Source of the DNA: an uncultured bacterium
GTDB taxonomy: Bacteria; Cyanobacteriota; Vampirovibrionia; Gastranaerophilales; Gastranaerophilaceae
Assembly: GCA_949300485.1 (NCBI GenBank)
Contig: CASGEL010000006.1
Span: 62,001 to 126,000, forward strand
Reading direction: 5' to 3'
Length of the DNA: 64,000 bases
Each line of letters opens with the position of its first letter. Position 1 is the stretch's first letter. The position numbers and the translations under genes were made by a program. This document shows positions 1 through 64,000 of this stretch, in pieces. The notes under the pieces were generated by a model, which saw only the letters and a program-made list of their open reading frames with translations, was not told the origin of the DNA and did not search any database.

Positions 1-743
1 CTGTCATATTCTATAATTCCATATCTGGAAAGCTCTTTATTTGTTGTTTGGTAATCCGCATAATAAGAGTGCATTGCTAATGTCGGATCGGCAAGACATG
101 CCTCAAGAGTATCATCTGTTGTTCCGGTTCTTGAAACAAAATTAACCTCATTATTGTTATCTGTCCATAAATAAATATTATCAAGAGCTGTTTCATCTCC
201 ATTATTTTTGTAGTTTAGCCAGTCTTGTGCAATTTGGGTATCAGGCCAGTCTTGTGCAATTTGGTCTAACGCTGCACTATAAGTTCCCCAAGAGCTGCTG
301 TTGCTTGTATCTGTTCTGTCTATTGTGTTAAGACATGTTAGTTTCTTTGTCCCTACCATATAGTAAGGATCACCTTCTGTTGGTGTTACATATTGTACCT
401 GAGGATTAGAATTAGTGTTTCGGATACCCGTATACTCAGAAACTTGTGAAGTATATGTTATATAAGAATTATAATTTAGCCCATCAGCATCTGTATAATC
501 CGCACTTTGTATATTTTCAATCGTTTGAGTAGTATCGCCGTTTTCGAAAGTGTATTGTACAGTTGTAAAATCACTTGTACTCGGAGCAGTAGGCACTTCC
601 ATTGCATACAATTCATTCCATAACTGGGAACTTTGATTTGCAAGAGCTGTTCTGGCCTGATTTATTTGTTGTCCTTCATATTCAACATTAGATTTTCTTG
701 CGGCAAGTGATATCCATCTTGCTTGAGATGCGGCTAAACCCAT
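1..743 (-). CDS. Hypothetical protein, MGLAASQAR-type N-terminus (3' end outside window)
   Basis: Reading the minus strand from ATG at 743 gives 247 open codons that run off the window start, so the C-terminus is missing. A good ribosome site (AAGGAG, 8 bases upstream) fixes the start. The N-terminus reads MGLAASQARWISLAARKS, followed by a Gln/Asn-rich helical stretch and then a Thr/Asn/Tyr-rich region. No signal peptide, membrane segment or known catalytic motif is visible. I recall this N-terminus as a recurrent hypothetical family in gut Melainabacteria, which is memory rather than a search. A 9-residue in-frame tandem duplication (QIAQDW repeated) lies at 219-272. Function unknown; divergent from the MCE gene that follows. 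Confidence 0.75.
   Translation of the reverse strand, partial: MGLAASQARWISLAARKSNVEYEGQQINQARTALANQSSQLWNELYAMEVPTAPSTSDFTTVQYTFENGDTTQTIENIQSADYTDADGLNYNSYITYTSQVSEYTGIRNTNSNPQVQYVTPTEGDPYYMVGTKKLTCLNTIDRTDTSNSSSWGTYSAALDQIAQDWPDTQIAQDWLNYKNNGDETALDNIYLWTDNNNEVNFVSRTGTTDDTLEACLADPTLAMHSYYADYQTTNKELSRYGIIEYD
219..272 (-). repeat. 27-bp in-frame tandem duplication
   Basis: A 19-base core (219-237) recurs exactly at 246-264, a period of 27 bases. This duplicates nine residues (QIAQDWPDT then QIAQDWLNY) without breaking the frame of the surrounding gene. Confidence 0.8.
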
Positions 744-993
744 ATGCTATCTCCTTCTGTGTTATTAAATTTATATTCTACCTTTTCAGCTTTATAATGA
801 TAAATTTTTTAAAGTCAATTTAATCTAACCTAATTATACATTATTTATTAAGTTTTATGTATTTAAATCTTTAAAAATCGACTATATAGTGTAGTTTTTA
901 GTTTCTATATTCATTTAATAATTAAAAACTTTACAGTTTTTTTATGTTTCTGTTAATATACTAATAGACTTAATATTCTAGGAAGGGTATGTA

Positions 994-2361
994 ATGAAAT
1001 TTTCTTCTTCGTTTAAAGTGGGATTGCTAACTTTAGTAGCTTTAATTCTTTTGGTTGGCGCTGTTTTAAAAGTGAAAGGCAGAGCTTTTTCTTCAGCAAA
1101 GAGAATAGAAATACAGTACAAAGATGTTAATGGTTTAAGGCCTGGTGCTGGAGTACAAATCATGGGTTTAAAAGTTGGTCAAGTAGAAGAAATTACTCCT
1201 GTTGCAAATGGTGAAGATAGTTATGTAAAAGTTAAATTTGTAATTACCGATCCTTCAGTACAAATACCTAAGGCTTCTTCATTTTCTATTCAGCAGTCAG
1301 GTTTAATAGGGGAGTTATTTTTAGAAATTACTCCTCCGAAGACAAGAACTATTTATATACCTATGGTTGGCAGGCATTTATTGTATAAAAATGATCCTGT
1401 TGAAATGAAGTTAAGTGATAAATATTATGATGTTGGTTTGATTAAATCTGCTGATGTTGTCTCAAGGGATTCAATTCCATATAATTATAAAAATAACATA
1501 AGAACTCAATATGCTTATAAGGTTGATTATTTTATAAATATGCCGGGTTTGATTGTTCCTGACTTTTTAAAAGGCAGCGCTATTACGGTTGGTAATGCTC
1601 ATAAATTAAGACTTGCTCCTTTGGATGACATGCCTTTATATTTACCAAAGCAAGATTCTCCTTATACGATAATTGAACCGATGCGTTTATCTGATTTTAT
1701 GGATTGGCAGTACAAAGCTGCAGAAACATTGACTGAGTCAGCTCGTAAAGTTAATGAAATATTGACAGATCAAACTATTGCTGATTTAAAACAAACAATC
1801 GCCAATATAGATACTTTAACGGCTAAGTCAAATGATACGTTGGGGAAAATTGATCACTTGTTAGATTCTTCTCAGGAGGATATCCAGCAGCTTCTTGATA
1901 TGACAAAGCAGGCTACAGAAGATTTTTCGCAATTATCTGCTAATGTTAATAATATTATAGGAGATCCTCAGTTTAAGACTAATATTATGTCAACGACAGA
2001 GTCTGTAGATAAATTAGCAAGAAATTTAAACAAAGTTATGGATGCTGCTGATGCAGAGCAGACCGGTAAGAATTTGAAGATTATTGCAGAGAATTTATCA
2101 CAAATCAGTGAAAGTATTAATGCAATAACAAGTGATGATAAATTGAAAACTCAAATTGCTACTGCTATTACAAATGTTAATAATGCTATGTCGCAGGCAG
2201 CAATTGCTCTTGAAACTGTAAACAAGGTTGATCCGTCTAATCCTGCAAAAGCTTCTGATTTGCAGCAGATTGTTGATGATACAGTTGTTACGACTTCTAA
2301 TTTAAGAAAATTCTCTGAAAAATTAAATAAGAGATTTTTATTATTCAGATTGTTATTCTAA
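994..2361 (+). CDS. MCE/MlaD-family lipid-transport protein
   Basis: 455 residues. A short cytoplasmic N-terminus and one membrane helix (about residues 8-27) are followed by an MCE domain (about 38-115) with the typical VNGLRPGAGVQIMGLKVG turn. A long region rich in Asn, Thr, Asp and Leu (about 240-440) is predicted to form alpha-helical coiled coil. MCE proteins of this type bind lipid in the periplasm as part of Mla-like ABC systems that move phospholipids between the two membranes. AGGAAGGG lies 10-15 bases before the ATG. The stop is one base from the start of lpxK, so the two are probably co-transcribed, which fits an envelope-lipid role. No ABC ATPase or permease partner is in the window. 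Confidence 0.85.
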   Translation: MKFSSSFKVGLLTLVALILLVGAVLKVKGRAFSSAKRIEIQYKDVNGLRPGAGVQIMGLKVGQVEEITPVANGEDSYVKVKFVITDPSVQIPKASSFSIQQSGLIGELFLEITPPKTRTIYIPMVGRHLLYKNDPVEMKLSDKYYDVGLIKSADVVSRDSIPYNYKNNIRTQYAYKVDYFINMPGLIVPDFLKGSAITVGNAHKLRLAPLDDMPLYLPKQDSPYTIIEPMRLSDFMDWQYKAAETLTESARKVNEILTDQTIADLKQTIANIDTLTAKSNDTLGKIDHLLDSSQEDIQQLLDMTKQATEDFSQLSANVNNIIGDPQFKTNIMSTTESVDKLARNLNKVMDAADAEQTGKNLKIIAENLSQISESINAITSDDKLKTQIATAITNVNNAMSQAAIALETVNKVDPSNPAKASDLQQIVDDTVVTTSNLRKFSEKLNKRFLLFRLLF

Positions 2362-2362
2362 T

Positions 2363-3382
2363 ATGATAAATTTAAAAACAAAAATTACACAGCTTCATTA
2401 TACAAGAGATCCTGAAGGAATTTTATTTGATTTTTTAAAATTCTGTTCATATTTTTACGGATTTGGGAGCCGTTTGAAAAACTTTTGTTATGATAAAGGG
2501 ATTATTAAACCTAAAAAAGTGGGTGCATACGTAATCTCCGTCGGGAATATGACAACAGGCGGAGTTGGCAAAACTCCTGTTGTTTCTGAGATTGCGAAAT
2601 ATTTGATTGCTCATGGGCAAAATGTAGCTATTGTTTCAAGAGGTTATGGCGGGCGTTTGAATAACAAAAATATTAATATGATATCTGACGGCACCTCTAT
2701 ATATTTTGATGCAGTTCAGGCTGGAGATGAACCTTATTGGTTAGCTGAGAATACTCCTGGTTGTTATGTTTTTACATGTAAAAATCGTTATATGGCAGCT
2801 AAGCAGGCTGTTGAAAGGTTTGGGGTTCAGGTTGTCATTTTAGATGACGGTTTTCAGCACAGAAAACTTCATAGGGATTTGGATATTGTTTTGATGGACA
2901 GTGTCAAAGGTTTTGGAAATGAGAATTTACTGCCTGCAGGTCCATTAAGGGAAGGGTCAGAAGCATTAGAAAGAATTGATAAACTTGTTGTAGTGAGTAA
3001 AAGTTTAAAGCATGATATTGCTAAAAAAGTTGCTCGAATAATGCAAAAAAGATTAAATATTCCTACTGTTGTTTGTTATAGTGAACCTGATTCTGTTTAT
3101 AATATAAAAACTGGGCAGCAATTAATGGAAGGGATGGAAGTTACTGCAATGTGTGCTATTGGTCAGCCCCAGCAATTTTATGATTTTTTATCAAGATATC
3201 AAGTTATAAAAACTGTAACGTTCGATGATCATCATCAATATTCACCTTTAGATATTGTTGATATTTCAGGAAATATTATAACTACAGAGAAAGATGCGGT
3301 TAAACTTGCACGGTTCGACCGCAATGATATCTATGCGTTAAAGCTTAAGACCGTTGTTGATGTAGAAGCTTTGTTGAAGTAG
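2363..3382 (+). CDS. lpxK: Tetraacyldisaccharide 4'-kinase
   Basis: 339 residues, normal for LpxK, which phosphorylates the 4' position of the lipid A disaccharide at the inner membrane. The family P-loop GNMTTGGVGKTP is near residues 62-73. The motifs SRGYGG, GDEP and DDGFQHRKLHRDLDI, and the late TTEKDAVKL segment, are all present. There is no Shine-Dalgarno site before the ATG, and the gene starts one base after the upstream stop, so translation is probably coupled to the MCE gene. Its presence implies that this organism makes lipid A and therefore has an LPS outer membrane. A weak 6-bp hairpin with a T run overlaps the convergent gene end at 3377-3405. Confidence 0.95.
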   Translation: MINLKTKITQLHYTRDPEGILFDFLKFCSYFYGFGSRLKNFCYDKGIIKPKKVGAYVISVGNMTTGGVGKTPVVSEIAKYLIAHGQNVAIVSRGYGGRLNNKNINMISDGTSIYFDAVQAGDEPYWLAENTPGCYVFTCKNRYMAAKQAVERFGVQVVILDDGFQHRKLHRDLDIVLMDSVKGFGNENLLPAGPLREGSEALERIDKLVVVSKSLKHDIAKKVARIMQKRLNIPTVVCYSEPDSVYNIKTGQQLMEGMEVTAMCAIGQPQQFYDFLSRYQVIKTVTFDDHHQYSPLDIVDISGNIITTEKDAVKLARFDRNDIYALKLKTVVDVEALLK

Positions 3383-3390
3383 TTTTATTC

Positions 3391-4551
3391 TTATTCTACT
3401 TTTTGTGTTTTGGTATTATATTTTATTCTACCGTTACAAAACATATTTAAACCATTAGCACAGCCAGCAGTATATTTGATACTTCCTCCATCCCTCAAAG
3501 TAATTTCGGTGTTTCCAAACCTGCCGACTCCAATATTCCCCATTCCTATGCCTTGAGTATAATGAACCGTAAAGGAAAAGGTTGAGTTAATTATGTCTCT
3601 GGATGTAATTCCGTAACAATTTACTTTTTTTATACCTCCATTGTCTTGAATTAATGTACAACTTGTAGGATAAGTGAATCGTAATGAGATTCCCGTATTA
3701 TTTCTGTCTGAATAGGCATTGCAACTTACAAATAAATTACTCCCACTTGACGCTGTAGTAGAGGTGTTACAACTATAAGTTATAATAACATAATCTGCAC
3801 ATCTTGCATCAGTTTTCATTTCGTCATACGTACAGCAAGGGTCTGAGGAATCTGTAATAGCTCTTGTCTTACAGCAGTCTAAACTATTTTTATCAACATC
3901 ACAAGGTTCAGTAGGTTCAGGCGGGTCGGGAGTTTCGATTTCAGGTTCTTCCCCAGCTATATTATCCCAATCAAGTCTTTTTACTCCTTCTGTATCCTGA
4001 TTTAGCCCGACACGGGTTTTGGCTGCTATTGCAAAAGTTCTTAAATCCCTGTCGAGTACATTCGGTCCTTTTTTACCGTTTAAATCTATAATTCCAGATA
4101 TTCCCTCTGCACCGATTTGCGGAGTCATACAGATACTCATTCCGTTTTTAAGTATTGCACAACTTCCTTTATAATCAGGTTTATATTCAGATCTTGATTT
4201 ACCTGCATTGTATTTATAATAAGTATCTGCAAAGCAGTCTTCAGGATTATCACACATCTTTGAAGTTCTAAGATATTTTTTCATATATACTCCTGAACTA
4301 TAATCATAATTTTCGGGAGGAGTATCAACATACATCATTGTTCCAAAGAAGTCTGATTTATTTTCAGAAACTGCCAAACCGTTTATTGAATCTTCGATAG
4401 TCTGCACTTCTCTTTTAAAATTTGATTCTATAGCTCTTGTTTGATAGTTATCAATAACTTTTGGTAATACCAGTCCTGCTATTATTCCTACTATTACTAC
4501 TGCTATTAAGACTTCTGTTAATGTGAATGCTTTTCTTTTTAGTTTTTTCAT
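3391..4551 (-). CDS. Type IV prepilin-like protein, large and Cys-rich
   Basis: 386 residues. The N-terminus is a type III (prepilin) signal: a Lys/Arg-rich leader, then AFTLTEVLIAVVIVGIIAGL, with Glu at position 5 of the mature protein. The N-terminal half holds the pilin fold and ends with a DLNGKKGPN...RD motif also seen in the prepilin at 48280. After a Pro/Glu linker (about residues 203-216), an additional domain of about 165 residues contains many cysteines (CC pairs, likely disulfides outside the cell). Typical pilins are 130-200 residues, so the C-terminal domain is an addition, perhaps for adhesion. It should be cut by a prepilin peptidase and assembled in a type IV pilus or type II-like pseudopilus. 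Neither machinery lies nearby. Confidence 0.85.
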   Translation of the reverse strand: MKKLKRKAFTLTEVLIAVVIVGIIAGLVLPKVIDNYQTRAIESNFKREVQTIEDSINGLAVSENKSDFFGTMMYVDTPPENYDYSSGVYMKKYLRTSKMCDNPEDCFADTYYKYNAGKSRSEYKPDYKGSCAILKNGMSICMTPQIGAEGISGIIDLNGKKGPNVLDRDLRTFAIAAKTRVGLNQDTEGVKRLDWDNIAGEEPEIETPDPPEPTEPCDVDKNSLDCCKTRAITDSSDPCCTYDEMKTDARCADYVIITYSCNTSTTASSGSNLFVSCNAYSDRNNTGISLRFTYPTSCTLIQDNGGIKKVNCYGITSRDIINSTFSFTVHYTQGIGMGNIGVGRFGNTEITLRDGGSIKYTAGCANGLNMFCNGRIKYNTKTQKVE

Positions 4552-4573
4552 TATTACACCTCTTCTATATCAA

Positions 4574-4660
4574 ATGAGAATTTATTCTTATTATTCTTAT
4601 ATATTTACAACTATTCTATATGTCATGAGAATTTATGTCAAATATTCTTATTCTGTACGG
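4574..4660. promoter_or_regulatory. Repeated palindromic operator candidate upstream of the XRE gene
   Basis: The 12-mer ATGAGAATTTAT occurs at 4574-4585 and again at 4625-4636, 51 bases apart. The first copy is the left half of a near-perfect inverted repeat (TGAGAAT-TT-ATTCTTA). Further ATTCTTA half sites lie downstream of both copies. The array fills the gap between the divergent prepilin and XRE genes, so a repressor bound there could control both. No factor is shown by sequence alone. Confidence 0.5.
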
Positions 4661-4708
4661 TATTAAATATTGTTAATATAATTTATCATTTATAAAAAAG
4701 GCAGACTT

Positions 4709-5026
4709 ATGGATATAAAGCTACTTCTTGGCAAAAGAGTGAGAGAATACAGACAAAAATTAGGTTTAACTCAATTTCAGCTTGCAGAAAAACTTGGAAT
4801 TGATGATAAACATTTGAGCAGGATTGAACTTGGTCGAAACATGCCGCAGCCGGCAGTTATTGCAAAATTAGCCGAGGTTTTTAATATAGAACCAAAATAT
4901 CTTTTTGAATTTAATCATCTGGCATCGCCTGTTGAAGTCCGTAAAGAGTTAAATGATATAATTGATAACCTTAATGATGAACAGATTGTTTTAGTTTATA
5001 AATATGTTAAAACTTTTGTAATTTAA
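4709..5026 (+). CDS. XRE-family transcriptional regulator
   Basis: 105 residues. A Cro/C1-type helix-turn-helix spans about residues 5-60: RVREYRQKLGLTQFQLAEKLGI, then the recognition helix DDKHLSRIELG and PQPAVIAKLAEVFNI. A short C-terminal helical segment follows (VRKELNDIIDNLNDEQIVLVYKYVKTF), a likely dimerisation piece. It acts in the cytoplasm as a DNA-binding regulator; its targets are unknown. The palindromic repeats just upstream suggest autoregulation. The nth gene begins 33 bases downstream on the same strand. Confidence 0.85.
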   Translation: MDIKLLLGKRVREYRQKLGLTQFQLAEKLGIDDKHLSRIELGRNMPQPAVIAKLAEVFNIEPKYLFEFNHLASPVEVRKELNDIIDNLNDEQIVLVYKYVKTFVI

Positions 5027-5059
5027 AAATATTAATTTTATTTTATAATAAGTATTGTT

Positions 5060-5701
5060 ATGACTGGAAGTATTGATAAAATTGTTAAAACGTTAGAAAA
5101 TGCAAAACAGCCGCAAAGTGATTTTGTAAAACTGATGGATAATTTTAAGGATCCGTATTTGGTTTTGATAGCTTGTATTTTGAGTTTGAGAACTAATGAC
5201 AGAACCACATATCCTGCAACATTACGAATGCTTAGATTGGCAAAAACCCCTCAAGAAATGATGAAAGTAAGTGAAGATGATTTGGCAAAGGCTATTTACC
5301 CTGTCGGTTTTTATAAAAATAAAGCAGGCCAGATTATAGAATTATCAAAGCTTATTGTTGAAAAATATAATGGTAAAGTTCCTGATAGTATAGATGAATT
5401 GTGCAAATTCAGAGGAGTGGGCAGAAAAACTGCAAATTTAGTTATGACTTTGGGTTTTGGAGAACCTGCAATTTGTGTTGATGTACATGTACATAGAATT
5501 TTTAACCGTCTTGGGTATATAAAAACAAAAAATCCTGAAGAAACGGAATTTGCATTGAGGGATAAGCTTCCCGTTAAATATTGGATTCCTATAAATACAT
5601 TGATGGTTACTCATGGGCAGAATGTATGTAAACCAATCAATCCAAAATGTGATAATTGTCCGATTGCAGAATTTTGTGATAAAATAATTTTGAAAAAATA
5701 G
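5060..5701 (+). CDS. nth: Endonuclease III (DNA glycosylase/AP lyase)
   Basis: 213 residues, normal length. The helix-hairpin-helix FRGVGRKTANLVM carries the catalytic Lys, and VDVHVHR carries the catalytic Asp. The C-terminal [4Fe-4S] loop has the family spacing C-x6-C-x2-C-x5-C. It removes oxidised pyrimidines and cleaves abasic sites in base-excision repair. No clear ribosome site precedes the ATG. It lies between the XRE regulator and a gene of unknown function on the same strand and may share a transcript with them. Confidence 0.95.
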   Translation: MTGSIDKIVKTLENAKQPQSDFVKLMDNFKDPYLVLIACILSLRTNDRTTYPATLRMLRLAKTPQEMMKVSEDDLAKAIYPVGFYKNKAGQIIELSKLIVEKYNGKVPDSIDELCKFRGVGRKTANLVMTLGFGEPAICVDVHVHRIFNRLGYIKTKNPEETEFALRDKLPVKYWIPINTLMVTHGQNVCKPINPKCDNCPIAEFCDKIILKK

Positions 5702-5732
5702 CATTCAGAAAGGGATATATAGGTGTAAGAAT

Positions 5733-6212
5733 ATGAGAATTAACGCCCCAAAAGCATTTAAAGATACAGTATCAATGGTTAAAGAGTTTTATTTTCCAAA
5801 ATATGTTAATATTGCAAAATCATATTCAGAGGATCCTGTGACGGATGCTTTGCTTCGATTGGAACAATCTGAAGATATTTTTGAATCTTATGCAAAGCAC
5901 AAAGGTGTTTTTGTAACGATTGACAGGGCTGACTCTATATTAATAAAAGATGCTGAAGTTAAAAAAGACTTAAAAAAGATAATGGACAGAAGTATTATAG
6001 TTAGAGTGTCTGATGGAATTACCGGCAAGGAAAGCAGCTCGGTTGTTGATGCGACAAAAGATTCCTTTACTTATTCCGGAGCTAAGTATATATCTCACAA
6101 AGAAGCTGACGGATCTTCTAATATTATTAAATCTGTTTTCAGTCATGAAGATAATTTTTTGCGGAGTGTTTACAGAGCAGTAGAGCGTTTAGCGGATTTA
6201 GTGAAAAAGTAA
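5733..6212 (+). CDS. Hypothetical protein
   Basis: 159 residues, start set by AGGTG eight bases upstream. The sequence looks cytoplasmic: no signal peptide or membrane helix, a mixed helix/strand pattern, and charged N- and C-terminal helices (MRINAPKAFKDTVSMVKEF and LRSVYRAVERLADLVKK). I do not recognise a domain. It follows nth by 31 bases on the same strand. Codon use resembles its neighbours, so it is likely a real lineage-specific gene. Confidence 0.7.
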   Translation: MRINAPKAFKDTVSMVKEFYFPKYVNIAKSYSEDPVTDALLRLEQSEDIFESYAKHKGVFVTIDRADSILIKDAEVKKDLKKIMDRSIIVRVSDGITGKESSSVVDATKDSFTYSGAKYISHKEADGSSNIIKSVFSHEDNFLRSVYRAVERLADLVKK

Positions 6213-6344
6213 ATTTTCTGTTTCCTTTTGTAATTTACTTGATTTTTCTTTTATTTATATGATATTCTATATGTATTGATTGCTTTGATATTTTAGTGTA
6301 CAAGGCAGTTGTGGGTTAATACATTTATATATAGGAGTTTCGAG

Positions 6345-6839
6345 ATGAGTATAGCAAATCCTCATAAAATCGATACTGCTAAGTTAGACTCAATTATCCA
6401 ATCTTATGGTTCAGATAAATCTAACTTAATTGCGATTTTACAAAAAGTTCAGGAAGAGTACAGATACTTACCTGAAGATGCTTTGACGTACATTGGTACA
6501 AAAATGGAAGGGCTTTCCCCTGCTACTGTTTATGGTGTTGCAACATTTTATGCGCAATTTTCATTGGATCCAAAGGGTAAATATGAAATTAAAGTTTGTG
6601 ATGGTACTGCATGTCATGTTAGAGGTTCAATGCCGGTTTTAAATGCGATTAAAGCGCATTTAGATTTAAAAGATGGTCAGATGACAACAGAAGACGGATT
6701 GTTTTCTTTAGAAACAGTAAGTTGTCTTGGAGCATGCGGTCTTGCTCCTGTCTGTGTAATAAATGGAAAAGTTTATCCGCAGATGACATCAGATGCCATA
6801 AAAGTTATATTGGATACCCTTTTGAATGGAGAAAGATAA
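6345..6839 (+). CDS. hydC: NuoE-like [2Fe-2S] subunit of bifurcating hydrogenase
   Basis: 164 residues from ATG 6345. I prefer this start because AGGAG lies about nine bases before it, while the longer frame opens only with an unsupported TTG at 6309. Thioredoxin-fold [2Fe-2S] ligands are visible in family order: CDGTAC (C-x4-C) and CLGAC (C-x3-C). The N-terminal helical domain is typical of NuoE/HoxE/HydC. In HydABC enzymes this subunit passes electrons between NADH/FMN in HydB and the hydrogenase subunit. The hydB start overlaps or abuts its stop, so the genes form one operon. Confidence 0.9.
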   Translation: MSIANPHKIDTAKLDSIIQSYGSDKSNLIAILQKVQEEYRYLPEDALTYIGTKMEGLSPATVYGVATFYAQFSLDPKGKYEIKVCDGTACHVRGSMPVLNAIKAHLDLKDGQMTTEDGLFSLETVSCLGACGLAPVCVINGKVYPQMTSDAIKVILDTLLNGER

Positions 6840-6840
6840 T

Positions 6841-8703
6841 ATGGAAAATACAATGACTAGTATTGATATAAAGCAAGAGCAGTTAAAGGCTCAGGAAGAA
6901 TTGAAAAAGCAAGGGTTAAGAGTTTTGGTTTGTGCAGGTACAGGTTGTGTTGCAAACGGAGCTTTGAAGATTATTGATAAATTTAGAGAATTAGGTGCAG
7001 ATGTTTCTGTTTTGACAGATTATGACAAGATGACAATTGTACCGACTGGTTGCCATGGTTTTTGTGAACAAGGTGTTTTGGTTAATATTCCAGATAAGCA
7101 CATAACTTATGTGAAAGTGCATGTTGAAGATGTTGAGGAAATTTATGAAAGTCATATAAAAAAAGGAATACCTGTAGAACGTCTTTTATATACAGATCCA
7201 AAAACTCATGAAAAAATTCATAAAGATGAAGATATTAATTTTTATGCAAAACAGACCCGTACGGCATTGGCAAATTGCGGTCATATAAATGCGGAGTGTA
7301 TAGATGAAGCCATTGCTGTTCGAGGTTATGAAGCATTGGCAAATGTAATAGCTCAGAATAATCCTGATGCTGTTATAGAAGAAATTGAAAAGTCAGGCCT
7401 TAGAGGAAGAGGCGGCGGCGGTTTCCCTACCGGAAGAAAGTGGAGATTTACAGCTGCAAACAGAGGCGGAAAATCTTATGTTGTTTGTAACGGTGATGAG
7501 GGCGACCCGGGTGCATTTATGGATCGTTCTGTTATGGAAGGTGATCCGCACAAGTTATTAGAAGGTATTGCAATTGCAGCGTTTGCGGTTGGTGCTGATG
7601 AGGCTTATATTTATGTAAGAGCGGAATATCCTCTTGCTATCCAGCGTTTGAGAAAAGCTATTAAAGATGCGGAAGAAAGACATTTTCTCGGCAAAAATAT
7701 TATGGGATCCGATTTTAGTTTGGATATACATATTAAAGAAGGAGCAGGAGCTTTTGTTTGCGGTGAGGAAACCGCTTTGATAGCTTCTATTGAAGGTGAA
7801 AGAGGTATGCCTAGACCAAAACCTCCGTTCCCTGCTAATAAAGGTTTGTTTGGCAGACCTACATTAATTAATAATGTTGAAACACTTGCCAATGTTCCCG
7901 TTATTTTGTTAAAAGGTGCTGAGTGGTTTTCTTCAATGGGTACTGAAACTTCTAAGGGTACCAAAACTTTTGCACTTACAGGTGAAGTTAATAATACAGG
8001 TCTTATTGAAGTTCCAATGGGTACAACGTTAAGAGAAATTGTTTTTGATATCGGTGGAGGTATCAGAAATGGTAAGAAATTTAAGGCTGTACAAATTGGA
8101 GGACCTTCAGGCGGTTGTTTGACAGAGGAACATTTAGATATTCCTATGGATTATGATAACTTGATTAAAGCAGGTGCGATGGTTGGTTCAGGCGGTCTTG
8201 TAGTTATGGCTGAAGATACTTGTATTGTTGAAGTTGCAAGGTTTTTCATGAATTTTACACAGCACGAAAGCTGTGGAAAATGTGTACCATGTAGAGAAGG
8301 TACCAAAAATATGTTGAAAATTCTTGAAAAAATTGTTGCCGGCAAAGGTGAAATGAAGGATTTGGATTTATTGGAAGAACTTGCGAAAACTGTGAAGGAA
8401 GGTTCTTTATGCGGTTTGGGAAAAACTGCTCCAAACCCTGTATTATCTACCTTAAAGTACTTTAGAGATGAATATGTAGCACATATTAAAGATAAAAAAT
8501 GTCCGGCAGGAGTTTGTGCCGCTATGAAAAAGATTGTTATTCAAGAATCTTTATGCAAGGGTTGTACGAAATGCTCAAGAGTTTGTCCGGTTGGTGCTAT
8601 TTCGGGAACTGTTAAACAGCCGCATCATATTGATCAGTCAAAATGTATTAAGTGCGAGGCTTGTTTAACAAATTGTCCGTTCAAGGCTATTGTTCTTGAG
8701 TAG
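6841..8703 (+). CDS. hydB: NuoF-like NADH-binding subunit of bifurcating hydrogenase
   Basis: 620 residues from ATG 6841, served by GGAGA inside the end of hydC; an ATG at 6826 is also possible. Domains in order: N-terminal thioredoxin-like [2Fe-2S] domain (CAGTGC, TGCHGFC), the FMN/NADH domain with GRGGGGFPTGRKW, an SLBB region, the [4Fe-4S] site ESCGKCVPC, and a C-terminal bacterial ferredoxin with two [4Fe-4S] motifs (CKGCTKCSRVCP and CIKCEACLTNCP). This layout with N- and C-terminal extensions is that of HydB rather than respiratory NuoF. In the family it oxidises or reduces NAD(H) and splits electrons between ferredoxin and H2. It lies between hydC and hydA. Confidence 0.92.
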   Translation: MENTMTSIDIKQEQLKAQEELKKQGLRVLVCAGTGCVANGALKIIDKFRELGADVSVLTDYDKMTIVPTGCHGFCEQGVLVNIPDKHITYVKVHVEDVEEIYESHIKKGIPVERLLYTDPKTHEKIHKDEDINFYAKQTRTALANCGHINAECIDEAIAVRGYEALANVIAQNNPDAVIEEIEKSGLRGRGGGGFPTGRKWRFTAANRGGKSYVVCNGDEGDPGAFMDRSVMEGDPHKLLEGIAIAAFAVGADEAYIYVRAEYPLAIQRLRKAIKDAEERHFLGKNIMGSDFSLDIHIKEGAGAFVCGEETALIASIEGERGMPRPKPPFPANKGLFGRPTLINNVETLANVPVILLKGAEWFSSMGTETSKGTKTFALTGEVNNTGLIEVPMGTTLREIVFDIGGGIRNGKKFKAVQIGGPSGGCLTEEHLDIPMDYDNLIKAGAMVGSGGLVVMAEDTCIVEVARFFMNFTQHESCGKCVPCREGTKNMLKILEKIVAGKGEMKDLDLLEELAKTVKEGSLCGLGKTAPNPVLSTLKYFRDEYVAHIKDKKCPAGVCAAMKKIVIQESLCKGCTKCSRVCPVGAISGTVKQPHHIDQSKCIKCEACLTNCPFKAIVLE

Positions 8704-8741
8704 TAGGTTTATTAAGAATTTATGTATAAGGAAATAAGATT

Positions 8742-10493
8742 ATGACAGATAAAAAAACATTATTTATAGATGGTAAAGAAGTTGAATTTTCTAATGAACC
8801 TAATTTATTAGAAGTTATCAGAAAAGCCGGTATGAATGTTCCGACATTTTGTTATAGACCTGATTTAACTTCTTTTGGCGCATGCAGAATGTGTGTGGTT
8901 GAAGTTGAAGGTAGAGGTATTCAATCTTCATGTACAATGCCACCTGAAAATGGATTGAAAATTCATCTTAATACAGAAAAAACAAGAAGGATTAGAAAAA
9001 CTGTATTAGAATTGTTGTTGGCAAATCATGACAGAAGCTGCTTAACTTGTGATAAAAGCGGAAATTGTGAATTGCAGCAGTATGCAGAAGAGTATGGTAT
9101 AAAGAACATACGTTTTCCTGATAAAAAAATGGAGGATTATCTTCCTGTTGATGACAGCAGTCCGTCATTAGTTCGTGATCCTAATAAATGTATTTTATGC
9201 GGGGCTTGTGTTAGAGCGTGTTCTGAATTTCAGGGGCACTCTGTCTTAGGGTTTGCAAATAGAGGTTCTAAAACTGTTGTACAGCCTATGGCAGGTCGTC
9301 CACTGGGTCAGGTCGATTGTGTTTCTTGCGGGCAGTGTGCTGCAGTTTGCCCGACAGGTGCTTTAACAATTAAAGATGAAACAGATAAAGTGTGGGATGA
9401 AATTACAAATCCTGAAAAAACTGTAGTCGTACAGATGGCACCGGCAACTCGTGTAGCATTAGGCGAAATGTTTGGGTTGGAACCTGGTGAAAATAGTATA
9501 GGTTTAATGAATGCAGCTTTGAGAAAACTTGGTTTTAACTTGGTTTTTGATACTAATTTTTCTGCTGATTTAACAATTATGGAAGAAGCAACAGAATTTT
9601 TAGAAAGGTTAAAAGAAGGTAAAAATTTACCGTTATTTACTTCTTGTTGCCCAGCTTGGATAAAGTATTTGGAAGATCAACATCCTGAAATGTTAAGTCA
9701 TTTATCAAGTTGTAAATCTCCAATGAGTATGCTTTCTCCGGTATTAGTTGATTTGGTTCCTAAACATTTCCATGTAGACAGGGAAAATTTAGTTGTTGTA
9801 GCAGTTATGCCTTGTACTGCTAAAAAGTATGAGTGCAAACGTCCTGAAATGTATAGAAACGGCAGGCCTGATACGGATTATGTTATAACAACTCAAGAGT
9901 TAGGTAAGATGATAAAAGCTGCAGGAATTGATTTTAAGGCTTTGACTCCAGAACCTAATGATTCTCCTTTTGGGGAGTATACAGGTGCCGGTACTATATT
10001 TGGTGCTTCTGGCGGTGTCGCAGAAGCAGCAGTTCGTACAGCATATGAATTTGCAACGGGTGAACAGTTGCAAGATGTTGATATAAAAGAAATGAGAGGA
10101 ACTTCTAATCGTTCAAAAACAATTCATTTGGATTTAAAAGGAACAAAACTTGTTGTTAGAGTTGTGTCAACATTGAAAGAAGCAGAAAAAGCTCTTCAAG
10201 AGATAAAAAATGGAAAAGCAGATTTTCAAATGTTAGAAGTAATGGCTTGTCCGGGCGGATGTGTAAACGGCGGCGGACAGCCAAGAAGCTGCGATGATTC
10301 TCATATCAAGGAAGAACGTGCAGAGGGTCTTTATAAGGAGGATCATGATCTTCCTATAAGAAAATCTCATATGAATCCGTCAATACAAAAATTGTATCAA
10401 GAATATCTTGAACATCCGGGTTCCCATAAGGCTCATGAATTGTTGCATACTACTTATAGTAATAAGTTTGCAGGTTCATATAAGGATATATAA
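8742..10493 (+). CDS. hydA: [FeFe] hydrogenase catalytic subunit
   Basis: 583 residues. N-terminal plant-type [2Fe-2S] domain, then the His-ligated [4Fe-4S] motif HDRSCLTC, then two ferredoxin-type [4Fe-4S] motifs (CILCGACVRACS and CVSCGQCAAVCP). The H-cluster domain has all three signatures: TSCCPAW (about residue 300), MPCTAKKYE (about 356) and EVMACPGGCVNGGGQP (about 495). The C-terminus HELLHTTY is typical. It makes or uses H2 in the cytoplasm. With NuoE/NuoF-like neighbours it is a probable group A3, electron-bifurcating enzyme. The H-cluster maturases HydE, HydF and HydG are not in the window. A strong terminator follows. Confidence 0.96.
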   Translation: MTDKKTLFIDGKEVEFSNEPNLLEVIRKAGMNVPTFCYRPDLTSFGACRMCVVEVEGRGIQSSCTMPPENGLKIHLNTEKTRRIRKTVLELLLANHDRSCLTCDKSGNCELQQYAEEYGIKNIRFPDKKMEDYLPVDDSSPSLVRDPNKCILCGACVRACSEFQGHSVLGFANRGSKTVVQPMAGRPLGQVDCVSCGQCAAVCPTGALTIKDETDKVWDEITNPEKTVVVQMAPATRVALGEMFGLEPGENSIGLMNAALRKLGFNLVFDTNFSADLTIMEEATEFLERLKEGKNLPLFTSCCPAWIKYLEDQHPEMLSHLSSCKSPMSMLSPVLVDLVPKHFHVDRENLVVVAVMPCTAKKYECKRPEMYRNGRPDTDYVITTQELGKMIKAAGIDFKALTPEPNDSPFGEYTGAGTIFGASGGVAEAAVRTAYEFATGEQLQDVDIKEMRGTSNRSKTIHLDLKGTKLVVRVVSTLKEAEKALQEIKNGKADFQMLEVMACPGGCVNGGGQPRSCDDSHIKEERAEGLYKEDHDLPIRKSHMNPSIQKLYQEYLEHPGSHKAHELLHTTYSNKFAGSYKDI

Positions 10494-10494
10494 T

Positions 10495-10530
10495 AAAAAA
10501 TACCGGATTTAAAATCCGGTATTTTTTTTG
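10495..10530 (+). terminator. Terminator of the hyd operon
   Basis: An 11-base arm (ATACCGGATTT) pairs with AAATCCGGTAT and is followed by eight T. It starts a few bases after the hydA stop. Confidence 0.9.
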
Positions 10531-10534
10531 AAAT

Positions 10535-10572
10535 AAAACTCCATTGTAAATTATTTTACAATGGAGTTTTAT
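10535..10572 (-). terminator. Terminator-like hairpin downstream of the OmpH gene
   Basis: A perfect 16-bp stem (10535-10550 with 10555-10570) with a 4-base loop. It lies 22 bases beyond the stop of the minus-strand chaperone gene and gives a T-rich tail when read on that strand. Confidence 0.75.
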
Positions 10573-10593
10573 TGTTAAGTATTTTTAATATTT

Positions 10594-11049
10594 TTATTTA
10601 ACAACTTTAATAACTTTAGCTGTAATGTCTTCACCGCCATATAAAACTATTCCTTTGCTAAGAACTATTGAATAGCCGTCTTGTTTAGCTTGAGCTGCAA
10701 TTTGTTGAGAAATAGATGTATCAATAGCTTTTAGCTTTTCTGCGTATTCTTTATCCATCTTTTCTTTTTTTGCCTGTAGTTCTTTTGCATATTTATCTTC
10801 AGCTTCTTTTTTCTTTGTAGAATCAGTTATAGCTGCTACATCTTTTCTTGCTTTTTCTATAAACTTAACAATTTCAGTTGTTTTAGCTTGTTGCTCTTTT
10901 TTTAGAGCTTGAACTTGAGCTGATGCATTTACGACTTGTGGAACATCAACAACTGCAACCGTAAATTCTTGAGCTTGTGCAGCTAAATTGAATGATAAAC
11001 CTCCTAATACAGCTACAGTAGCTGCTAATAATCCTAAATTTTTTTTCAT
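10594..11049 (-). CDS. OmpH/Skp-family periplasmic chaperone
   Basis: 151 residues. A signal peptide (MKKNLGLLAATVAVLGGLSF...AQA) is followed by the short strand VAVVDVPQVV, a long Lys/Glu-rich coiled-coil hairpin (about residues 45-120) and closing strands. This is the Skp/OmpH architecture. Skp holds unfolded outer-membrane proteins in the periplasm on the way to the BAM complex. GGAG lies before the ATG. It is divergent from the TpsB-like outer-membrane pore, a natural client. No bamA or lpxD neighbour is present, unlike in proteobacteria. Confidence 0.85.
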   Translation of the reverse strand: MKKNLGLLAATVAVLGGLSFNLAAQAQEFTVAVVDVPQVVNASAQVQALKKEQQAKTTEIVKFIEKARKDVAAITDSTKKKEAEDKYAKELQAKKEKMDKEYAEKLKAIDTSISQQIAAQAKQDGYSIVLSKGIVLYGGEDITAKVIKVVK

Positions 11050-11242
11050 AATGCTTCTCCTTCTAACAAATTTTATATTACCACAAAATTATTTTTTATA
11101 TATAGCTAATACGTTTGGTTTATTTTTTTTGTAACAACTTTACATGACTTTGGTAAATTTGTATAATAGATAAGTAAGTATAGTATATAATAGTTTAATT
11201 TTTGTAAATACTTCTTAACAAAAGTTAAAAAAAGGTTTTTAT

Positions 11243-11269
11243 TTGACAATCCTTGTACAACAATATACT
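11243..11269 (+). promoter_or_regulatory. Candidate sigma-70 promoter for the TpsB-like gene
   Basis: TTGACA at 11243-11248 is followed by TATACT at 11264-11269, a 15-base spacer that is shorter than ideal. A second possible -10 element (TATAGT) lies at 11277-11282. Confidence 0.45.
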
Positions 11270-11330
11270 TACAAGATATAGTATTTTATATACAACTAGA
11301 TATATGTTAACATAGAAGGTGAATAAAATA

Positions 11331-13349
11331 ATGGAAAAGATTAGAAAAAATAGTTGCATAGGCACGACAATGCTTACGGTTTCACTGTTTTGTGCAATGT
11401 TAATGTCGGCTTCCCCATCGTTTGCAGCTCCTGATGTACCAACTAATGTTCCGGGTAGTGTAAATGCCGGTTTTGGCTATACTCATGGTATTGTTCCTGT
11501 TATGAACGAGGTTGGAGGTTCAATAAAGCATGATAGTGATATAATGCGTTATGATAGAAATCAACGATTAGAAGAAAAAGACTATTATAAATATCAGGAC
11601 AGACGTTATGGTACTGATGGATCTCCAGTTACTAATTCTGCACCGCAGACTGTTCCTGATTCTATGAAGGCTACAATTGATGAAATTGGAACAAAGGGTG
11701 TTTATATAAATTCTATAGAGGTTTCACCTTCTGAAATATTGACAAAAGAAGAAATCAATGGTGTTATCGGACAGTATGTTGGAAAGAACGTATTTATGTC
11801 TGATATCCAAAATGCAATAAATGCTATTAATAATTTATATGCAGAAAAAGGTTATGTAACTGCAAGAGCGTACTTGCCGGAGCAAACTGTATCAAACGGT
11901 AATATAAGAATTGAACTTATTGAAAGTAAAATAGGTAATATTACTGTAGAAAATAATAAATATACAACTGACAAGTATATTTTGGATCGTATGCCGCAAA
12001 AATCCGGTGAGTTATTTGATATTGTTAATTTAGAACAAGATGTTCTTGATTTTAACAGATATCATGACGGTGTTAATTTGGCTGCTAATTTGAAAGCTGG
12101 TACTCAACCTGGAACTACAGATATTGAATTAACGGCTCAAGAAACTTTTCCGTTCCATATTATAGGTATGATGGATAACGCAGGCAGAAGAAGTACAGGA
12201 TCATTAAGAGGTGGTCCTGCAATTGTTGCAGATAGTTTATTCCATCGTAGAGATCAAATGACATTAGGTTCTTATTTTTCCGGTGGTTCTGTAAGTCCAT
12301 TCTTTGATTACAGTTACCCGATAAATAAAAAAGATGGTAGAATTGGGTTTTCTTATTCTTCCACTTTTGCTAATGTAAAATATGGTCCAGCTTATTTAAC
12401 TAGTCTAGGTTTAAAAAGTAATTCATATTTATACAGCTTGTACTATGATCAGCCAATTGTAAGAAAAAGAGGTTTTGAATTAAGAACAATTGCATCTTTA
12501 AATTATAAACGTTCAAGAACTTGGTCAAGTTATGATAGTATATTTGAACAAATGGGATTTAATTCTCCATTTGCTAATACTGACCAGGTTACAAGTATTG
12601 ATGTTGGTTTGAATGCTAGAAAAGATACAAGATATGGTATTTGGTATTTAAATCAGATGGCATCAATGGCGTTGCCAATATTGGATGATCAGTCAAGTTA
12701 CTTCAAGTATTCAGGAAGTATCTTGAGATTGCATGACTTTTCTCATGGTGTTATTGGTCAATTGAGAGGTAGTTATCAAGTTATTCCGAATAGTAAATAT
12801 ATCCCTTATATTGATCAGTTCCAAACAGGTGGTTTGTATACTGTAAGAGGTTATTCAGAAGGTATATTGATGGGTAAAAGTGGTTACTTTATTAGTGGTG
12901 AATTAATGTTCCCTCTATTACCTAGAACTATTACTAATAAAGATGGTGTGACTAAAAACTTTATAGGTCAATATATTAAAGGAGCTGTGTTTGCAGATAC
13001 TGCTGGGGTCTTCCCTTGGGTTGGTCAAGATTACTACGGCGGCAGTTATTTCTTAGCTTCTGTAGGTATGGGTTTAAGGGTTCAATTACCTGGAGACTTA
13101 AGTGCTAGATTATATTGGGGCTATCCATTGATCAACAATGCTTATGAAACAAATAGAAAAATGGGTAGATTCCACTTCGAGCTTACATTGGAACCTGATT
13201 TTGATGCTTTGTTAAGCAAACGATCTACAAAGGCTCAGCCGGCTCCTCCGAAACCACAGCCTGAACCTGAACCTATTCAGCCTATTAATAACAATTATGA
13301 TGATATAAGACATTATGATTACTTGTTAGATGGCGGAGCTACTTTATAG
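11331..13349 (+). CDS. TpsB/ShlB-type outer-membrane pore with POTRA domains
   Basis: 672 residues from ATG 11331, with AGAAGGTGA at a good distance; the GTG at 11319 lies inside that site. The signal peptide ends in SPSFA. A tyrosine/charged linker precedes two POTRA-like domains (about residues 118-260, beginning VYINSIEVSPSEILTKEEI). A 16-strand barrel follows, with the family VRGY motif near residue 505. After the last barrel strands comes a Pro-rich C-terminal tail of about 40 residues (QPAPPKPQPEPEP), which is unusual because these barrels normally end at the final strand. TpsB proteins export large beta-helical exoproteins. No TpsA partner is adjacent. Confidence 0.85.
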   Translation: MEKIRKNSCIGTTMLTVSLFCAMLMSASPSFAAPDVPTNVPGSVNAGFGYTHGIVPVMNEVGGSIKHDSDIMRYDRNQRLEEKDYYKYQDRRYGTDGSPVTNSAPQTVPDSMKATIDEIGTKGVYINSIEVSPSEILTKEEINGVIGQYVGKNVFMSDIQNAINAINNLYAEKGYVTARAYLPEQTVSNGNIRIELIESKIGNITVENNKYTTDKYILDRMPQKSGELFDIVNLEQDVLDFNRYHDGVNLAANLKAGTQPGTTDIELTAQETFPFHIIGMMDNAGRRSTGSLRGGPAIVADSLFHRRDQMTLGSYFSGGSVSPFFDYSYPINKKDGRIGFSYSSTFANVKYGPAYLTSLGLKSNSYLYSLYYDQPIVRKRGFELRTIASLNYKRSRTWSSYDSIFEQMGFNSPFANTDQVTSIDVGLNARKDTRYGIWYLNQMASMALPILDDQSSYFKYSGSILRLHDFSHGVIGQLRGSYQVIPNSKYIPYIDQFQTGGLYTVRGYSEGILMGKSGYFISGELMFPLLPRTITNKDGVTKNFIGQYIKGAVFADTAGVFPWVGQDYYGGSYFLASVGMGLRVQLPGDLSARLYWGYPLINNAYETNRKMGRFHFELTLEPDFDALLSKRSTKAQPAPPKPQPEPEPIQPINNNYDDIRHYDYLLDGGATL

Positions 13350-13378
13350 TTAATTATTTAATAATTTTGATATATAAT

Positions 13379-13407
13379 AGAAGCGGTGACAAAATGTCAC
13401 CGCTTCT
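13379..13407 (+). terminator. Inverted repeat between tpsB-like gene and bioD: terminator or operator
   Basis: A perfect 12-bp stem (AGAAGCGGTGAC with GTCACCGCTTCT, loop of five) sits 30 bases after the pore gene. The following bases (ATTTGT) make a poor T tract. A TATAAT box at 13373-13378 directly abuts it, so the repeat could instead be an operator over a bioDA promoter. Confidence 0.6.
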
Positions 13408-13428
13408 ATTTGTGAGGAGTTATGTTTT

Positions 13429-14115
13429 ATGACATGTAAATCTATTTTTATTACAGCAACAGGAACAGATGTGGGTAAAACTTATGTATCTGCACTGTTA
13501 GTTAAAACAATGAGGGATAATGGGTATAATTGCGGATATTATAAGCCTGCATTAAGCGGTGCTGTTCGTCAAAATGACGGATCTCTTTTACCTGGAGATT
13601 GTGATTTTGTTGTTAAAACCTCTGGATTAAACGTTAATCCTGGTGATTGTGTTACATATTGTTTTGAGGAAGCTGTATCTCCGCATTTAGCCGCAAAACG
13701 CAAAGGGGTAACTATAGATAAAGACATAATATCTTCAGAATACTTAAAAAGATGTGATTTATATGACTATTTGGTTGTTGAAGGTGCTGGCGGAATTACT
13801 TGTCCATTTGCTCTTGATAACGGAACTTTGTTGTTATCAGATGTTATAAAATATTTAAATATGGATATTCTGCTGGTTGCAGATGGCGGTCTCGGTACAA
13901 TTAATGATGTTTTATTGACTGTTGCTTATGCTAAATCTCATGGAATTGCTATTAGAGGAATTATTTTAAATAATTACGATAAGAATAATTTTATGCATAT
14001 TGATAATAAAAAGCAGATAGAGTATTTAACCGGTGTTAAAGTTCTGGCAGAAGTTTCAACGGGAGATAACTTTATAAATATCAGTTCTGATTCTTTAAAA
14101 AAGATTTTTGCTTAG
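13429..14115 (+). CDS. bioD: Dethiobiotin synthetase
   Basis: 228 residues, normal length. The P-loop ATGTDVGKT is at the N-terminus. YKPALSG, the VEGAGGI motif and the late N-[NY]-D nucleotide region are all present. The enzyme carboxylates and closes the ureido ring of 7,8-diaminopelargonate, the step before BioB. The start is fixed by GAGGAG; an ATG at 13422 is out of frame and stops after five codons. bioA follows 18 bases later in the same operon. bioB and bioF are not in the window, so the pathway is split. Confidence 0.95.
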   Translation: MTCKSIFITATGTDVGKTYVSALLVKTMRDNGYNCGYYKPALSGAVRQNDGSLLPGDCDFVVKTSGLNVNPGDCVTYCFEEAVSPHLAAKRKGVTIDKDIISSEYLKRCDLYDYLVVEGAGGITCPFALDNGTLLLSDVIKYLNMDILLVADGGLGTINDVLLTVAYAKSHGIAIRGIILNNYDKNNFMHIDNKKQIEYLTGVKVLAEVSTGDNFINISSDSLKKIFA

Positions 14116-14133
14116 TAGAAAGAAGGTTTGTTT

Positions 14134-15477
14134 ATGAATTGGCAGGAAGAAGATTTAAAATATATTTGGCACCCTTGTTCTCAGATGAAGGATTATGAAA
14201 CATTACCTCCTATAGTGATTGATCATGCAAGCGGAATAAATCTTTATGATATAGAAGGTAATTGCTATAAAGATGTGGTTAGTTCCTGGTGGTGTAACCT
14301 TTTAGGTCACTGTAATCAGAGAATTAATGCCGCAATAAAAAAGCAGTTAGATACTTTAGAACACGTTATTTTTGCTAATTTTACCCATAAGACTGCTATT
14401 ACTCTATGTCAAAAATTGATTAAAGTTTTGCCAAAGGGCTTATGTAAATTCAATTTTGCCGATAATGGTTCTGCAGCTGTCGAAATGGCTATGAAAATGA
14501 GTTTTCAGTATCATCAGCAGTCCGGGAATACTCATAAAAAACGTTTTATGGCTTTAACTGATGCTTATCATGGCGAAACTATCGGAGCTTTGTCTGTTGG
14601 AGCTTGCGATTTATATTCGGAAATCTATAAGCCGATTTTGATGGATGTTGTAAGAGTGCAAGGGCCGGATTGTTTCAGGTGCCCTTATGGAAAGTTTCGT
14701 GATAATTGCAGTTGTGAATGTTTTGAAGCTGCTGAAAAAACTTTTGAAAAATATGGAAATGAAACTTGTGCTATGCTTGTTGAACCGTTGTTGCAAGGTT
14801 CTGCAGGTATGAAAGTTTATCCTCCGTTATATTTAACAAAATTAAGAACGTTGTGTGATAAATATAAAGTTCATCTGATTGCGGATGAAATCGCAACTGG
14901 TTATGGCAGGACAGGGAAAATGTTTGCCTTTGACCATGCCGGAGTATCGCCTGATATTATGTGTCTATCAAAAGGGTTGACAGGTGGTTATATGCCTATG
15001 TCAATATGTGTCACAACTCAAGATATTTATGATGCTTTTTATGATGATTATAATAAAGGAAAAGCCTTTATGCACTCTCATACCTATGCAGGAAATCCTT
15101 TGGCCTGTTCTGCGGCGATTGAAGTTTTAAATATATTGGAAGATGAACAAATTATTCCTAAAGCGGTTGAAAATGCTAAGTATTTTAATAAAATAATTAA
15201 GGATAAATTTGAGGAACTGCCGTATGTTGGAGAAGTCCGTCATATAGGATTGGTAAATGCTATTGAAATAGTTAAGGATAAAAAATCTAAGCAGGCATAT
15301 CCGTCTGATTTGAGATTAGGATATCAAATATACAAAAAAGCCCTTAAAAAAGGAGTATTACTTAGACCGTTGGGTGATGTTATCTATTTTAATCCTCCGC
15401 TTATTATTCAGCCTGATGATATGGATTTTGTTACAGATGTGGCTAAAGAATGTATGATTGATGTTATGGAATCTTAA
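14134..15477 (+). CDS. bioA: Adenosylmethionine-8-amino-7-oxononanoate aminotransferase
   Basis: 447 residues from ATG 14134, with AGAAGG seven bases upstream; the TTG at 14128 is less likely. A class III PLP aminotransferase. WHPCSQMKDYE at the N-terminus is diagnostic of BioA. GNCYKDVVSSWWCN, the ADEIATGYGRTG segment and the PLP lysine in CLSKGLTGGYMPM (about residue 280) are present. It converts KAPA to diaminopelargonate with S-adenosylmethionine as amino donor. It forms a two-gene operon with bioD, and the product would supply biotin for OadA at the other end of the window. Confidence 0.95.
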   Translation: MNWQEEDLKYIWHPCSQMKDYETLPPIVIDHASGINLYDIEGNCYKDVVSSWWCNLLGHCNQRINAAIKKQLDTLEHVIFANFTHKTAITLCQKLIKVLPKGLCKFNFADNGSAAVEMAMKMSFQYHQQSGNTHKKRFMALTDAYHGETIGALSVGACDLYSEIYKPILMDVVRVQGPDCFRCPYGKFRDNCSCECFEAAEKTFEKYGNETCAMLVEPLLQGSAGMKVYPPLYLTKLRTLCDKYKVHLIADEIATGYGRTGKMFAFDHAGVSPDIMCLSKGLTGGYMPMSICVTTQDIYDAFYDDYNKGKAFMHSHTYAGNPLACSAAIEVLNILEDEQIIPKAVENAKYFNKIIKDKFEELPYVGEVRHIGLVNAIEIVKDKKSKQAYPSDLRLGYQIYKKALKKGVLLRPLGDVIYFNPPLIIQPDDMDFVTDVAKECMIDVMES

Positions 15478-15489
15478 AAATCAGTTGAA

Positions 15490-16383
15490 TTACCCCTTTA
15501 TGGGTTTGCCAAAGATTATTCTGGCTCCGCCAAATCTTTGTTGAAGAGTCTTTTTAAGACCTAATATTATATCATTGACATTGCAGACAACAAGTTGTAC
15601 CGCATCTATCAGTGTACTTAATTTTGAAATGAGTACTGTAAAATCAGAACTTGTTCTGTTGAAGTTTCCTGTTATTGATACAAATTCCTTTGAGGAATTT
15701 GCAAAGTTTGATGTTATCAATTCAAGATTTGCGGTGCTGTTTTTTATACTTTGTTTGGTTACTCCATCATTGATTTTTTTGGATATATCTCTGAGATTTT
15801 CAGTCGTATCTTGTAAGTTTCCCATACTATCTTTCAATCTTGTAGAGGACGCTAAAATGTTTGCTCTGTTTTCGGTTAGAATATCTGTGATAAGATCAAA
15901 CATTTCTGTTAACGAATCGGTTGTTCTTGTAGCGGAACTTAGCAGAGTTTCTCCTTTTTCAGACAAATTGTCAAGATGCATTTGATTTGTTGCTGATATC
16001 CCGTTAAATGAAAGTGTAGATTTCCCTTGTATAACATCACCTGTTTTTATGTATCTAATCATAGGTGCTCTTGGGTATATTATATCAACGTATTTGGTAT
16101 CTTCATCATAGTTTTTTATTTCAACACTGATGTTTCTTGGTAATTGCAGTCCTCTTTGATTTAATCGGATATAGAGAAAAGTTGTTTTAAAATCTTTTGA
16201 GATTTTTAGATGTGTTGATGTACCTATTTTATAACCTTTATAATATACTCCCATTCTTGGCGGCATTGGATCCATTTGTTTGAATTCTGCTTTTATATAG
16301 GTATGGCTAAAGTATGTTGCGCCTATCCCCAGTATAAGAAGTATTAGTATAATGATAAGAAGAATTTTTCCAGTTGTACTCAT
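15490..16383 (-). CDS. MCE/MlaD-like membrane-anchored protein
   Basis: 297 residues. One N-terminal membrane helix (about 6-28), then an MCE-like domain (about 35-120) containing PPRMGVYYKGYKIG, which matches the family G-x2-V-x-Y-x-G-x2-[IV]-G turn. A helical Ser/Thr/Asn-rich region with heptad character follows, ending in a basic tail. It resembles the MCE protein at 994 in plan but is shorter. It probably handles lipid in the periplasm. It follows folP by 48 bases on the same strand; no clear ribosome site is seen. Family assignment is good, exact substrate unknown. Confidence 0.75.
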   Translation of the reverse strand: MSTTGKILLIIILILLILGIGATYFSHTYIKAEFKQMDPMPPRMGVYYKGYKIGTSTHLKISKDFKTTFLYIRLNQRGLQLPRNISVEIKNYDEDTKYVDIIYPRAPMIRYIKTGDVIQGKSTLSFNGISATNQMHLDNLSEKGETLLSSATRTTDSLTEMFDLITDILTENRANILASSTRLKDSMGNLQDTTENLRDISKKINDGVTKQSIKNSTANLELITSNFANSSKEFVSITGNFNRTSSDFTVLISKLSTLIDAVQLVVCNVNDIILGLKKTLQQRFGGARIIFGKPIKG

Positions 16384-16431
16384 AAAAAGATTATTGAAAA
16401 TCTTAAGAGGTTAGTAAATTGTTTAACAGTC

Positions 16432-17571
16432 TTAGCCCAGTATGTCTTTGAGTGTTTTATGTATTTTTACATTATGAACACGTATGTAGTCTATATTTTC
16501 TTTTATTAATATGCTGTCTAAAGCAAGAGAGTAAATATCTTTTTCTTGATTTTCGGCATCAGGCATATTAAGTAAGCTTTTTCTTGAAAGTCCTATTAAG
16601 ATTGGGCATCCTATTGTTTTTAACTCTTTCCAACGTTTAATTATTTCAAGATTATTCTCTTTTGTTTTGCCAAATCCAATACCCGGATCTATTATTATAT
16701 TTTCTTTGTTTATACCTTTTGAAATGGCAAAATCAACTTTGGTTTTTAAGTTAATATAAATTTCATCCATAAGGTTATCATAATGCGGAGAATTCTGCAT
16801 ATTTTCCGGTGTTCCTTTTGAATGCTGTATTATAATTTTTATATTTTTATTACGGGCGATTATTTCAGACATCATAGGATCATAGTCAAATCCTGAAACA
16901 TCATTTATTATGTTTGCACCCATTTCAATACATTTTTGAGCAACCTCTGCACACCTTGTATCAATACTTATCGGAATGGTTATATTATTCTTTTTTATAT
17001 ATTCTAAGATTGGCAAAAGTTTTGTTAGTTGATCTTCTGCATTTACAGCAGTAGAATATGGTTTTGTGGATTCGGCTCCAATATCAATAATGTCAGCACC
17101 ATCATCAATAAGTTTGTGTAAATGTTTTATTGAATCTTCAAATTTAAAATATTTTCCACCATCAGAAAATGAATTTGTTGTTACATTGAGAATCCCCATT
17201 ATTTTTGTTTTTGTTGGTTTTTGTATTAGAATTTTTTCTTCCAGCAAAATCCCCAGTTCTTTTAATCCAAACGGCTGGTATTGAATTTTTTGTGCGATTT
17301 TTTTTAGTTGGGAGAGGCTGCCGCCTAAAATGCAATCGGTTGCATCTATTTTACCGGTGATGGTTTGTCTGTGGGTGCCGCAGTCAGCACCTACAGTAAG
17401 AGCTGTTTGTTTTAGTATATTAGCTTGTGGTACTGTTAAATTATATATTTTGAAATTTTTGTATTCAAATTTTTGGGCAGCTTTGTCTGCATAGGAACTG
17501 TCATATCCTATATTTTGAAGTTCATATTCAATATTAGTATTAGATAATTCTTTTATTAAAAAATCGTGCAT
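16432..17571 (-). CDS. folP: Dihydropteroate synthase with N-terminal extension
   Basis: 379 residues, about 100 longer than E. coli FolP. The catalytic TIM barrel starts near residue 122 (KIMGILNVTTNSFSDGG) and shows DIGAEST, SIDTR, NDVSG, DPGIGFGK, GLSRKS and the C-terminal RVHNV (commonly RVHDV). It joins p-aminobenzoate to the pterin diphosphate in folate synthesis. The first 120 residues form a separate alpha/beta domain that I know from longer DHPS forms of some anaerobes; its role is unclear. The start codon sits in an 11-bp inverted repeat and lacks a ribosome site, so the start or its control deserves attention. Confidence 0.92.
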   Translation of the reverse strand: MHDFLIKELSNTNIEYELQNIGYDSSYADKAAQKFEYKNFKIYNLTVPQANILKQTALTVGADCGTHRQTITGKIDATDCILGGSLSQLKKIAQKIQYQPFGLKELGILLEEKILIQKPTKTKIMGILNVTTNSFSDGGKYFKFEDSIKHLHKLIDDGADIIDIGAESTKPYSTAVNAEDQLTKLLPILEYIKKNNITIPISIDTRCAEVAQKCIEMGANIINDVSGFDYDPMMSEIIARNKNIKIIIQHSKGTPENMQNSPHYDNLMDEIYINLKTKVDFAISKGINKENIIIDPGIGFGKTKENNLEIIKRWKELKTIGCPILIGLSRKSLLNMPDAENQEKDIYSLALDSILIKENIDYIRVHNVKIHKTLKDILG

Positions 17572-17594
17572 AAATTTAGTTTAGCACGATTTTT
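17559..17594 (-). terminator. Hairpin spanning the folP start codon
   Basis: On the minus strand AAAAATCGTGC (17594-17584) pairs with GCACGATTTTT (17569-17559). The stem is 11 bp, the loop is 14 bases, and a T run follows. It lies 27 bases after the upstream gene's stop, so it looks like that gene's terminator, yet its 3' arm contains the G of the folP ATG and the next codons. Confidence 0.65.
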
Positions 17595-17620
17595 ATATTT
17601 TTCAATTTTTATGTGAATTT

Positions 17621-18127
17621 TTATCCGTTTATGTCGTGGTATTGGCGTTTGAAATCATCAATAGCTATAGCGCCGGTTCTGCAGGCTTTATTAACCCCAG
17701 TTACCAGAACAAAGAAGGCTAATGCTCCGCCAAAGACTCCTGCAACTTTTTTCGTTACAGGACTTTTAACAATTGGTCCGATAAATTTGGACTCTTGGAG
17801 TTTACTTAACCTTGTAATAATATCATCTGTGTATCTTTTTATATTGCTTTTAAATGTTGCAAACAAACCTTCTACTTTTTCAGAATTGTTTAACATTGTA
17901 CGAGAAGTTCTGTTTACATTTGACATCATGTGTTGAAGCGTTTTTTCTTTTTCTTCAATTTTAGCGGCTCTTCTGCCTATAGCTTTTGCTGTTGCACCTG
18001 TCGCACCAGCGGCACCGCCAGCTCCTGCTGCAACTTTTTCCTGATTCTCTTTACGCTGTTCAGGAGTTCTTACATTGGTGATTTTAGGCTGGTTTATAGC
18101 TTGTATACCCGGCATATTATTCACCAT
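17621..18127 (-). CDS. Hypothetical membrane-associated protein
   Basis: 168 residues from 18127, or 164 from an alternative ATG at 18115 that has AAGGA 11 bases upstream. The N-terminus is basic and Gln/Glu-rich. A Gly/Ala tract (AAGAGGAAGATGATAKA) precedes a long helical region (about 55-110), and a membrane helix lies near residues 130-148 (VFGGALAFFVLVTGV). The start overlaps the end of the upstream gene by 11 bases, so the pair is translationally coupled and probably works together. No known domain is recognised. Confidence 0.7.
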   Translation of the reverse strand: MVNNMPGIQAINQPKITNVRTPEQRKENQEKVAAGAGGAAGATGATAKAIGRRAAKIEEKEKTLQHMMSNVNRTSRTMLNNSEKVEGLFATFKSNIKRYTDDIITRLSKLQESKFIGPIVKSPVTKKVAGVFGGALAFFVLVTGVNKACRTGAIAIDDFKRQYHDING

Positions 18128-18935
18128 CCTTTTCCATATCTTCGATTACTTCTTGAAATTCTTTATCAAGGTTTACTTCTCCATTATCAGAATCGTAATT
18201 ATATTGATAGTCTTCAGAATCATCAAGGTCGTTATATATGTCATCTGCTTCACGTGTCTTTTGGGCAGCTTTTGTGTCATCCGGTCTGGTAGCAGCGTTA
18301 TATGCACCTGCAGCTCCTGCACCTACTCCTAATGTTGTTCCTGTAGCTTTGGCTGTTTTATCATAAATTTCACTTGCAGATTTTCCTTTGAATGGTTTTG
18401 TTATTACCTCGAAACCTGCTTTTATTGCCTTGCCAACAGTACTAATACCTTTGCCGATAAGTTCAAATACTTTTATAACTTGTTTCCCGAATTCATTATT
18501 ATTCATTTTCTTTAAAAATTCAGAATTTTTAAAGCGATCTGCCCCTTCTGAGATTGATTTGCCAATAGCAGATTTTGCAGATACGAATCCTTTAGATATT
18601 GGTTTTAATATGTTTTTAAATTCTTGTCCAAATTTACTGTTAGCACCTTTTATAATACCTTCTTTGGCAAATTTAGAGCCTTTAGATGCTCCCCACATTA
18701 CAAGCCAGCCTTCAAACAGAGCTTCTGATACGACTTTAAAACCCTTAAATATTTTTTTCATATAATCAGGGGTTTGTTTATTTTGTATCATTTCATCAAA
18801 TTCTTGGGCTTGTTGTTCGTAAAATGCCGTTTTTGATTGAAATTTTTTGTCTTCTTCACTATTTACGGTATAACCGCTTTTAAATGATAAGACCTTATTA
18901 GAACGAGGTGTAAAATTTGGCTGGACTGTTAACAT
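18117..18935 (-). CDS. Hypothetical protein with N-terminal LSFKSGY segment
   Basis: 272 residues. After a short disordered N-terminus (MLTVQPNFTPRSNKVLSFKSGY) come repeated amphipathic helices rich in Phe, Lys and Gly (KGFKVVSEALFEGW, KPISKGFVSAKSAIGKSI), a Gly/Ala stretch near 205-215 and a very acidic C-terminus (DDIYNDLDDSEDYQYNYD). GGGGGA sits before the ATG. The protein has no classic signal peptide. The N-terminal SFK/SFQG-type patch recurs in the GH13 protein at 31024. The following gene overlaps its end. Function unknown. Confidence 0.7.
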   Translation of the reverse strand: MLTVQPNFTPRSNKVLSFKSGYTVNSEEDKKFQSKTAFYEQQAQEFDEMIQNKQTPDYMKKIFKGFKVVSEALFEGWLVMWGASKGSKFAKEGIIKGANSKFGQEFKNILKPISKGFVSAKSAIGKSISEGADRFKNSEFLKKMNNNEFGKQVIKVFELIGKGISTVGKAIKAGFEVITKPFKGKSASEIYDKTAKATGTTLGVGAGAAGAYNAATRPDDTKAAQKTREADDIYNDLDDSEDYQYNYDSDNGEVNLDKEFQEVIEDMEKDGE

Positions 18936-19061
18936 ATTTTTCCCCCACTACCTTTTAAATGATTTCCATACGTATAATACGAGTGAAAGTTTTTTTTTGC
19001 TATTATATGTGAGATCCATTAACAAAATGTTACAATAGAACACGTTTATTATCCCATATTT

Positions 19062-20006
19062 TTAGCTCTTTGTAAAGAGTTTTGCACTTTGAAATGAATT
19101 TCTATTAATAAATTCTCTGTCTATTTTATTTAGACAGTCTAATTTTGCCCCAAGCCACCTCGGAGCTATTAAATTTTTCTTTAGACCATTGCCGGCAAGA
19201 CGGTGAATGGTTGTTTCTGGCGGAAGCAATTCTAAGAAGTCGCAGACTAATTTTACATATTCATCTTCGCTCATAAAATCTATTTCATTATTTTCATATA
19301 ATTTTGCTAGTTTTGTATCTTTCAAAGCACATAGCATATGAATTTTCACTCCGTCAACTTTAAGCTGAGCAAGTTTTTGGGCTGTTTGTAATATTTCATC
19401 TTTGGTTTCCCAGAGGCCGAAAATTACATGCACACAAACGTTTATTCCTTTTTCTTTGGTTTTTTCATATGCTTTTAGAAAGCAAGCAAAATCGTGACCT
19501 CTGTTAATTTTTTGTAATGTTTTATCATGAATTGACTGCAATCCGTATTCAATCCATGTATAGTAATCTTTTGAAATATCTGAAATGAGATTTAGTTTAT
19601 CCTCATCCACGCAATCAGGTCTTGTTCCTATAGATAAACCAACAATATCCGGATGTGTAAGTGCTGATTTATATATTTTTTCAAGTTCATTTACAGGTTT
19701 ATAAGTGTTGGTGTATGCTTGAAAATAAGACATGAATTTTTCGGCTTTGAACCTGTCGTGCAGAGTCTTTGCACCAATTTTTACCTGTTCTTCTATTGAT
19801 AAAAGATTAGAATGCGCTTGAGAAAAACTTCCGCCGTCATCACAAAAAATACAACCACCTTTAGATATTGTTCCATCTCTGTTTGGACATGAAAATCCTG
19901 CATCAATTGTTATTTTATAAACCTTTGCGCCAAACTTATTTTTAAGGAATGCACTAAATTGGTTGTATCTTTTGTCTGTGTTATTAAAAAACATTGCTTC
20001 AGTCAT
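19062..20006 (-). CDS. TIGR01212-type radical SAM protein (YhcC family)
   Basis: 314 residues. The N-terminal segment FSCPNRDGTISKGGCIFC carries the cluster cysteines and is typical of the YhcC/TIGR01212 family. It is followed by GTRPDC, WIEYGLQS and VHVIFGLWET motifs of the radical SAM barrel, and a C-terminal HRLAGNG segment. These cytoplasmic [4Fe-4S] enzymes resemble Elp3-like proteins without the acetyltransferase part; their exact reaction is not well established. The start has only a weak ribosome site. A small zinc-ribbon gene ends 30 bases upstream and is probably co-transcribed. Confidence 0.88.
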   Translation of the reverse strand: MTEAMFFNNTDKRYNQFSAFLKNKFGAKVYKITIDAGFSCPNRDGTISKGGCIFCDDGGSFSQAHSNLLSIEEQVKIGAKTLHDRFKAEKFMSYFQAYTNTYKPVNELEKIYKSALTHPDIVGLSIGTRPDCVDEDKLNLISDISKDYYTWIEYGLQSIHDKTLQKINRGHDFACFLKAYEKTKEKGINVCVHVIFGLWETKDEILQTAQKLAQLKVDGVKIHMLCALKDTKLAKLYENNEIDFMSEDEYVKLVCDFLELLPPETTIHRLAGNGLKKNLIAPRWLGAKLDCLNKIDREFINRNSFQSAKLFTKS

Positions 20007-20036
20007 AAATTCTTTGGATATTTATCCTTTAGAAAA

Positions 20037-20207
20037 TTATTTATTATCTTCTTCGTTGTCATAAATCGGATAAACGTAATGTTCACCGCAATTTGGACAA
20101 ACTACTTCTTGCTGCTTTCCGTCTTCTAATTGAGCTACTTCAAACAAGCATTTACATCCGGATTGTACACATCTGATTGCCCATGTCGGTCTTATTAATC
20201 TTGCCAT
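20037..20207 (-). CDS. Small zinc-ribbon protein
   Basis: 56 residues, with GAGGG eight bases before the ATG. It reads MARLIRPTWAIRCVQ, then Cys residues in GCKC and a CPNCG knuckle, then an acidic tail. Several Cys in two clusters suggest one zinc-ribbon site. It is similar in size to the zinc-binding gene at 50741. It lies directly upstream of the radical SAM gene on the same strand and divergent from obg. Function unknown, but coding evidence (start site, Cys pattern, stop at the operon junction) is good. Confidence 0.75.
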   Translation of the reverse strand: MARLIRPTWAIRCVQSGCKCLFEVAQLEDGKQQEVVCPNCGEHYVYPIYDNEEDNK

Positions 20208-20359
20208 ATTTTATACCCTCTTTTCCTTTTCTACAAATTGATTTTAACACTTAAGAGTGTAAGTTGCAAGTTTTATTTGATGATGAAATATGATGTTTGC
20301 AGGGCTAAAATTTTATTTTTGTTATTTTTATAGTATTATGATTTTAAAGGATTTATACT

Positions 20360-21643
20360 ATGCAGTTTATAGATAAGGCAAAAATAAAAATTAGCTCCGG
20401 TAAAGGCGGTAACGGTGTTGTAGCTTGGCGTCGTGAAAAATTTGTGGATAAAGGTGGACCAGCTGGAGGTGACGGCGGCAAAGGTGGTAGTGTATATTTA
20501 ATTGCAGATGAGGGTTTATCAACTCTTCTTGATTTTACCTACCGTTCTATATTCAAAGCTGATAACGGAGAAAATGGCTTCAAAAAAAGTATGCATGGAA
20601 AAAGTGCCAGAGATTTGTATATAAAGGTTCCGGTAGGAACTATCGTCAAGGATTTGAAATCTGGAAATATAATTGCAGATTTAATTGAACATGGTCAGTC
20701 TGTTCTTGTTGCAAAAGGCGGCAGAGGCGGTAGAGGAAATACTCATTTTTGTACTCCGCAAAACAGAGCTCCGCAATATTGTGAGCCTGGTGAGCCCGGT
20801 ATAGAAAGAGAATTGCAGCTTGAGTTAAAACTGTTAGCAGATGTCGGCTTATTAGGCTTTCCAAATGCTGGAAAATCAACCTTCATAAGCAGAGTTTCCG
20901 CAGCTAAACCTAAAATTGCAGATTATCCGTTCACAACTATTGTTCCAAATTTAGGTGTTGTAAGAAAAACTAATGGAGATGGATATGTAATTGCAGATAT
21001 TCCGGGGCTCATCGAGGGAGCTTCTGAAGGTGTTGGCCTTGGTCATGATTTTTTGCGTCATATAGAAAGATGCAGGTTTTTGTTGCATATTGTTGATGGA
21101 ACAGAAGAAAATCCTGTTAAAAACTATCAAATTATCAACTCTGAGCTTGAAAAATATTCAGAAAAACTCGCCAAACTTTATCAAGTTGTTGCTATAAATA
21201 AAATTGATGCGATAGATAAAGATAGGTTGTCTGAAATACAACAAGAATTTAAAAATATAGGAGTTGAACCATTCTGTATTTCATCTGTTACAGGTGCAAA
21301 TTTAGAGCAGCTCAAACATGAATTAGAACATAAAGTTGACACAATAGAAAAGCCGGCTTCAGAAGTTATAGTGGAAGAAGATATTGATGCGACAAATAAT
21401 GATGATGGGTATTGGACTGTTCAGAAGATTAACAAAAATACTTATGTTGTTACAGGCGGAAGAATAATAAGAATTTCCCAGGTTACAGACCAGAGAAGTA
21501 CTGAACAGGTTATAAGATTTCAAAATATAATGACATCTATGGGAATTATTGATGAATTAAAACGTCTGGGTATACAAAATGGTGATACTGTTGTTGTCGG
21601 CAAGCTAGAACTTGAATACTGGGATGACGAAGTTTATAAATAA
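20360..21643 (+). CDS. obg: Obg/CgtA GTPase
   Basis: 427 residues. The Gly-rich Obg fold comes first (SSGKGGNGVVAWRREKF, GGPAGGDGGKGG). The G domain has the P-loop GFPNAGKST, the DIPGLIEGA switch II and NKID. The C-terminal OCT domain follows (about 345-427, DDGYWTVQKINKNTYVVTG). It is an essential GTPase of 50S ribosome assembly and stress control. AAAGGA precedes the ATG. It is monocistronic here; the usual rplU-rpmA neighbours are absent. Confidence 0.96.
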   Translation: MQFIDKAKIKISSGKGGNGVVAWRREKFVDKGGPAGGDGGKGGSVYLIADEGLSTLLDFTYRSIFKADNGENGFKKSMHGKSARDLYIKVPVGTIVKDLKSGNIIADLIEHGQSVLVAKGGRGGRGNTHFCTPQNRAPQYCEPGEPGIERELQLELKLLADVGLLGFPNAGKSTFISRVSAAKPKIADYPFTTIVPNLGVVRKTNGDGYVIADIPGLIEGASEGVGLGHDFLRHIERCRFLLHIVDGTEENPVKNYQIINSELEKYSEKLAKLYQVVAINKIDAIDKDRLSEIQQEFKNIGVEPFCISSVTGANLEQLKHELEHKVDTIEKPASEVIVEEDIDATNNDDGYWTVQKINKNTYVVTGGRIIRISQVTDQRSTEQVIRFQNIMTSMGIIDELKRLGIQNGDTVVVGKLELEYWDDEVYK

Positions 21644-21688
21644 AAACTTGCTTAAAAGAGAGTTTTCTTGTTAGTCAGGATATTGCAT

Positions 21689-21728
21689 AAATATTGGTGA
21701 GCTAGTTTGATTTTGCCCACCAATATTT
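21689..21728. repeat. Inverted repeat downstream of obg
   Basis: AAATATTGGTG (21689-21699) pairs with CACCAATATTT (21718-21728), an 11-bp stem with an 18-base loop. There is no T tract on either side, so it is not a typical intrinsic terminator. It sits between convergent genes. Confidence 0.5.
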
Positions 21729-21752
21729 AGATTTTACAAAAGTAGTTTAATT

Positions 21753-21914
21753 TTAGTCCTCGGGTATAAATAGTGGAGTTTTTGATAATAATTCTCTTGT
21801 GTGTTCATAGCAACAGCTGTGTTTTGTCAATTGCTGATATTCTCTCACGATATTTAATACATCATCTGTAGATAATTTAATAATCCTTCTTGTACCTTCA
21901 ATAATTGTTGCCAT
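21753..21914 (-). CDS. Small conserved-type hypothetical protein
   Basis: 53 residues: MATIIEGTRRIIKLSTDD, then VLNIVREYQQLTKH, a CCYEH pair and an acidic end. AAAGGG lies about nine bases before the ATG. The length, start signal and amphipathic helix pattern support a real gene. It is convergent with obg and faces the gene at 22042 across a terminator. No domain recognised. Confidence 0.65.
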   Translation of the reverse strand: MATIIEGTRRIIKLSTDDVLNIVREYQQLTKHSCCYEHTRELLSKTPLFIPED

Positions 21915-22002
21915 ACCATAATCCCTTTCTTTTTTTATTAAGTTCGGGATAAATTTTAACCTTCTTTAATAGATCATTTGAATAGTTTAAAAATTTTTAT
22001 TC

Positions 22003-22040
22003 AATAAAAAAGGATGAATTTAAATCCATCCTTTTTTATT
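22003..22040. terminator. Bidirectional terminator
   Basis: A perfect 14-bp stem (AATAAAAAAGGATG with its complement) with T runs when read either way. It follows the stop of the minus-strand gene at 22042. Confidence 0.85.
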
Positions 22041-22041
22041 G

Positions 22042-23226
22042 CTAGTCTTTTTGCCAAAAAGGTTTTCCGAAAGGTATTTTTGACTCTTTTACTTTTTGTT
22101 CTGCTAATTCTATTATTTGTTCATCTGTCTTTCCTTTTATCTCTTCTGCACTGAGTGTTATGTCACCGGCATTTATATCAGGTGCGGGTATATGAACCGT
22201 TACAGAGTTGTCATTATTTCTTGTAATTGTTCGCCCATTGTTTATTTGTGGTGTGGATTCTTGAGTAGTTCTAGTTCTAGTTCTAGTACTAGTACTCGTA
22301 CTGCTTTTGCTAGTGATATCTATACTTCCGGCTCCGGTATCCCCATCATATTGGTTAAGACCAAAGGTTCCATCTGCATTTTTTTCAAGTCTGTAGATAT
22401 CGCCTTTTCCATCCATTGATTTATAATATGCTTGTCCGCTGTTATCAACATGGTCGAATTGATATCTATAACCCTTTATTGTAAGTTGTCCAGGGAAACC
22501 TTTTGAGCTTGATGAAGCTCCGCCTATTTCGGTTTTACCGTTTATTGCTTGTCCGCCGCCTTCAGCAAAGTCGTTAACAGAAATGTTGCCTTTATAATTC
22601 TTTATGTCATCTGCAGTTGCTTTACTCCAACCATTTCCGTTTTCGTTACCATTTTTTGGTGCTTCTTCAGCCGTTTTTTTAGCATTAGGATCTTCTGCAT
22701 TAGGATCTTCTGCTTTTGGAGCTTCTTTAGGTCCTTGAGGTTCTTCGCTCTTATGTTTCAATAATTTATCGCACATTTCATCGAAGTTGCCTTCTTCGTG
22801 TACTGTTTGATCTTTATTAACCGCATCGTAGTGTCCGTTGCCGTCTGATGTGATAACCCAATCCGGGAACATCTTTTGAAGATCGGCAAGTCTATCGCCT
22901 TTTTGTTGCTGCTGAGGCTGCATTTGAGCTTGGTTAATCATTCCAAACGGGCTAAATCCACCCATCATAGGCATACCCATTCCCATACCGAACATGTTTC
23001 CTCCAAACAGACCACCGCCGAATAATCCGCCGAATAATCCGGACATAAAGCCCCAAAATCCTGTCGGACCATTGTTAATAGTTACGTTGGTCGTTTTGGT
23101 GTATGAACCGCCGCCAAAGTGTATCGGACGTCCTCCGCCTCTTACCATAACTTTTGGGTTTCGTGCTACTTGTCCGCTGTTCACGTATCTTAGGTTGAAT
23201 GCTTTACCAAATCCGTAAATGCCCAT
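22042..23226 (-). CDS. Gly-rich hypothetical protein with low-complexity repeats
   Basis: 394 residues. N-terminus MGIYGFGKAFNLRYVNSG, then GGGRPIHFGGGSYTKTTNVTI, then a Gly/Phe/Met tract (about 58-95) that is hydrophobic enough to sit at a membrane. After this come a Gln stretch, a Pro/Asn/Glu tandem (PNAEDPNAEDPNAK), a Ser/Thr/Arg alternation (STSTSTRTRTRT) and a Lys/Glu-rich helical C-terminus. The tandem tracts are coded by 15-bp and 6-bp DNA repeats, which can change length. The gene is preceded by the same bipartite promoter-like box as the small genes near 37 kb. No enzyme motif is seen; function unknown. Confidence 0.7.
   Translation of the reverse strand: MGIYGFGKAFNLRYVNSGQVARNPKVMVRGGGRPIHFGGGSYTKTTNVTINNGPTGFWGFMSGLFGGLFGGGLFGGNMFGMGMGMPMMGGFSPFGMINQAQMQPQQQQKGDRLADLQKMFPDWVITSDGNGHYDAVNKDQTVHEEGNFDEMCDKLLKHKSEEPQGPKEAPKAEDPNAEDPNAKKTAEEAPKNGNENGNGWSKATADDIKNYKGNISVNDFAEGGGQAINGKTEIGGASSSSKGFPGQLTIKGYRYQFDHVDNSGQAYYKSMDGKGDIYRLEKNADGTFGLNQYDGDTGAGSIDITSKSSTSTSTRTRTRTTQESTPQINNGRTITRNNDNSVTVHIPAPDINAGDITLSAEEIKGKTDEQIIELAEQKVKESKIPFGKPFWQKD
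22267..22302 (-). repeat. 6-bp repeat tract coding Ser/Thr/Arg alternation
   Basis: Repeated AGTTCT/AGTACT units (plus strand) with several CTAG tetramers encode the STSTSTRTRTRT stretch. It is in frame with the surrounding gene and prone to slippage. Confidence 0.7.
22682..22711 (-). repeat. 15-bp tandem repeat coding PNAED units
   Basis: GCATTAGGATCTTCT occurs twice in tandem on the plus strand and encodes the repeated Asp-Pro-Asn-Ala-Glu unit on the minus strand. Confidence 0.8.
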
Positions 23227-23245
23227 ATACTTGTCCTCTTATTTA

Positions 23246-23285
23246 ATACTTTATATATATAAAGTATATACTAATTAAATAATTG
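23246..23285 (-). promoter_or_regulatory. Bipartite CAATT-N11-TACTTTAT box, distal copy
   Basis: On the minus strand CAATTATT (23285-23278), 11 bases, then TACTTTAT (23266-23259) followed by ATATATA. This is the spacing of the four boxes at 36511-39421. It lies 20 bases before the ATG of the Gly-rich gene, closer than the 25-35 bases seen at the other copies. The TACTTTAT half is part of a perfect 20-bp palindrome (23247-23266). Confidence 0.65.
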
Positions 23286-23371
23286 CTTATATACTGGAGT
23301 TATTGTTACAAAACTTAATATTTATAATCTGTCCTTTCAGTTTTTTTGAATTCTCTGTCTTTCTTTTTGTT

Positions 23372-23421
23372 AAAATAAGCAGGATTGTTAATTTTTTACT
23401 TCTAACCTTCCTGCTTATTTT
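23372..23421 (-). terminator. Terminator of the gene at 23440
   Basis: A perfect 13-bp stem (AAAATAAGCAGGA with TCCTGCTTATTTT) enclosing a 24-base loop, 19 bases beyond the stop. A T-rich tail follows on the minus strand. Confidence 0.7.
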
Positions 23422-23439
23422 ATTTGAAGTTTTATTCTT

Positions 23440-24168
23440 TTATGCAAATAAACTTCCGTTGTTTGTGTAAGATGATTTTATTGCAGATGTTCCAAGTTTT
23501 GCTGCTGCTCCTGCTAATGGGTTATAAAAAGAAAGTGCTGTTGCGCCTATATCTGCAATTCCGCTTAATAAAGATCCGCTTCCTGAATTTTGTGCATTAT
23601 ATGCATTGGCATTATAGTTATTTCCTGATTCTGCATTTGATTGAGCTGCCTGCATGTAGCTTAAAATATTATTGTTCATAATGGTATTCAGGTTGCTCAA
23701 TAGTGTAATGTAATTTATTCTGTTTGCCATTTCATTTGAGTATAATTCATCCTGCTTCATCAGAATAGAATCACTTAAATCTGCAACAGCTTGAGCTTTG
23801 TTATCTGTGATGTTGCTCAAGTTATCCATAAATATTGAATTATCAAAGTTCCCAAATCTTGATGCAATGTCATTTTTTAATGCCGTTTCCATTGGGGTAT
23901 AAATACTGTTAATCTGGTCGATGCCTTCTTGCTTGTATGCATCAAGCTGATTGTTCCACTGCTGTTGTTTTTCATCAGAAATTTCAAACAAATTTCCCAA
24001 TGATGTTGCTAAATTGTTTTGGATGCTGTCATAGATGTTTTTTTCAGTATCGGACATATTGTAAGAACTGCTTATCGTACCATCCTTTTTTGAGGTTGAA
24101 GCTACAGTATTTCCGTTTACTACAATACTTCCTGATGAATAATTAGGATATTTTGATTTCTTTCCCAT
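23440..24168 (-). CDS. Hypothetical Asn/Ser-rich helical protein
   Basis: 242 residues from ATG 24168, because AAGGAAA lies at the right distance; an ATG 18 bases further upstream is less well placed. The N-terminus is a Ser/Thr/Gly stretch with a VVNGNTVAST strand. A long helical centre follows (about 45-165: SIQNNLATSLGNLFEISDEKQQQW and onward), then an Asn/Ala/Ser-rich segment and a Gly/Ala hydrophobic C-terminal patch (SLLSGIADIGATALSFYNPLAGAAAKLG). This has the look of a phage structural or secretion-associated protein, but nothing diagnostic is present and no phage genes are near. Function unknown. Confidence 0.65.
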   Translation of the reverse strand: MGKKSKYPNYSSGSIVVNGNTVASTSKKDGTISSSYNMSDTEKNIYDSIQNNLATSLGNLFEISDEKQQQWNNQLDAYKQEGIDQINSIYTPMETALKNDIASRFGNFDNSIFMDNLSNITDNKAQAVADLSDSILMKQDELYSNEMANRINYITLLSNLNTIMNNNILSYMQAAQSNAESGNNYNANAYNAQNSGSGSLLSGIADIGATALSFYNPLAGAAAKLGTSAIKSSYTNNGSLFA

Positions 24169-24314
24169 ATAAATATTTCCTTTCATATTAAGGACAATAT
24201 TTAATGGAAATCAAGTGGCTAGGATATAATCATTATAACATTTTTTCCATCTTTTGTAAAGTTAGTTTTATATAATTTGAAATTTATTTGTCCTCGTATC
24301 ATAATAAAATTATT

Positions 24315-27149
24315 ATGGCTGATAAGATTAAAGTAGTCGGAGCTAAAGAGCATAATTTAAAAAATGTATCAATAGAACTCCCAAAAAATGAGCTGATTGT
24401 ATTTACAGGAGTATCGGGATCAGGTAAAAGTTCACTGGCATTTGATACTATTTTTGCCGAAGGTCAAAGACGCTATGTAGAAAGTTTATCTACATACGCA
24501 AGACAGTTTTTGGGCCAGTTGGATAAACCGAATGTCGAGTATATTGATGGATTGTCTCCGGCTATTTCTATTGATCAAAAATCAAAAAGCAACAATCCAA
24601 GGTCTACTGTCGGTACTATAACAGAAATTTATGATTATTTAAGACTTTTATATGCAAGAATTGGTACTCCGTTTTGTCCTGTTTGCGGAAAAAAAATAAA
24701 ACCTCAAACATTAGATGAAATCGTTAATAAGATTATTGCACTTGGAGAAGGAGTTAAAATCCAGATTTTGGCTCCTGTTGTAAGGGGCAAGAAGGGTGAA
24801 TATTCGTCATTATTTGAAGAACTGCGCCAGGAAGGCTTTGTCAGGGTTAAGGCAGACGGCGAGGTATTTAATCTTGATGAAGATGAAATAGAGTTAGCGA
24901 AGACTAAAAAACACGATATTTCTATTGTTGTGGATAGAATTGTCGTGAAAGAATCCGCAATGTCAAGGATAGCTGATAGTGTTCAAATTTCTTTAAAGAA
25001 ATCCGACGGGATTGTTATTGTCGATGTTGTCGGCGATAAAGAAATTATCTTTAGTGAAAAACTTGCGTGTCCTGACTGTAATATAAGTTTTGAAGAATTA
25101 ACTCCGCGCATATTTTCATTTAATGCTCCATATGGAGCTTGTGAAAGATGTTCAGGTCTAGGTGCTGATTTTATTGTGGATCCTGACTTGGTAGTTCCTG
25201 ATAAATCGTTATCTATAAATGATGGTGCAATTTATGCTTGGGCAACAAGAAGTGCAACAACTTACTATCATGATTTATTGAGTTCTGTTTGCTCAGCTTA
25301 TGATATTGATATGAATACTCCTTTTGAAAATTTAACTAAGGAGCAGCAAAATATTATACTGTATGGATCAGAGGATCCTATAAAAATAAGAGTAAAACAA
25401 TTTGGAACAAGTCGTTATCAGACAAATCTCCAGCCATTTGTCGGTGTAATTCCGTTTTTGGAAAAACGATATAATGATTCTAATGGTGATTATTGGAGAG
25501 AAGAAATTGAAAAGTTCATGGTTGCAAAACCTTGTCCTGTTTGCGGCGGTGCAAGGTTAAAACCATTTCCTTTGGCCGTCAGAATTAAGGATAAGAATAT
25601 TTATGAATTTACCAAAATGTCTGTGGATGATGAATTGAAATTTATTACCGAATTGTATCTAGATTTAAATGAGTATCAATTGAATATTGCAAAACAAATT
25701 CTGGATGAGATTAGAGCCAGATTAAAATTCTTAAGTGATGTCGGTTTGCATTATCTTGATCTTGCTCGTATGGCAGGAACTTTATCTGGCGGAGAATCTC
25801 AGCGTATTCGTTTGGCTTCTCAAATAGGCAGCGGATTGAGCGGTGTTTTGTATGTCTTGGATGAGCCTTCTATTGGCTTGCACCAAAGAGATAATGATAT
25901 GCTTATTAAAACGCTTTTCAAATTGAGAAATTTAGGAAATACTTTAATTGTAGTTGAGCACGATGAGGATACTATAAGAAGTGCCGATTATATTGTTGAT
26001 ATCGGCCCTAAAGCAGGAGTTGCCGGCGGTAAAATTATTGCAAAAGGTTCTGTTGATGATATTATTGCCGCAAAATCTTCAATAACAGGCAAATATTTGA
26101 GCGGCGAAAAATTCATTCCGTTACCTTCTAAAATTCGTGAGGGAAACGGCAAGTTTTTACAGATAAAAAATGCATATTTAAATAATTTAAAACATATAGA
26201 TGTAGATATTCCATTAGGAAAAATTGTAGTTTTAACAGGAGTATCAGGTTCAGGAAAGTCAACGCTGATGCAGGAGATTTTGTTTGAATATGCAGCGCAC
26301 AAATTAAGAAAAAATAAGCCTAAGCCTCAAGGGGTAGATGAAATTTTAGGTTTTGAAAATATCGATAAAGTTATTGATATTGATCAATCTCCAATAGGCA
26401 GAACCCCTCGTTCTAATCCTGCTACTTATACAGATGTGTTTACTCCAATCAGAGAATTGTATGCAAGGACAAATGAATCGAAAGTCAGAGGATATAAGCC
26501 GGGCAGGTTTAGTTTTAATGTAAAAGGCGGCAGGTGTGAAGCTTGTAAAGGCGATGGTCTTGTAAAAATTGAAATGAATTTTTTGTCAGATGTTTATGTA
26601 AAATGTGATGTATGTAAAGGTAAACGCTATAATAGAGAAACTCTGGAAGTTAAATATAAGGGTAAAACTATTTCAGATGTTTTAGATATGAGTGTTAAAG
26701 AAGCCTTGGAGTTTTTCGACAGTATACCTTCTATTAAAAATAAATTGCAGACTTTAAATGACGTTGGTTTGGATTATATGAAACTGGGACAAAGTGCTAC
26801 TACATTGTCTGGCGGTGAAGCTCAAAGAATTAAATTAGCTTCTGAATTGAATAAACGCTCTACAGGCAAAACCTTATATTTACTTGATGAGCCTTCTGTG
26901 GGGTTACATTGGGCGGATTTGGATAAGCTCGTTAAAATTATACAAGCATTGGCTGATCAGGGTAACACAATTTTAATGATTGAACATAATTTAGATTTAA
27001 TTAAAATCGCAGATCATATTATTGATTTAGGCCCTGAGGGTGGTGTCGACGGCGGAACGATAGTCGCTCAGGGTACGCCTTCTGATATTGTTAAATGTAA
27101 AGATTCTTATACAGGAAAATATTTGGCTAAATATCTTAAAAAAGCTTGA
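24315..27149 (+). CDS. uvrA: Excinuclease ABC subunit A
   Basis: 944 residues from ATG 24315; the longer frame from a TTG at 24288 adds only nine atypical residues. Two ABC ATPase modules: Walker A GVSGSGKSSLAFD and GVSGSGKSTLMQE, signatures LSGGESQRI and LSGGEAQRI, and Walker B VLDEPSIGLH and LLDEPSVGLH. Zinc-binding Cys pairs are present (CPVCG, CPDCN with CERCSG, CEACKG with CDVCKG). UvrA scans DNA for bulky damage and loads UvrB in nucleotide excision repair. No ribosome site is obvious. A secreted gene pair starts 66 bases after the stop. Confidence 0.97.
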   Translation: MADKIKVVGAKEHNLKNVSIELPKNELIVFTGVSGSGKSSLAFDTIFAEGQRRYVESLSTYARQFLGQLDKPNVEYIDGLSPAISIDQKSKSNNPRSTVGTITEIYDYLRLLYARIGTPFCPVCGKKIKPQTLDEIVNKIIALGEGVKIQILAPVVRGKKGEYSSLFEELRQEGFVRVKADGEVFNLDEDEIELAKTKKHDISIVVDRIVVKESAMSRIADSVQISLKKSDGIVIVDVVGDKEIIFSEKLACPDCNISFEELTPRIFSFNAPYGACERCSGLGADFIVDPDLVVPDKSLSINDGAIYAWATRSATTYYHDLLSSVCSAYDIDMNTPFENLTKEQQNIILYGSEDPIKIRVKQFGTSRYQTNLQPFVGVIPFLEKRYNDSNGDYWREEIEKFMVAKPCPVCGGARLKPFPLAVRIKDKNIYEFTKMSVDDELKFITELYLDLNEYQLNIAKQILDEIRARLKFLSDVGLHYLDLARMAGTLSGGESQRIRLASQIGSGLSGVLYVLDEPSIGLHQRDNDMLIKTLFKLRNLGNTLIVVEHDEDTIRSADYIVDIGPKAGVAGGKIIAKGSVDDIIAAKSSITGKYLSGEKFIPLPSKIREGNGKFLQIKNAYLNNLKHIDVDIPLGKIVVLTGVSGSGKSTLMQEILFEYAAHKLRKNKPKPQGVDEILGFENIDKVIDIDQSPIGRTPRSNPATYTDVFTPIRELYARTNESKVRGYKPGRFSFNVKGGRCEACKGDGLVKIEMNFLSDVYVKCDVCKGKRYNRETLEVKYKGKTISDVLDMSVKEALEFFDSIPSIKNKLQTLNDVGLDYMKLGQSATTLSGGEAQRIKLASELNKRSTGKTLYLLDEPSVGLHWADLDKLVKIIQALADQGNTILMIEHNLDLIKIADHIIDLGPEGGVDGGTIVAQGTPSDIVKCKDSYTGKYLAKYLKKA

Positions 27150-27176
27150 CATCATTGATTATTTGAATTTTATTAA
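27146..27176 (+). promoter_or_regulatory. Candidate promoter for the secreted gene pair
   Basis: TTGACA (27146-27151) overlaps the uvrA stop, followed by TATTAA at 27171-27176. The spacer of 19 bases is long, so confidence is modest. Confidence 0.35.
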
Positions 27177-27215
27177 ATAATTTGTTATTATATATTCATA
27201 AGTAAGGTTGCTTAT

Positions 27216-27875
27216 ATGTGGCAAAAAAATATATTTTCAGGTTTTTTAATAATAATATCTTGTATGTATACACAAGCATATGCGCAGACTGTTGAAGTCC
27301 TCTCTCTTGATAATTTTTCAACCGAGAATCCTCCACAGTCAATTTCAATAAAACTTCTTGAACCTTTAGAAGTATCTGAAAATGAATTTTATAAGGCAGG
27401 AGTTATTATGAAAGGCGATTTGTTTGACGTAGTCAGTCCTAAAAGATTGAAACGAGATGCTGATTTTTCATTTAAACCTGTAACGATTACAGATTTGGAT
27501 GGGAAAACATACCAGATAGAATCGAACATTAAAGCTTCATATACAACACCTATTGATAAAGGTAAAGTTGCAAAAAATGCAGCTCTTGGAGTCGGTAGTT
27601 TCTTTGTAAAGGGACTGTCTGTCGGAGTTGCTGCAGTATCAGGTGCAGTAAAAAATGAGGAAGGAAATAGATTTAAATCTTCTGCTGTTTCTGCATATGA
27701 GGCATCTCCTTTTTCATATGTTGAAAAAGGACAAGATATTTCTATCGCTCAGAATCAAGTATTTTTCTTAAAATTTTCAATTCCTAAGGATAAGAAAGAT
27801 TCAGAACAAATAGATATCGAAAGTAATAATGTTATACAAGGTCAAAATTATACATATCAAATAGAAAAGGAGTAA
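27216..27875 (+). CDS. Secreted hypothetical protein, paralogue of the next gene
   Basis: 219 residues with a signal peptide (hydrophobic FSGFLIIISCMYTQAYA then Q). The mature start VEVLSLDNFSTENPPQSISI matches the start of the next gene's product (IQVTALEDFQTANPPQVLHI). The remainder is beta-rich, with an inserted Gly/Ala/Val hydrophobic stretch (about 123-145) that could insert in a membrane. AAGG lies before the ATG. It probably acts in the periplasm or at the outer membrane. No known domain is recognised. Confidence 0.75.
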   Translation: MWQKNIFSGFLIIISCMYTQAYAQTVEVLSLDNFSTENPPQSISIKLLEPLEVSENEFYKAGVIMKGDLFDVVSPKRLKRDADFSFKPVTITDLDGKTYQIESNIKASYTTPIDKGKVAKNAALGVGSFFVKGLSVGVAAVSGAVKNEEGNRFKSSAVSAYEASPFSYVEKGQDISIAQNQVFFLKFSIPKDKKDSEQIDIESNNVIQGQNYTYQIEKE

Positions 27876-27882
27876 GTAAAAG

Positions 27883-28299
27883 ATGAAAAGATTATTTATG
27901 GCGTTTACGGCTTTTGTTCTTACTTTATCTTTATGCCAGGGCGCAGATGCTAAAACAATTCAGGTTACGGCTTTGGAAGATTTTCAAACAGCTAATCCTC
28001 CGCAAGTCTTGCATATTCAAATGAATGCTAATACAAGGTTAAATTATGATTTGATGCTGTTTCAAGGATTTCAGGTTACAGGAAAGGTTCAGCCTCAACA
28101 AAATGGCGGGTTTGTTTTTATTCCTGTTAGCTATGTAAACTATCAGGAAGAACAAATTCCTATTCAAAAAGAGGTCCCTGCTGTATATAAAGGAAAAGCA
28201 GGTTTGATTCGTCGTAATCAGCCATTCCAATTAGTATTTCCTAATAATGGACCTGATACATTTCAATATTATGTACCAAGCAGCAGTGATATGAATTAG
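27883..28299 (+). CDS. Secreted hypothetical protein, shorter paralogue
   Basis: 138 residues: signal peptide ending in GADA, then the shared NPPQ motif and a beta-rich body with YQEEQIPIQKEVPAVYKGKAGLI and PFQLVFPN segments. It starts seven bases after the previous gene, with AAGGAG inside that gene's end, so the two are one operon. The pair looks like an old duplication in which this copy lacks the hydrophobic insertion. A strong terminator follows. Function unknown. Confidence 0.75.
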   Translation: MKRLFMAFTAFVLTLSLCQGADAKTIQVTALEDFQTANPPQVLHIQMNANTRLNYDLMLFQGFQVTGKVQPQQNGGFVFIPVSYVNYQEEQIPIQKEVPAVYKGKAGLIRRNQPFQLVFPNNGPDTFQYYVPSSSDMN

Positions 28300-28331
28300 T
28301 TAATATTATCAGATTAGATAGATAAAAAAAT

Positions 28332-28367
28332 GAAAAGCTTAATTCTATTTAAGCTTTTCGTTTTTTT
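28332..28367 (+). terminator. Terminator of the secreted gene pair
   Basis: GAAAAGCTTAA pairs with TTAAGCTTTTC (11 bp, six-base loop), followed by a run of seven T. Confidence 0.9.
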
Positions 28368-28436
28368 ATAGGATATTATTTTTTTTTATTTAATATATCA
28401 TTAAAAATAATATTAATATGAAAAGGAAGTAGTAGA

Positions 28437-29501
28437 ATGTTAGAGTATTTTTTAGGTTCGTATATAGTTACAATAGCAGGTGTTATCGGAGCGTACCTTT
28501 GGGGTGAACACGTACATCATGGAACAGGGCTTGCCTGTGTGTTTATTGTACTAGTTTTAGCTATTTTAGAAACTAGTTTGTCTTTTGACAATGCTGTTGT
28601 CAATGCTATGAAATTAGAAAAAATGTCGCATAAATGGCGTCATAGATTTTTGACTTGGGGTATTGCAATTGCAGTATTTGGGATGAGATTTTTATTCCCA
28701 GTGTTAGTTGTTGCTATATTTGCACATTTAGATATGATTACTGTGACAAAAATTGCATTGACAGATTCTGAAAAATATGCAGGATATTTGCATGAAACTC
28801 ATGCTCCTATCGTTACATTCGGCGGAATGTTTTTAATTATGTTATTTCTTAACTATTTCTTTAACCATGAAAAAACAGTACATTGGATTAAGCCGATTGA
28901 ACAACCTTTATCTACTTTAGACCATGTTAAAGGTATTGAAATTGTTATTTCCTTGTTAATGCTCATCGGTGTACAGGCATATATTCCTGAAGAAAGTAAA
29001 ATTTCAGTAATTTTATCTGGTTTATCAGGTATAATAACATATTTAATAATTGATGGTGTGGCTCATTTCTTGGAAAAACATGAAGAAATGCGTTGTGCTC
29101 AAGCTGCTGCTGGTGGAGTTAAATGTGCAGGGCTTATAAGTTTTATTTATTTGGAATTAATTGATGCTTCTTTTTCGCTGGATGGAGTTCTAGGTGCTTT
29201 TGCATTAAGTAAGGATGTTTTGATTATTACAATCGGTCTTGCTATTGGGGCAATGTTTGTCAGATCCTTGACAATTATGCTAGTAGAAAAAAAGACGCTG
29301 GCAAAATTTTTATATCTTGAACATGGAGCGCATTGGGCTATCGGTGCATTAGCTGTTATTATGCTTATTACTACAGTGAAGGAAATTCCTGAAGTCGTAA
29401 CAGGTTTGATCGGTTTAATATTTATTGTTGCCGCGTTTATATCTTCTCTTATTCATAATAAAAAGAATGCCGTTCAGGTTTCGGAATTTGATAATAAATA
29501 A
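28437..29501 (+). CDS. DUF475/TerC-superfamily integral membrane protein
   Basis: 354 residues, AAGGAAG before the ATG. About nine membrane helices. The two family signatures are mirror-like: ETSLSFDNAVVNA (about residue 46) and ELIDASFSLDGVLGAFA (about 240), with membrane Asp residues expected to bind metal. TerC-type proteins are linked to metal export, including Mn2+ loading of exported proteins, and to tellurite resistance. The DUF475 branch is less studied. It stands alone between two terminators. No riboswitch was seen upstream. Confidence 0.88.
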   Translation: MLEYFLGSYIVTIAGVIGAYLWGEHVHHGTGLACVFIVLVLAILETSLSFDNAVVNAMKLEKMSHKWRHRFLTWGIAIAVFGMRFLFPVLVVAIFAHLDMITVTKIALTDSEKYAGYLHETHAPIVTFGGMFLIMLFLNYFFNHEKTVHWIKPIEQPLSTLDHVKGIEIVISLLMLIGVQAYIPEESKISVILSGLSGIITYLIIDGVAHFLEKHEEMRCAQAAAGGVKCAGLISFIYLELIDASFSLDGVLGAFALSKDVLIITIGLAIGAMFVRSLTIMLVEKKTLAKFLYLEHGAHWAIGALAVIMLITTVKEIPEVVTGLIGLIFIVAAFISSLIHNKKNAVQVSEFDNK

Positions 29502-29519
29502 AATAAATCATATTCAATA

Positions 29520-29554
29520 TAAAAAGCCTCAAGATTTATCTTGAGGCTTTTTAT
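29520..29554. terminator. Bidirectional terminator between DUF475 gene and ahcY
   Basis: AAAAAGCCTCAAGA pairs with TCTTGAGGCTTTTT (14 bp, four-base loop). T runs on both strands serve the two convergent genes. Confidence 0.92.
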
Positions 29555-29569
29555 TATAGTTAAGATATT

Positions 29570-30967
<1,398 letters not shown>

Positions 30968-30999
30968 TTATATAACAAAATTTTTTCTTTATGATTGTT

Positions 31000-31005
31000 A
31001 TAATT
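31000..31005 (+). promoter_or_regulatory. -10 element and start-deciding ribosome site of the GH13 gene
   Basis: A TATAAT box at about 31000 lies only eight bases before AAGGAG (31012-31017). This makes the upstream ATG at 30991 untranscribed or untranslated and favours the GTG at 31024. Confidence 0.45.
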
Positions 31006-31023
31006 GACACTAAGGAGCAAAGT

Positions 31024-34000
31024 GTGAAAGTAAATTTTGATTTAAAAAGTGACAAAGCGGACAATAAAAAGTCTGTTTCATTTCAAGGGTATAAGTTTGT
31101 AAAATCAGATGAAGGATTCAAGCAATTTGAAGTTTCTTATCCATATGATGAGAATAAAGACAGATGTTATCTTGAAATCTATAAATTAGATCAAGATCAA
31201 TATGGTAATTATTTTTCAGCAGGTAAAGCTTATTCTAGAAAAGGTGAAGATAAATTTGAACTTAAACCCGGAATAAATCGTTTTGATTTAGCCAGGACAT
31301 TAGGTTTTGATGATAATCAGGCATTTGCTTATCATTTTTTGCTTGTAGATAAAAAAACAGGTTATACAAAAACAAGAGTTGATGCTGGGGAAGTTATTGA
31401 TGAACGTTCTGATATCAATGAACGTCGTCATATTTTTAACATAGTGGTTCCGACAAAGTCTAATTTATCTAAAGGCGGAGCCATGAAGCTTGTTATTATA
31501 GATTCTCAAAAAGTAGGTTATGTTTATAATGACCAAAATATGATAGTAAGAGATGAAAAGCTTGCAAAACGCGGAGAAGAAGGTATTAAAACTGTTGCTA
31601 ATAAGTTTGGCGGAACTTTAGCAGGTTTAGAATATGCAGTTGATAAGGGCGAATATGATAAATACAGCAGAATTATTTCGTTACCTGTTTTTACGGATGA
31701 CGATTTTTCAGCCCATGCTTATTGGAATAAAAATTGTATGCAGACAGCAAGTTCTTTGGGAAATATAAATAATTATGCTTCATTGCAGAGAAAGATGTTT
31801 GCCCACGGTTTAAATTTTGTTTCTGACGGGGCTTTTGTAAATGAGGGGCTTGAAGGTGTACACTTTAAACATATTTTAAAATGGGGAGAGGACTCTCCTT
31901 ATTTGAATTGGTTTAGAGCTTCCGGTATAAAAAATAATCCGCTGTCTATGGGGGTATTTGTCAAAAATAAAGATTTTATTTCTCATAAAATTGTAAACTC
32001 TCCATATAGATATTCTCAAAATAGAATCGGACATGTTTCAATTAAAAAGAATCATGACTATGATCCTAATAAACCTACATATATTCAATTCTTTGATGTT
32101 CGTTTAGTAACAGAAGAAGAACGTAATGATAAAAAATCTTTAATAAAAACGTATTCAATAATGAGTACACCTAATGTGTATGATCTTCATTCTCATAATG
32201 ATGCGGTATTCCCATATTATTTTGAAATAAATCCTGAAACATATAATGATAATATTAAAAATTTGAATAAATATAATCTTATGAACCCTGATAGGCCTAT
32301 TGAAATGTCTAGTCCTATGGGTGCAAGATTTTTATCTAAGTTCAAAAATTTTGTTGTTGACGGTAAATTTGAGAGCGGATTTGAAACTTGGGATGCGAAT
32401 CCTGATATTGCAAAATTAAATTTTGTATTTTCAAATGCCGATACAAAGTCTTTGAAAAATCTTCCTGTTGATGAGAGAAAACGTGAAATGCAAAAAATAA
32501 TTCGCGGCAATTATCAGGTTCAGGATTATGCAGTGTCTTCAGGTAAGTACTGGACAGCTAAAACAGATGATATTTTAAGATTGTATGTTGCTCAGACATT
32601 AAGAAGTGTTGATAAGAACAATCCTTCTAAGGTCTATAGTGATATAATGGAAATCTCTAACAATAAGATTTTGCCTAAAGAGGTAAAATCCGAGGTTACA
32701 AAAGCCGAAGTGGAAAATGTGTTAGAGGGATATTATAATAACAAAAGAGTTCTATCCAACGAAGATAAAAAATCTCAAATTTTAGAAGGTTTGATGAATA
32801 CACCATTAGATTCTTTTGAGTTTGGTGATAATATAGTTTCAGTGTTGGCATCTCCTCTTATTTCTAAAAGAGCGGTTGTTTCTTCTGAAATCGGCGTACC
32901 AAGGTATCAATTGTATAAGCAAGGTAATAAAAATCTTCTAGAAGAATATAAAGCTACTTATGAAGAAATGGATAGTATTTATACCAATGAGATGTCAGAT
33001 TTTGCAACTTCTGTATTAGATACTTTGGATTCTGTGTTGCCTGATAATCGTAAACTATTTAATGGGGATCAGGTTACTGAATATGGTAAATATGTTTTAC
33101 CTCTATTAACTCCTATGATTGCAAAATATGCAGTAATTAAATCTTTAGATCCTGATATTACAGTTGCAATAGATTCTTCTAACGGTGAAATGGCTTATGA
33201 TTATAAAGAATTGAAAGAGTTATCTCTGCAAGGTCTTGGTATAAGAAATCCTGCTTCTCCTGAGGATGAAGCTCATATGCTACTTCATCGTATGAAAAAG
33301 GGAATGGGACGTCTTGATTCTTCTATTGATAGTGAAATAGTTGAAGCACTTGCAAGGACAATTAAAGATACAAATGTAGAAAGCTTTAAATTAGCTGATT
33401 TAATAATCGATAAGACTCAATCAGGTTTAGATTGGAGAATTGATGCTGCAAAAGATATTGCGGATGTTGAAGCTTTGCGTAATAAGAATACAAGTTTTGA
33501 GTATACCTGGGAACAGGTTATTGATTTCTGGCAAAAGTTTGTACAAGGTGTTAGCTCTATTAATCCTAATGCTTATACTGTTGCAGAAGTTACTGATGAA
33601 ATTAATTTACACGAACGTGGATATGGAAATAATTCAAAAAGATTTCCTAATAAACATTATGATATTGTTTCCAAATTTCAAAGAGAAACAGGTATGACCT
33701 CTCTTGCTAATTACACACATTGGTTTAGATTAACTTCAAAGATGTTTGGTAAAGATTTTGAAGATGGTTCATCTTTTGATACAAGTGAAGCGGCTCAAAA
33801 AGCTATTTATGAAAAAATGGTAGGCGGTGATAATCCGTTTATCAGATCTGGAACCTTAGATTCTGTAATGTATGCATATACATTTATTGGAAACCATGAT
33901 AAACCAAGAGCTTTACATTGTGCGGCACTGGATATGGCATTATTTTATTCTGATTTGAATTATCCTGAAGGTCGTGCTAACAGACGCAAGGCTTATCAAA

Positions 34001-35184
34001 TAATTAAGGATAAATTTTTGGAACCTATTTCAGATGCAGAAGTGGATAATTATGATTTTTCAGCGGTTTCACCAAAAGCTATTGCAATGGCTGATGCTAT
34101 AAGACCTGCATTTATGAATGTATTAAATAAATATAGAGAAAAATATAAAGATCAATTAGGAACTGAAGAAGAATTTAATAAAGCTTTTATTCCTATTAGT
34201 AAGGCAATTTCTGATTTAGCTCAAGGTAAATTCCTTGGAAAACGTTTTGATCCTGATGCATTTGGAGTAAAACCGATTGATGTAACGATTTCAATGGTGT
34301 TAAAACAGGCTCGTTCAGAGTATGGATTCCAACTTCCGCCTGGAGCAGATGCTAATTATGAAAATGAAGTGTTTGAAGCTGTAATGAAACCTGCATTATC
34401 AAAAGTTTTAGGAATGATGAAATATGTGGTAGCTCTTCCTGGAATGCCGACCTTGTTTGACGGAGATGATGTCGGAGCTACTGGTTATGACCCTAAAACT
34501 AAGAATATGTATCTGCAGGGCCGTCAAAGAGTTCATGATGAATGGCTGGATGTCACAGATGCTGCGAAATATAAAGCATTTATTGCAAAATATAAAAATC
34601 ATTTTGATGAAGTTATGGCAGTGCGCAGAAATCCAAAATGTAATGCTTTAAACAACGGTGCAGTTTATACTTTACCATTACAAGAGTCAAAAGAACATGT
34701 TAAGGTTCCTGCTATATTCAGGCAAAGTACAGATGGAAGAATGGCTATTTCTTTGTTCAATACTTCAGCTCTTCATACTGATCATAGACGTGAATATAGA
34801 CAAGATAATATAGTTCTCGATTCTATTAAGTTGAATTTTGATGTCCAAAACGATGAAAACGGACACGAAAAAACTGTTTATATTGACGGTGATTCAGGTG
34901 TGGGTATTGCAGGGTTGAAACCTGGTACTGAGTTTGTTAATGCGAAGAATGAAAATGATAAGTATTATGTGAATGAACTTGATGGTAAGTATTTTATCAA
35001 ACGAGGTTCTGGTGATGGTTCAATCCCATTAAATGATACAACACTAATTTTGTATTCTGTACCGAAGGATACGCCGCTAACATTTACAGGTCAATATAAT
35101 GTGAAACCTAATGCAAGATTTGTTGCTAGTGCTTATGAAAATAAAACAAATGAGTGTGGTAAAAAGCTAGCATTAGTTAAATAG
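31024..35184 (+). CDS. Very large GH13-type (alpha-amylase family) protein
   Basis: 1386 residues from GTG 31024, six bases after AAGGAG; the ATG at 30991 lies in the probable promoter next to a TATAAT. No signal peptide, so probably intracellular. N-terminus has SVSFQGYKF, then a CBM48-like beta domain. GH13 regions: I, FVSDGAFVNEG (Asp about 267); II, WRIDAAKD (nucleophile Asp about 805); III, VAEVTDE (acid/base Glu about 854); IV, GNHDKPR (Asp about 957). GVHFKHILKWGEDSPYLNWF resembles the SPY-W segment of maltogenic-type enzymes. Catalytic residues are complete. The 540 residues between regions I and II are far more than usual. It likely acts on alpha-glucans such as glycogen. Confidence 0.82.
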   Translation: MKVNFDLKSDKADNKKSVSFQGYKFVKSDEGFKQFEVSYPYDENKDRCYLEIYKLDQDQYGNYFSAGKAYSRKGEDKFELKPGINRFDLARTLGFDDNQAFAYHFLLVDKKTGYTKTRVDAGEVIDERSDINERRHIFNIVVPTKSNLSKGGAMKLVIIDSQKVGYVYNDQNMIVRDEKLAKRGEEGIKTVANKFGGTLAGLEYAVDKGEYDKYSRIISLPVFTDDDFSAHAYWNKNCMQTASSLGNINNYASLQRKMFAHGLNFVSDGAFVNEGLEGVHFKHILKWGEDSPYLNWFRASGIKNNPLSMGVFVKNKDFISHKIVNSPYRYSQNRIGHVSIKKNHDYDPNKPTYIQFFDVRLVTEEERNDKKSLIKTYSIMSTPNVYDLHSHNDAVFPYYFEINPETYNDNIKNLNKYNLMNPDRPIEMSSPMGARFLSKFKNFVVDGKFESGFETWDANPDIAKLNFVFSNADTKSLKNLPVDERKREMQKIIRGNYQVQDYAVSSGKYWTAKTDDILRLYVAQTLRSVDKNNPSKVYSDIMEISNNKILPKEVKSEVTKAEVENVLEGYYNNKRVLSNEDKKSQILEGLMNTPLDSFEFGDNIVSVLASPLISKRAVVSSEIGVPRYQLYKQGNKNLLEEYKATYEEMDSIYTNEMSDFATSVLDTLDSVLPDNRKLFNGDQVTEYGKYVLPLLTPMIAKYAVIKSLDPDITVAIDSSNGEMAYDYKELKELSLQGLGIRNPASPEDEAHMLLHRMKKGMGRLDSSIDSEIVEALARTIKDTNVESFKLADLIIDKTQSGLDWRIDAAKDIADVEALRNKNTSFEYTWEQVIDFWQKFVQGVSSINPNAYTVAEVTDEINLHERGYGNNSKRFPNKHYDIVSKFQRETGMTSLANYTHWFRLTSKMFGKDFEDGSSFDTSEAAQKAIYEKMVGGDNPFIRSGTLDSVMYAYTFIGNHDKPRALHCAALDMALFYSDLNYPEGRANRRKAYQIIKDKFLEPISDAEVDNYDFSAVSPKAIAMADAIRPAFMNVLNKYREKYKDQLGTEEEFNKAFIPISKAISDLAQGKFLGKRFDPDAFGVKPIDVTISMVLKQARSEYGFQLPPGADANYENEVFEAVMKPALSKVLGMMKYVVALPGMPTLFDGDDVGATGYDPKTKNMYLQGRQRVHDEWLDVTDAAKYKAFIAKYKNHFDEVMAVRRNPKCNALNNGAVYTLPLQESKEHVKVPAIFRQSTDGRMAISLFNTSALHTDHRREYRQDNIVLDSIKLNFDVQNDENGHEKTVYIDGDSGVGIAGLKPGTEFVNAKNENDKYYVNELDGKYFIKRGSGDGSIPLNDTTLILYSVPKDTPLTFTGQYNVKPNARFVASAYENKTNECGKKLALVK

Positions 35185-35219
35185 AAAAAAGACCGATATT
35201 TAAATATCGGTCTTTTTTT
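35185..35219. terminator. Bidirectional terminator between GH13 gene and ychF
   Basis: AAAAAAGACCGATATTT pairs with AAATATCGGTCTTTTTT immediately after the stop of the plus-strand gene; it serves both convergent genes. Confidence 0.92.
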
Positions 35220-35233
35220 ATGTTGTCTTTTTA

Positions 35234-36331
35234 TTATACCGCAAATCTAAAATGAACAAGATCTCCGTCTTGGATTACATAATCTTTTCCTTCAAGACGA
35301 GTAACCCCTTTTTCTTTACAGGCTGTGTAGGAACCAAGCTCGACAAAGTCTTTGTAAGGTGTAATTTCAGCTCTGATAAATCCTTTTTCGAAGTCTGTGT
35401 GAATTACTCCAGCTGCTTGAGGCGCTTTGGTTCCTTCCGTTATAGTCCAAGCTCGAACTTCTTTTTCTCCTGCTGTGATGAATGTTCTAAGTTTTAAGAG
35501 GTTATATACTGATTTAATCATTCTATTGATTCCGCTATCTTCAATTCCTAGTTCTTTTAAGTATTCTTCAGCTTCTTCTTTTCCTAAATCAGCCAGTTCC
35601 TCTTCAATTTTGGCAGTAATTATTACCATTTCAGCATCATGTGCTTTTGCATATTCTTCTACTTTTTTTGTATAATCATTTCCGTTTTTAAGATCAAATT
35701 CAGAAACATTTGCACAATATATTACAGGTTTTGTAGATAGTAGATTCAACCTTTTTACTACTGGAATTTCATCCTCATTAAAATGTTTTGTTATATCTAT
35801 AAATGTACAATCGGATAAAAGCTCAGTTAATTTTTTTAAAACTTTATCTTCTAATACTGCTTCTTTGTCTCCAGATTTAACAGTTTTTGCAATTCTTGTC
35901 TGACGTCTTTCTATTGATGCCATATCTGCCAGAGCTAATTCTGTATTGATTATTTCAATGTCACTTATAGGATCAACTTTCCCTGCAACATGAATTGTAT
36001 TTTCATCATCAAAACATCTGACAACTTGAATAATTGCATCAACTTCTCTAATATTTTGCAAAAATTGGTTTCCTAAACCTTCACCCTTGCTTGCTCCTTT
36101 TACCAGGCCTGCAATATCAACAAATTCTATTGCTGTTGGTATAATGTTTTCTGTCTTACACAATTTTGCCAATATAGGCAGTCTTTCATCCGGTACATCC
36201 ACAACCCCGATGTTTGGTTCTATTGTACAAAATGGGTAATTGGCACTTTGTGCATTTCTTGCATTTGTAAGCGCATTAAATAATGTTGATTTTCCTACAT
36301 TCGGTAATCCTACAATCCCTGTTCTAAGCAT
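35234..36331 (-). CDS. ychF: YchF/OLA1-family ATPase
   Basis: 365 residues, normal length. The P-loop GLPNVGKST is followed by DIAGLVKGASKGEGLGNQFL. The usual GTPase NKxD is replaced by NVSE, as expected for this ATP-preferring member. A coiled-coil insertion is followed by a C-terminal TGS domain (DGDLVHFRFAV end). YchF binds ribosomes and is linked to oxidative stress control. It is monocistronic, with the ATG at the edge of the 254-base gap before the small-protein cluster. Confidence 0.95.
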   Translation of the reverse strand: MLRTGIVGLPNVGKSTLFNALTNARNAQSANYPFCTIEPNIGVVDVPDERLPILAKLCKTENIIPTAIEFVDIAGLVKGASKGEGLGNQFLQNIREVDAIIQVVRCFDDENTIHVAGKVDPISDIEIINTELALADMASIERRQTRIAKTVKSGDKEAVLEDKVLKKLTELLSDCTFIDITKHFNEDEIPVVKRLNLLSTKPVIYCANVSEFDLKNGNDYTKKVEEYAKAHDAEMVIITAKIEEELADLGKEEAEEYLKELGIEDSGINRMIKSVYNLLKLRTFITAGEKEVRAWTITEGTKAPQAAGVIHTDFEKGFIRAEITPYKDFVELGSYTACKEKGVTRLEGKDYVIQDGDLVHFRFAV

Positions 36332-36510
36332 TTATATTTCCCTTTTCTACTAGCTGTTCTCTTTATTAATTCTACTTCAAATGATGTTTTTAATATATTC
36401 TTTTAGTGTTTTGTTAAGTTTTATTAAGCTGTTGATTGTCTGAAATTCACTAATGACACGCATATAAATTTTCTATTTAAAAAATATATACTTTTTAGCT
36501 ATGAATTAAT

Positions 36511-36550
36511 CAATTTTTAAATCAAAAAATACTTTATATATATGTAAGGG
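36511..36550 (+). promoter_or_regulatory. Bipartite CAATTTTT-N11-TACTTTAT box, copy 1
   Basis: CAATTTTT at 36511-36518, an 11-base A-rich spacer, TACTTTAT at 36530-36537, then ATATATAT and GTAAGGG ending at 36550. It lies 35 bases before the ATG of the first small gene. The same 40-bp layout recurs four more times in the window. It is too regular to be chance and reads as a promoter or activator site. Confidence 0.7.
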
Positions 36551-36585
36551 ATAACAAAAAGAAAATTTATAAAGGGGAAAAGATT

Positions 36586-36756
36586 ATGAGAAAAGATTAT
36601 GAAATGATTACGGTTAAAGATTATGTTGAAAGCTTAAACACTGTAAGATGTTTGACAGTTGAAGAAAAAGAAATAGAATCAAGTGTTGAAAAATATTTAT
36701 TAAGTGTTCAAAGAGCTAAAACAAATGCTAAAATAGTTGAAGCTTTATTAGCTTAA
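36586..36756 (+). CDS. Small ITVKDY-family protein, copy 1
   Basis: 56 residues with AAAGGGG before the ATG. N-terminal motif MITVKDYVESL, then a charged helix (TVEEKEIESSVEKYLLS), then the tail RAKTNAKIVEALLA that ends the protein. Both ends match the product of the gene at 37692, and the motif recurs three times in the gene at 36936. Probably cytoplasmic and helical, with no catalytic motif. It has its own bipartite box and a terminator, so it is a single transcription unit. Too short for usual gene finders, but the family pattern makes it convincing. Confidence 0.8.
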   Translation: MRKDYEMITVKDYVESLNTVRCLTVEEKEIESSVEKYLLSVQRAKTNAKIVEALLA

Positions 36757-36781
36757 TAAAGATTACCAATACAAAAAGTTT

Positions 36782-36812
36782 AAGGGACTGGTTTTATGAT
36801 CAGTCCCTTTCG
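36782..36812 (+). terminator. Terminator of small gene 1
   Basis: AAGGGACTG pairs with CAGTCCCTT (9 bp, ten-base loop), then TT and an AT-rich tail. Confidence 0.75.
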
Positions 36813-36865
36813 ATATTCATTATTTTTATATTGTTAAATTATGTTAATATTCTATAAATTATGCG

Positions 36866-36905
36866 CAATTTTTATCTAAAAAATAACTTTATTAATGTGT
36901 AAGGG
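36866..36905 (+). promoter_or_regulatory. Bipartite box, copy 2
   Basis: CAATTTTT at 36866-36873, 11 bases, AACTTTAT at 36885-36892, then GTAAGGG ending at 36905. The second half differs from the consensus by one base; the total length of 40 bases is kept. The ATG of the 98-residue protein follows 30 bases later. Confidence 0.65.
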
Positions 36906-36935
36906 AAAATATATTAAGAGAACAGGGGAAATATT

Positions 36936-37232
36936 ATGAACAACTATTCAGAATTAATTACAGTTAAAGATTATGTTGAATCTATGAGGAAAGAAAATGA
37001 ACAAAGAACTACAATGATGACAGCTGCAGATTATGCAAAATCATTGAAGGCTCAAAGTGCTTTATCTCAAGCTTCACCATTGATCACCGTAAGTGAGTAT
37101 GCTGCAGCTTTAGATAGGGTCAAATATTCAACAGCTGAAGATAGAGAAATTGAAAGAACTATTGAACTTTCTTTGACAAAATCTCGTAAAGCCAGAATTA
37201 ATGCTCATCTTCTTGAATCTATGTTAGGTTAA
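36936..37232 (+). CDS. ITVKDY-family protein with three motif copies
   Basis: 98 residues. The motif [ML]-[IM]-T-[VA]-x-[DE]-Y-x3-[LM] occurs three times: residues 7-17 (LITVKDYVESM), 27-37 (MMTAADYAKSL) and 49-59 (LITVSEYAAAL). A charged helix follows and the chain ends in RINAHLLESMLG, the family tail. It looks like copy 1 enlarged by internal duplication of its N-terminal motif, perhaps to bind several partners. Own bipartite box upstream, own terminator downstream. No known domain recognised. Confidence 0.8.
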   Translation: MNNYSELITVKDYVESMRKENEQRTTMMTAADYAKSLKAQSALSQASPLITVSEYAAALDRVKYSTAEDREIERTIELSLTKSRKARINAHLLESMLG

Positions 37233-37263
37233 TATAAATGCCTAACTTTATATAAATAAATTT

Positions 37264-37302
37264 TAGAGGTGTTTGTTTTATTTATTACAACACCTCTTTT
37301 TG
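37264..37302 (+). terminator. Terminator of small gene 2
   Basis: AGAGGTGTT pairs with AACACCTCT (9 bp, 15-base loop), followed by a short T run. Confidence 0.8.
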
Positions 37303-37390
37303 ATTGTTTATATGCTTATGTCTCTTTTGTAGAATAATTTTGAAATGTAACATTATATTAATATTATATACTTTTTAATTAAAAAATACG

Positions 37391-37430
37391 CAATTTTTGT
37401 TTAGAAAAATACTTTATATATATGTAAGGG
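37391..37430 (+). promoter_or_regulatory. Bipartite box, copy 3
   Basis: CAATTTTT at 37391-37398, 11 bases, TACTTTAT at 37410-37417, ATATATAT, GTAAGGG ending at 37430. It lies 33 bases before the regulator's ATG and is almost identical to copy 1. Confidence 0.7.
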
Positions 37431-37463
37431 GATTACAAATAGGAAAAATTAAAGGAGAAAAGT

Positions 37464-37652
37464 ATGGCCAGAGTATTAATTTCAATGCCTGAAAAGTTTT
37501 TAAACGAGATTGATTCTGTAGCTGATTCAGAAAATCGTACTCGTTCTGAGTTAATTAGGGAAGCTTTGAGAACTTATATGTATCGTTCTCAAGTAAGAAA
37601 TGGTAAAAAAGCTGTTACTAATGCAGAAATCTTAGATGCTCTTTTAGGGTAA
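37464..37652 (+). CDS. Ribbon-helix-helix (CopG-like) regulator with family tail
   Basis: 62 residues, AAAGGAG before the ATG. Residues 3-8 (RVLISM) form the DNA-contacting strand. LNEIDSVADSENRTRSELIREALRTYM gives the two helices, with the typical R-[ST]-x-[LF]-I-R-E-A turn. The C-terminus VTNAEILDALLG matches the tails of the small ITVKDY proteins. RHH proteins bind DNA as dimers and often control their own operon. No toxin partner is present. It shares the bipartite box with its neighbours and continues into the next small gene without a terminator. Confidence 0.85.
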   Translation: MARVLISMPEKFLNEIDSVADSENRTRSELIREALRTYMYRSQVRNGKKAVTNAEILDALLG

Positions 37653-37691
37653 GTAAAGTCTTGAGAAATTTTAAGATAGGAAAATGGGGAA

Positions 37692-37868
37692 ATGAAAAAT
37701 AATAATTATCAAATGGTAACTGTAAATGAATATTTGAAAATGCTTGATAGCGAAGTTAAATATTTGGATAACGATGCTAAAGAGATTAAAGCTAATGTTG
37801 AAAAGTATTTATTGAATATTCGTAGAGCTCAGACCAATGCTAAAATTTTAGAATCATTATTAGCGTAG
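37692..37868 (+). CDS. Small ITVKDY-family protein, copy 4 of cluster
   Basis: 58 residues. N-terminal MVTVNEYLKML, a charged helix (DNDAKEIKANVEKYLLNI) and the terminal tail RAQTNAKILESLLA. The middle and the tail are clearly homologous to the protein at 36586 (VEKYLL...RA-TNAKI). It begins 39 bases after the regulator, with GGGGAA before the ATG. It has no box of its own, so it is likely the second gene of that operon. Function unknown. Confidence 0.8.
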   Translation: MKNNNYQMVTVNEYLKMLDSEVKYLDNDAKEIKANVEKYLLNIRRAQTNAKILESLLA

Positions 37869-37945
37869 TTTATATATTAGAAAAGGAACTTCAAGGATTT
37901 AAATTTATATTTTCTCGGTAAAGATTAAGATAGTAATGTAAGTAA

Positions 37946-37977
37946 CAAAAAGACCTGATATATATCAGGTCTTTTTG
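37946..37977. terminator. Bidirectional terminator between small-gene cluster and tuf
   Basis: AAAAAGACCTGATA pairs with TATCAGGTCTTTTT; a near-continuous palindrome with T runs both ways, 23 bases from the tuf stop. Confidence 0.9.
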
Positions 37978-37999
37978 CGTTTATTCTAATATTGTTAAA

Positions 38000-39208
38000 C
38001 TATTCGATAATAGTGTCAACAACACCAGCACCAACAGTTCTTCCGCCTTCACGAATAGCGAATCTCATACCTTGTTCGATAGCGACAGGAGCAATCAATT
38101 CAACTGTCATAACAACGTTATCGCCAGGCATTACCATTTGACCGTCAAATTGGATAGAACCAGTTACGTCAGTAGTTCTGATGTAGAATTGAGGTCTGTA
38201 ACCTGGGAAGAATGGAGTGTGACGTCCACCTTCTTCTTTTGTTAATACGTAAACGTTAGCTGTGAACTTAGTATGTGGGTGAATTGAACCAGGTTTAGCC
38301 AAAACTTGACCACGTTCAATTTCAGTTTTGTCAACACCACGAAGTAAAGCACCAATGTTGTCACCTGCTTGACCTTGGTCAAGAGATTTTCTAAACATTT
38401 CAACACCAGTAACTGTAGTTTTCTTAGTAGGTTTGATACCAACTAATTCAACTTCATCACCAACTTTAACGATACCACGTTCTACACGACCTGTAGCAAC
38501 AGTACCACGGCCTGTAATAGAGAAGATGTCTTCGATTGGCATCAAGAATGGTTTGTCTAAGTCTCTAACTGGATCTGGGAAGTAAGAATCTAAAGCATCC
38601 ATTAATTCCCAAATTTTATCTGTCCATTCATTTTCACCTCTTTGAATATTTGGATTAGCTTGAACAGCTTCTAATGCTTTTAAAGCAGATCCATGGATGA
38701 ATGGAATGTTATCTCCGTCGAATTCGTATTGAGAAAGAAGTTCTCTAACTTCCATTTCAACTAATTCTAACAATTCAGGGTCATCAACCATATCACATTT
38801 GTTCAAGAATACAACAAGGTTAGGAACTCCAACCTGTCTAGCTAACAAGATGTGTTCACGAGTCTGAGGCATAGCACCATCAGTTGCTGCAACTACCAAG
38901 ATAGCTCCATCCATTTGAGCAGCACCTGTGATCATGTTTTTAACATAGTCAGCGTGGCCTGGGCAGTCAACGTGAGCATAGTGTCTTTTGTCTGTTTCGT
39001 ATTCTACGTGAGCTGTAGAGATAGTAATACCTCTTGCTTTTTCTTCTGGAGCAGCATCGATTTCATCAAATTTTTTAGCATCTGCTTTACCAGCTGCTGC
39101 TAAAGTACCGGTAATTGCTGCTGTTAATGTAGTTTTACCGTGGTCAACGTGGCCGATTGTACCTACGTTAACGTGCGGTTTCGTACGTTCATACTTTTCA
39201 CGTGCCAT
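38000..39208 (-). CDS. tuf: Elongation factor Tu
   Basis: 402 residues. G1 [10 protein letters not shown]2 RGITI, G3 DCPGH and G4 NKCD are all in place, with both beta-barrel domains complete to the end [11 protein letters not shown]. It delivers aminoacyl-tRNA to the ribosome. The coding strand has a more codon-optimised, higher-GC look than its neighbours, as expected for a highly expressed gene. It stands alone here, away from fusA or ribosomal genes. AAGGAG precedes the ATG, and a good promoter lies at 39276-39303. Confidence 0.98.
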
Positions 39209-39275
39209 GAGATTAATCTCCTTCTTTTTTGTCTACTATATAATACTATACACTTAGTATCTTACGATATCTCTA

Positions 39276-39303
39276 ATTCTATCCGCTCATAATTTTTTGT
39301 CAA
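39276..39303 (-). promoter_or_regulatory. Sigma-70-type promoter of tuf
   Basis: On the minus strand TTGACA (39303-39298), a 16-base spacer, then TAGAAT (39281-39276). The untranslated leader is about 60 bases. Confidence 0.7.
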
Positions 39304-39381
39304 CAGTATTCACTCTTTTTGATACATTCTTTTATTTCTAATCTTTTTGTAAAGTTATGTAACAATATTTTTGTTTTTATG

Positions 39382-39421
39382 CAATTTCATTATTAAAAAA
39401 TACTTTATATATATAAGTCAG
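39382..39421 (+). promoter_or_regulatory. Bipartite box, copy 4
   Basis: CAATTTCA at 39382-39389, 11 bases, TACTTTAT at 39401-39408, ATATATAAG. The GTAAGGG end is degraded here, while the CAATT and TACTTTAT halves and their spacing are kept. It lies 25 bases before the ATG of the 65-residue gene. Confidence 0.65.
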
Positions 39422-39446
39422 ATTATGAATAACGGAGGATGAGACT

Positions 39447-39644
39447 ATGTCCGATTTTTCTATTTCGAAAGTTGGAAACGATACAGCAAGTAAAGCTATT
39501 GATTTAATAAATAAATTTAAAGCAAGTAGTCAAGAACGTACTGCTGCAGCTTCAAATAATGTTCCTATTGGAGATTTATTGGCTAAGTATAGCCAGTATA
39601 TGCCAACTAATTCAAGTGCAACTGGTGGTATGCGCTTTGAATAA
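39447..39644 (+). CDS. Small hypothetical protein under the bipartite box
   Basis: 65 residues, GGAGG before the ATG. A helical N-terminal half (SKAIDLINKFKASSQERTAA) is followed by PIGDLLAKYSQYM and a Ser/Thr/Gly end. It lacks the ITVKDY motif and the NAxIL tail of the neighbouring family, yet shares their promoter box, so it may be a co-regulated but unrelated member. It is followed by a hairpin that runs into coaX. Confidence 0.75.
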   Translation: MSDFSISKVGNDTASKAIDLINKFKASSQERTAAASNNVPIGDLLAKYSQYMPTNSSATGGMRFE

Positions 39645-39680
39645 TTCTTGATTTTGCATAAAAACTATGTTTGTAATAAG

Positions 39681-39711
39681 ATAGTCCTCGTGATATGTGA
39701 GGACTATTTTT
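39681..39711 (+). terminator. Terminator hairpin that contains the coaX ribosome site
   Basis: ATAGTCCTC (39681-39689) pairs with GAGGACTAT (39699-39707), a perfect 9-bp stem with a nine-base loop, followed by TTTT. The GAGG of the 3' arm is the only Shine-Dalgarno sequence for the ATG at 39712. The hairpin could end the upstream transcript and also mask coaX translation in read-through RNA. Confidence 0.7.
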
Positions 39712-40512
39712 ATGTTATTAACAGCTGATATAGGAAATACAAACATTACCCTTGGTTTATTTGATGATGATAAATATGTAAATGAATTTCGTTTGGCTTC
39801 GGACAAGGATTTATCAGGAGAAGAGTATGAAATTCTTTTAAAATCCTTATTTAAAGATTATGTGATTACAGGATGTGTTATTGCTTCTGTAGTAGAAGAA
39901 TTGAATATTAAGTTTAAGCGCGCAGTTGATAATGTGTTTGGAATAAGGTCTGTATTTGTTGATTGTAATGTAAATTTGGGTATAAAAATTTCCACTGATA
40001 ATCCAAGAGAAGTCGGAGCAGATCGATTAGCAAATGCAGTTGCTGTTTCTAACAGATATAAAGGTGCAGTTATTGTTATTGATTTCGGCACTGCAACAAC
40101 TTTTGATATTATAAATTCAAAGAGTGAATTTTTGGGTGGTGTGATTGCTCCAGGAATAAATACTCAGATGAAGTGTTTAAAAAATTCTACTTCAAAGCTT
40201 CCGAAGATTGATGTTTCAATTTCTCAAAGAGCAGTTGGTCATAATACTACTGAGGCTATATTATCAGGAGTAATACGCGGAACTGCGTGTATGGTAGATG
40301 GATTGATTGCTCAGTGTGAAGAAGAATTAGGAGAAAAAGCTACAATTATAGCAACCGGCGGTTACTGCGGTTTGATCGCAAATTATTTAAAAAGACCTTT
40401 TGATTTTGTAAATCCTATTTTAACGCTTGAAGGTTTAAAAGAAATTTATGAAATGAATACATCTGCTTCAGAATCTTTACTGGAAAAAAGTGTTCAATTT
40501 ACAGATGTATAG
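39712..40512 (+). CDS. coaX: Type III pantothenate kinase
   Basis: 266 residues from ATG 39712; a GTG at 39697 in the same frame lies inside the hairpin. ASKHA-fold motifs: N-terminal DIGNTNITLG, the GADRLANA segment, DFGTATTFD and the C-terminal ATGGYC. It phosphorylates pantothenate in the first step of CoA synthesis and is not inhibited by CoA. It has no biotin-ligase fusion. speB follows 41 bases later and ligA after that, forming a probable read-through unit. Confidence 0.95.
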   Translation: MLLTADIGNTNITLGLFDDDKYVNEFRLASDKDLSGEEYEILLKSLFKDYVITGCVIASVVEELNIKFKRAVDNVFGIRSVFVDCNVNLGIKISTDNPREVGADRLANAVAVSNRYKGAVIVIDFGTATTFDIINSKSEFLGGVIAPGINTQMKCLKNSTSKLPKIDVSISQRAVGHNTTEAILSGVIRGTACMVDGLIAQCEEELGEKATIIATGGYCGLIANYLKRPFDFVNPILTLEGLKEIYEMNTSASESLLEKSVQFTDV

Positions 40513-40553
40513 AAGTATTTATATATAAAGAAGTAATAAGGAGAAGTGTATAA

Positions 40554-43407
<2,854 letters not shown>

Positions 43408-43424
43408 TAAAGGAATTTAATGAT

Positions 43425-43901
43425 ATGAAGATTATTCAAATAGATGGAATTAGAGGATTAATAACAGCTCTGTTTATCGGGGTCTGTTTATTTGCCGGTT
43501 TTGTGATATTTCCGGGTTTTGTAGCTATGCATTATTGGAATAAATATCTTGTTAATCTTTATATGTTTCCTGTATTAAATCTCTTCCAAGGTGTATTATT
43601 ATGGTCAATAATAGCTATATCTTATTTTATTCTGTCAAAGAAAGGTTTGTCTGTATCATTTAAGAATACACCTGAATTGAGTGATGAGGAACTGGATATG
43701 ATTTTAAAAAAATCCAGAGTAAGTACTCATATGAAAATGATGAATAAGATTATCTCAAAATCTGATAAATTTGATTTTAGTAAAAATGAGGTAAGAAAAT
43801 CTTCAGAAAAGGATGTACCTTTTGTTTCATCTTCTTTTTCTGTAAATAAGACTGATTCTATCGAAAAAACAGATGATGATAAGGTTTCTAATCTTAAATA
43901 A
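43425..43901 (+). CDS. Hypothetical two-helix membrane protein
   Basis: 158 residues. A short N-terminus (MKIIQIDGIRGL), then two membrane helices (about 12-33 and 47-68, LIGVCLFAGFVIFPGFVA-type and GVLLWSIIAISYFIL), then a Lys/Ser/Asp-rich cytoplasmic tail without structure. AAAGGA before the ATG. It starts 17 bases after ligA and is followed closely by the SIMPL gene, so it may belong to the same operon. No domain recognised. Confidence 0.7.
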   Translation: MKIIQIDGIRGLITALFIGVCLFAGFVIFPGFVAMHYWNKYLVNLYMFPVLNLFQGVLLWSIIAISYFILSKKGLSVSFKNTPELSDEELDMILKKSRVSTHMKMMNKIISKSDKFDFSKNEVRKSSEKDVPFVSSSFSVNKTDSIEKTDDDKVSNLK

Positions 43902-43925
43902 TTAGTTTGTTGTAATGGAGGTATT

Positions 43926-44690
43926 ATGAAAAAAGTTGTTATTTGTTCTTTACTTGGTGCAGCATTATTTTCTACACCGTTTATGTTTGCTCCGGCAAAT
44001 GCAATCAATAGTTCTGCACAATCTACTGAAAAAGGATATGTTTCTGTTTCTTATACTGCAGAAAAAGAAGTTTCTCCTGATACAGTTGAAGTTTCAATTG
44101 CTGTTCGTTCTGAAGATAAAAAATCTATGCAAACAGCTGTAAAAGATAATAAAGAAGTTTCAGATAAAGTTTATGAATATTTAAAAGGTGCTATAAATTC
44201 TCAAAACGGTGATTATATAAAAACTTCTAACTATTCAGCTTCTCCAAGTTATGTTTATAACAATGGTAAAAGAAGTTTGGATAAGTATGTTGTTTCTAAT
44301 AATATAATTGTACATACAAAATCTTTGGACAAAATTTCTGAAATGATAGATAAATCTTTGTCTTTAGGAGCAACAACAGTTGACAGTCTTAATTTTAGCT
44401 TATCAGAAAAAGATGCTCAGTGTGCAGACTTGTTAACAGAAGCGACTAAACAAGCTAGGAAGAGAGCTGACATTATTGCTGTAGCAGCTGGTTCTTCTGT
44501 AACTGGCATCAAGAATATTGATACTTCTTGTTCTGTAAATTCTAATTATGGTATAGTTCCACAATATAGAAATATGTTAATGTCAAAAGCTGCTGGAGCC
44601 TCAATGGATGCAGCTGAATCATCTTCTCCTATAGAAGCTGGTGTTATAAAGGTCTATTCAAATGTTAATGCTAGTTTTTATTTGAAATAA
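43926..44690 (+). CDS. SIMPL-domain (DUF541) periplasmic protein
   Basis: 254 residues. Signal peptide ending in APANA, then the SIMPL fold: KGYVSVSYTAEKEVSPDTVEVSIAV, the DYIKTSNYSASPSYVYNNG segment, a middle IIVHTKSLDKISEMIDKSL part and TEATKQARKRADIIAVAAGS. Such proteins (YggE, BP26) form oligomers in the periplasm or outer membrane and are linked to oxidative stress; their exact role is unknown. GGAGG before the ATG and a clear terminator after the stop. Confidence 0.88.
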   Translation: MKKVVICSLLGAALFSTPFMFAPANAINSSAQSTEKGYVSVSYTAEKEVSPDTVEVSIAVRSEDKKSMQTAVKDNKEVSDKVYEYLKGAINSQNGDYIKTSNYSASPSYVYNNGKRSLDKYVVSNNIIVHTKSLDKISEMIDKSLSLGATTVDSLNFSLSEKDAQCADLLTEATKQARKRADIIAVAAGSSVTGIKNIDTSCSVNSNYGIVPQYRNMLMSKAAGASMDAAESSSPIEAGVIKVYSNVNASFYLK

Positions 44691-44718
44691 TAAAAATATT
44701 AAATCTTAATATAAAACA

Positions 44719-44753
44719 AAAAGGCTCCGAAAAATATTCGGAGTCTTTTTATT
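44719..44753 (+). terminator. Terminator of the SIMPL gene
   Basis: AAGGCTCCGAA pairs with TTCGGAGTCTT (one non-Watson-Crick pair), followed by a T run. Confidence 0.8.
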
Positions 44754-44769
44754 TAAAAAAATATATAAT

Positions 44770-45033
44770 TTAAATTTTTCTGTTTCCACCATTAAGCCAT
44801 GGGGCTGCTTCAAGATCATCAATGTTATATTTTAACAAATAATCAGCATTATAAGTGTTATCAGAAGCAGGCTTTGTCTGAGGTTGAACCTGTTGTTGTT
44901 TATTTACCTGTTGAGTCTGTTGTTGTGTCCTTTGAGCCGGTTTCTTATTGTAATTGACATTTGTTCCTGGCTGTGCTGCAAAAACTTGTGTTTGAATAAA
45001 TAATATTGCTACTAATATTGCTAATTTTTTCAT
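44770..45033 (-). CDS. Small secreted Gln-rich protein
   Basis: 87 residues. Signal peptide MKKLAILVAILFIQTQVFA, then a Gln/Thr/Pro-rich disordered middle (RTQQQTQQVNKQQQVQPQTKP) and a conserved-looking end (YNADYLLKYNIDDLEAAPWLNGG). Periplasmic or surface location is likely. It lies downstream of apt on the same strand, 24 bases from its stop. Function unknown. Confidence 0.7.
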   Translation of the reverse strand: MKKLAILVAILFIQTQVFAAQPGTNVNYNKKPAQRTQQQTQQVNKQQQVQPQTKPASDNTYNADYLLKYNIDDLEAAPWLNGGNRKI

Positions 45034-45057
45034 CTCATATCTCCTAGTTTTTATTTG

Positions 45058-45591
45058 TTAGTATTGTAGCATAGAAATTACTTTTCCGCAATTTTCTAAT
45101 TTTTCTCTTCCTTTAAGATCTGTTAATTCTATTAAAAAAGCTGCACCAATCAGATTTCCTCCAGCTTTTTTTACAAGACTGCAAGCCGCTTTTGCTGTTC
45201 CGCCTGTTGCTAAAAGATCATCCACAACAAGTACGTTAGCTCCAGGTTCAATTGCATCTGCGTGAATTTCAATTGTATCTGTGCCATATTCCAATTCATA
45301 AGATTCTTTTATTGTTTGGGCAGGTAGTTTATTTGGCTTTCTTATTGGTATAAATCCGCAGTTTAATTTGTATGCCATAGGCATACCGAATATGAATCCT
45401 CTGCTTTCTATACCTGCAATATAATCTATTTTACAATCTTTATATTGATCACAAAGGTAATCTACCATCATACGCATTGTTTGAGCATCTTTTAATCCTG
45501 TTGTAATATCTCTAAAAATTATTCCTTCTTTTGGAAAATCTTTTACTGCTCTGATTTTATTTTTTACGTCTTCAATTGTTAATGTTGCCAT
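45058..45591 (-). CDS. apt: Adenine phosphoribosyltransferase
   Basis: 177 residues, normal size. The PRPP-binding motif VLVVDDLLATGGTA and the adenine/flexible-loop part GFIPIRKPNKLPA are present, as is GIESRGFIFG. It salvages adenine to AMP. Start fixed by GGAGAA. It follows the glycosyltransferase by ten bases in one operon. Confidence 0.96.
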   Translation of the reverse strand: MATLTIEDVKNKIRAVKDFPKEGIIFRDITTGLKDAQTMRMMVDYLCDQYKDCKIDYIAGIESRGFIFGMPMAYKLNCGFIPIRKPNKLPAQTIKESYELEYGTDTIEIHADAIEPGANVLVVDDLLATGGTAKAACSLVKKAGGNLIGAAFLIELTDLKGREKLENCGKVISMLQY

Positions 45592-45601
45592 TTATTTTCT
45601 C

Positions 45602-46978
45602 CTATTTCGTTAGTAGTAATTTTTTTAATTCTTCTTTAGCTTTTTTTATTTTTTCTTTAGCTTTTAATATTGCATGTTCATGTTGAACCAGTCCATGTGC
45701 TGTTTTTCCCCAGTTCATATCTTTTTTCATAAAAAGAATTTTGAATCCGATAAACAGTACCAGAGGAAACCATATTAAAAGCAAATATATAGAGGTTTCA
45801 ACAGATTGGATAAGAGCATCTTTTCTTGGTAAATTGTCATATCTCCTCAAGCTATATCTGCATGCTAGTATGAAGCCCAGACCAATTATACAACCCATAA
45901 TTACTGATGACATTAAAATATGTGGAGGTGCATCTTTTACTATAATTTTGACTAGCAAGATTCCTAGTTCAATTATGAACCATGCCGGCATAATGAATTC
46001 AGAAATATATGCAATCATATCGAGTCTTACCCTCATTGACATCTTTTTTGAAGTAAGAATATCCCAGAAATATTCAAGATATCGTCTTATAGTTCCTTCC
46101 AGCCACCTTCTCCTTTGCTTGTAGAGAGGGAAAAGATACATAATGCCTTCTTCATAGACTGCAGTATCCAAACAAAATCTTACATCCCAACCTTTGATAT
46201 GAAGTCTTGTAGACATATCAAGATCGTCTGTTATTGTATAATTGTTCCATCCTCCAATATCTTCCAATGCACTTCTTTTTATAAGTTCTCCATTACCTCT
46301 TAATTCAACGGCACCTTTAACAGAGTCTCTTCCGACTTGAAAGTGTGTATCCATTGTCATTTCATTGTTTTGACATCTGGTTAAGAGGTTTACATCTTTA
46401 TTTCTTACGATTTTTCTTGCTTGAACTGCTCCGACATCTTTTGGCTCAAGTTCGTATACAAGGTTAGTCAAAAAGTCGGGTGCCATTGTAGCATCTGCAT
46501 CAAATACTAAGATAGCTTCGCCTTTTGCAAATTTTAAAGCATCATTTAGTACTGCTGATTTACCCGGAAAAGCATCTTTTGGACGAATAAAGGCGATAAC
46601 CTTTTGTGGAAATTTGTTTTCTAAATCTTTAATGACTGATGCAGTATTGTCTGTACTTCTGTCATCTATTGCAATTATTTCAAAGTTTGGATAATCAAGG
46701 CGTAAAACTGTTGTTATTGTTTCTGCAATAACTGATTCTTCGTTGTGAGCAGGAATCATGATGCTTACAAAAGGTTTATAAGCTTCATTTTTTACAGGTG
46801 GGGTTTTAAGTTTTTTCCTTTGTTTAATTTTGTATGCAATAGTTGTAAAAATTGCGTATATTGACATTAGGGTTACTAAAAGTGCTAATCCCCATACTGT
46901 ATAGCTTTGGAATATATAAATAAATGCAGTTAAACCCAAGGCAATAATGAATAATAATATTCGCTCTTTCATATCCAC
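45602..46978 (-). CDS. Membrane glycosyltransferase, family 2 (BcsA/PgaC-like)
   Basis: 458 residues. Two N-terminal helices, then a GT-A domain (about 70-300) with PAHNEE, IDDRSTDNT, DADA (metal-binding DxD) and the RRRWLEGT segment equivalent to QxxRW, then three or four C-terminal membrane helices and a Lys-rich tail. This is the layout of processive synthases such as cellulose or poly-N-acetylglucosamine synthase. The sugar is unknown. GGTGG before the ATG. It shares an operon with apt, which does not clarify its function. Confidence 0.88.
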   Translation of the reverse strand: MDMKERILLFIIALGLTAFIYIFQSYTVWGLALLVTLMSIYAIFTTIAYKIKQRKKLKTPPVKNEAYKPFVSIMIPAHNEESVIAETITTVLRLDYPNFEIIAIDDRSTDNTASVIKDLENKFPQKVIAFIRPKDAFPGKSAVLNDALKFAKGEAILVFDADATMAPDFLTNLVYELEPKDVGAVQARKIVRNKDVNLLTRCQNNEMTMDTHFQVGRDSVKGAVELRGNGELIKRSALEDIGGWNNYTITDDLDMSTRLHIKGWDVRFCLDTAVYEEGIMYLFPLYKQRRRWLEGTIRRYLEYFWDILTSKKMSMRVRLDMIAYISEFIMPAWFIIELGILLVKIIVKDAPPHILMSSVIMGCIIGLGFILACRYSLRRYDNLPRKDALIQSVETSIYLLLIWFPLVLFIGFKILFMKKDMNWGKTAHGLVQHEHAILKAKEKIKKAKEELKKLLLTK

Positions 46979-47165
46979 CTAATCTATTTACTGTTCAACA
47001 AAACGTATACTTTTATTTTATCAAAAAATTACTTTTTGAGTGTCATTTTATAAAATTTTTGATACATTTTGCAAAAAATATCACTGTTTACAACTGAAAT
47101 ATATCTCTAAATTCCATCATTAGGATGTTTTTTTCGTTAAAAAGTGTTAAAATTCCTTAAAATAC

Positions 47166-47193
47166 TTGCATAGTTAGAAATTTTTAATATAAT
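47166..47193 (+). promoter_or_regulatory. Promoter of the HU gene
   Basis: TTGCAT (47166-47171), a 16-base spacer, TATAAT (47188-47193). Short leader with AAGGAG before the ATG. Confidence 0.7.
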
Positions 47194-47225
47194 AAGTTTT
47201 GTACAAGAAAAGAAGGAGTTTTATT

Positions 47226-47504
47226 ATGAACAAAGAAGAATTAGTACAAGAGATCTCTAAAAAAGCTAACGTTACTCAAAAAGAAGCTGCTGAAGTATTA
47301 TCTACTCTAGTAGACACAATTCAAAAAACAGTTGCTAAAGGTAAAAAAGTAACTTTAGTTGGTTTCGGTACTTTCGAACCTCGCAAGAGAGCTGCTAGAA
47401 CTGGCAGAAACCCACAAACTGGTAAAGAATTAAAAATTCCTGCAAAAACAGTTCCTGCTTTCTCAGCTGGTAAAAAATTCAAAACTATTGTTAACGGAAA
47501 ATAA
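47226..47504 (+). CDS. hup: HU-family DNA-binding protein
   Basis: 92 residues from ATG 47226, behind AAGGAG; the longer frame from a TTG at 47199 is not needed. The sequence MNKEELVQEISKKANVTQ, GFGTFEPRKRAARTGRNPQTG and PAFSAGKKFK is the full HU fold, including the Pro-tipped DNA-bending arm. It is a nucleoid architectural protein expressed at a high level, with optimised codons. It is flanked by a promoter and terminator of its own. Confidence 0.97.
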   Translation: MNKEELVQEISKKANVTQKEAAEVLSTLVDTIQKTVAKGKKVTLVGFGTFEPRKRAARTGRNPQTGKELKIPAKTVPAFSAGKKFKTIVNGK

Positions 47505-47531
47505 TTTCTGTTAATTAGTAATACAGAATTG

Positions 47532-47568
47532 GAAGTTCCTGTCAATTTGGCAGGAACTTTTTTTTTGA
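47532..47568 (+). terminator. Terminator of the HU gene
   Basis: AAGTTCCTG pairs with CAGGAACTT (9 bp), followed by a run of T. Confidence 0.9.
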
Positions 47569-47609
47569 TATAATCTGACTAGATTATTTTGAAAGGGAGA
47601 TAATTGATT

Positions 47610-48230
47610 ATGTTGGATAGTATTTTAGCAGGTTTAATTAGTTGGATAGAAAGTGTAATAACAGCGATGGGACCTTCTGGGATAGCATTGTTGATGGCTA
47701 TAGAGTCATGCAATATTCCGTTGCCGAGCGAAGCTGTTTTGCCTTTTGCAGGGTATTTGGTTTCTAAAGGAGAGATGGGCTTTCACACTGCAGCAATTGC
47801 CGGTGCTATAGGGTGTGTGATTGGTTCTATTCCTTCTTATTATATTGGTTATTTCGGTGGAAGAAAGTTTGTAGAAAAATATGGTAAATATTTTTTAGTT
47901 TCAAAAAAAGATCTTGAGGTAGCTGATAAATGGGTTGAAAAATATGGGGATTGGGCATTTTTCTTATGTCGAATGCTTCCTGTTGTAAGAACTTTTATAT
48001 CGTTACCTGCAGGTATATTAAGAGCCAGAAAAAGAATTTTCTTTCTATTGACTTTTTTAGGCTCACTTGTTTGGAGCTATGTATTGGTTTATGTCGGAGT
48101 AAAACTTGGGGAACATCTGGATAAACTAAAGAGTATTTGGCATAAATTTGATGCTGTTATAATTATTGTTTGTTTAATATTAGGCGGAATTTATGTTTGG
48201 AAGCATGTAAAGCATCTGAAAGAGTCTTAA
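47610..48230 (+). CDS. DedA/SNARE-associated family membrane protein
   Basis: 206 residues from ATG 47610, with AGGGAG upstream. Four to five membrane helices. Family features: IPLPSEAVLPFAGYLVS, the GxxxGxxxxYYIGYFGGR segment and FLCRMLPVVRTFISLPAG. DedA proteins are thought to flip phospholipids or undecaprenyl phosphate across the inner membrane. It stands before the prepilin-like gene with a 49-base gap. Substrate not identifiable from sequence. Confidence 0.9.
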   Translation: MLDSILAGLISWIESVITAMGPSGIALLMAIESCNIPLPSEAVLPFAGYLVSKGEMGFHTAAIAGAIGCVIGSIPSYYIGYFGGRKFVEKYGKYFLVSKKDLEVADKWVEKYGDWAFFLCRMLPVVRTFISLPAGILRARKRIFFLLTFLGSLVWSYVLVYVGVKLGEHLDKLKSIWHKFDAVIIIVCLILGGIYVWKHVKHLKES

Positions 48231-48279
48231 TAATGTTGATTAATTTATTTAAATAGGTTGTAAAAATAGGGAGATTATT

Positions 48280-49094
48280 ATGCTGAAACTCATTCATAGG
48301 CTGAAAATGGGGGGCTCTTAAAGCTTTGTTGCAGTGCTTTTTGGAGAAAGTTTTATTGTAGGAAGGCTGCTTTTACTTTAGCCGAAGTATTAATAACACT
48401 TGGTATAATTGGTGTTATTGCGGCTTTGACGATTCCGGGGTTAATTTCTAAATGGAGTGAAAAGGCAACTGTTGCACAGGTTAAAGAAACCTATTCTATT
48501 TTACAGCAGGGACTTCGTCGAGCAATCGATGAGTATGGAGATGTTTCTAGTTGGTGTAATGTTTCTTCCGGTTATGATGAATGTTCGCAAACAATGTTTA
48601 ACAACCTGAGTGCAACAACCAGAATGTCTCCTTGTGGGGTACATAAATGTTTTTCCTCTGGTCAGTCATATAAGAATCGTTTTGGAAAAAATAATATAGC
48701 TGTTGCAGCCAATAGTTCTTATGCAATAGCAGTGTTAAATAACGGAACAACTATTGCTATTAAAGCAGGTAATGGTGACGGGTATGTTGATTGGTGGTGT
48801 AGAAGTGGCTTAAATACTACTAATGGTGCAGCAAGGTATCAAGGGTCATGCGGGCGTATTACAGTTGATTTAAATGGCAAGTCCGGTCCGAATACCGATG
48901 GGCGTGATGTTTTTGAATTCGTGATTTATGATGACGGACTTGCTCCTAAAGGGGTAAAGCAAGATGTCGTATGGACAGAATCCTTTAAAAATCAATGTAT
49001 GGGCCAGAGTTGGAGTGGAGTTGGCGGATGTACCGGCTGGGTTGTAATTAATGGTAATATGGATTATTTGCATACAGACAATCTTGATTGGTAG
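48280..49094 (+). CDS. Prepilin-like gene split at a G6 tract (possibly phase-variable)
   Basis: ATG 48280 has GGGAG upstream and encodes MLKLIHRLKMGGS, then stops at 48319. In the next frame, open from 48300, the chain continues LLKLCCSAFWRK...RKAAFTLAEVLITLG, a complete prepilin signal with Glu5, and runs about 230 residues more to 49094. The switch falls at a run of six G (48309-48314). One added G would join the two frames into a protein of about 271 residues. No ATG, GTG or TTG exists in the pilin frame before 48426, which lies inside the hydrophobic segment. The body carries DLNGKSGPNTDGRD, as in the prepilin at 3391. It is either phase-variable, a pseudogene or a sequencing error. Confidence 0.7.
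48309..48314 (+). repeat. G6 homopolymer at the frame break
   Basis: Six consecutive G in an otherwise AT-rich region. Exactly one inserted base here restores the prepilin reading frame. Confidence 0.75.
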
Positions 49095-49098
49095 TATT

Positions 49099-49725
49099 TT
49101 ATAATTTTTGAGAATGACAGTCTGTACCGCCGGTTTTTATAAGATTATATTTATCTGCAATTTTTTCAATATCCTCAGGTGAGGAAAATTTGATATATTT
49201 TCTCCATCTTGGATATGGGTAATAAACTTCTATGCCGTCAAGACCAATATCAATCAAATCCTTTATAAATTTTTCAAGATTAAGCGCCCAACAGCAGCAA
49301 GGATGAGCAAGAACAGCAATGCCGCCTGCAGAATGGATTGCTGTTATCAATTCTTTTATATTTCTTTTTGCAAAAAATCTTACGATATCCATTTCTGTTC
49401 CTCGTTTGTCTTTTGCATAAAATTTTTGCATTTCTTTGTTATTAATATCAATTCCATAGGCTAATAGATGTAAAAAGATATATTTATACCAAACATCAAA
49501 TTCAACACCCGGGATTGCTATAGTTTTGGGATTGTCAATATAACCTTGGACTGTGTTGTGATCTGTTATAGAAAATATTTTGTAACCTTTATCTTTTATA
49601 GCTTGTTCTTCTATAGAATTAAAAGAGGCTTCTCCATCAGAATATGTTGAATGAATATGCAGGTTAACTCTGTTAGTTATATAATCTTCTTTTTCTATAG
49701 ACTCTATAAGTTTTTTGTAATTCAT
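49099..49725 (-). CDS. PHP-domain phosphoesterase
   Basis: 208 residues. The metal ligands of the PHP fold are visible: HIHST, SITDHNT, a GVEF glutamate region, AHPCCCWA and the terminal TGGTDCHS. Such proteins hydrolyse phosphate esters (histidinol phosphate, 3',5'-bisphosphates, RNA/DNA ends) with a trinuclear metal site. The RNase AM/YciV group is the nearest match by motif, but a general assignment is safer. It is convergent with the prepilin gene (stops four bases apart) and divergent from the gene at 49794. Confidence 0.85.
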   Translation of the reverse strand: MNYKKLIESIEKEDYITNRVNLHIHSTYSDGEASFNSIEEQAIKDKGYKIFSITDHNTVQGYIDNPKTIAIPGVEFDVWYKYIFLHLLAYGIDINNKEMQKFYAKDKRGTEMDIVRFFAKRNIKELITAIHSAGGIAVLAHPCCCWALNLEKFIKDLIDIGLDGIEVYYPYPRWRKYIKFSSPEDIEKIADKYNLIKTGGTDCHSQKL

Positions 49726-49793
49726 CGGATAAAATGCCTTCTTTATATTTATAGCTATTTGTTATAAAATCATGATATAACAAAGGAGGTTTT

Positions 49794-50738
49794 ATGTCCA
49801 AATACGAGGTTAAAAATAACATATTTTTAATTTTATTTGAAGGTATAAAAATTTATTTTTCAAATATCGATAAATTTTTCTTATATATGTTGTTCCCAGT
49901 CTTTGGACAAATTATCGGGATTATTCTGTCTTTTGTGTTGACTTTAGGATTAGCAGATAAAGTTATCGCAAAGGCTAATTCTATGACTTCAGCATTGTTA
50001 ATGATTTTATTGTTAGCTTTGCCAGGTCTATTAATATTTGTTAAAGCTTTTTGGGATTATATGGTTGCTTATGTTGCATTAAATTCTATGACTGAAGGGG
50101 CTATTTCTACAGGAAAAGTTTATGATTTTCAGTCGCACAATGAAGTTGCAACAAGAAGAACCTTCCAATATGTTATTTTTCTACTGGCTGTTGGTATTTT
50201 ATCATCTATAGCAAGCAGTATATTTTTTATAATTCCTGGAATAATTTTATGGATATATTTTATTCTTGTATTTCAGGTTTTTACATTTGAACCTGAATTG
50301 TCTGTTCCTGATTATTTTAAAAGAAGCTTTTTGCTGGTAAAGGGCAAATGGTTGAGTACATTTTTCTTAATGGCAATTTTAGTATTTTTTACTATATTTA
50401 TAATTACTGAAGGTGTAACTGTTGTTTTTGATTATTTGAGTTTAACTGATAAGGTTGCTTCATTATTTAATTTTGTTACTTATAAAATACCATTGGATTT
50501 GTGTAATCAAATGCTTACTTATTGGCATTTACCTATTATCACTCCTGATTATATTTCAAAGACGATTTTTTACTGTATACTATCTTTTGTGGTAATGGGT
50601 TTAACGTTACCTATTCGCAGTATTTGTTGGACTCTATGGTATAAAAATCTTGAAAATTCTTATAATATTGCAAATTCAAAGTCTACCAGGTCTTCAGCAA
50701 AATCTAAAAAGAGCAGGAATGATGACAAGGATATATAA
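49794..50738 (+). CDS. Hypothetical multispan membrane protein
   Basis: 314 residues with a strong AAAGGAGG start site. About six membrane helices (for example residues 25-50, 65-85, 118-140 and 145-170), separated by short loops, and a basic Ser/Lys-rich tail. This resembles the DUF975/YciC-like membrane group in layout, without a diagnostic motif. It starts an operon-like run with the zinc-ribbon gene and rph. Function unknown. Confidence 0.75.
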   Translation: MSKYEVKNNIFLILFEGIKIYFSNIDKFFLYMLFPVFGQIIGIILSFVLTLGLADKVIAKANSMTSALLMILLLALPGLLIFVKAFWDYMVAYVALNSMTEGAISTGKVYDFQSHNEVATRRTFQYVIFLLAVGILSSIASSIFFIIPGIILWIYFILVFQVFTFEPELSVPDYFKRSFLLVKGKWLSTFFLMAILVFFTIFIITEGVTVVFDYLSLTDKVASLFNFVTYKIPLDLCNQMLTYWHLPIITPDYISKTIFYCILSFVVMGLTLPIRSICWTLWYKNLENSYNIANSKSTRSSAKSKKSRNDDKDI

Positions 50739-50740
50739 TA

Positions 50741-50965
50741 ATGTTTATTTGCAAAAATTGTAAATCAAGAGATAAATTTGAATTAATGTTTTCTCCTGAC
50801 TATGTTGGTGAGAAAAATTTTTCGCAGAGGTATAATGAGAAAAATGAGATAGAAATTACTGTTGATGGATATGTTTTTATTCCGGATTTACAATTTATGA
50901 ATGAGCATGCTGTATGTCGTTATTGCGGACAGATATACATGTGGGATTATGATTATAGAGGGTAA
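50741..50965 (+). CDS. Small zinc-ribbon-like protein
   Basis: 74 residues. CKNC at the N-terminus and CRYC near the C-terminus form one zinc ribbon around a beta-rich middle (VDGYVFIPDLQF). It begins two bases after the membrane protein's stop and is followed 17 bases later by rph, so the three are one transcript. Comparable to the other short zinc-ribbon gene at 20037. Role unknown. Confidence 0.75.
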   Translation: MFICKNCKSRDKFELMFSPDYVGEKNFSQRYNEKNEIEITVDGYVFIPDLQFMNEHAVCRYCGQIYMWDYDYRG

Positions 50966-50982
50966 TATAAAGGAGAATCTGT

Positions 50983-51678
50983 ATGAGATTAGAAAATCGA
51001 GGTAATGACCAAACAAGAGAAATAAAATTCACAAGAAATTATACAAAAAATGCATTGGGTTCTGTTTTAGTTGAGTTTGGAGATACCAAAGTTATTACAA
51101 CTGCATCTGTAGAAATAGGGAAACCAAAATGGATGTCAAAAGATGATTTAAGAGGTTGGTTGACAGCAGAATATTCGTTATTACCATCTTCAACCTTCGT
51201 AAGGTGCCAGAGGGAAAGAACAAAAATTTCAGGCAGAACACAAGAAATTCAAAGATTAATTGGCAGAAGTCTTAGAGCGTGTATTGATTTAGAAAAAATT
51301 CCGGATGTTATTATTACTATTGATGCGGATGTAATTCAAGCTGACGGAGGTACTAGAACTGCCAGTATATGCGGTGGTTTTGTAGCATTATCTGATGCCG
51401 TTGAAAAGTTATTGGCTAATGGTACATTAAAGGAAAATCCTATTATTGAGCCAGTTGGAGCAATTTCTGCAGGTATTGTTGACGGAGAAGTACGATTGGA
51501 TTTGAATTATGAAGAAGATTCTCATGCTCAAGTTGATTCAAATGTGGTTCTAACTAAAAGTGGTAAAATTATTGAATTCCAAACTACAGCAGAAGGGGAA
51601 CCTTATGAATTTGAACAAATGGTAGAAATTTTTGAAATTGCTAAAAAAGGAATTCAAAAAATTATTGAAAAATATTAG
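50983..51678 (+). CDS. rph: Ribonuclease PH
   Basis: 231 residues. N-terminal NDQTREIKFTRNYT, then the RNase PH core: VLVEFGDTKVITTASVE, GWLTAEYSLLPSST, the RTQEIQRLIGRSLRA helix, and DADVIQADGGTRTASICG. It trims the 3' ends of tRNA precursors by phosphorolysis. GGAG before the ATG. No rdgB neighbour, which often follows it elsewhere. Confidence 0.96.
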   Translation: MRLENRGNDQTREIKFTRNYTKNALGSVLVEFGDTKVITTASVEIGKPKWMSKDDLRGWLTAEYSLLPSSTFVRCQRERTKISGRTQEIQRLIGRSLRACIDLEKIPDVIITIDADVIQADGGTRTASICGGFVALSDAVEKLLANGTLKENPIIEPVGAISAGIVDGEVRLDLNYEEDSHAQVDSNVVLTKSGKIIEFQTTAEGEPYEFEQMVEIFEIAKKGIQKIIEKY

Positions 51679-51699
51679 AATTTGATATAAACTTTTTCT

Positions 51700-52050
51700 A
51701 TGTTATTTAGGTATCTAAAGAGTTTATTTGTTCTTATATGTGTTCAATATTATATACTTGTTCCTGTATTTGCAAAAACAGCAGATGATCCTGTTATGTC
51801 TACTCAGGGACTTGAAAATATAGATTCGTCAGTAGAAAAATCAAAACCTTCTGTCGAACAAAAAAATGAACAAAAAGATTCCAAAAATCGTTTAAATAAG
51901 TATCTGAAGACTAAAAAGAAAATAAAAAAGCACGAATTTAAAAAAAGCTTAAAACAAAAAGAATTAGAGTTTTTAGAAAAAAGGTTAGAACAAAAACAGA
52001 AAAAGTTAGAAACATTAAATTCAGAGGTAGAGAAAGGAGAATCAAAATGA
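51700..52050 (+). CDS. Secreted coiled-coil protein
   Basis: 116 residues. Signal-type N-terminus (SLFVLICVQYYILVPVFA), then a Ser/Glu-rich linker and a strongly charged Lys/Glu coiled coil (about 60-112, KEFL-EKRLEQKQKKLETLN pattern). No clear ribosome site; it follows rph by 21 bases. The next gene overlaps its stop by four bases (ATGA), so the products are coupled. It may bind or scaffold at the periplasmic side. Function unknown. Confidence 0.65.
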   Translation: MLFRYLKSLFVLICVQYYILVPVFAKTADDPVMSTQGLENIDSSVEKSKPSVEQKNEQKDSKNRLNKYLKTKKKIKKHEFKKSLKQKELEFLEKRLEQKQKKLETLNSEVEKGESK

Positions 52051-52340
52051 AAAAATTAATGGTTTCATTGATAGCATTATCAGTATTGTCTTTTGTAGGA
52101 CAGGCTGTACAGGCAGGCCCATTAGGCGATGCTCTTAATAATGCTGCAAAATCAGTTAATCAAAAAGAACAAGAGGCTGCTAACGCTCAAAAAGCAAGAC
52201 AAGAAGCTAGAGAAAAACAACAAAAAGAATGGCAGCAAAAAAGAGAGCAAGCAAGAAAAGATGCACAAAAAAGACAAGAGGCAAGACAAAAAGAAATCCA
52301 AAAGAAAAAAGATGCTTGGAATACGTTAATGGGTGACTAA
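52047..52340 (+). CDS. Secreted Lys/Gln-rich helical protein
   Basis: 97 residues. Signal peptide MKKLMVSLIALSVLSFVG...VQA, then a short PLGDALNNAAKS segment and a single charged helix dominated by Lys, Arg, Gln and Glu (about 40-90). The ATGA overlap with the gene before it and GAGAAAGGAGA upstream fix the start. It probably forms a partner coiled coil with the protein at 51700. A terminator follows. Function unknown. Confidence 0.7.
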   Translation: MKKLMVSLIALSVLSFVGQAVQAGPLGDALNNAAKSVNQKEQEAANAQKARQEAREKQQKEWQQKREQARKDAQKRQEARQKEIQKKKDAWNTLMGD

Positions 52341-52358
52341 TTATTTAGGTTATAAAAT

Positions 52359-52405
52359 TCAAAAGGGGATGAATTTTAATATTAATAAAGTCATCCCCTT
52401 TTGTT
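52359..52405 (+). terminator. Terminator after the coiled-coil gene pair
   Basis: CAAAAGGGGATGA pairs with TCATCCCCTTTTG (13 bp, 18-base loop), T-rich after. Confidence 0.85.
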
Positions 52406-52464
52406 TGCTTAGGTTTAATGTCTGTGATAAAATTAATTAGTTCAGAAAATGGAATAAAATATTA

Positions 52465-54108
52465 ATGTTGACAGGAAATAGTATACAATTATACAAAGGT
52501 TCAAAGATAATTTTAAATACCCTTAAAGCATTGGGTGTTGAGATAATTTTTGGCTATCCCGGAGGAATAGTTCTTGATATATATGATGAATTGTATGAAC
52601 AGGCAGATATAAAACATATTTTAGTTCGGCACGAACAGTCTGCAGTGCATGCAGCAGAAGGATATGCAAGAGTAAGCGGAAAGTGTGGTGTTGTATTAGT
52701 AACATCAGGCCCTGGTGCTACTAATACTGTTTCAGGCATAGTGAATGCATATCAAGATGGGTATCCTCTTTTAGTTTTAACCGGGCAGGTCTTTAAAAGT
52801 TTAATTGGCAAAGATGCTTTTCAAGAAGCAGATATTTGTGACATTACAAAATCTTGTACAAAGGCTGTGTATCAAATTAGTGATGCTTCTGATATAGAAA
52901 AAACATTGATTGAAGCAATGCATACTGCTATGGAAGGGAAAAAAGGTCCTGTTGTTGTTGACTTAGTTAAGGATATTTTTTCTCAAGAAGTAGAATATAA
53001 TAAAACTTTAGAAACTGTTTGTTCAAAATATCCTGATATTGGAATCTCTAAAGATACTTTAAATAGAATTGCGGATAGAATTAAAATTTCAAAACGTCCT
53101 GTTATTGTTTCAGGTGGTGGAGTTTCTCATTCAAATGCTGAAGATGAGTTGTATCAGTTGTCTTCGAAATTAAATATTCCAGTTGTCGATACTATGATGG
53201 GTTTATCTACCTTCCCTCAGAACGATAGTCGTTATTTTGGTATGATTGGTATTTTTGGCGATAAATGCGCAAATCAGATTTTAAGAGAATGTGATTTAAT
53301 TATTTCTTTAGGTGCAAGGTTTAATGATAGAATAACTTGTATGTTTAAAGATATTGATTTATCTTCAAAATTTGTGCAGGTTGATATTAATCCGAAGCAG
53401 ATATCATGCTTTATTGAAGCTAGTGATTACTTAATTACTGATATAAAGCTCTTTTTAAGAGAGTTGAATAAAATAATTTTAGATTCCAATATTGATTTTT
53501 CGGATTGGTTAGCCTCAGTGTCATGTTTGAAATTATCAGGTACTTTTTCTAATAAGTCTTCAAATATGTTGTCTTCTGCTGAGCTGATTAAGAAAATTGA
53601 TAAATTTACGATGGATAAAAATGTTATTTTTACTTCTGAGGTAGGTCAGCATCAGCTTTGGGCTGCACAGAATTTAACATTTAATAAATCAAGAAAAATT
53701 TTGTTGTCCGGAGGTTCCGGAACTATGGGGTTTGGTTTTCCTGCAGCTATAGGGGCAGCTATTGCAAAACCCGATAAGACTATAGTTTGTATTGCTGGGG
53801 ATGGATCTTTTCAGATGGGAATACATGAACTTGCAACTTGTGCTGATTATAATCTGGATGTGAAAATTATGATTTTAAATAATGGATACTTAGGTATGGT
53901 TCGTCAATTACAGGAAAAGTTTTGCCATGGCAGATATTCTAATACAAAAATTTCAAATCCTGATTATACATTGCTTGCAAAAAGTTATGGGATAGATTCA
54001 ATAAAAGTGTCTTCTCTTGAAGATGTAGAGAATGCATTATCAATTGCTTTTTCTCGTAAAGGACCTTATATTATTGAATTTATTATAGAACCATTTGAAA
54101 CATTATAA
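52465..54108 (+). CDS. ilvB: Acetolactate synthase large-subunit-like TPP enzyme
   Basis: 547 residues. N-terminal TPP-binding domain with FGYPGG and RHEQSAVHAAEGYARVSG (activating Glu), then a FAD/middle domain (GLSTFPQND, GARFNDR) and the C-terminal TPP motif GDGSFQM...NNGYLGM. It matches acetolactate synthase, the first step of branched-chain amino acid synthesis. No small subunit ilvN follows, and the rest of the pathway is absent here. Other TPP enzymes of this fold cannot be excluded, but the motif set favours IlvB. Weak ribosome site. Confidence 0.9.
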   Translation: MLTGNSIQLYKGSKIILNTLKALGVEIIFGYPGGIVLDIYDELYEQADIKHILVRHEQSAVHAAEGYARVSGKCGVVLVTSGPGATNTVSGIVNAYQDGYPLLVLTGQVFKSLIGKDAFQEADICDITKSCTKAVYQISDASDIEKTLIEAMHTAMEGKKGPVVVDLVKDIFSQEVEYNKTLETVCSKYPDIGISKDTLNRIADRIKISKRPVIVSGGGVSHSNAEDELYQLSSKLNIPVVDTMMGLSTFPQNDSRYFGMIGIFGDKCANQILRECDLIISLGARFNDRITCMFKDIDLSSKFVQVDINPKQISCFIEASDYLITDIKLFLRELNKIILDSNIDFSDWLASVSCLKLSGTFSNKSSNMLSSAELIKKIDKFTMDKNVIFTSEVGQHQLWAAQNLTFNKSRKILLSGGSGTMGFGFPAAIGAAIAKPDKTIVCIAGDGSFQMGIHELATCADYNLDVKIMILNNGYLGMVRQLQEKFCHGRYSNTKISNPDYTLLAKSYGIDSIKVSSLEDVENALSIAFSRKGPYIIEFIIEPFETL

Positions 54109-54183
54109 GTTTTACCTATTTTTATTTTTGTGATATAATACTTATATTACCCTAATGTTTTGAATTAAGAGGCTTGAACAATA

Positions 54184-54357
54184 ATGAATGAATCAATAAT
54201 TAAAGAAATTAAATCAATATATTCCGGTCGAATAAAGTCTGGAAATCCGGCAGCAGTTACTCCGGAAATACAAACAATTAAACCGGAAAAAAAAGAGCAT
54301 AAAACTTTTTTTAATGGTGTTATTGATAAGTTAAATATTATTGTTTCAAAAGACTGA
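54184..54357 (+). CDS. Small hypothetical protein
   Basis: 57 residues: MNESIIKEIKSIYSGRIKSG, a Pro/Glu/Lys middle (PAAVTPEIQTIKPEKKE) and a helical end (FFNGVIDKLNIIVSKD). AGAGG lies 11 bases upstream, and a TATAAT box is near 54133. The open frame, start signals and amphipathic ends support it moderately. It ends 11 bases from the convergent PurN-like gene. Function unknown. Confidence 0.55.
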   Translation: MNESIIKEIKSIYSGRIKSGNPAAVTPEIQTIKPEKKEHKTFFNGVIDKLNIIVSKD

Positions 54358-54367
54358 TTTTATATCT

Positions 54368-54877
54368 TTAGGAATTGCAATTTTTATTGCATTTAAGGCA
54401 TGAATTTTTAAATAAATCAGTATAATCAAAAACTTCATCTCTTAAAAGTCTATCAATTACTACAGGATATAGTTTACTGCTTACTTCTTCCATTTCTTTT
54501 TGTATAGTGTCAAAATGGCTTGTTAAACCAATTAGGATTGGATATTGTGCCAGAATCCGTCCATAGAAATTATCCGGCTCTATGTTATGAATTGTTATCC
54601 CTGTTACCTTAACTCCATACTTTAAGGCTTCATATAGAGGATTTATTGTTTGAAAAGAAGGTAAGAGGGATTGGTGCAGGTTTATTATTTTTAAGTTTTT
54701 TGATAATTGCATAATATTTTCCTGCGGATATTTGTATAATGTTACAATTAAATTAGATATATCAACTTTAGTTATATCGTTTAGCATATTAATTTCAATG
54801 TCTTTTCCTTCAAAATATTTTTGTATTGAATTTGTAACTCTGTTATTTTCATTTGTAATTATTGTGATTGTTTTCAT
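54368..54877 (-). CDS. PurN-like formyltransferase-fold protein, catalytic Asp missing
   Basis: 169 residues, against about 200 for GAR transformylase. The C-terminal half aligns with PurN: IINLHQSLLPSF corresponds to the N-x-H-P-S-L-L-P motif (Asn and His kept, Pro changed to Gln), and VTGITIHNIEPDNFYGRILAQ to the catalytic loop. At the position of the essential Asp (D144 in E. coli PurN) there is Phe. The N-terminal phosphate-binding G-x-G-S-N motif is not recognisable. The chain ends in a Cys cluster (CLKCNKNC). It is therefore a diverged relative with a changed or lost activity. Confidence 0.7.
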   Translation of the reverse strand: MKTITIITNENNRVTNSIQKYFEGKDIEINMLNDITKVDISNLIVTLYKYPQENIMQLSKNLKIINLHQSLLPSFQTINPLYEALKYGVKVTGITIHNIEPDNFYGRILAQYPILIGLTSHFDTIQKEMEEVSSKLYPVVIDRLLRDEVFDYTDLFKNSCLKCNKNCNS

Positions 54878-54932
54878 AAGTCTTCCTAGGTTGAGTAATA
54901 TTTATAATATTTTATTACAAATATGTTTTAAG

Positions 54933-54976
54933 AGAAATCCGATCGATTAAAGTATCTGATCGGATTTTCTTTTTTC
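54933..54976. terminator. Terminator-like hairpin between PurN-like gene and oadB
   Basis: AAATCCGATC pairs with GATCGGATTT (10 bp, 13-base loop). T-rich on the plus strand (TCTTTTTT), weaker on the minus strand, where it would follow oadB by 22 bases. Confidence 0.65.
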
Positions 54977-54997
54977 GTAATTTAAATATATAAATGA

Positions 54998-56236
54998 TTA
55001 ATGGCAAAGAGAAAGTAGTACCCCTGCTGCAACTGCAGAACCAATTACACCGGATACGTTTGGCCCCATAGCGTGCATTAGTAAGTAGTTTTGGTTATTA
55101 TACTCCAAGCCAACCTTGTTAGAAACGCGTGCGGCCATAGGAACTGCAGAAACTCCTGCTGATCCTATTAATGGATTAATAAGTTTAGGCTCTCTGTGTT
55201 GAATTTTTGCCATCATTTTTTCCCATACATTCATAAGTTTTGCCATTAAGACTCCTCCTGCTGTAGCAAGAGAGAATGCTGTAATTCCAAGGAACAGGAT
55301 AAATAAAGTTTGCCCTGTTAAGAACTGATCAGCTGAAAGTTTTGAACCTACAGTTAATCCTAAAAAAATTGTAATAATATTAATTAAAGCATTCTGCATT
55401 GTATCAGATAATCTTTCTACAACTCCGCATTCTTTACATAAGTTCCCGAACGCAAAGGCTCCTACAAGCGGACATGCACTAGGAAGAAATATTATACATA
55501 GTAAAAGAACAATAAGTGGGAATACAATTTTTTCTCTTTGAGAAACTGGTCTTAACTGTTCCATTTGTATTTTTCTTTCTTCCATTGTTGTAAACAATTT
55601 CATGATAGGCGGTTGTATAACAGGAACCAAAGCCATATATGAATATGCTGCAACTGCAATAGCACCAAGTAATTCAGGAGCTAATTTGTTTGTTACATAA
55701 ATTGAAGTCGGACCATCCGCACCGCCGATGATACCTATAGCACCAGCTTGTTGAATTGTGAAAGGATCCATTCCTAATGCACTCATTACTGGAGCTAAGG
55801 CTAAAGCAAGAAGCAATGCCCCAAAAATACCAAATTGTGCAGCTCCACCTAATAATGCGGTCTTAGGGTTTGCAATTAATGGACCGAAATCCGTCATTGC
55901 ACCTACTCCCATAAATATAATTAATGGGAAAATACCTTTATGAATACCTGCTTCAAATATAATACCTAAAAATCCTGCAGGTCCAGCTATTTCTTCCCCA
56001 GGAGGCATAGGTATATTGGATAATAAGCCGCCAAATGCAATTGGAACTAATAATAGCGGTTCAAATTGTTTTTTTATACCAAGCCATAATAGAAATAAAC
56101 AGACAAAAATCATTATCCATTGTCCATGCATATGTAAAATTTGTTCAAATCCTTTTAAATTCGGATCTGCCGGTAATACAAAGTTCATAAGACCGGTAGT
56201 ATTCCACAGATCACTTAAACCTTCCTGTATATTCAT
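54998..56236 (-). CDS. oadB: Na+-translocating decarboxylase beta subunit
   Basis: 412 residues with about ten membrane helices. Family landmarks: [29 protein letters not shown] (membrane Asp near 170), the [19 protein letters not shown] segment and a C-terminal [19 protein letters not shown]. It couples decarboxylation of carboxybiotin to Na+ export. Last gene of birA-oadG-oadA-oadB, 12 bases after oadA. It could equally serve a glutaconyl- or methylmalonyl-CoA decarboxylase; the OadA partner decides for oxaloacetate. Confidence 0.94.
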
Positions 56237-56248
56237 CTTTTTCTCCTC

Positions 56249-58030
56249 CTATCCTACAGTTACCAATTCTTGACCTGTTTGAACTTTATTACCTACTTCA
56301 ATTTCAACAGATTTTACAGTACCTGAAACCGGAGATTTTATTTCTGTTTCCATTTTCATAGCTTCTATAACTGCAATTACATCACCTTCAGATATAGTGT
56401 CACCTTCTGATACAAGAACTTTTAGTACAGTTCCAGGTAAAGCTGCTTTTATAGGAGTTCCTTCTCCTGTTATAGCTTTGGCTTCTATACCTTCTTTTAC
56501 TGAGAAATCATAAAGCTTGCCGTTAACAGTAGCTTTTTTGCCTTCAAATGCAACGGCATACTTTTTGCCGTTAACAGTTACCGTATAACTGTTAGATGAG
56601 GATGTTGTTGAAGGTTCTTGTTTTGCTTCATTTTTACGAACTCCGATAGTACCTTTGCCTTCTAAGAATAGAATGCCTTTTTCTTTACAAGTTGCGGAAA
56701 TGAATATATTTTCATCATTAACTGGTAAGCCTGCATCTTCTAATCGTTTTGTTGCAGCTTTAATACCTTTTTCAGGATCTCTGTCATTAATGTCAACAAC
56801 TAATTCTGTAGTTGGTTGGAGTTCAAGCTGCTCTGATGCAATTTTAATTATTTGCGGATCAGGCTGGCATGGTGTTTTTCCGAAATAGCCAAGAACCATT
56901 TTTCCATATCCTTCTGCTATCTTTTTCCATTTTCCGAACATTACATTGTTAAATGCCTGTTGGAAGTAGAATTGAGATACTGGAGTAACAGATGTTCCAA
57001 AACCGCCTTTTTCAACAACTTCTTTCATCGCTGCTACAATCTGCGGATATTTATCCATCAGATTATTGTCTCTGAGCATTTGGGTATTAGCAGTTAGGGC
57101 TCCTCCAGGCAAAGGTGATTGAATAATCATTGGATTAACAGCTAAAGCCTCCGGAGGAAGAAAATAATCTTTCATACATTCTTTGAAGACTTCTTCTGTT
57201 TCTATAATTTTTTCAACATCAATACCTAAATCATAGTCAGTACCTTTTAATGCGTGCCACATAGATACTATATCCGGCTGTGCAGTTCCTCCAGAAACCG
57301 GTTTCATTGATAAATCGATACAATTTGCACCGGCCTCTAATGCTGCTATATATGCAGCTAAAGCTGTTCCTGCCGTTTCATGTGAATGGAAACGTATATC
57401 TGCGTTTTCTCCTAAAATTTCACGTGTTCTTTTTATTGTTTCATAAACTTTTCTAGGGGCAGATGTTCCGGATGCATCTTTGAATGCTAATGAATCAAAT
57501 TCTATGCCGGCATCAAGAATAGAGCGCAGAACTCTTTCGTAGAATTCAACATCATGTGCTCCTGAGCATCCGATTGGCAGTTCCATCATTGTTATTGTGA
57601 CTTCATGTTTCAAGCCATGCTTTTTGATACATTGGCTTGAATATAATAAATTATTGACATCGTTTAAAGCATCAAAGTTCCTTATTGTTGTCACACCATG
57701 TTTTGCAAACATTTTTGCATGCAAATCAATAATGTCTCTTGGTTGAGAGTCTAGACCAACTACATTTACCCCTCTAGCTAATGATTGAAGATTGATATCT
57801 GGCCCGACTGCAGCTCTGATTTTATCCATTGTTTCAAATGCATTTTCATTACAGTAGAATATCGGAGATTGAAATCTTGCTCCACCTGCAACCTCAAAAT
57901 GTTTAATTCCAGCAGAAACTGCAGATTGTAGAGCAGGAATAAAATCATCAACAAAAACTCTTGCTCCGTAAACAGACTGGAAACCATCTCTGAATGATGT
58001 ATCCATTACTTTAATAAGTTTTTTCCCCAT
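56249..58030 (-). CDS. oadA: Oxaloacetate decarboxylase alpha subunit
   Basis: 593 residues. HMGL-type carboxyltransferase barrel first (MDTSFRDGFQSVYGARV; metal ligands in the RFHSHETAG segment and beyond), then the conserved carboxylase domain, and a C-terminal biotinyl domain with EAMKMET; the biotinylated Lys is about residue 559. It moves CO2 from oxaloacetate to biotin, giving pyruvate. An Ala/Ser linker (about 480-490) separates the parts. It could also act as a pyruvate carboxylase B-type subunit. Its modifying enzyme BirA is the first gene of the same operon. Confidence 0.93.
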   Translation of the reverse strand: MGKKLIKVMDTSFRDGFQSVYGARVFVDDFIPALQSAVSAGIKHFEVAGGARFQSPIFYCNENAFETMDKIRAAVGPDINLQSLARGVNVVGLDSQPRDIIDLHAKMFAKHGVTTIRNFDALNDVNNLLYSSQCIKKHGLKHEVTITMMELPIGCSGAHDVEFYERVLRSILDAGIEFDSLAFKDASGTSAPRKVYETIKRTREILGENADIRFHSHETAGTALAAYIAALEAGANCIDLSMKPVSGGTAQPDIVSMWHALKGTDYDLGIDVEKIIETEEVFKECMKDYFLPPEALAVNPMIIQSPLPGGALTANTQMLRDNNLMDKYPQIVAAMKEVVEKGGFGTSVTPVSQFYFQQAFNNVMFGKWKKIAEGYGKMVLGYFGKTPCQPDPQIIKIASEQLELQPTTELVVDINDRDPEKGIKAATKRLEDAGLPVNDENIFISATCKEKGILFLEGKGTIGVRKNEAKQEPSTTSSSNSYTVTVNGKKYAVAFEGKKATVNGKLYDFSVKEGIEAKAITGEGTPIKAALPGTVLKVLVSEGDTISEGDVIAVIEAMKMETEIKSPVSGTVKSVEIEVGNKVQTGQELVTVG

Positions 58031-58065
58031 AGATTTATCCTTTCTTTTTTAACTATTAAATAAAC

Positions 58066-58302
58066 TTAATTTTTTTTTGCGATAATTGCTGCGAATGCTA
58101 ATGCAATTGCTTCATCTACATTTGCAGTAATTCTTTTTGATTTCGTAGAAATCTCTTCTATTTTTTCAGGAAATATTTTGTTTAAATAAGATATAGCATT
58201 ACTCATTATTCTCATGCTAAAAATCATGATAAATAAGAAGCATATTACTACTCCCATTCCTATAACCATTAAAATAGACCCCTCTAGTAGTTTTTCTAGC
58301 AT
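58066..58302 (-). CDS. oadG: Decarboxylase gamma subunit (OadG-like)
   Basis: 78 residues. One N-terminal membrane helix (LLEGSILMVIGMGVVICFLFIMIF) with the family motif of the decarboxylase gamma chain, then a short cytoplasmic tail with a helix ending AFAAIIAKKN. It anchors and assembles alpha with beta. The start overlaps the birA stop by seven bases, and oadA follows 35 bases later, which supports the assignment. The protein is short and poorly conserved, as usual for OadG. Confidence 0.82.
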   Translation of the reverse strand: MLEKLLEGSILMVIGMGVVICFLFIMIFSMRIMSNAISYLNKIFPEKIEEISTKSKRITANVDEAIALAFAAIIAKKN

Positions 58303-59036
58303 ATAATGTCTCCTATCGTAAATGTTTTTTCTTGATTATCTTTTGTTGATAATATAAGCTCTCCTTTATTATTTATTTTTTTTGCTATTCCTTTTTCTAT
58401 TTTATTTAAGTTTTGGATTGTTATTTCTTTATTTAAAAATGAATTTCTTGTTACATAGTCATTTTTAATTTCAATAAATCCATTTTGCAGAAATTTTTCA
58501 TAATTTTTAAAGAATTCTTCAAGTATTTTATTTGTAAAATCAGAAATATCAACAGGTTGGTTTATTTCAATATTTAGGGCTGTTACAATTTTGTTTGGAA
58601 TATTCATAATTGATTCTTGATCTGCGTTTAAATTTACACCGAGTCCTAAAATAATCCCCTTAAGATGTGCTCCGTTCATGATGGTTTCTGCAAGTATACC
58701 CGCAATTTTTTTATTATTAATTAATACATCATTTGGCCATTTAATTTGAGCCTTGAGTCCATAGGTTTCCAAAACTTTGCATAAAGCAACTGAGAGATAC
58801 TGTGTAAGATTTGAGTATATTTCTGAGTACGTATCAGATGGTTTTAGTACAATAGATAAAAATAAATTATTTTCTCCAAGATCAACCCAAACACGATTCA
58901 ATCTGCCTCTGCCTGAAGTTTGTCGTTTAGCAATTATGACAGTTTTGTCTGAAATATTAGTTATATTAGTTTTGGCGTAGTTATTAGTCGAATCTGTTTC
59001 TTCTAATACTATTTTCCCTATTTTTACTCCTAACAT
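58296..59036 (-). CDS. birA: Biotin-protein ligase, no repressor domain
   Basis: 246 residues from ATG 59036, behind GGGG; an ATG at 59048 is also in frame but lacks a ribosome site. Motifs: STNNYA, SGRGRLNRVW (biotinyl-AMP loop), KWPNDVLINNKKIAGIL and GLGVNLN, then a small C-terminal SH3-like domain. It lacks the N-terminal helix-turn-helix of E. coli BirA, so it is a pure ligase. It heads the operon with oadG, oadA and oadB and should attach biotin to OadA. Confidence 0.94.
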   Translation of the reverse strand: MLGVKIGKIVLEETDSTNNYAKTNITNISDKTVIIAKRQTSGRGRLNRVWVDLGENNLFLSIVLKPSDTYSEIYSNLTQYLSVALCKVLETYGLKAQIKWPNDVLINNKKIAGILAETIMNGAHLKGIILGLGVNLNADQESIMNIPNKIVTALNIEINQPVDISDFTNKILEEFFKNYEKFLQNGFIEIKNDYVTRNSFLNKEITIQNLNKIEKGIAKKINNKGELILSTKDNQEKTFTIGDIIC

Positions 59037-59276
59037 ATTACCCCACATGTATTATTATAGAATAAATAAAATTTATACAACACTTTTTATAGAAATTTTG
59101 TTATTTATAAAAAATAAATTGTGGTACTAATCTTTTCTAATGAAATAATATAAGGAAATATTATTCCAATCAGTTAGTGTATTTATTTTAGTATTTGTGT
59201 AAATATTTATCTTAAAAAATAAATCGTTTGCGAAAAATTTTTTTTGGTGCTACCATGAATTTGCGAAGGGAGAAAA

Positions 59277-59966
59277 ATGGAACACTGGGTTTATACAACA
59301 ACAATATTTGGTCATGGTGTATCTTTTAATATGGATACATTAATTACAATGTGGTTTTCTATGTTGCTTCTGATAATTTTAGCCTTGCTTACTACAAAGC
59401 ATCTGGAGATGGTGCCTGGTAAATTGCAGCTATTCGGAGAAAATATTGTTAAGTACTTCAACAATATTGCGAAGGCAAGTATGGGAAATGATGAAGCACA
59501 AAAGCATATTGCTATTATATTAACCTTGTTTATGTTTATTTTAACTGCAAATTTAGTGGGTCAATTACCTTTAAAATTAATTCATTTATCAACAGGAGAA
59601 TTCGCATCTCCTAATAATGATATAAATATGACAGCTGCAATGGCTATAGTAGTTTCTATTTATTATATATTTTACGGAGTTAAAAGAAATGGATTTAAAT
59701 TCTTTTTCAAAGGTTTCAGTATTGATGGTATAATTATTACTTTGGTTGATACGTTGGAACTGTTTGTAAGACCTTTTTCTTTGGCTCTTCGACTTTTTGC
59801 AAATATTTTGGCAGGTGAATTACTGGTTGCAACTTTTATAAGTTTGTGTGCAGTTGTTTTACCTTTGCCGTTTATGTTGTTTGAATTATTTGTTGCATTG
59901 ATTCAGGCTTTAGTATTTACTTTGCTGTCAACAACATATATTTCAATGGCTGTGCAGGAGGAATAA
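59277..59966 (+). CDS. atpB: ATP synthase subunit a
   Basis: 229 residues. Five to six membrane helices. The conserved Arg is in the LFVRPFSLALRLFANILAGELL helix, which faces the c ring. AAGGGAG before the ATG. It opens the atp operon; no atpI is seen before it. It forms the ion half-channels of Fo. The 240-base gap upstream holds two TTTGCGAA octamers but no clear consensus promoter. Confidence 0.95.
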   Translation: MEHWVYTTTIFGHGVSFNMDTLITMWFSMLLLIILALLTTKHLEMVPGKLQLFGENIVKYFNNIAKASMGNDEAQKHIAIILTLFMFILTANLVGQLPLKLIHLSTGEFASPNNDINMTAAMAIVVSIYYIFYGVKRNGFKFFFKGFSIDGIIITLVDTLELFVRPFSLALRLFANILAGELLVATFISLCAVVLPLPFMLFELFVALIQALVFTLLSTTYISMAVQEE

Positions 59967-60041
59967 TAAATATATTATATAACTATATTTATTCTAAATT
60001 TTTGATAAATTGATTATAGACAAATAAAAGGAGAGAAAATT

Positions 60042-60278
60042 ATGGCAATTGAACAAACTTTAGATTTAGCAAAATTAGGTGCAGGTATTGCAATTGGTTT
60101 TGGTGCTATAGGCGGAGGTTTAGGGCTAGGTATTGCTACAAAAGGTGTTTTGGATGCAATTGCACGTCAGCCTGAAATTAAAGATGAAGCTTTTAAAAAC
60201 TTTATTATTGGTGCCGGTTTAGCTGAAGCAACTGCTATTTATGCTTTATTTATTGCTATTATGTTGTTATTCAAATAG
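60042..60278 (+). CDS. atpE: ATP synthase subunit c
   Basis: 78 residues, two membrane helices around the RQPE loop. The ion-binding Glu is in LAEATAIYALF. Compared with Na+-type rings (for example Ilyobacter), the Gln of helix 1 is Leu and the Ser after the Glu is Ala. This points to a proton ring, although residue rules are not absolute. AAAGGAGAG before the ATG. Twelve bases separate it from the first b gene. Confidence 0.95.
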   Translation: MAIEQTLDLAKLGAGIAIGFGAIGGGLGLGIATKGVLDAIARQPEIKDEAFKNFIIGAGLAEATAIYALFIAIMLLFK

Positions 60279-60290
60279 GATTTAGTTAAG

Positions 60291-60764
60291 ATGATTGAAT
60301 TTAATGCTACATTTTTAATTGCAATGCTTAGTTTTGTTATATTCATTTTAATAATGAATAGCATCTTCTATAAACCTATTTTGGCTATTATCAGAAAACG
60401 AGATGAATATATCAATTCTAATTATGAAGATTCCAAAAGGTTTGCTGATTCTGCTCAGGAAATCAATACCACAAGAGCGGCTAAATTAGAGCAAACTCAA
60501 GAAAAATGCAGGCATGAATTTAAAACTGTTGTTGATAAAATTCAATCTGAAGCCGGAGAAAAAATCCAGGCAGCTAAAGAAAACTCTAAAGTTGTTATTC
60601 AGTCTAAAAAGGCAGATTTGTTATCAGAAGAAGATGCATTGAAAAACAAAGTAAAAGATTCTGTCGTGAAAGATTTAGCATCTTCAATTGTATCTAAGCT
60701 GACAGGTATTGATACCCAGATTGATAATATTGATTACGAACCAATCAGTAAGGTAATGGATTAG
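60291..60764 (+). CDS. atpG: ATP synthase subunit b' (first b-type stalk gene)
   Basis: 157 residues. N-terminal membrane helix (FLIAMLSFVIFILIMNSIFY, then KPILAIIRKRDEYI), followed by a long charged helix. Together with the next gene it forms the peripheral stalk. Two unlike b genes side by side, in this place, are typical of cyanobacteria and their relatives, where this one is b' (atpG in the cyanobacterial scheme, a name used for gamma elsewhere). Which of the two is b' is inferred from order only. Confidence 0.85.
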   Translation: MIEFNATFLIAMLSFVIFILIMNSIFYKPILAIIRKRDEYINSNYEDSKRFADSAQEINTTRAAKLEQTQEKCRHEFKTVVDKIQSEAGEKIQAAKENSKVVIQSKKADLLSEEDALKNKVKDSVVKDLASSIVSKLTGIDTQIDNIDYEPISKVMD

Positions 60765-60766
60765 TT

Positions 60767-61276
60767 ATGCAAGAATTGATTTCTATTTTAAAAATAATAG
60801 TAACTTCAAATACTTTAAACTTCATTATAATGGTTGCATTGTTAGCTTACATTATTAAGAAGATAAATTTAAATCAAACTTTTGATAAAGCTATTGCTTC
60901 CGTAAAATCTAATATTGACAAATCCGATGAAGAAAAACAAAATGCACAAAATCTTTTGTCCAAAGCAAATGATTTGATGCAAAAACTTCCGGAAGATATA
61001 AAAACAATGGAAGATAATGCAAAAGCAAAGCTTGATGTTTTTAGAAAAAGAATAGAAGAAGATGCTCAAAAATCTATTTTTAATATTGGTAAAAATATAG
61101 ATAGAGCCGTTTCTCTTGAAGAAAAGAAGATTTCAAACTTACTGACGGATAAAACTTCTAAGGCATCAGTTGAAATTGCACGACAGCATATTGCAAAGAT
61201 GTTGGATGAAAATCCTGATTTACATAAGAAATTTATTCAAAGCAGTTTAGACGAATTAGATAGGATAAATTTATAA
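60767..61276 (+). CDS. atpF: ATP synthase subunit b
   Basis: 169 residues. One N-terminal membrane helix (LNFIIMVALLAYIIKK) and a long coiled-coil body (about 40-160) with ionic heptads. It starts two bases after the b' stop. Its own stop overlaps the delta start (TAATG), so the stalk genes are translationally coupled. Part of Fo, it holds F1 to subunit a. Confidence 0.88.
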   Translation: MQELISILKIIVTSNTLNFIIMVALLAYIIKKINLNQTFDKAIASVKSNIDKSDEEKQNAQNLLSKANDLMQKLPEDIKTMEDNAKAKLDVFRKRIEEDAQKSIFNIGKNIDRAVSLEEKKISNLLTDKTSKASVEIARQHIAKMLDENPDLHKKFIQSSLDELDRINL

Positions 61277-61827
61277 TGGCAACTACATATACAAAAATAT
61301 CTACAGTTTCAAGAAATTATGCAAAAGCTCTTTTGGAAGTTGCAGCAGAAGATAATTCTTTTGATGTTTATAAATCTCAGCTGGATATGATTTCCAATGT
61401 GCTTAATTCTTCAGAAGATTTGAGAATTGTTATGGCTAATTCTTCTATTTCAGCTTCTAAAAAAATTGAAATATTAGAAAACGTATTTAAAAATTTAATT
61501 GATGTAAAATTGTTGAGGTTTTTGAAAATCCTTGTTGAAAAGGATAGATTTAATGAATTTGAATCTATTAAGAGTTCATTTAATGAAATTTTGGAAAAAC
61601 GTTCAAATAGGAAGACCGTTGAGATATTTTCTCCTATAGAATTGGATTTTGAAAATAAGACAAATGTTAAATTTAAACTTGAACGAAAACTTAATTGTGA
61701 GATTGTTCCGGAGTGGAAGATTGATAAATCTCTTATTGCCGGATTAGCATTTAAATTTGATGATACAGTAATAGATACAAGTATTCGTTCGAAATTAGCA
61801 GTTTTGAGTAAAAATATAACTAGGTAA
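61276..61827 (+). CDS. atpH: ATP synthase subunit delta
   Basis: 183 residues, helical N-terminal domain ([42 protein letters not shown]), typical of OSCP/delta, and a short beta-rich C-terminal part with the final [16 protein letters not shown] motif. It sits on top of the alpha subunits and joins the stalk. Overlaps atpF by one base; atpA starts 11 bases later. Confidence 0.93.
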
Positions 61828-61838
61828 AAGGGGACATT

Positions 61839-63350
61839 ATGGCTTTAATACAACCTGAAGAAATTAGTTCAATTATAAAAAGTAAAATTGACAATTATGA
61901 ACTTCAAACAGAAGTTTCAAATACCGGATCTGTATTAGAAATCGGTGATGGTATTGCCAGAGTATACGGGCTTCGTAATGTTATGGCAAGTGAATTGGTT
62001 CAGTTTGAAGACGGACATGGCACATTGGGTATTGCAATGAACCTTGATGAGGATAATGTCGGTGTTGTTATTTTGGGTGAATATACCGATATTAAAGAAG
62101 GTACAGTTGTAAAAACAACAAATAGAATTGCATCTGTGCCGGTTGGTAACGGATTAATCGGCAGAATTGTCGATCCTACAGGTAAACCGTTAGACGGGAA
62201 AGGTGATTATCAATATTCTAAAACAAGACCGATTGAGCGGGTTGCTCCTGGTATTGTTGCAAGACGTTCTGTACATGAACCTCTTCAAACCGGTTTAACT
62301 GCGATTGATGCTCTTACTCCTATCGGACGCGGACAAAGAGAATTGATTATCGGTGACAGACAGACCGGTAAAACAGCTATTGCAATTGATACTATTATTA
62401 ACCAGAAAGGTAAAGATGTAATTTGTATCTATGTTGCTATTGGTCAAAAGGCTTCTACTGTCGCTCAAATTGCTAAAACGTTAGAAGAATACGGCGCAAT
62501 GGATTATTCAATTATTGTATCTTCTACTGCAAATGAATCTGCTCCGTTGCAATATATTGCACCATTTGCAGGTGTTACAATGGGCGAAGAATTTATGGAA
62601 CAGGGTAAGTCTGTTTTGATTGTTTATGATGATTTATCAAAACACGCTCAAGCATACCGTGCGATGAGTTTGTTGCTAAAAAGACCGCCAGGACGTGAAG
62701 CATATCCAGGTGACGTATTCTATCTGCATTCAAGATTACTTGAACGTGCAGTAAAATTGAATGATCAGTTGGGTGGAGGTAGTATAACTGCACTGCCAAT
62801 TATTGAAACTCAAGCAGGTGATGTGTCTGCATATATTCCAACTAACGTTATTTCAATTACAGACGGTCAAATATTCCTTGAGAGTAATTCGTTTAATGCC
62901 GGTATCAGACCAGCAATAAATGCAGGTATTTCTGTATCACGTGTTGGCGGTGCTGCTCAAACCAAGGCTATTAAGCAAGTTGCAGGTAAATTACGTTTAG
63001 ACTTGGCTCAATATAGAGAATTGGAAGCTTTCGCTCAGTTTGCATCTGACCTTGATGCTTCTACTAAAAAACAATTATTAAGAGGTCAAAAATTGACGGA
63101 AGTTCTGAAACAGCCTCAGTATAACCCGTTGAGTGTTGCGGAACAAGTTTCAATATTGTTTGCGGCAAATGAGTCTGTATTGGATGATATTGATAATGTA
63201 AATATTGCGAAATTCAAAAAAGATTGGTTTGTATATTTTAATGCCAATTGTGCAGATTTAGTCGAAAGATTAAATTCAGGTTCAGCTTTATCTGATGATG
63301 ATAGAAAAGAGCTGTTGAATGCATTAAATACGTTTAAAAGTACTTTTTAA
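61839..63350 (+). CDS. atpA: ATP synthase subunit alpha
   Basis: 503 residues. N-terminal beta barrel, P-loop GDRQTGKTA (about 170), [12 protein letters not shown], the ATP synthase signature region [14 protein letters not shown] and a helical C-terminus. It carries the non-catalytic nucleotide sites of F1. AAGGGG before the ATG. The small zinc-finger gene, not atpG, follows directly. Confidence 0.98.
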
Positions 63351-63369
63351 ATAATGGAGGACCTATTTT

Positions 63370-63579
63370 ATGAAATGTTATAATCATCATGATAGAGATG
63401 CTTTTGGAATTTGTACGGTTTGCGGTAAGGGCTTATGTCTAGAATGTATGACTTCTAAGAAAGATGTTATTACGTGCAAAGATAAAAGGTGTATTAATAT
63501 TTTTAATTTAAAGCGTATATTATCTATACTTTTATATATTGTTATTATAATTGCTTTGTTCGTATTCATTTTTGATTAG
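63370..63579 (+). CDS. B-box-type zinc-finger membrane protein inside the atp operon
   Basis: 69 residues. N-terminal zinc-binding module: CYNHHDRDAFGICTVCGKG, then CLECM and ITCKDKRC, in the order of B-box-type bacterial zinc fingers. One membrane helix closes the chain (ILLYIVIIIALFVFIF). It lies 19 bases after atpA and 21 bases before atpG, with GGAGG at its start. It must be co-transcribed with ATP synthase. I know of no standard subunit of this kind. It may be an assembly or regulatory factor, or a passenger gene. Confidence 0.8.
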   Translation: MKCYNHHDRDAFGICTVCGKGLCLECMTSKKDVITCKDKRCINIFNLKRILSILLYIVIIIALFVFIFD

Positions 63580-63600
63580 TATAATTAATAAAAGGTTATT

Positions 63601-64000
63601 ATGGCAAATTTAAAAGATATTAAAAACAGAATACAGAGTATCGAGAGCACTAAAAAAATTACACGTGCAATGAAAATGGTTGCTGCGGCAAAAGTAAAAA
63701 GAGCAGAATCCTCAGTAAAGGCTTCTAGACCCTATACTAAAGAATTGATTTCTATGTTTCAGAAATTGGTCAATGCTGTTGACGAATTTAGTAGTGCGAC
63801 ATTAAAAATTAAGGCAGCAATAGATGATTATCCTGAACTTTTGGTTACAAGAGAAGTTAAAAATGTAGGGATATTGGTTGTAACATCTAATAAAGGTTTA
63901 GCCGGTGCATATAATGCCAATGTCGTTCGTGAAACTTTAAAACGAATAGAGGCATATAAGCAACAAGGGATTGGTGTTCAACTCTTTATCGCCGGGCAAA
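63601..64000 (+). CDS. atpG: ATP synthase subunit gamma (3' end outside window)
   Basis: 133 codons from ATG 63601. The N-terminus MANLKDIKNRIQSIESTKKI, then TRAMKMVAAAKVKRAE and VVTSNKGLAGAYNANV, is unmistakably the gamma subunit, the central rotor shaft of F1. The C-terminal half is outside the window. In cyanobacteria this gene is called atpC and also follows atpA directly; beta and epsilon lie elsewhere, which fits the operon shown here. Confidence 0.95.
   Translation, partial: MANLKDIKNRIQSIESTKKITRAMKMVAAAKVKRAESSVKASRPYTKELISMFQKLVNAVDEFSSATLKIKAAIDDYPELLVTREVKNVGILVVTSNKGLAGAYNANVVRETLKRIEAYKQQGIGVQLFIAGQ

Follow-up and report, generated by a model that had tools for sequence, protein, structure and literature searches.

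The window, a stretch of 64,000 nucleotides, is part of the genome of a Gastranaerophilales (Melainabacteria) bacterium, an uncultured gut relative of cyanobacteria, and it carries a type IV prepilin gene whose reading frame is separated from its start codon at a run of six G. On balance, comparisons of related genes favor the reading that this gene belongs to a Gastranaerophilales prepilin family with a G-homopolymer phase switch, and that the window copy is an off-register, slow or locked-off member of it. In such a family, a start codon and short leader would be joined to the prepilin by a G homopolymer, slipped-strand gain or loss of G at replication would shift the leader into or out of frame with the pilin, and each pilin could thereby be switched on or off at translation. 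All comparisons are between species or paralogues, with one genome per species, and cover 46 congeners, 383 genomes of the family and, for the longest string searched, 84,980 species. The window's genome is denoted G000, L-numbers are loci, and g2 and g17 are other genera of the family.

The broken prepilin frame of the window

The locus consists of the following elements (positions in the window):

47604–48230, forward strand: dedA-family gene, which in relatives directly adjoins the PHP gene
48268–48273, forward strand: Shine-Dalgarno-like AGGGAG, identified from the sequence, preceding the leader start ATG at 48280
48280–48321, forward strand: leader open reading frame, MLKLIHRLKMGGS and stop, homologous to the congeners' poly-G leaders MLKLNNIKKF-GGG
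48300–49094, forward strand: prepilin frame, open over 264 codons and a stop, with no usable start
48309–48314, forward strand: G6 tract, what is left of a longer G run followed by TAACC, and the register point between the leader and prepilin frames
48372–49091, forward strand: body of the mature pilin, which follows the prepilin peptidase site A|FTLAEV
49099–49725, reverse strand: PHP-type metal hydrolase gene (name inferred from sequence), the far border of the gained interval

The initial annotation described a leader with a good ribosome site that stops early and a prepilin in another frame with no usable start, and both descriptions proved accurate. The leader MLKLIHRLKMGGS runs for 13 codons from its ATG to the TAA at 48319–48321. 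The prepilin frame begins at 48300 after the TAG at 48297–48299, reads ...GGLLKLCCSAFWRKFYCRKA|AFTLAEVLITLGIIGVIAALTIP... and closes with the TAG that ends at 49094. There is no in-frame ATG, GTG or TTG between 48300 and 48426, and the earliest is the TTG at 48426, within the mature pilin; an internal or non-ATG start was rejected, since none lies in frame ahead of the mature pilin. The prepilin frame and the leader are offset by one base, placing the break at the G6 tract as had been proposed. Here the 0-frame codons are GGG GGC, and the heptamer G GGG GGC occupies 48309–48315. Taken alone a G6 run is unremarkable (1 observed in the window versus 4.3 expected from shuffles); what goes beyond chance is where it lies and how often relatives repeat the architecture with longer runs, and because of this recurrence we rejected a chance origin of the tract. 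Promoter-like sites were at chance level. A one-base assembly or consensus error in the G run is very improbable, for although homopolymers are error-prone, six G is short for such errors, the closest paralogue, whose tract is interrupted and not a homopolymer, has that register as well, and so do dozens of genes from assemblies made independently.

The body has the type IV cleavage and N-methylation motif followed by a hydrophobic helix, matches TIGR02532 (NCBIfam) at 19.3 bits, above the cut-off of 16.3, and PF07963 at 21.1 bits, just below the cut-off of 21.2, and is 38–45% identical to the congeners' full-length prepilins. An AlphaFold model of low confidence (mean pLDDT 64) contains a helix at residues 2–56, the long N-terminal helix of pilins, and this helix is all that the model adds, as a structure search with it returned no match with E below 0.6. 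Pilus assembly machinery is encoded in the same genome, with four strong matches to T2SSE-family (PilB/PilT-type) ATPases and a single A24 prepilin peptidase-like open reading frame (G000:C6:3162-3599), a weak match of 19 bits below the Pfam cut-off. An A24-like open reading frame of about 370 codons is conserved across the genus; the weak match recurs in nearly all congeners, and on that ground we rejected a missing prepilin peptidase. In most of the genus this A24 homologue has diverged strongly.

Origin and fate of the window copy

Many prepilins of the window's genus have no start codon in the pilin frame and follow a common architecture: a Shine-Dalgarno sequence, an ATG, 8–10 codons, 7–12 G and TAAC, followed by the pilin in a different frame. 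Across relatives' leaders overall, tracts span 7–14 G. The string GGGGGGGGTAAC has about 180 matches in 15 of the 46 congeners, versus 1 for a reversed control, and where the downstream gene could be resolved it is mostly a prepilin, with a few secreted proteins. Within the family the string occurs in 50 of 383 genomes, with up to 53 copies per genome. The longer string GGGGGGGGTAACYTTTTAA has 52 matches among the 84,980 species, all in Melainabacteria assemblies or in records, one of them labelled Muribaculaceae, most of whose contigs coincide in length with searched genomes of the genus, and no other lineage was found. JAMPCZ (G014, L331–L382), labelled Muribaculaceae, belongs to the window's genus of Gastranaerophilales, and its contigs frequently end at a G-tract leader. 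Secreted proteins also occur behind such leaders: L006 (G000:C15:33965-33974), in the window's own genome, is a G10-TAAC leader before a long protein with a Sec signal, and similar G10–12 leaders precede secreted proteins in G010, G001, G004, G003 and G040, some in and some out of register.

The window leader aligns with the G10 leaders of L014 (in G044) and L178, and its apparent membership of the family rests on this homology and on the shared architecture. L014 reads ATGCTGAAACT...G10TAACCTTTTAAAGC and the window ATGCTGAAACT...G6CTCTTAAAGC; nine bases are absent in the window, a loss that took the tract down from the G10 form to G6. In the Campylobacter phasome of poly-G/C phase-variable genes, seven G is the working limit (PMC6321876). 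Six G lies under this limit, and under the minimum of at least seven G inside a 5′ reading frame for an active poly-G switch, so fast switching is unlikely at the window copy, which is probably locked off or slow in its off register. The initial proposal of a phase-variable pilin therefore needs to be divided. It holds for the family, in which tracts are longer and register differs between close paralogues, and it does not hold for the window copy as an active switch, given its shortened tract and the state of its only close paralogue.

This sole close paralogue (G000:C11:4926-5660) is 79% identical; its tract, GGGGTGGGGG, is interrupted, its register is one base short like that of the window, and its body contains a nonsense codon. 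A protein scan of genome contigs with the window pilin found no relative, hence no second strain. Between the two bodies dN/dS is 0.15 (bootstrap 0.10–0.22), and the pilin was therefore under purifying selection for most of the pair's history. The window copy is perhaps still usable as a recombination donor.

The gap between dedA and PHP is 3–124 bp in many congeners versus 871 bp, including the prepilin, in the window; since the two genes adjoin in relatives, the window prepilin lies within a gained interval. A poly-G prepilin stands immediately behind dedA in G039, and other prepilins lie in about 1 kb between dedA and PHP in G044 and G005, so that together with the window they mark a recurrent gain site. 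Across the genus this interval (48231–49098 in the window) has repeatedly gained prepilin genes, sometimes with regulators. In the nearest relatives the gene is missing from this locus.

The absence from the nearest relatives, the shortness of the tract, the damaged paralogue and the presence of GGGGGGGGTAAC only once in the window's genome would all suit plain decay, in which a lineage that has lost most of its poly-G prepilins retains the window copy as a dying duplicate whose frame break has no regulatory meaning. We consider decay improbable, as the body is stop-free over 264 codons with a low dN/dS, and the register breaks exactly at the family's tract rather than at random. The initial annotation had counted uniform six-G reads with orthologues that are also broken toward decay; the part on orthologues holds to some extent, but bodies are intact in the relatives that are broken, so decay is not the whole story. 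As regards the window copy alone, decay overlaps with the preferred reading of a worn member of a phase-variable family.

Register across the genus and its sisters

The strongest support for phase variation comes from sister genera with longer tracts. In three genomes with G11–13 (G085 and G279 in g2, G165 in g17), 9 of 26 prepilins, one third, are in register, register being read from the longest frame that stays open behind the tract, with a few truncated loci at contig ends uncertain; the state often differs between paralogues that are 84–95% identical. Among G165 paralogues that are 84–98% identical, three with G11 are in register and six with G12 are out; G085 has G12 in register (2) and G13 out (6), and G279 contains G11, G12 and G13, with 4 in register. 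Tract length thus differs among related copies such that register changes, which is seen at the level of the family only. Replication slippage would be expected to give one third in register, with bodies intact whatever the register, and slippage of this kind may be reversible. Long G runs in short-read assemblies may be off by one base, and PCR stutter can add or remove a base; one-base assembly errors could mimic part of the mixed registers at G11–13, but not the constancy at G8–10.

This constancy is found in the window's own genus, where tracts are short, mostly G8–10. Among 87 scored prepilin tracts, 65 are one base short, 17 one base long and 5 in register (p about 1e-15 versus equal thirds), these tallies coming from subsets of fetched loci picked mainly via the TAAC string; a separate search gave few extra G6–G7 tracts. 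Counting closed frames, bodies reach at least 150 aa in 4 of 5 in-register genes, 60 of 63 that are one base short and 16 of 16 that are one base long. Lengths do vary within genomes, with G8 and G9 in G039 and G9, G10 and G11 in G043, and the lone in-register members (L150 and L139, G9 among G8 in G039; L188, G10 among G9 in G043) match a default off state from which genes rarely switch. In G039 (C1–C15; L131–L154, L392–L406) the 27 GGGGGGGGTAAC sites are all on one strand, the prepilins of that genome without the string are on both, and GC skew in the tract flanks is mostly positive on the tract strand.

Against phase variation, a freely slipping tract should not hold one register for so long while leaders diverge, as the excess of one-base-short genes indicates it has. 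Most of the 65 such genes place TAAC 37 or 40 nt (1 mod 3) from the ATG, even though leader nucleotide identity falls to about 68% and substitutions shift where the G run begins and ends (29+8 in G039; 28+9 in G045 and G043; 31+9 and 30+10 in G044). Only two tracts were seen to be interrupted, and each retains the −1 register. A register that persists despite diverged leaders is not predicted by free slippage, and programmed −1 frameshifting or transcriptional slippage is therefore a serious rival, one that we regard as possible rather than probable. Here the ribosome would shift by −1 on G GGG GGG (in the window copy, G GGG GGC), or a G would be added by RNA polymerase, and the one-base-short register would be the functional one, at least for the short-tract set of the window's genus.

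Bacterial −1 programmed frameshifting uses X XXY YYZ sites, and a slippery heptamer of this type lies at the frame junction in the window (G GGG GGC) and in its short-tract relatives (G GGG GGG). Apart from the constant spacing, slippage in expression would account for the kept purity of the G runs, for a window loss relative to L014 that is a multiple of three, for the −1 register of both interrupted tracts and for the low dN/dS of the body. However, the 17 genes in the opposite register and the 5 in register also mostly have intact bodies, close paralogues in the sister genera mix registers at one third, and interrupted tracts are poor slip sites. No stable RNA structure was found 3′ of the tract in the window (z −0.32) or in five relatives (−0.65 to 0.45), and a downstream structure was rejected as a frameshift stimulator; its absence is compatible with both −1 frameshifting and transcriptional slippage. 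The pattern resembles known −1 frameshifting in its out-of-register join on a G heptamer and in a −1 relation that is mostly constant in the window's genus, and differs from it in that no stimulatory structure was found and that registers vary at random in sister genera.

Either short tracts hardly slip and the off state is favored, or genes work in the one-base-short register as it stands, by way of −1 frameshifting or transcriptional slippage. A bolder and rather doubtful version of the latter would have the pilin repertoire of gut Melainabacteria expressed only via −1 slippage on the G run, in translation or transcription, with the one-base-short register selected in the short-tract clade and a heritable phase switch in the longer-tract sister lineages; if true, it would connect programmed frameshifting with phase variation in evolution.

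Relation to known switches

Host-adapted Proteobacteria provide the best-known cases of simple-repeat phase variation, and Neisseria varies its pilin through pilE/pilS and switches pilC by a poly-G tract. The Gastranaerophilales family resembles these systems in that expression of a type IV pilin would vary and intact silent copies exist; it differs in that its tract is part of the prepilin leader and that no gene conversion was seen. A closer parallel is Opa of Neisseria, a multigene surface family in which CTCTT repeats in the leader-coding region turn each gene on or off independently by frame (PMC3960869). Both are multigene families of surface proteins with a repeat in the leader-coding region of each gene. 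In contrast to the Opa pentamer and its outer-membrane adhesins, the repeat here is mononucleotide G, the products are pilin subunits, the hosts are Melainabacteria and one register is kept in the window's genus. As in Campylobacter, reading frames contain G tracts, and their lengths are similar; unlike there, one architecture recurs on up to dozens of prepilins per genome, and the window tract is below the limit. The family probably works like the Opa leader switches, while the window copy most likely does not switch fast any more.

In the open-access literature we found no paper joining Gastranaerophilales with phase variation and, for Melainabacteria with phase variation, only a survey of flagellin diversity. 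That dozens of prepilins in a genome carry a poly-G leader, in a non-photosynthetic and uncultured sister group of cyanobacteria that lives in guts, could mean that pilus composition varies from cell to cell, and the constant register of one genus sets a heritable switch against an expression-level frameshift in a testable form. Two further repeat features were observed. Dispersed repeats (CHPELDSGS-like and GATHV-like) occur in the spacers that separate the mature pilin from the tract or start at L010, L029, L030, L076, L080, L295 and L318, with repeat-bearing spacers of up to about 160 aa in genus g2, and in the window's genome a G8 run lies in a large, repeat-rich, adhesin-like open frame (L001, G000:C1:104985).
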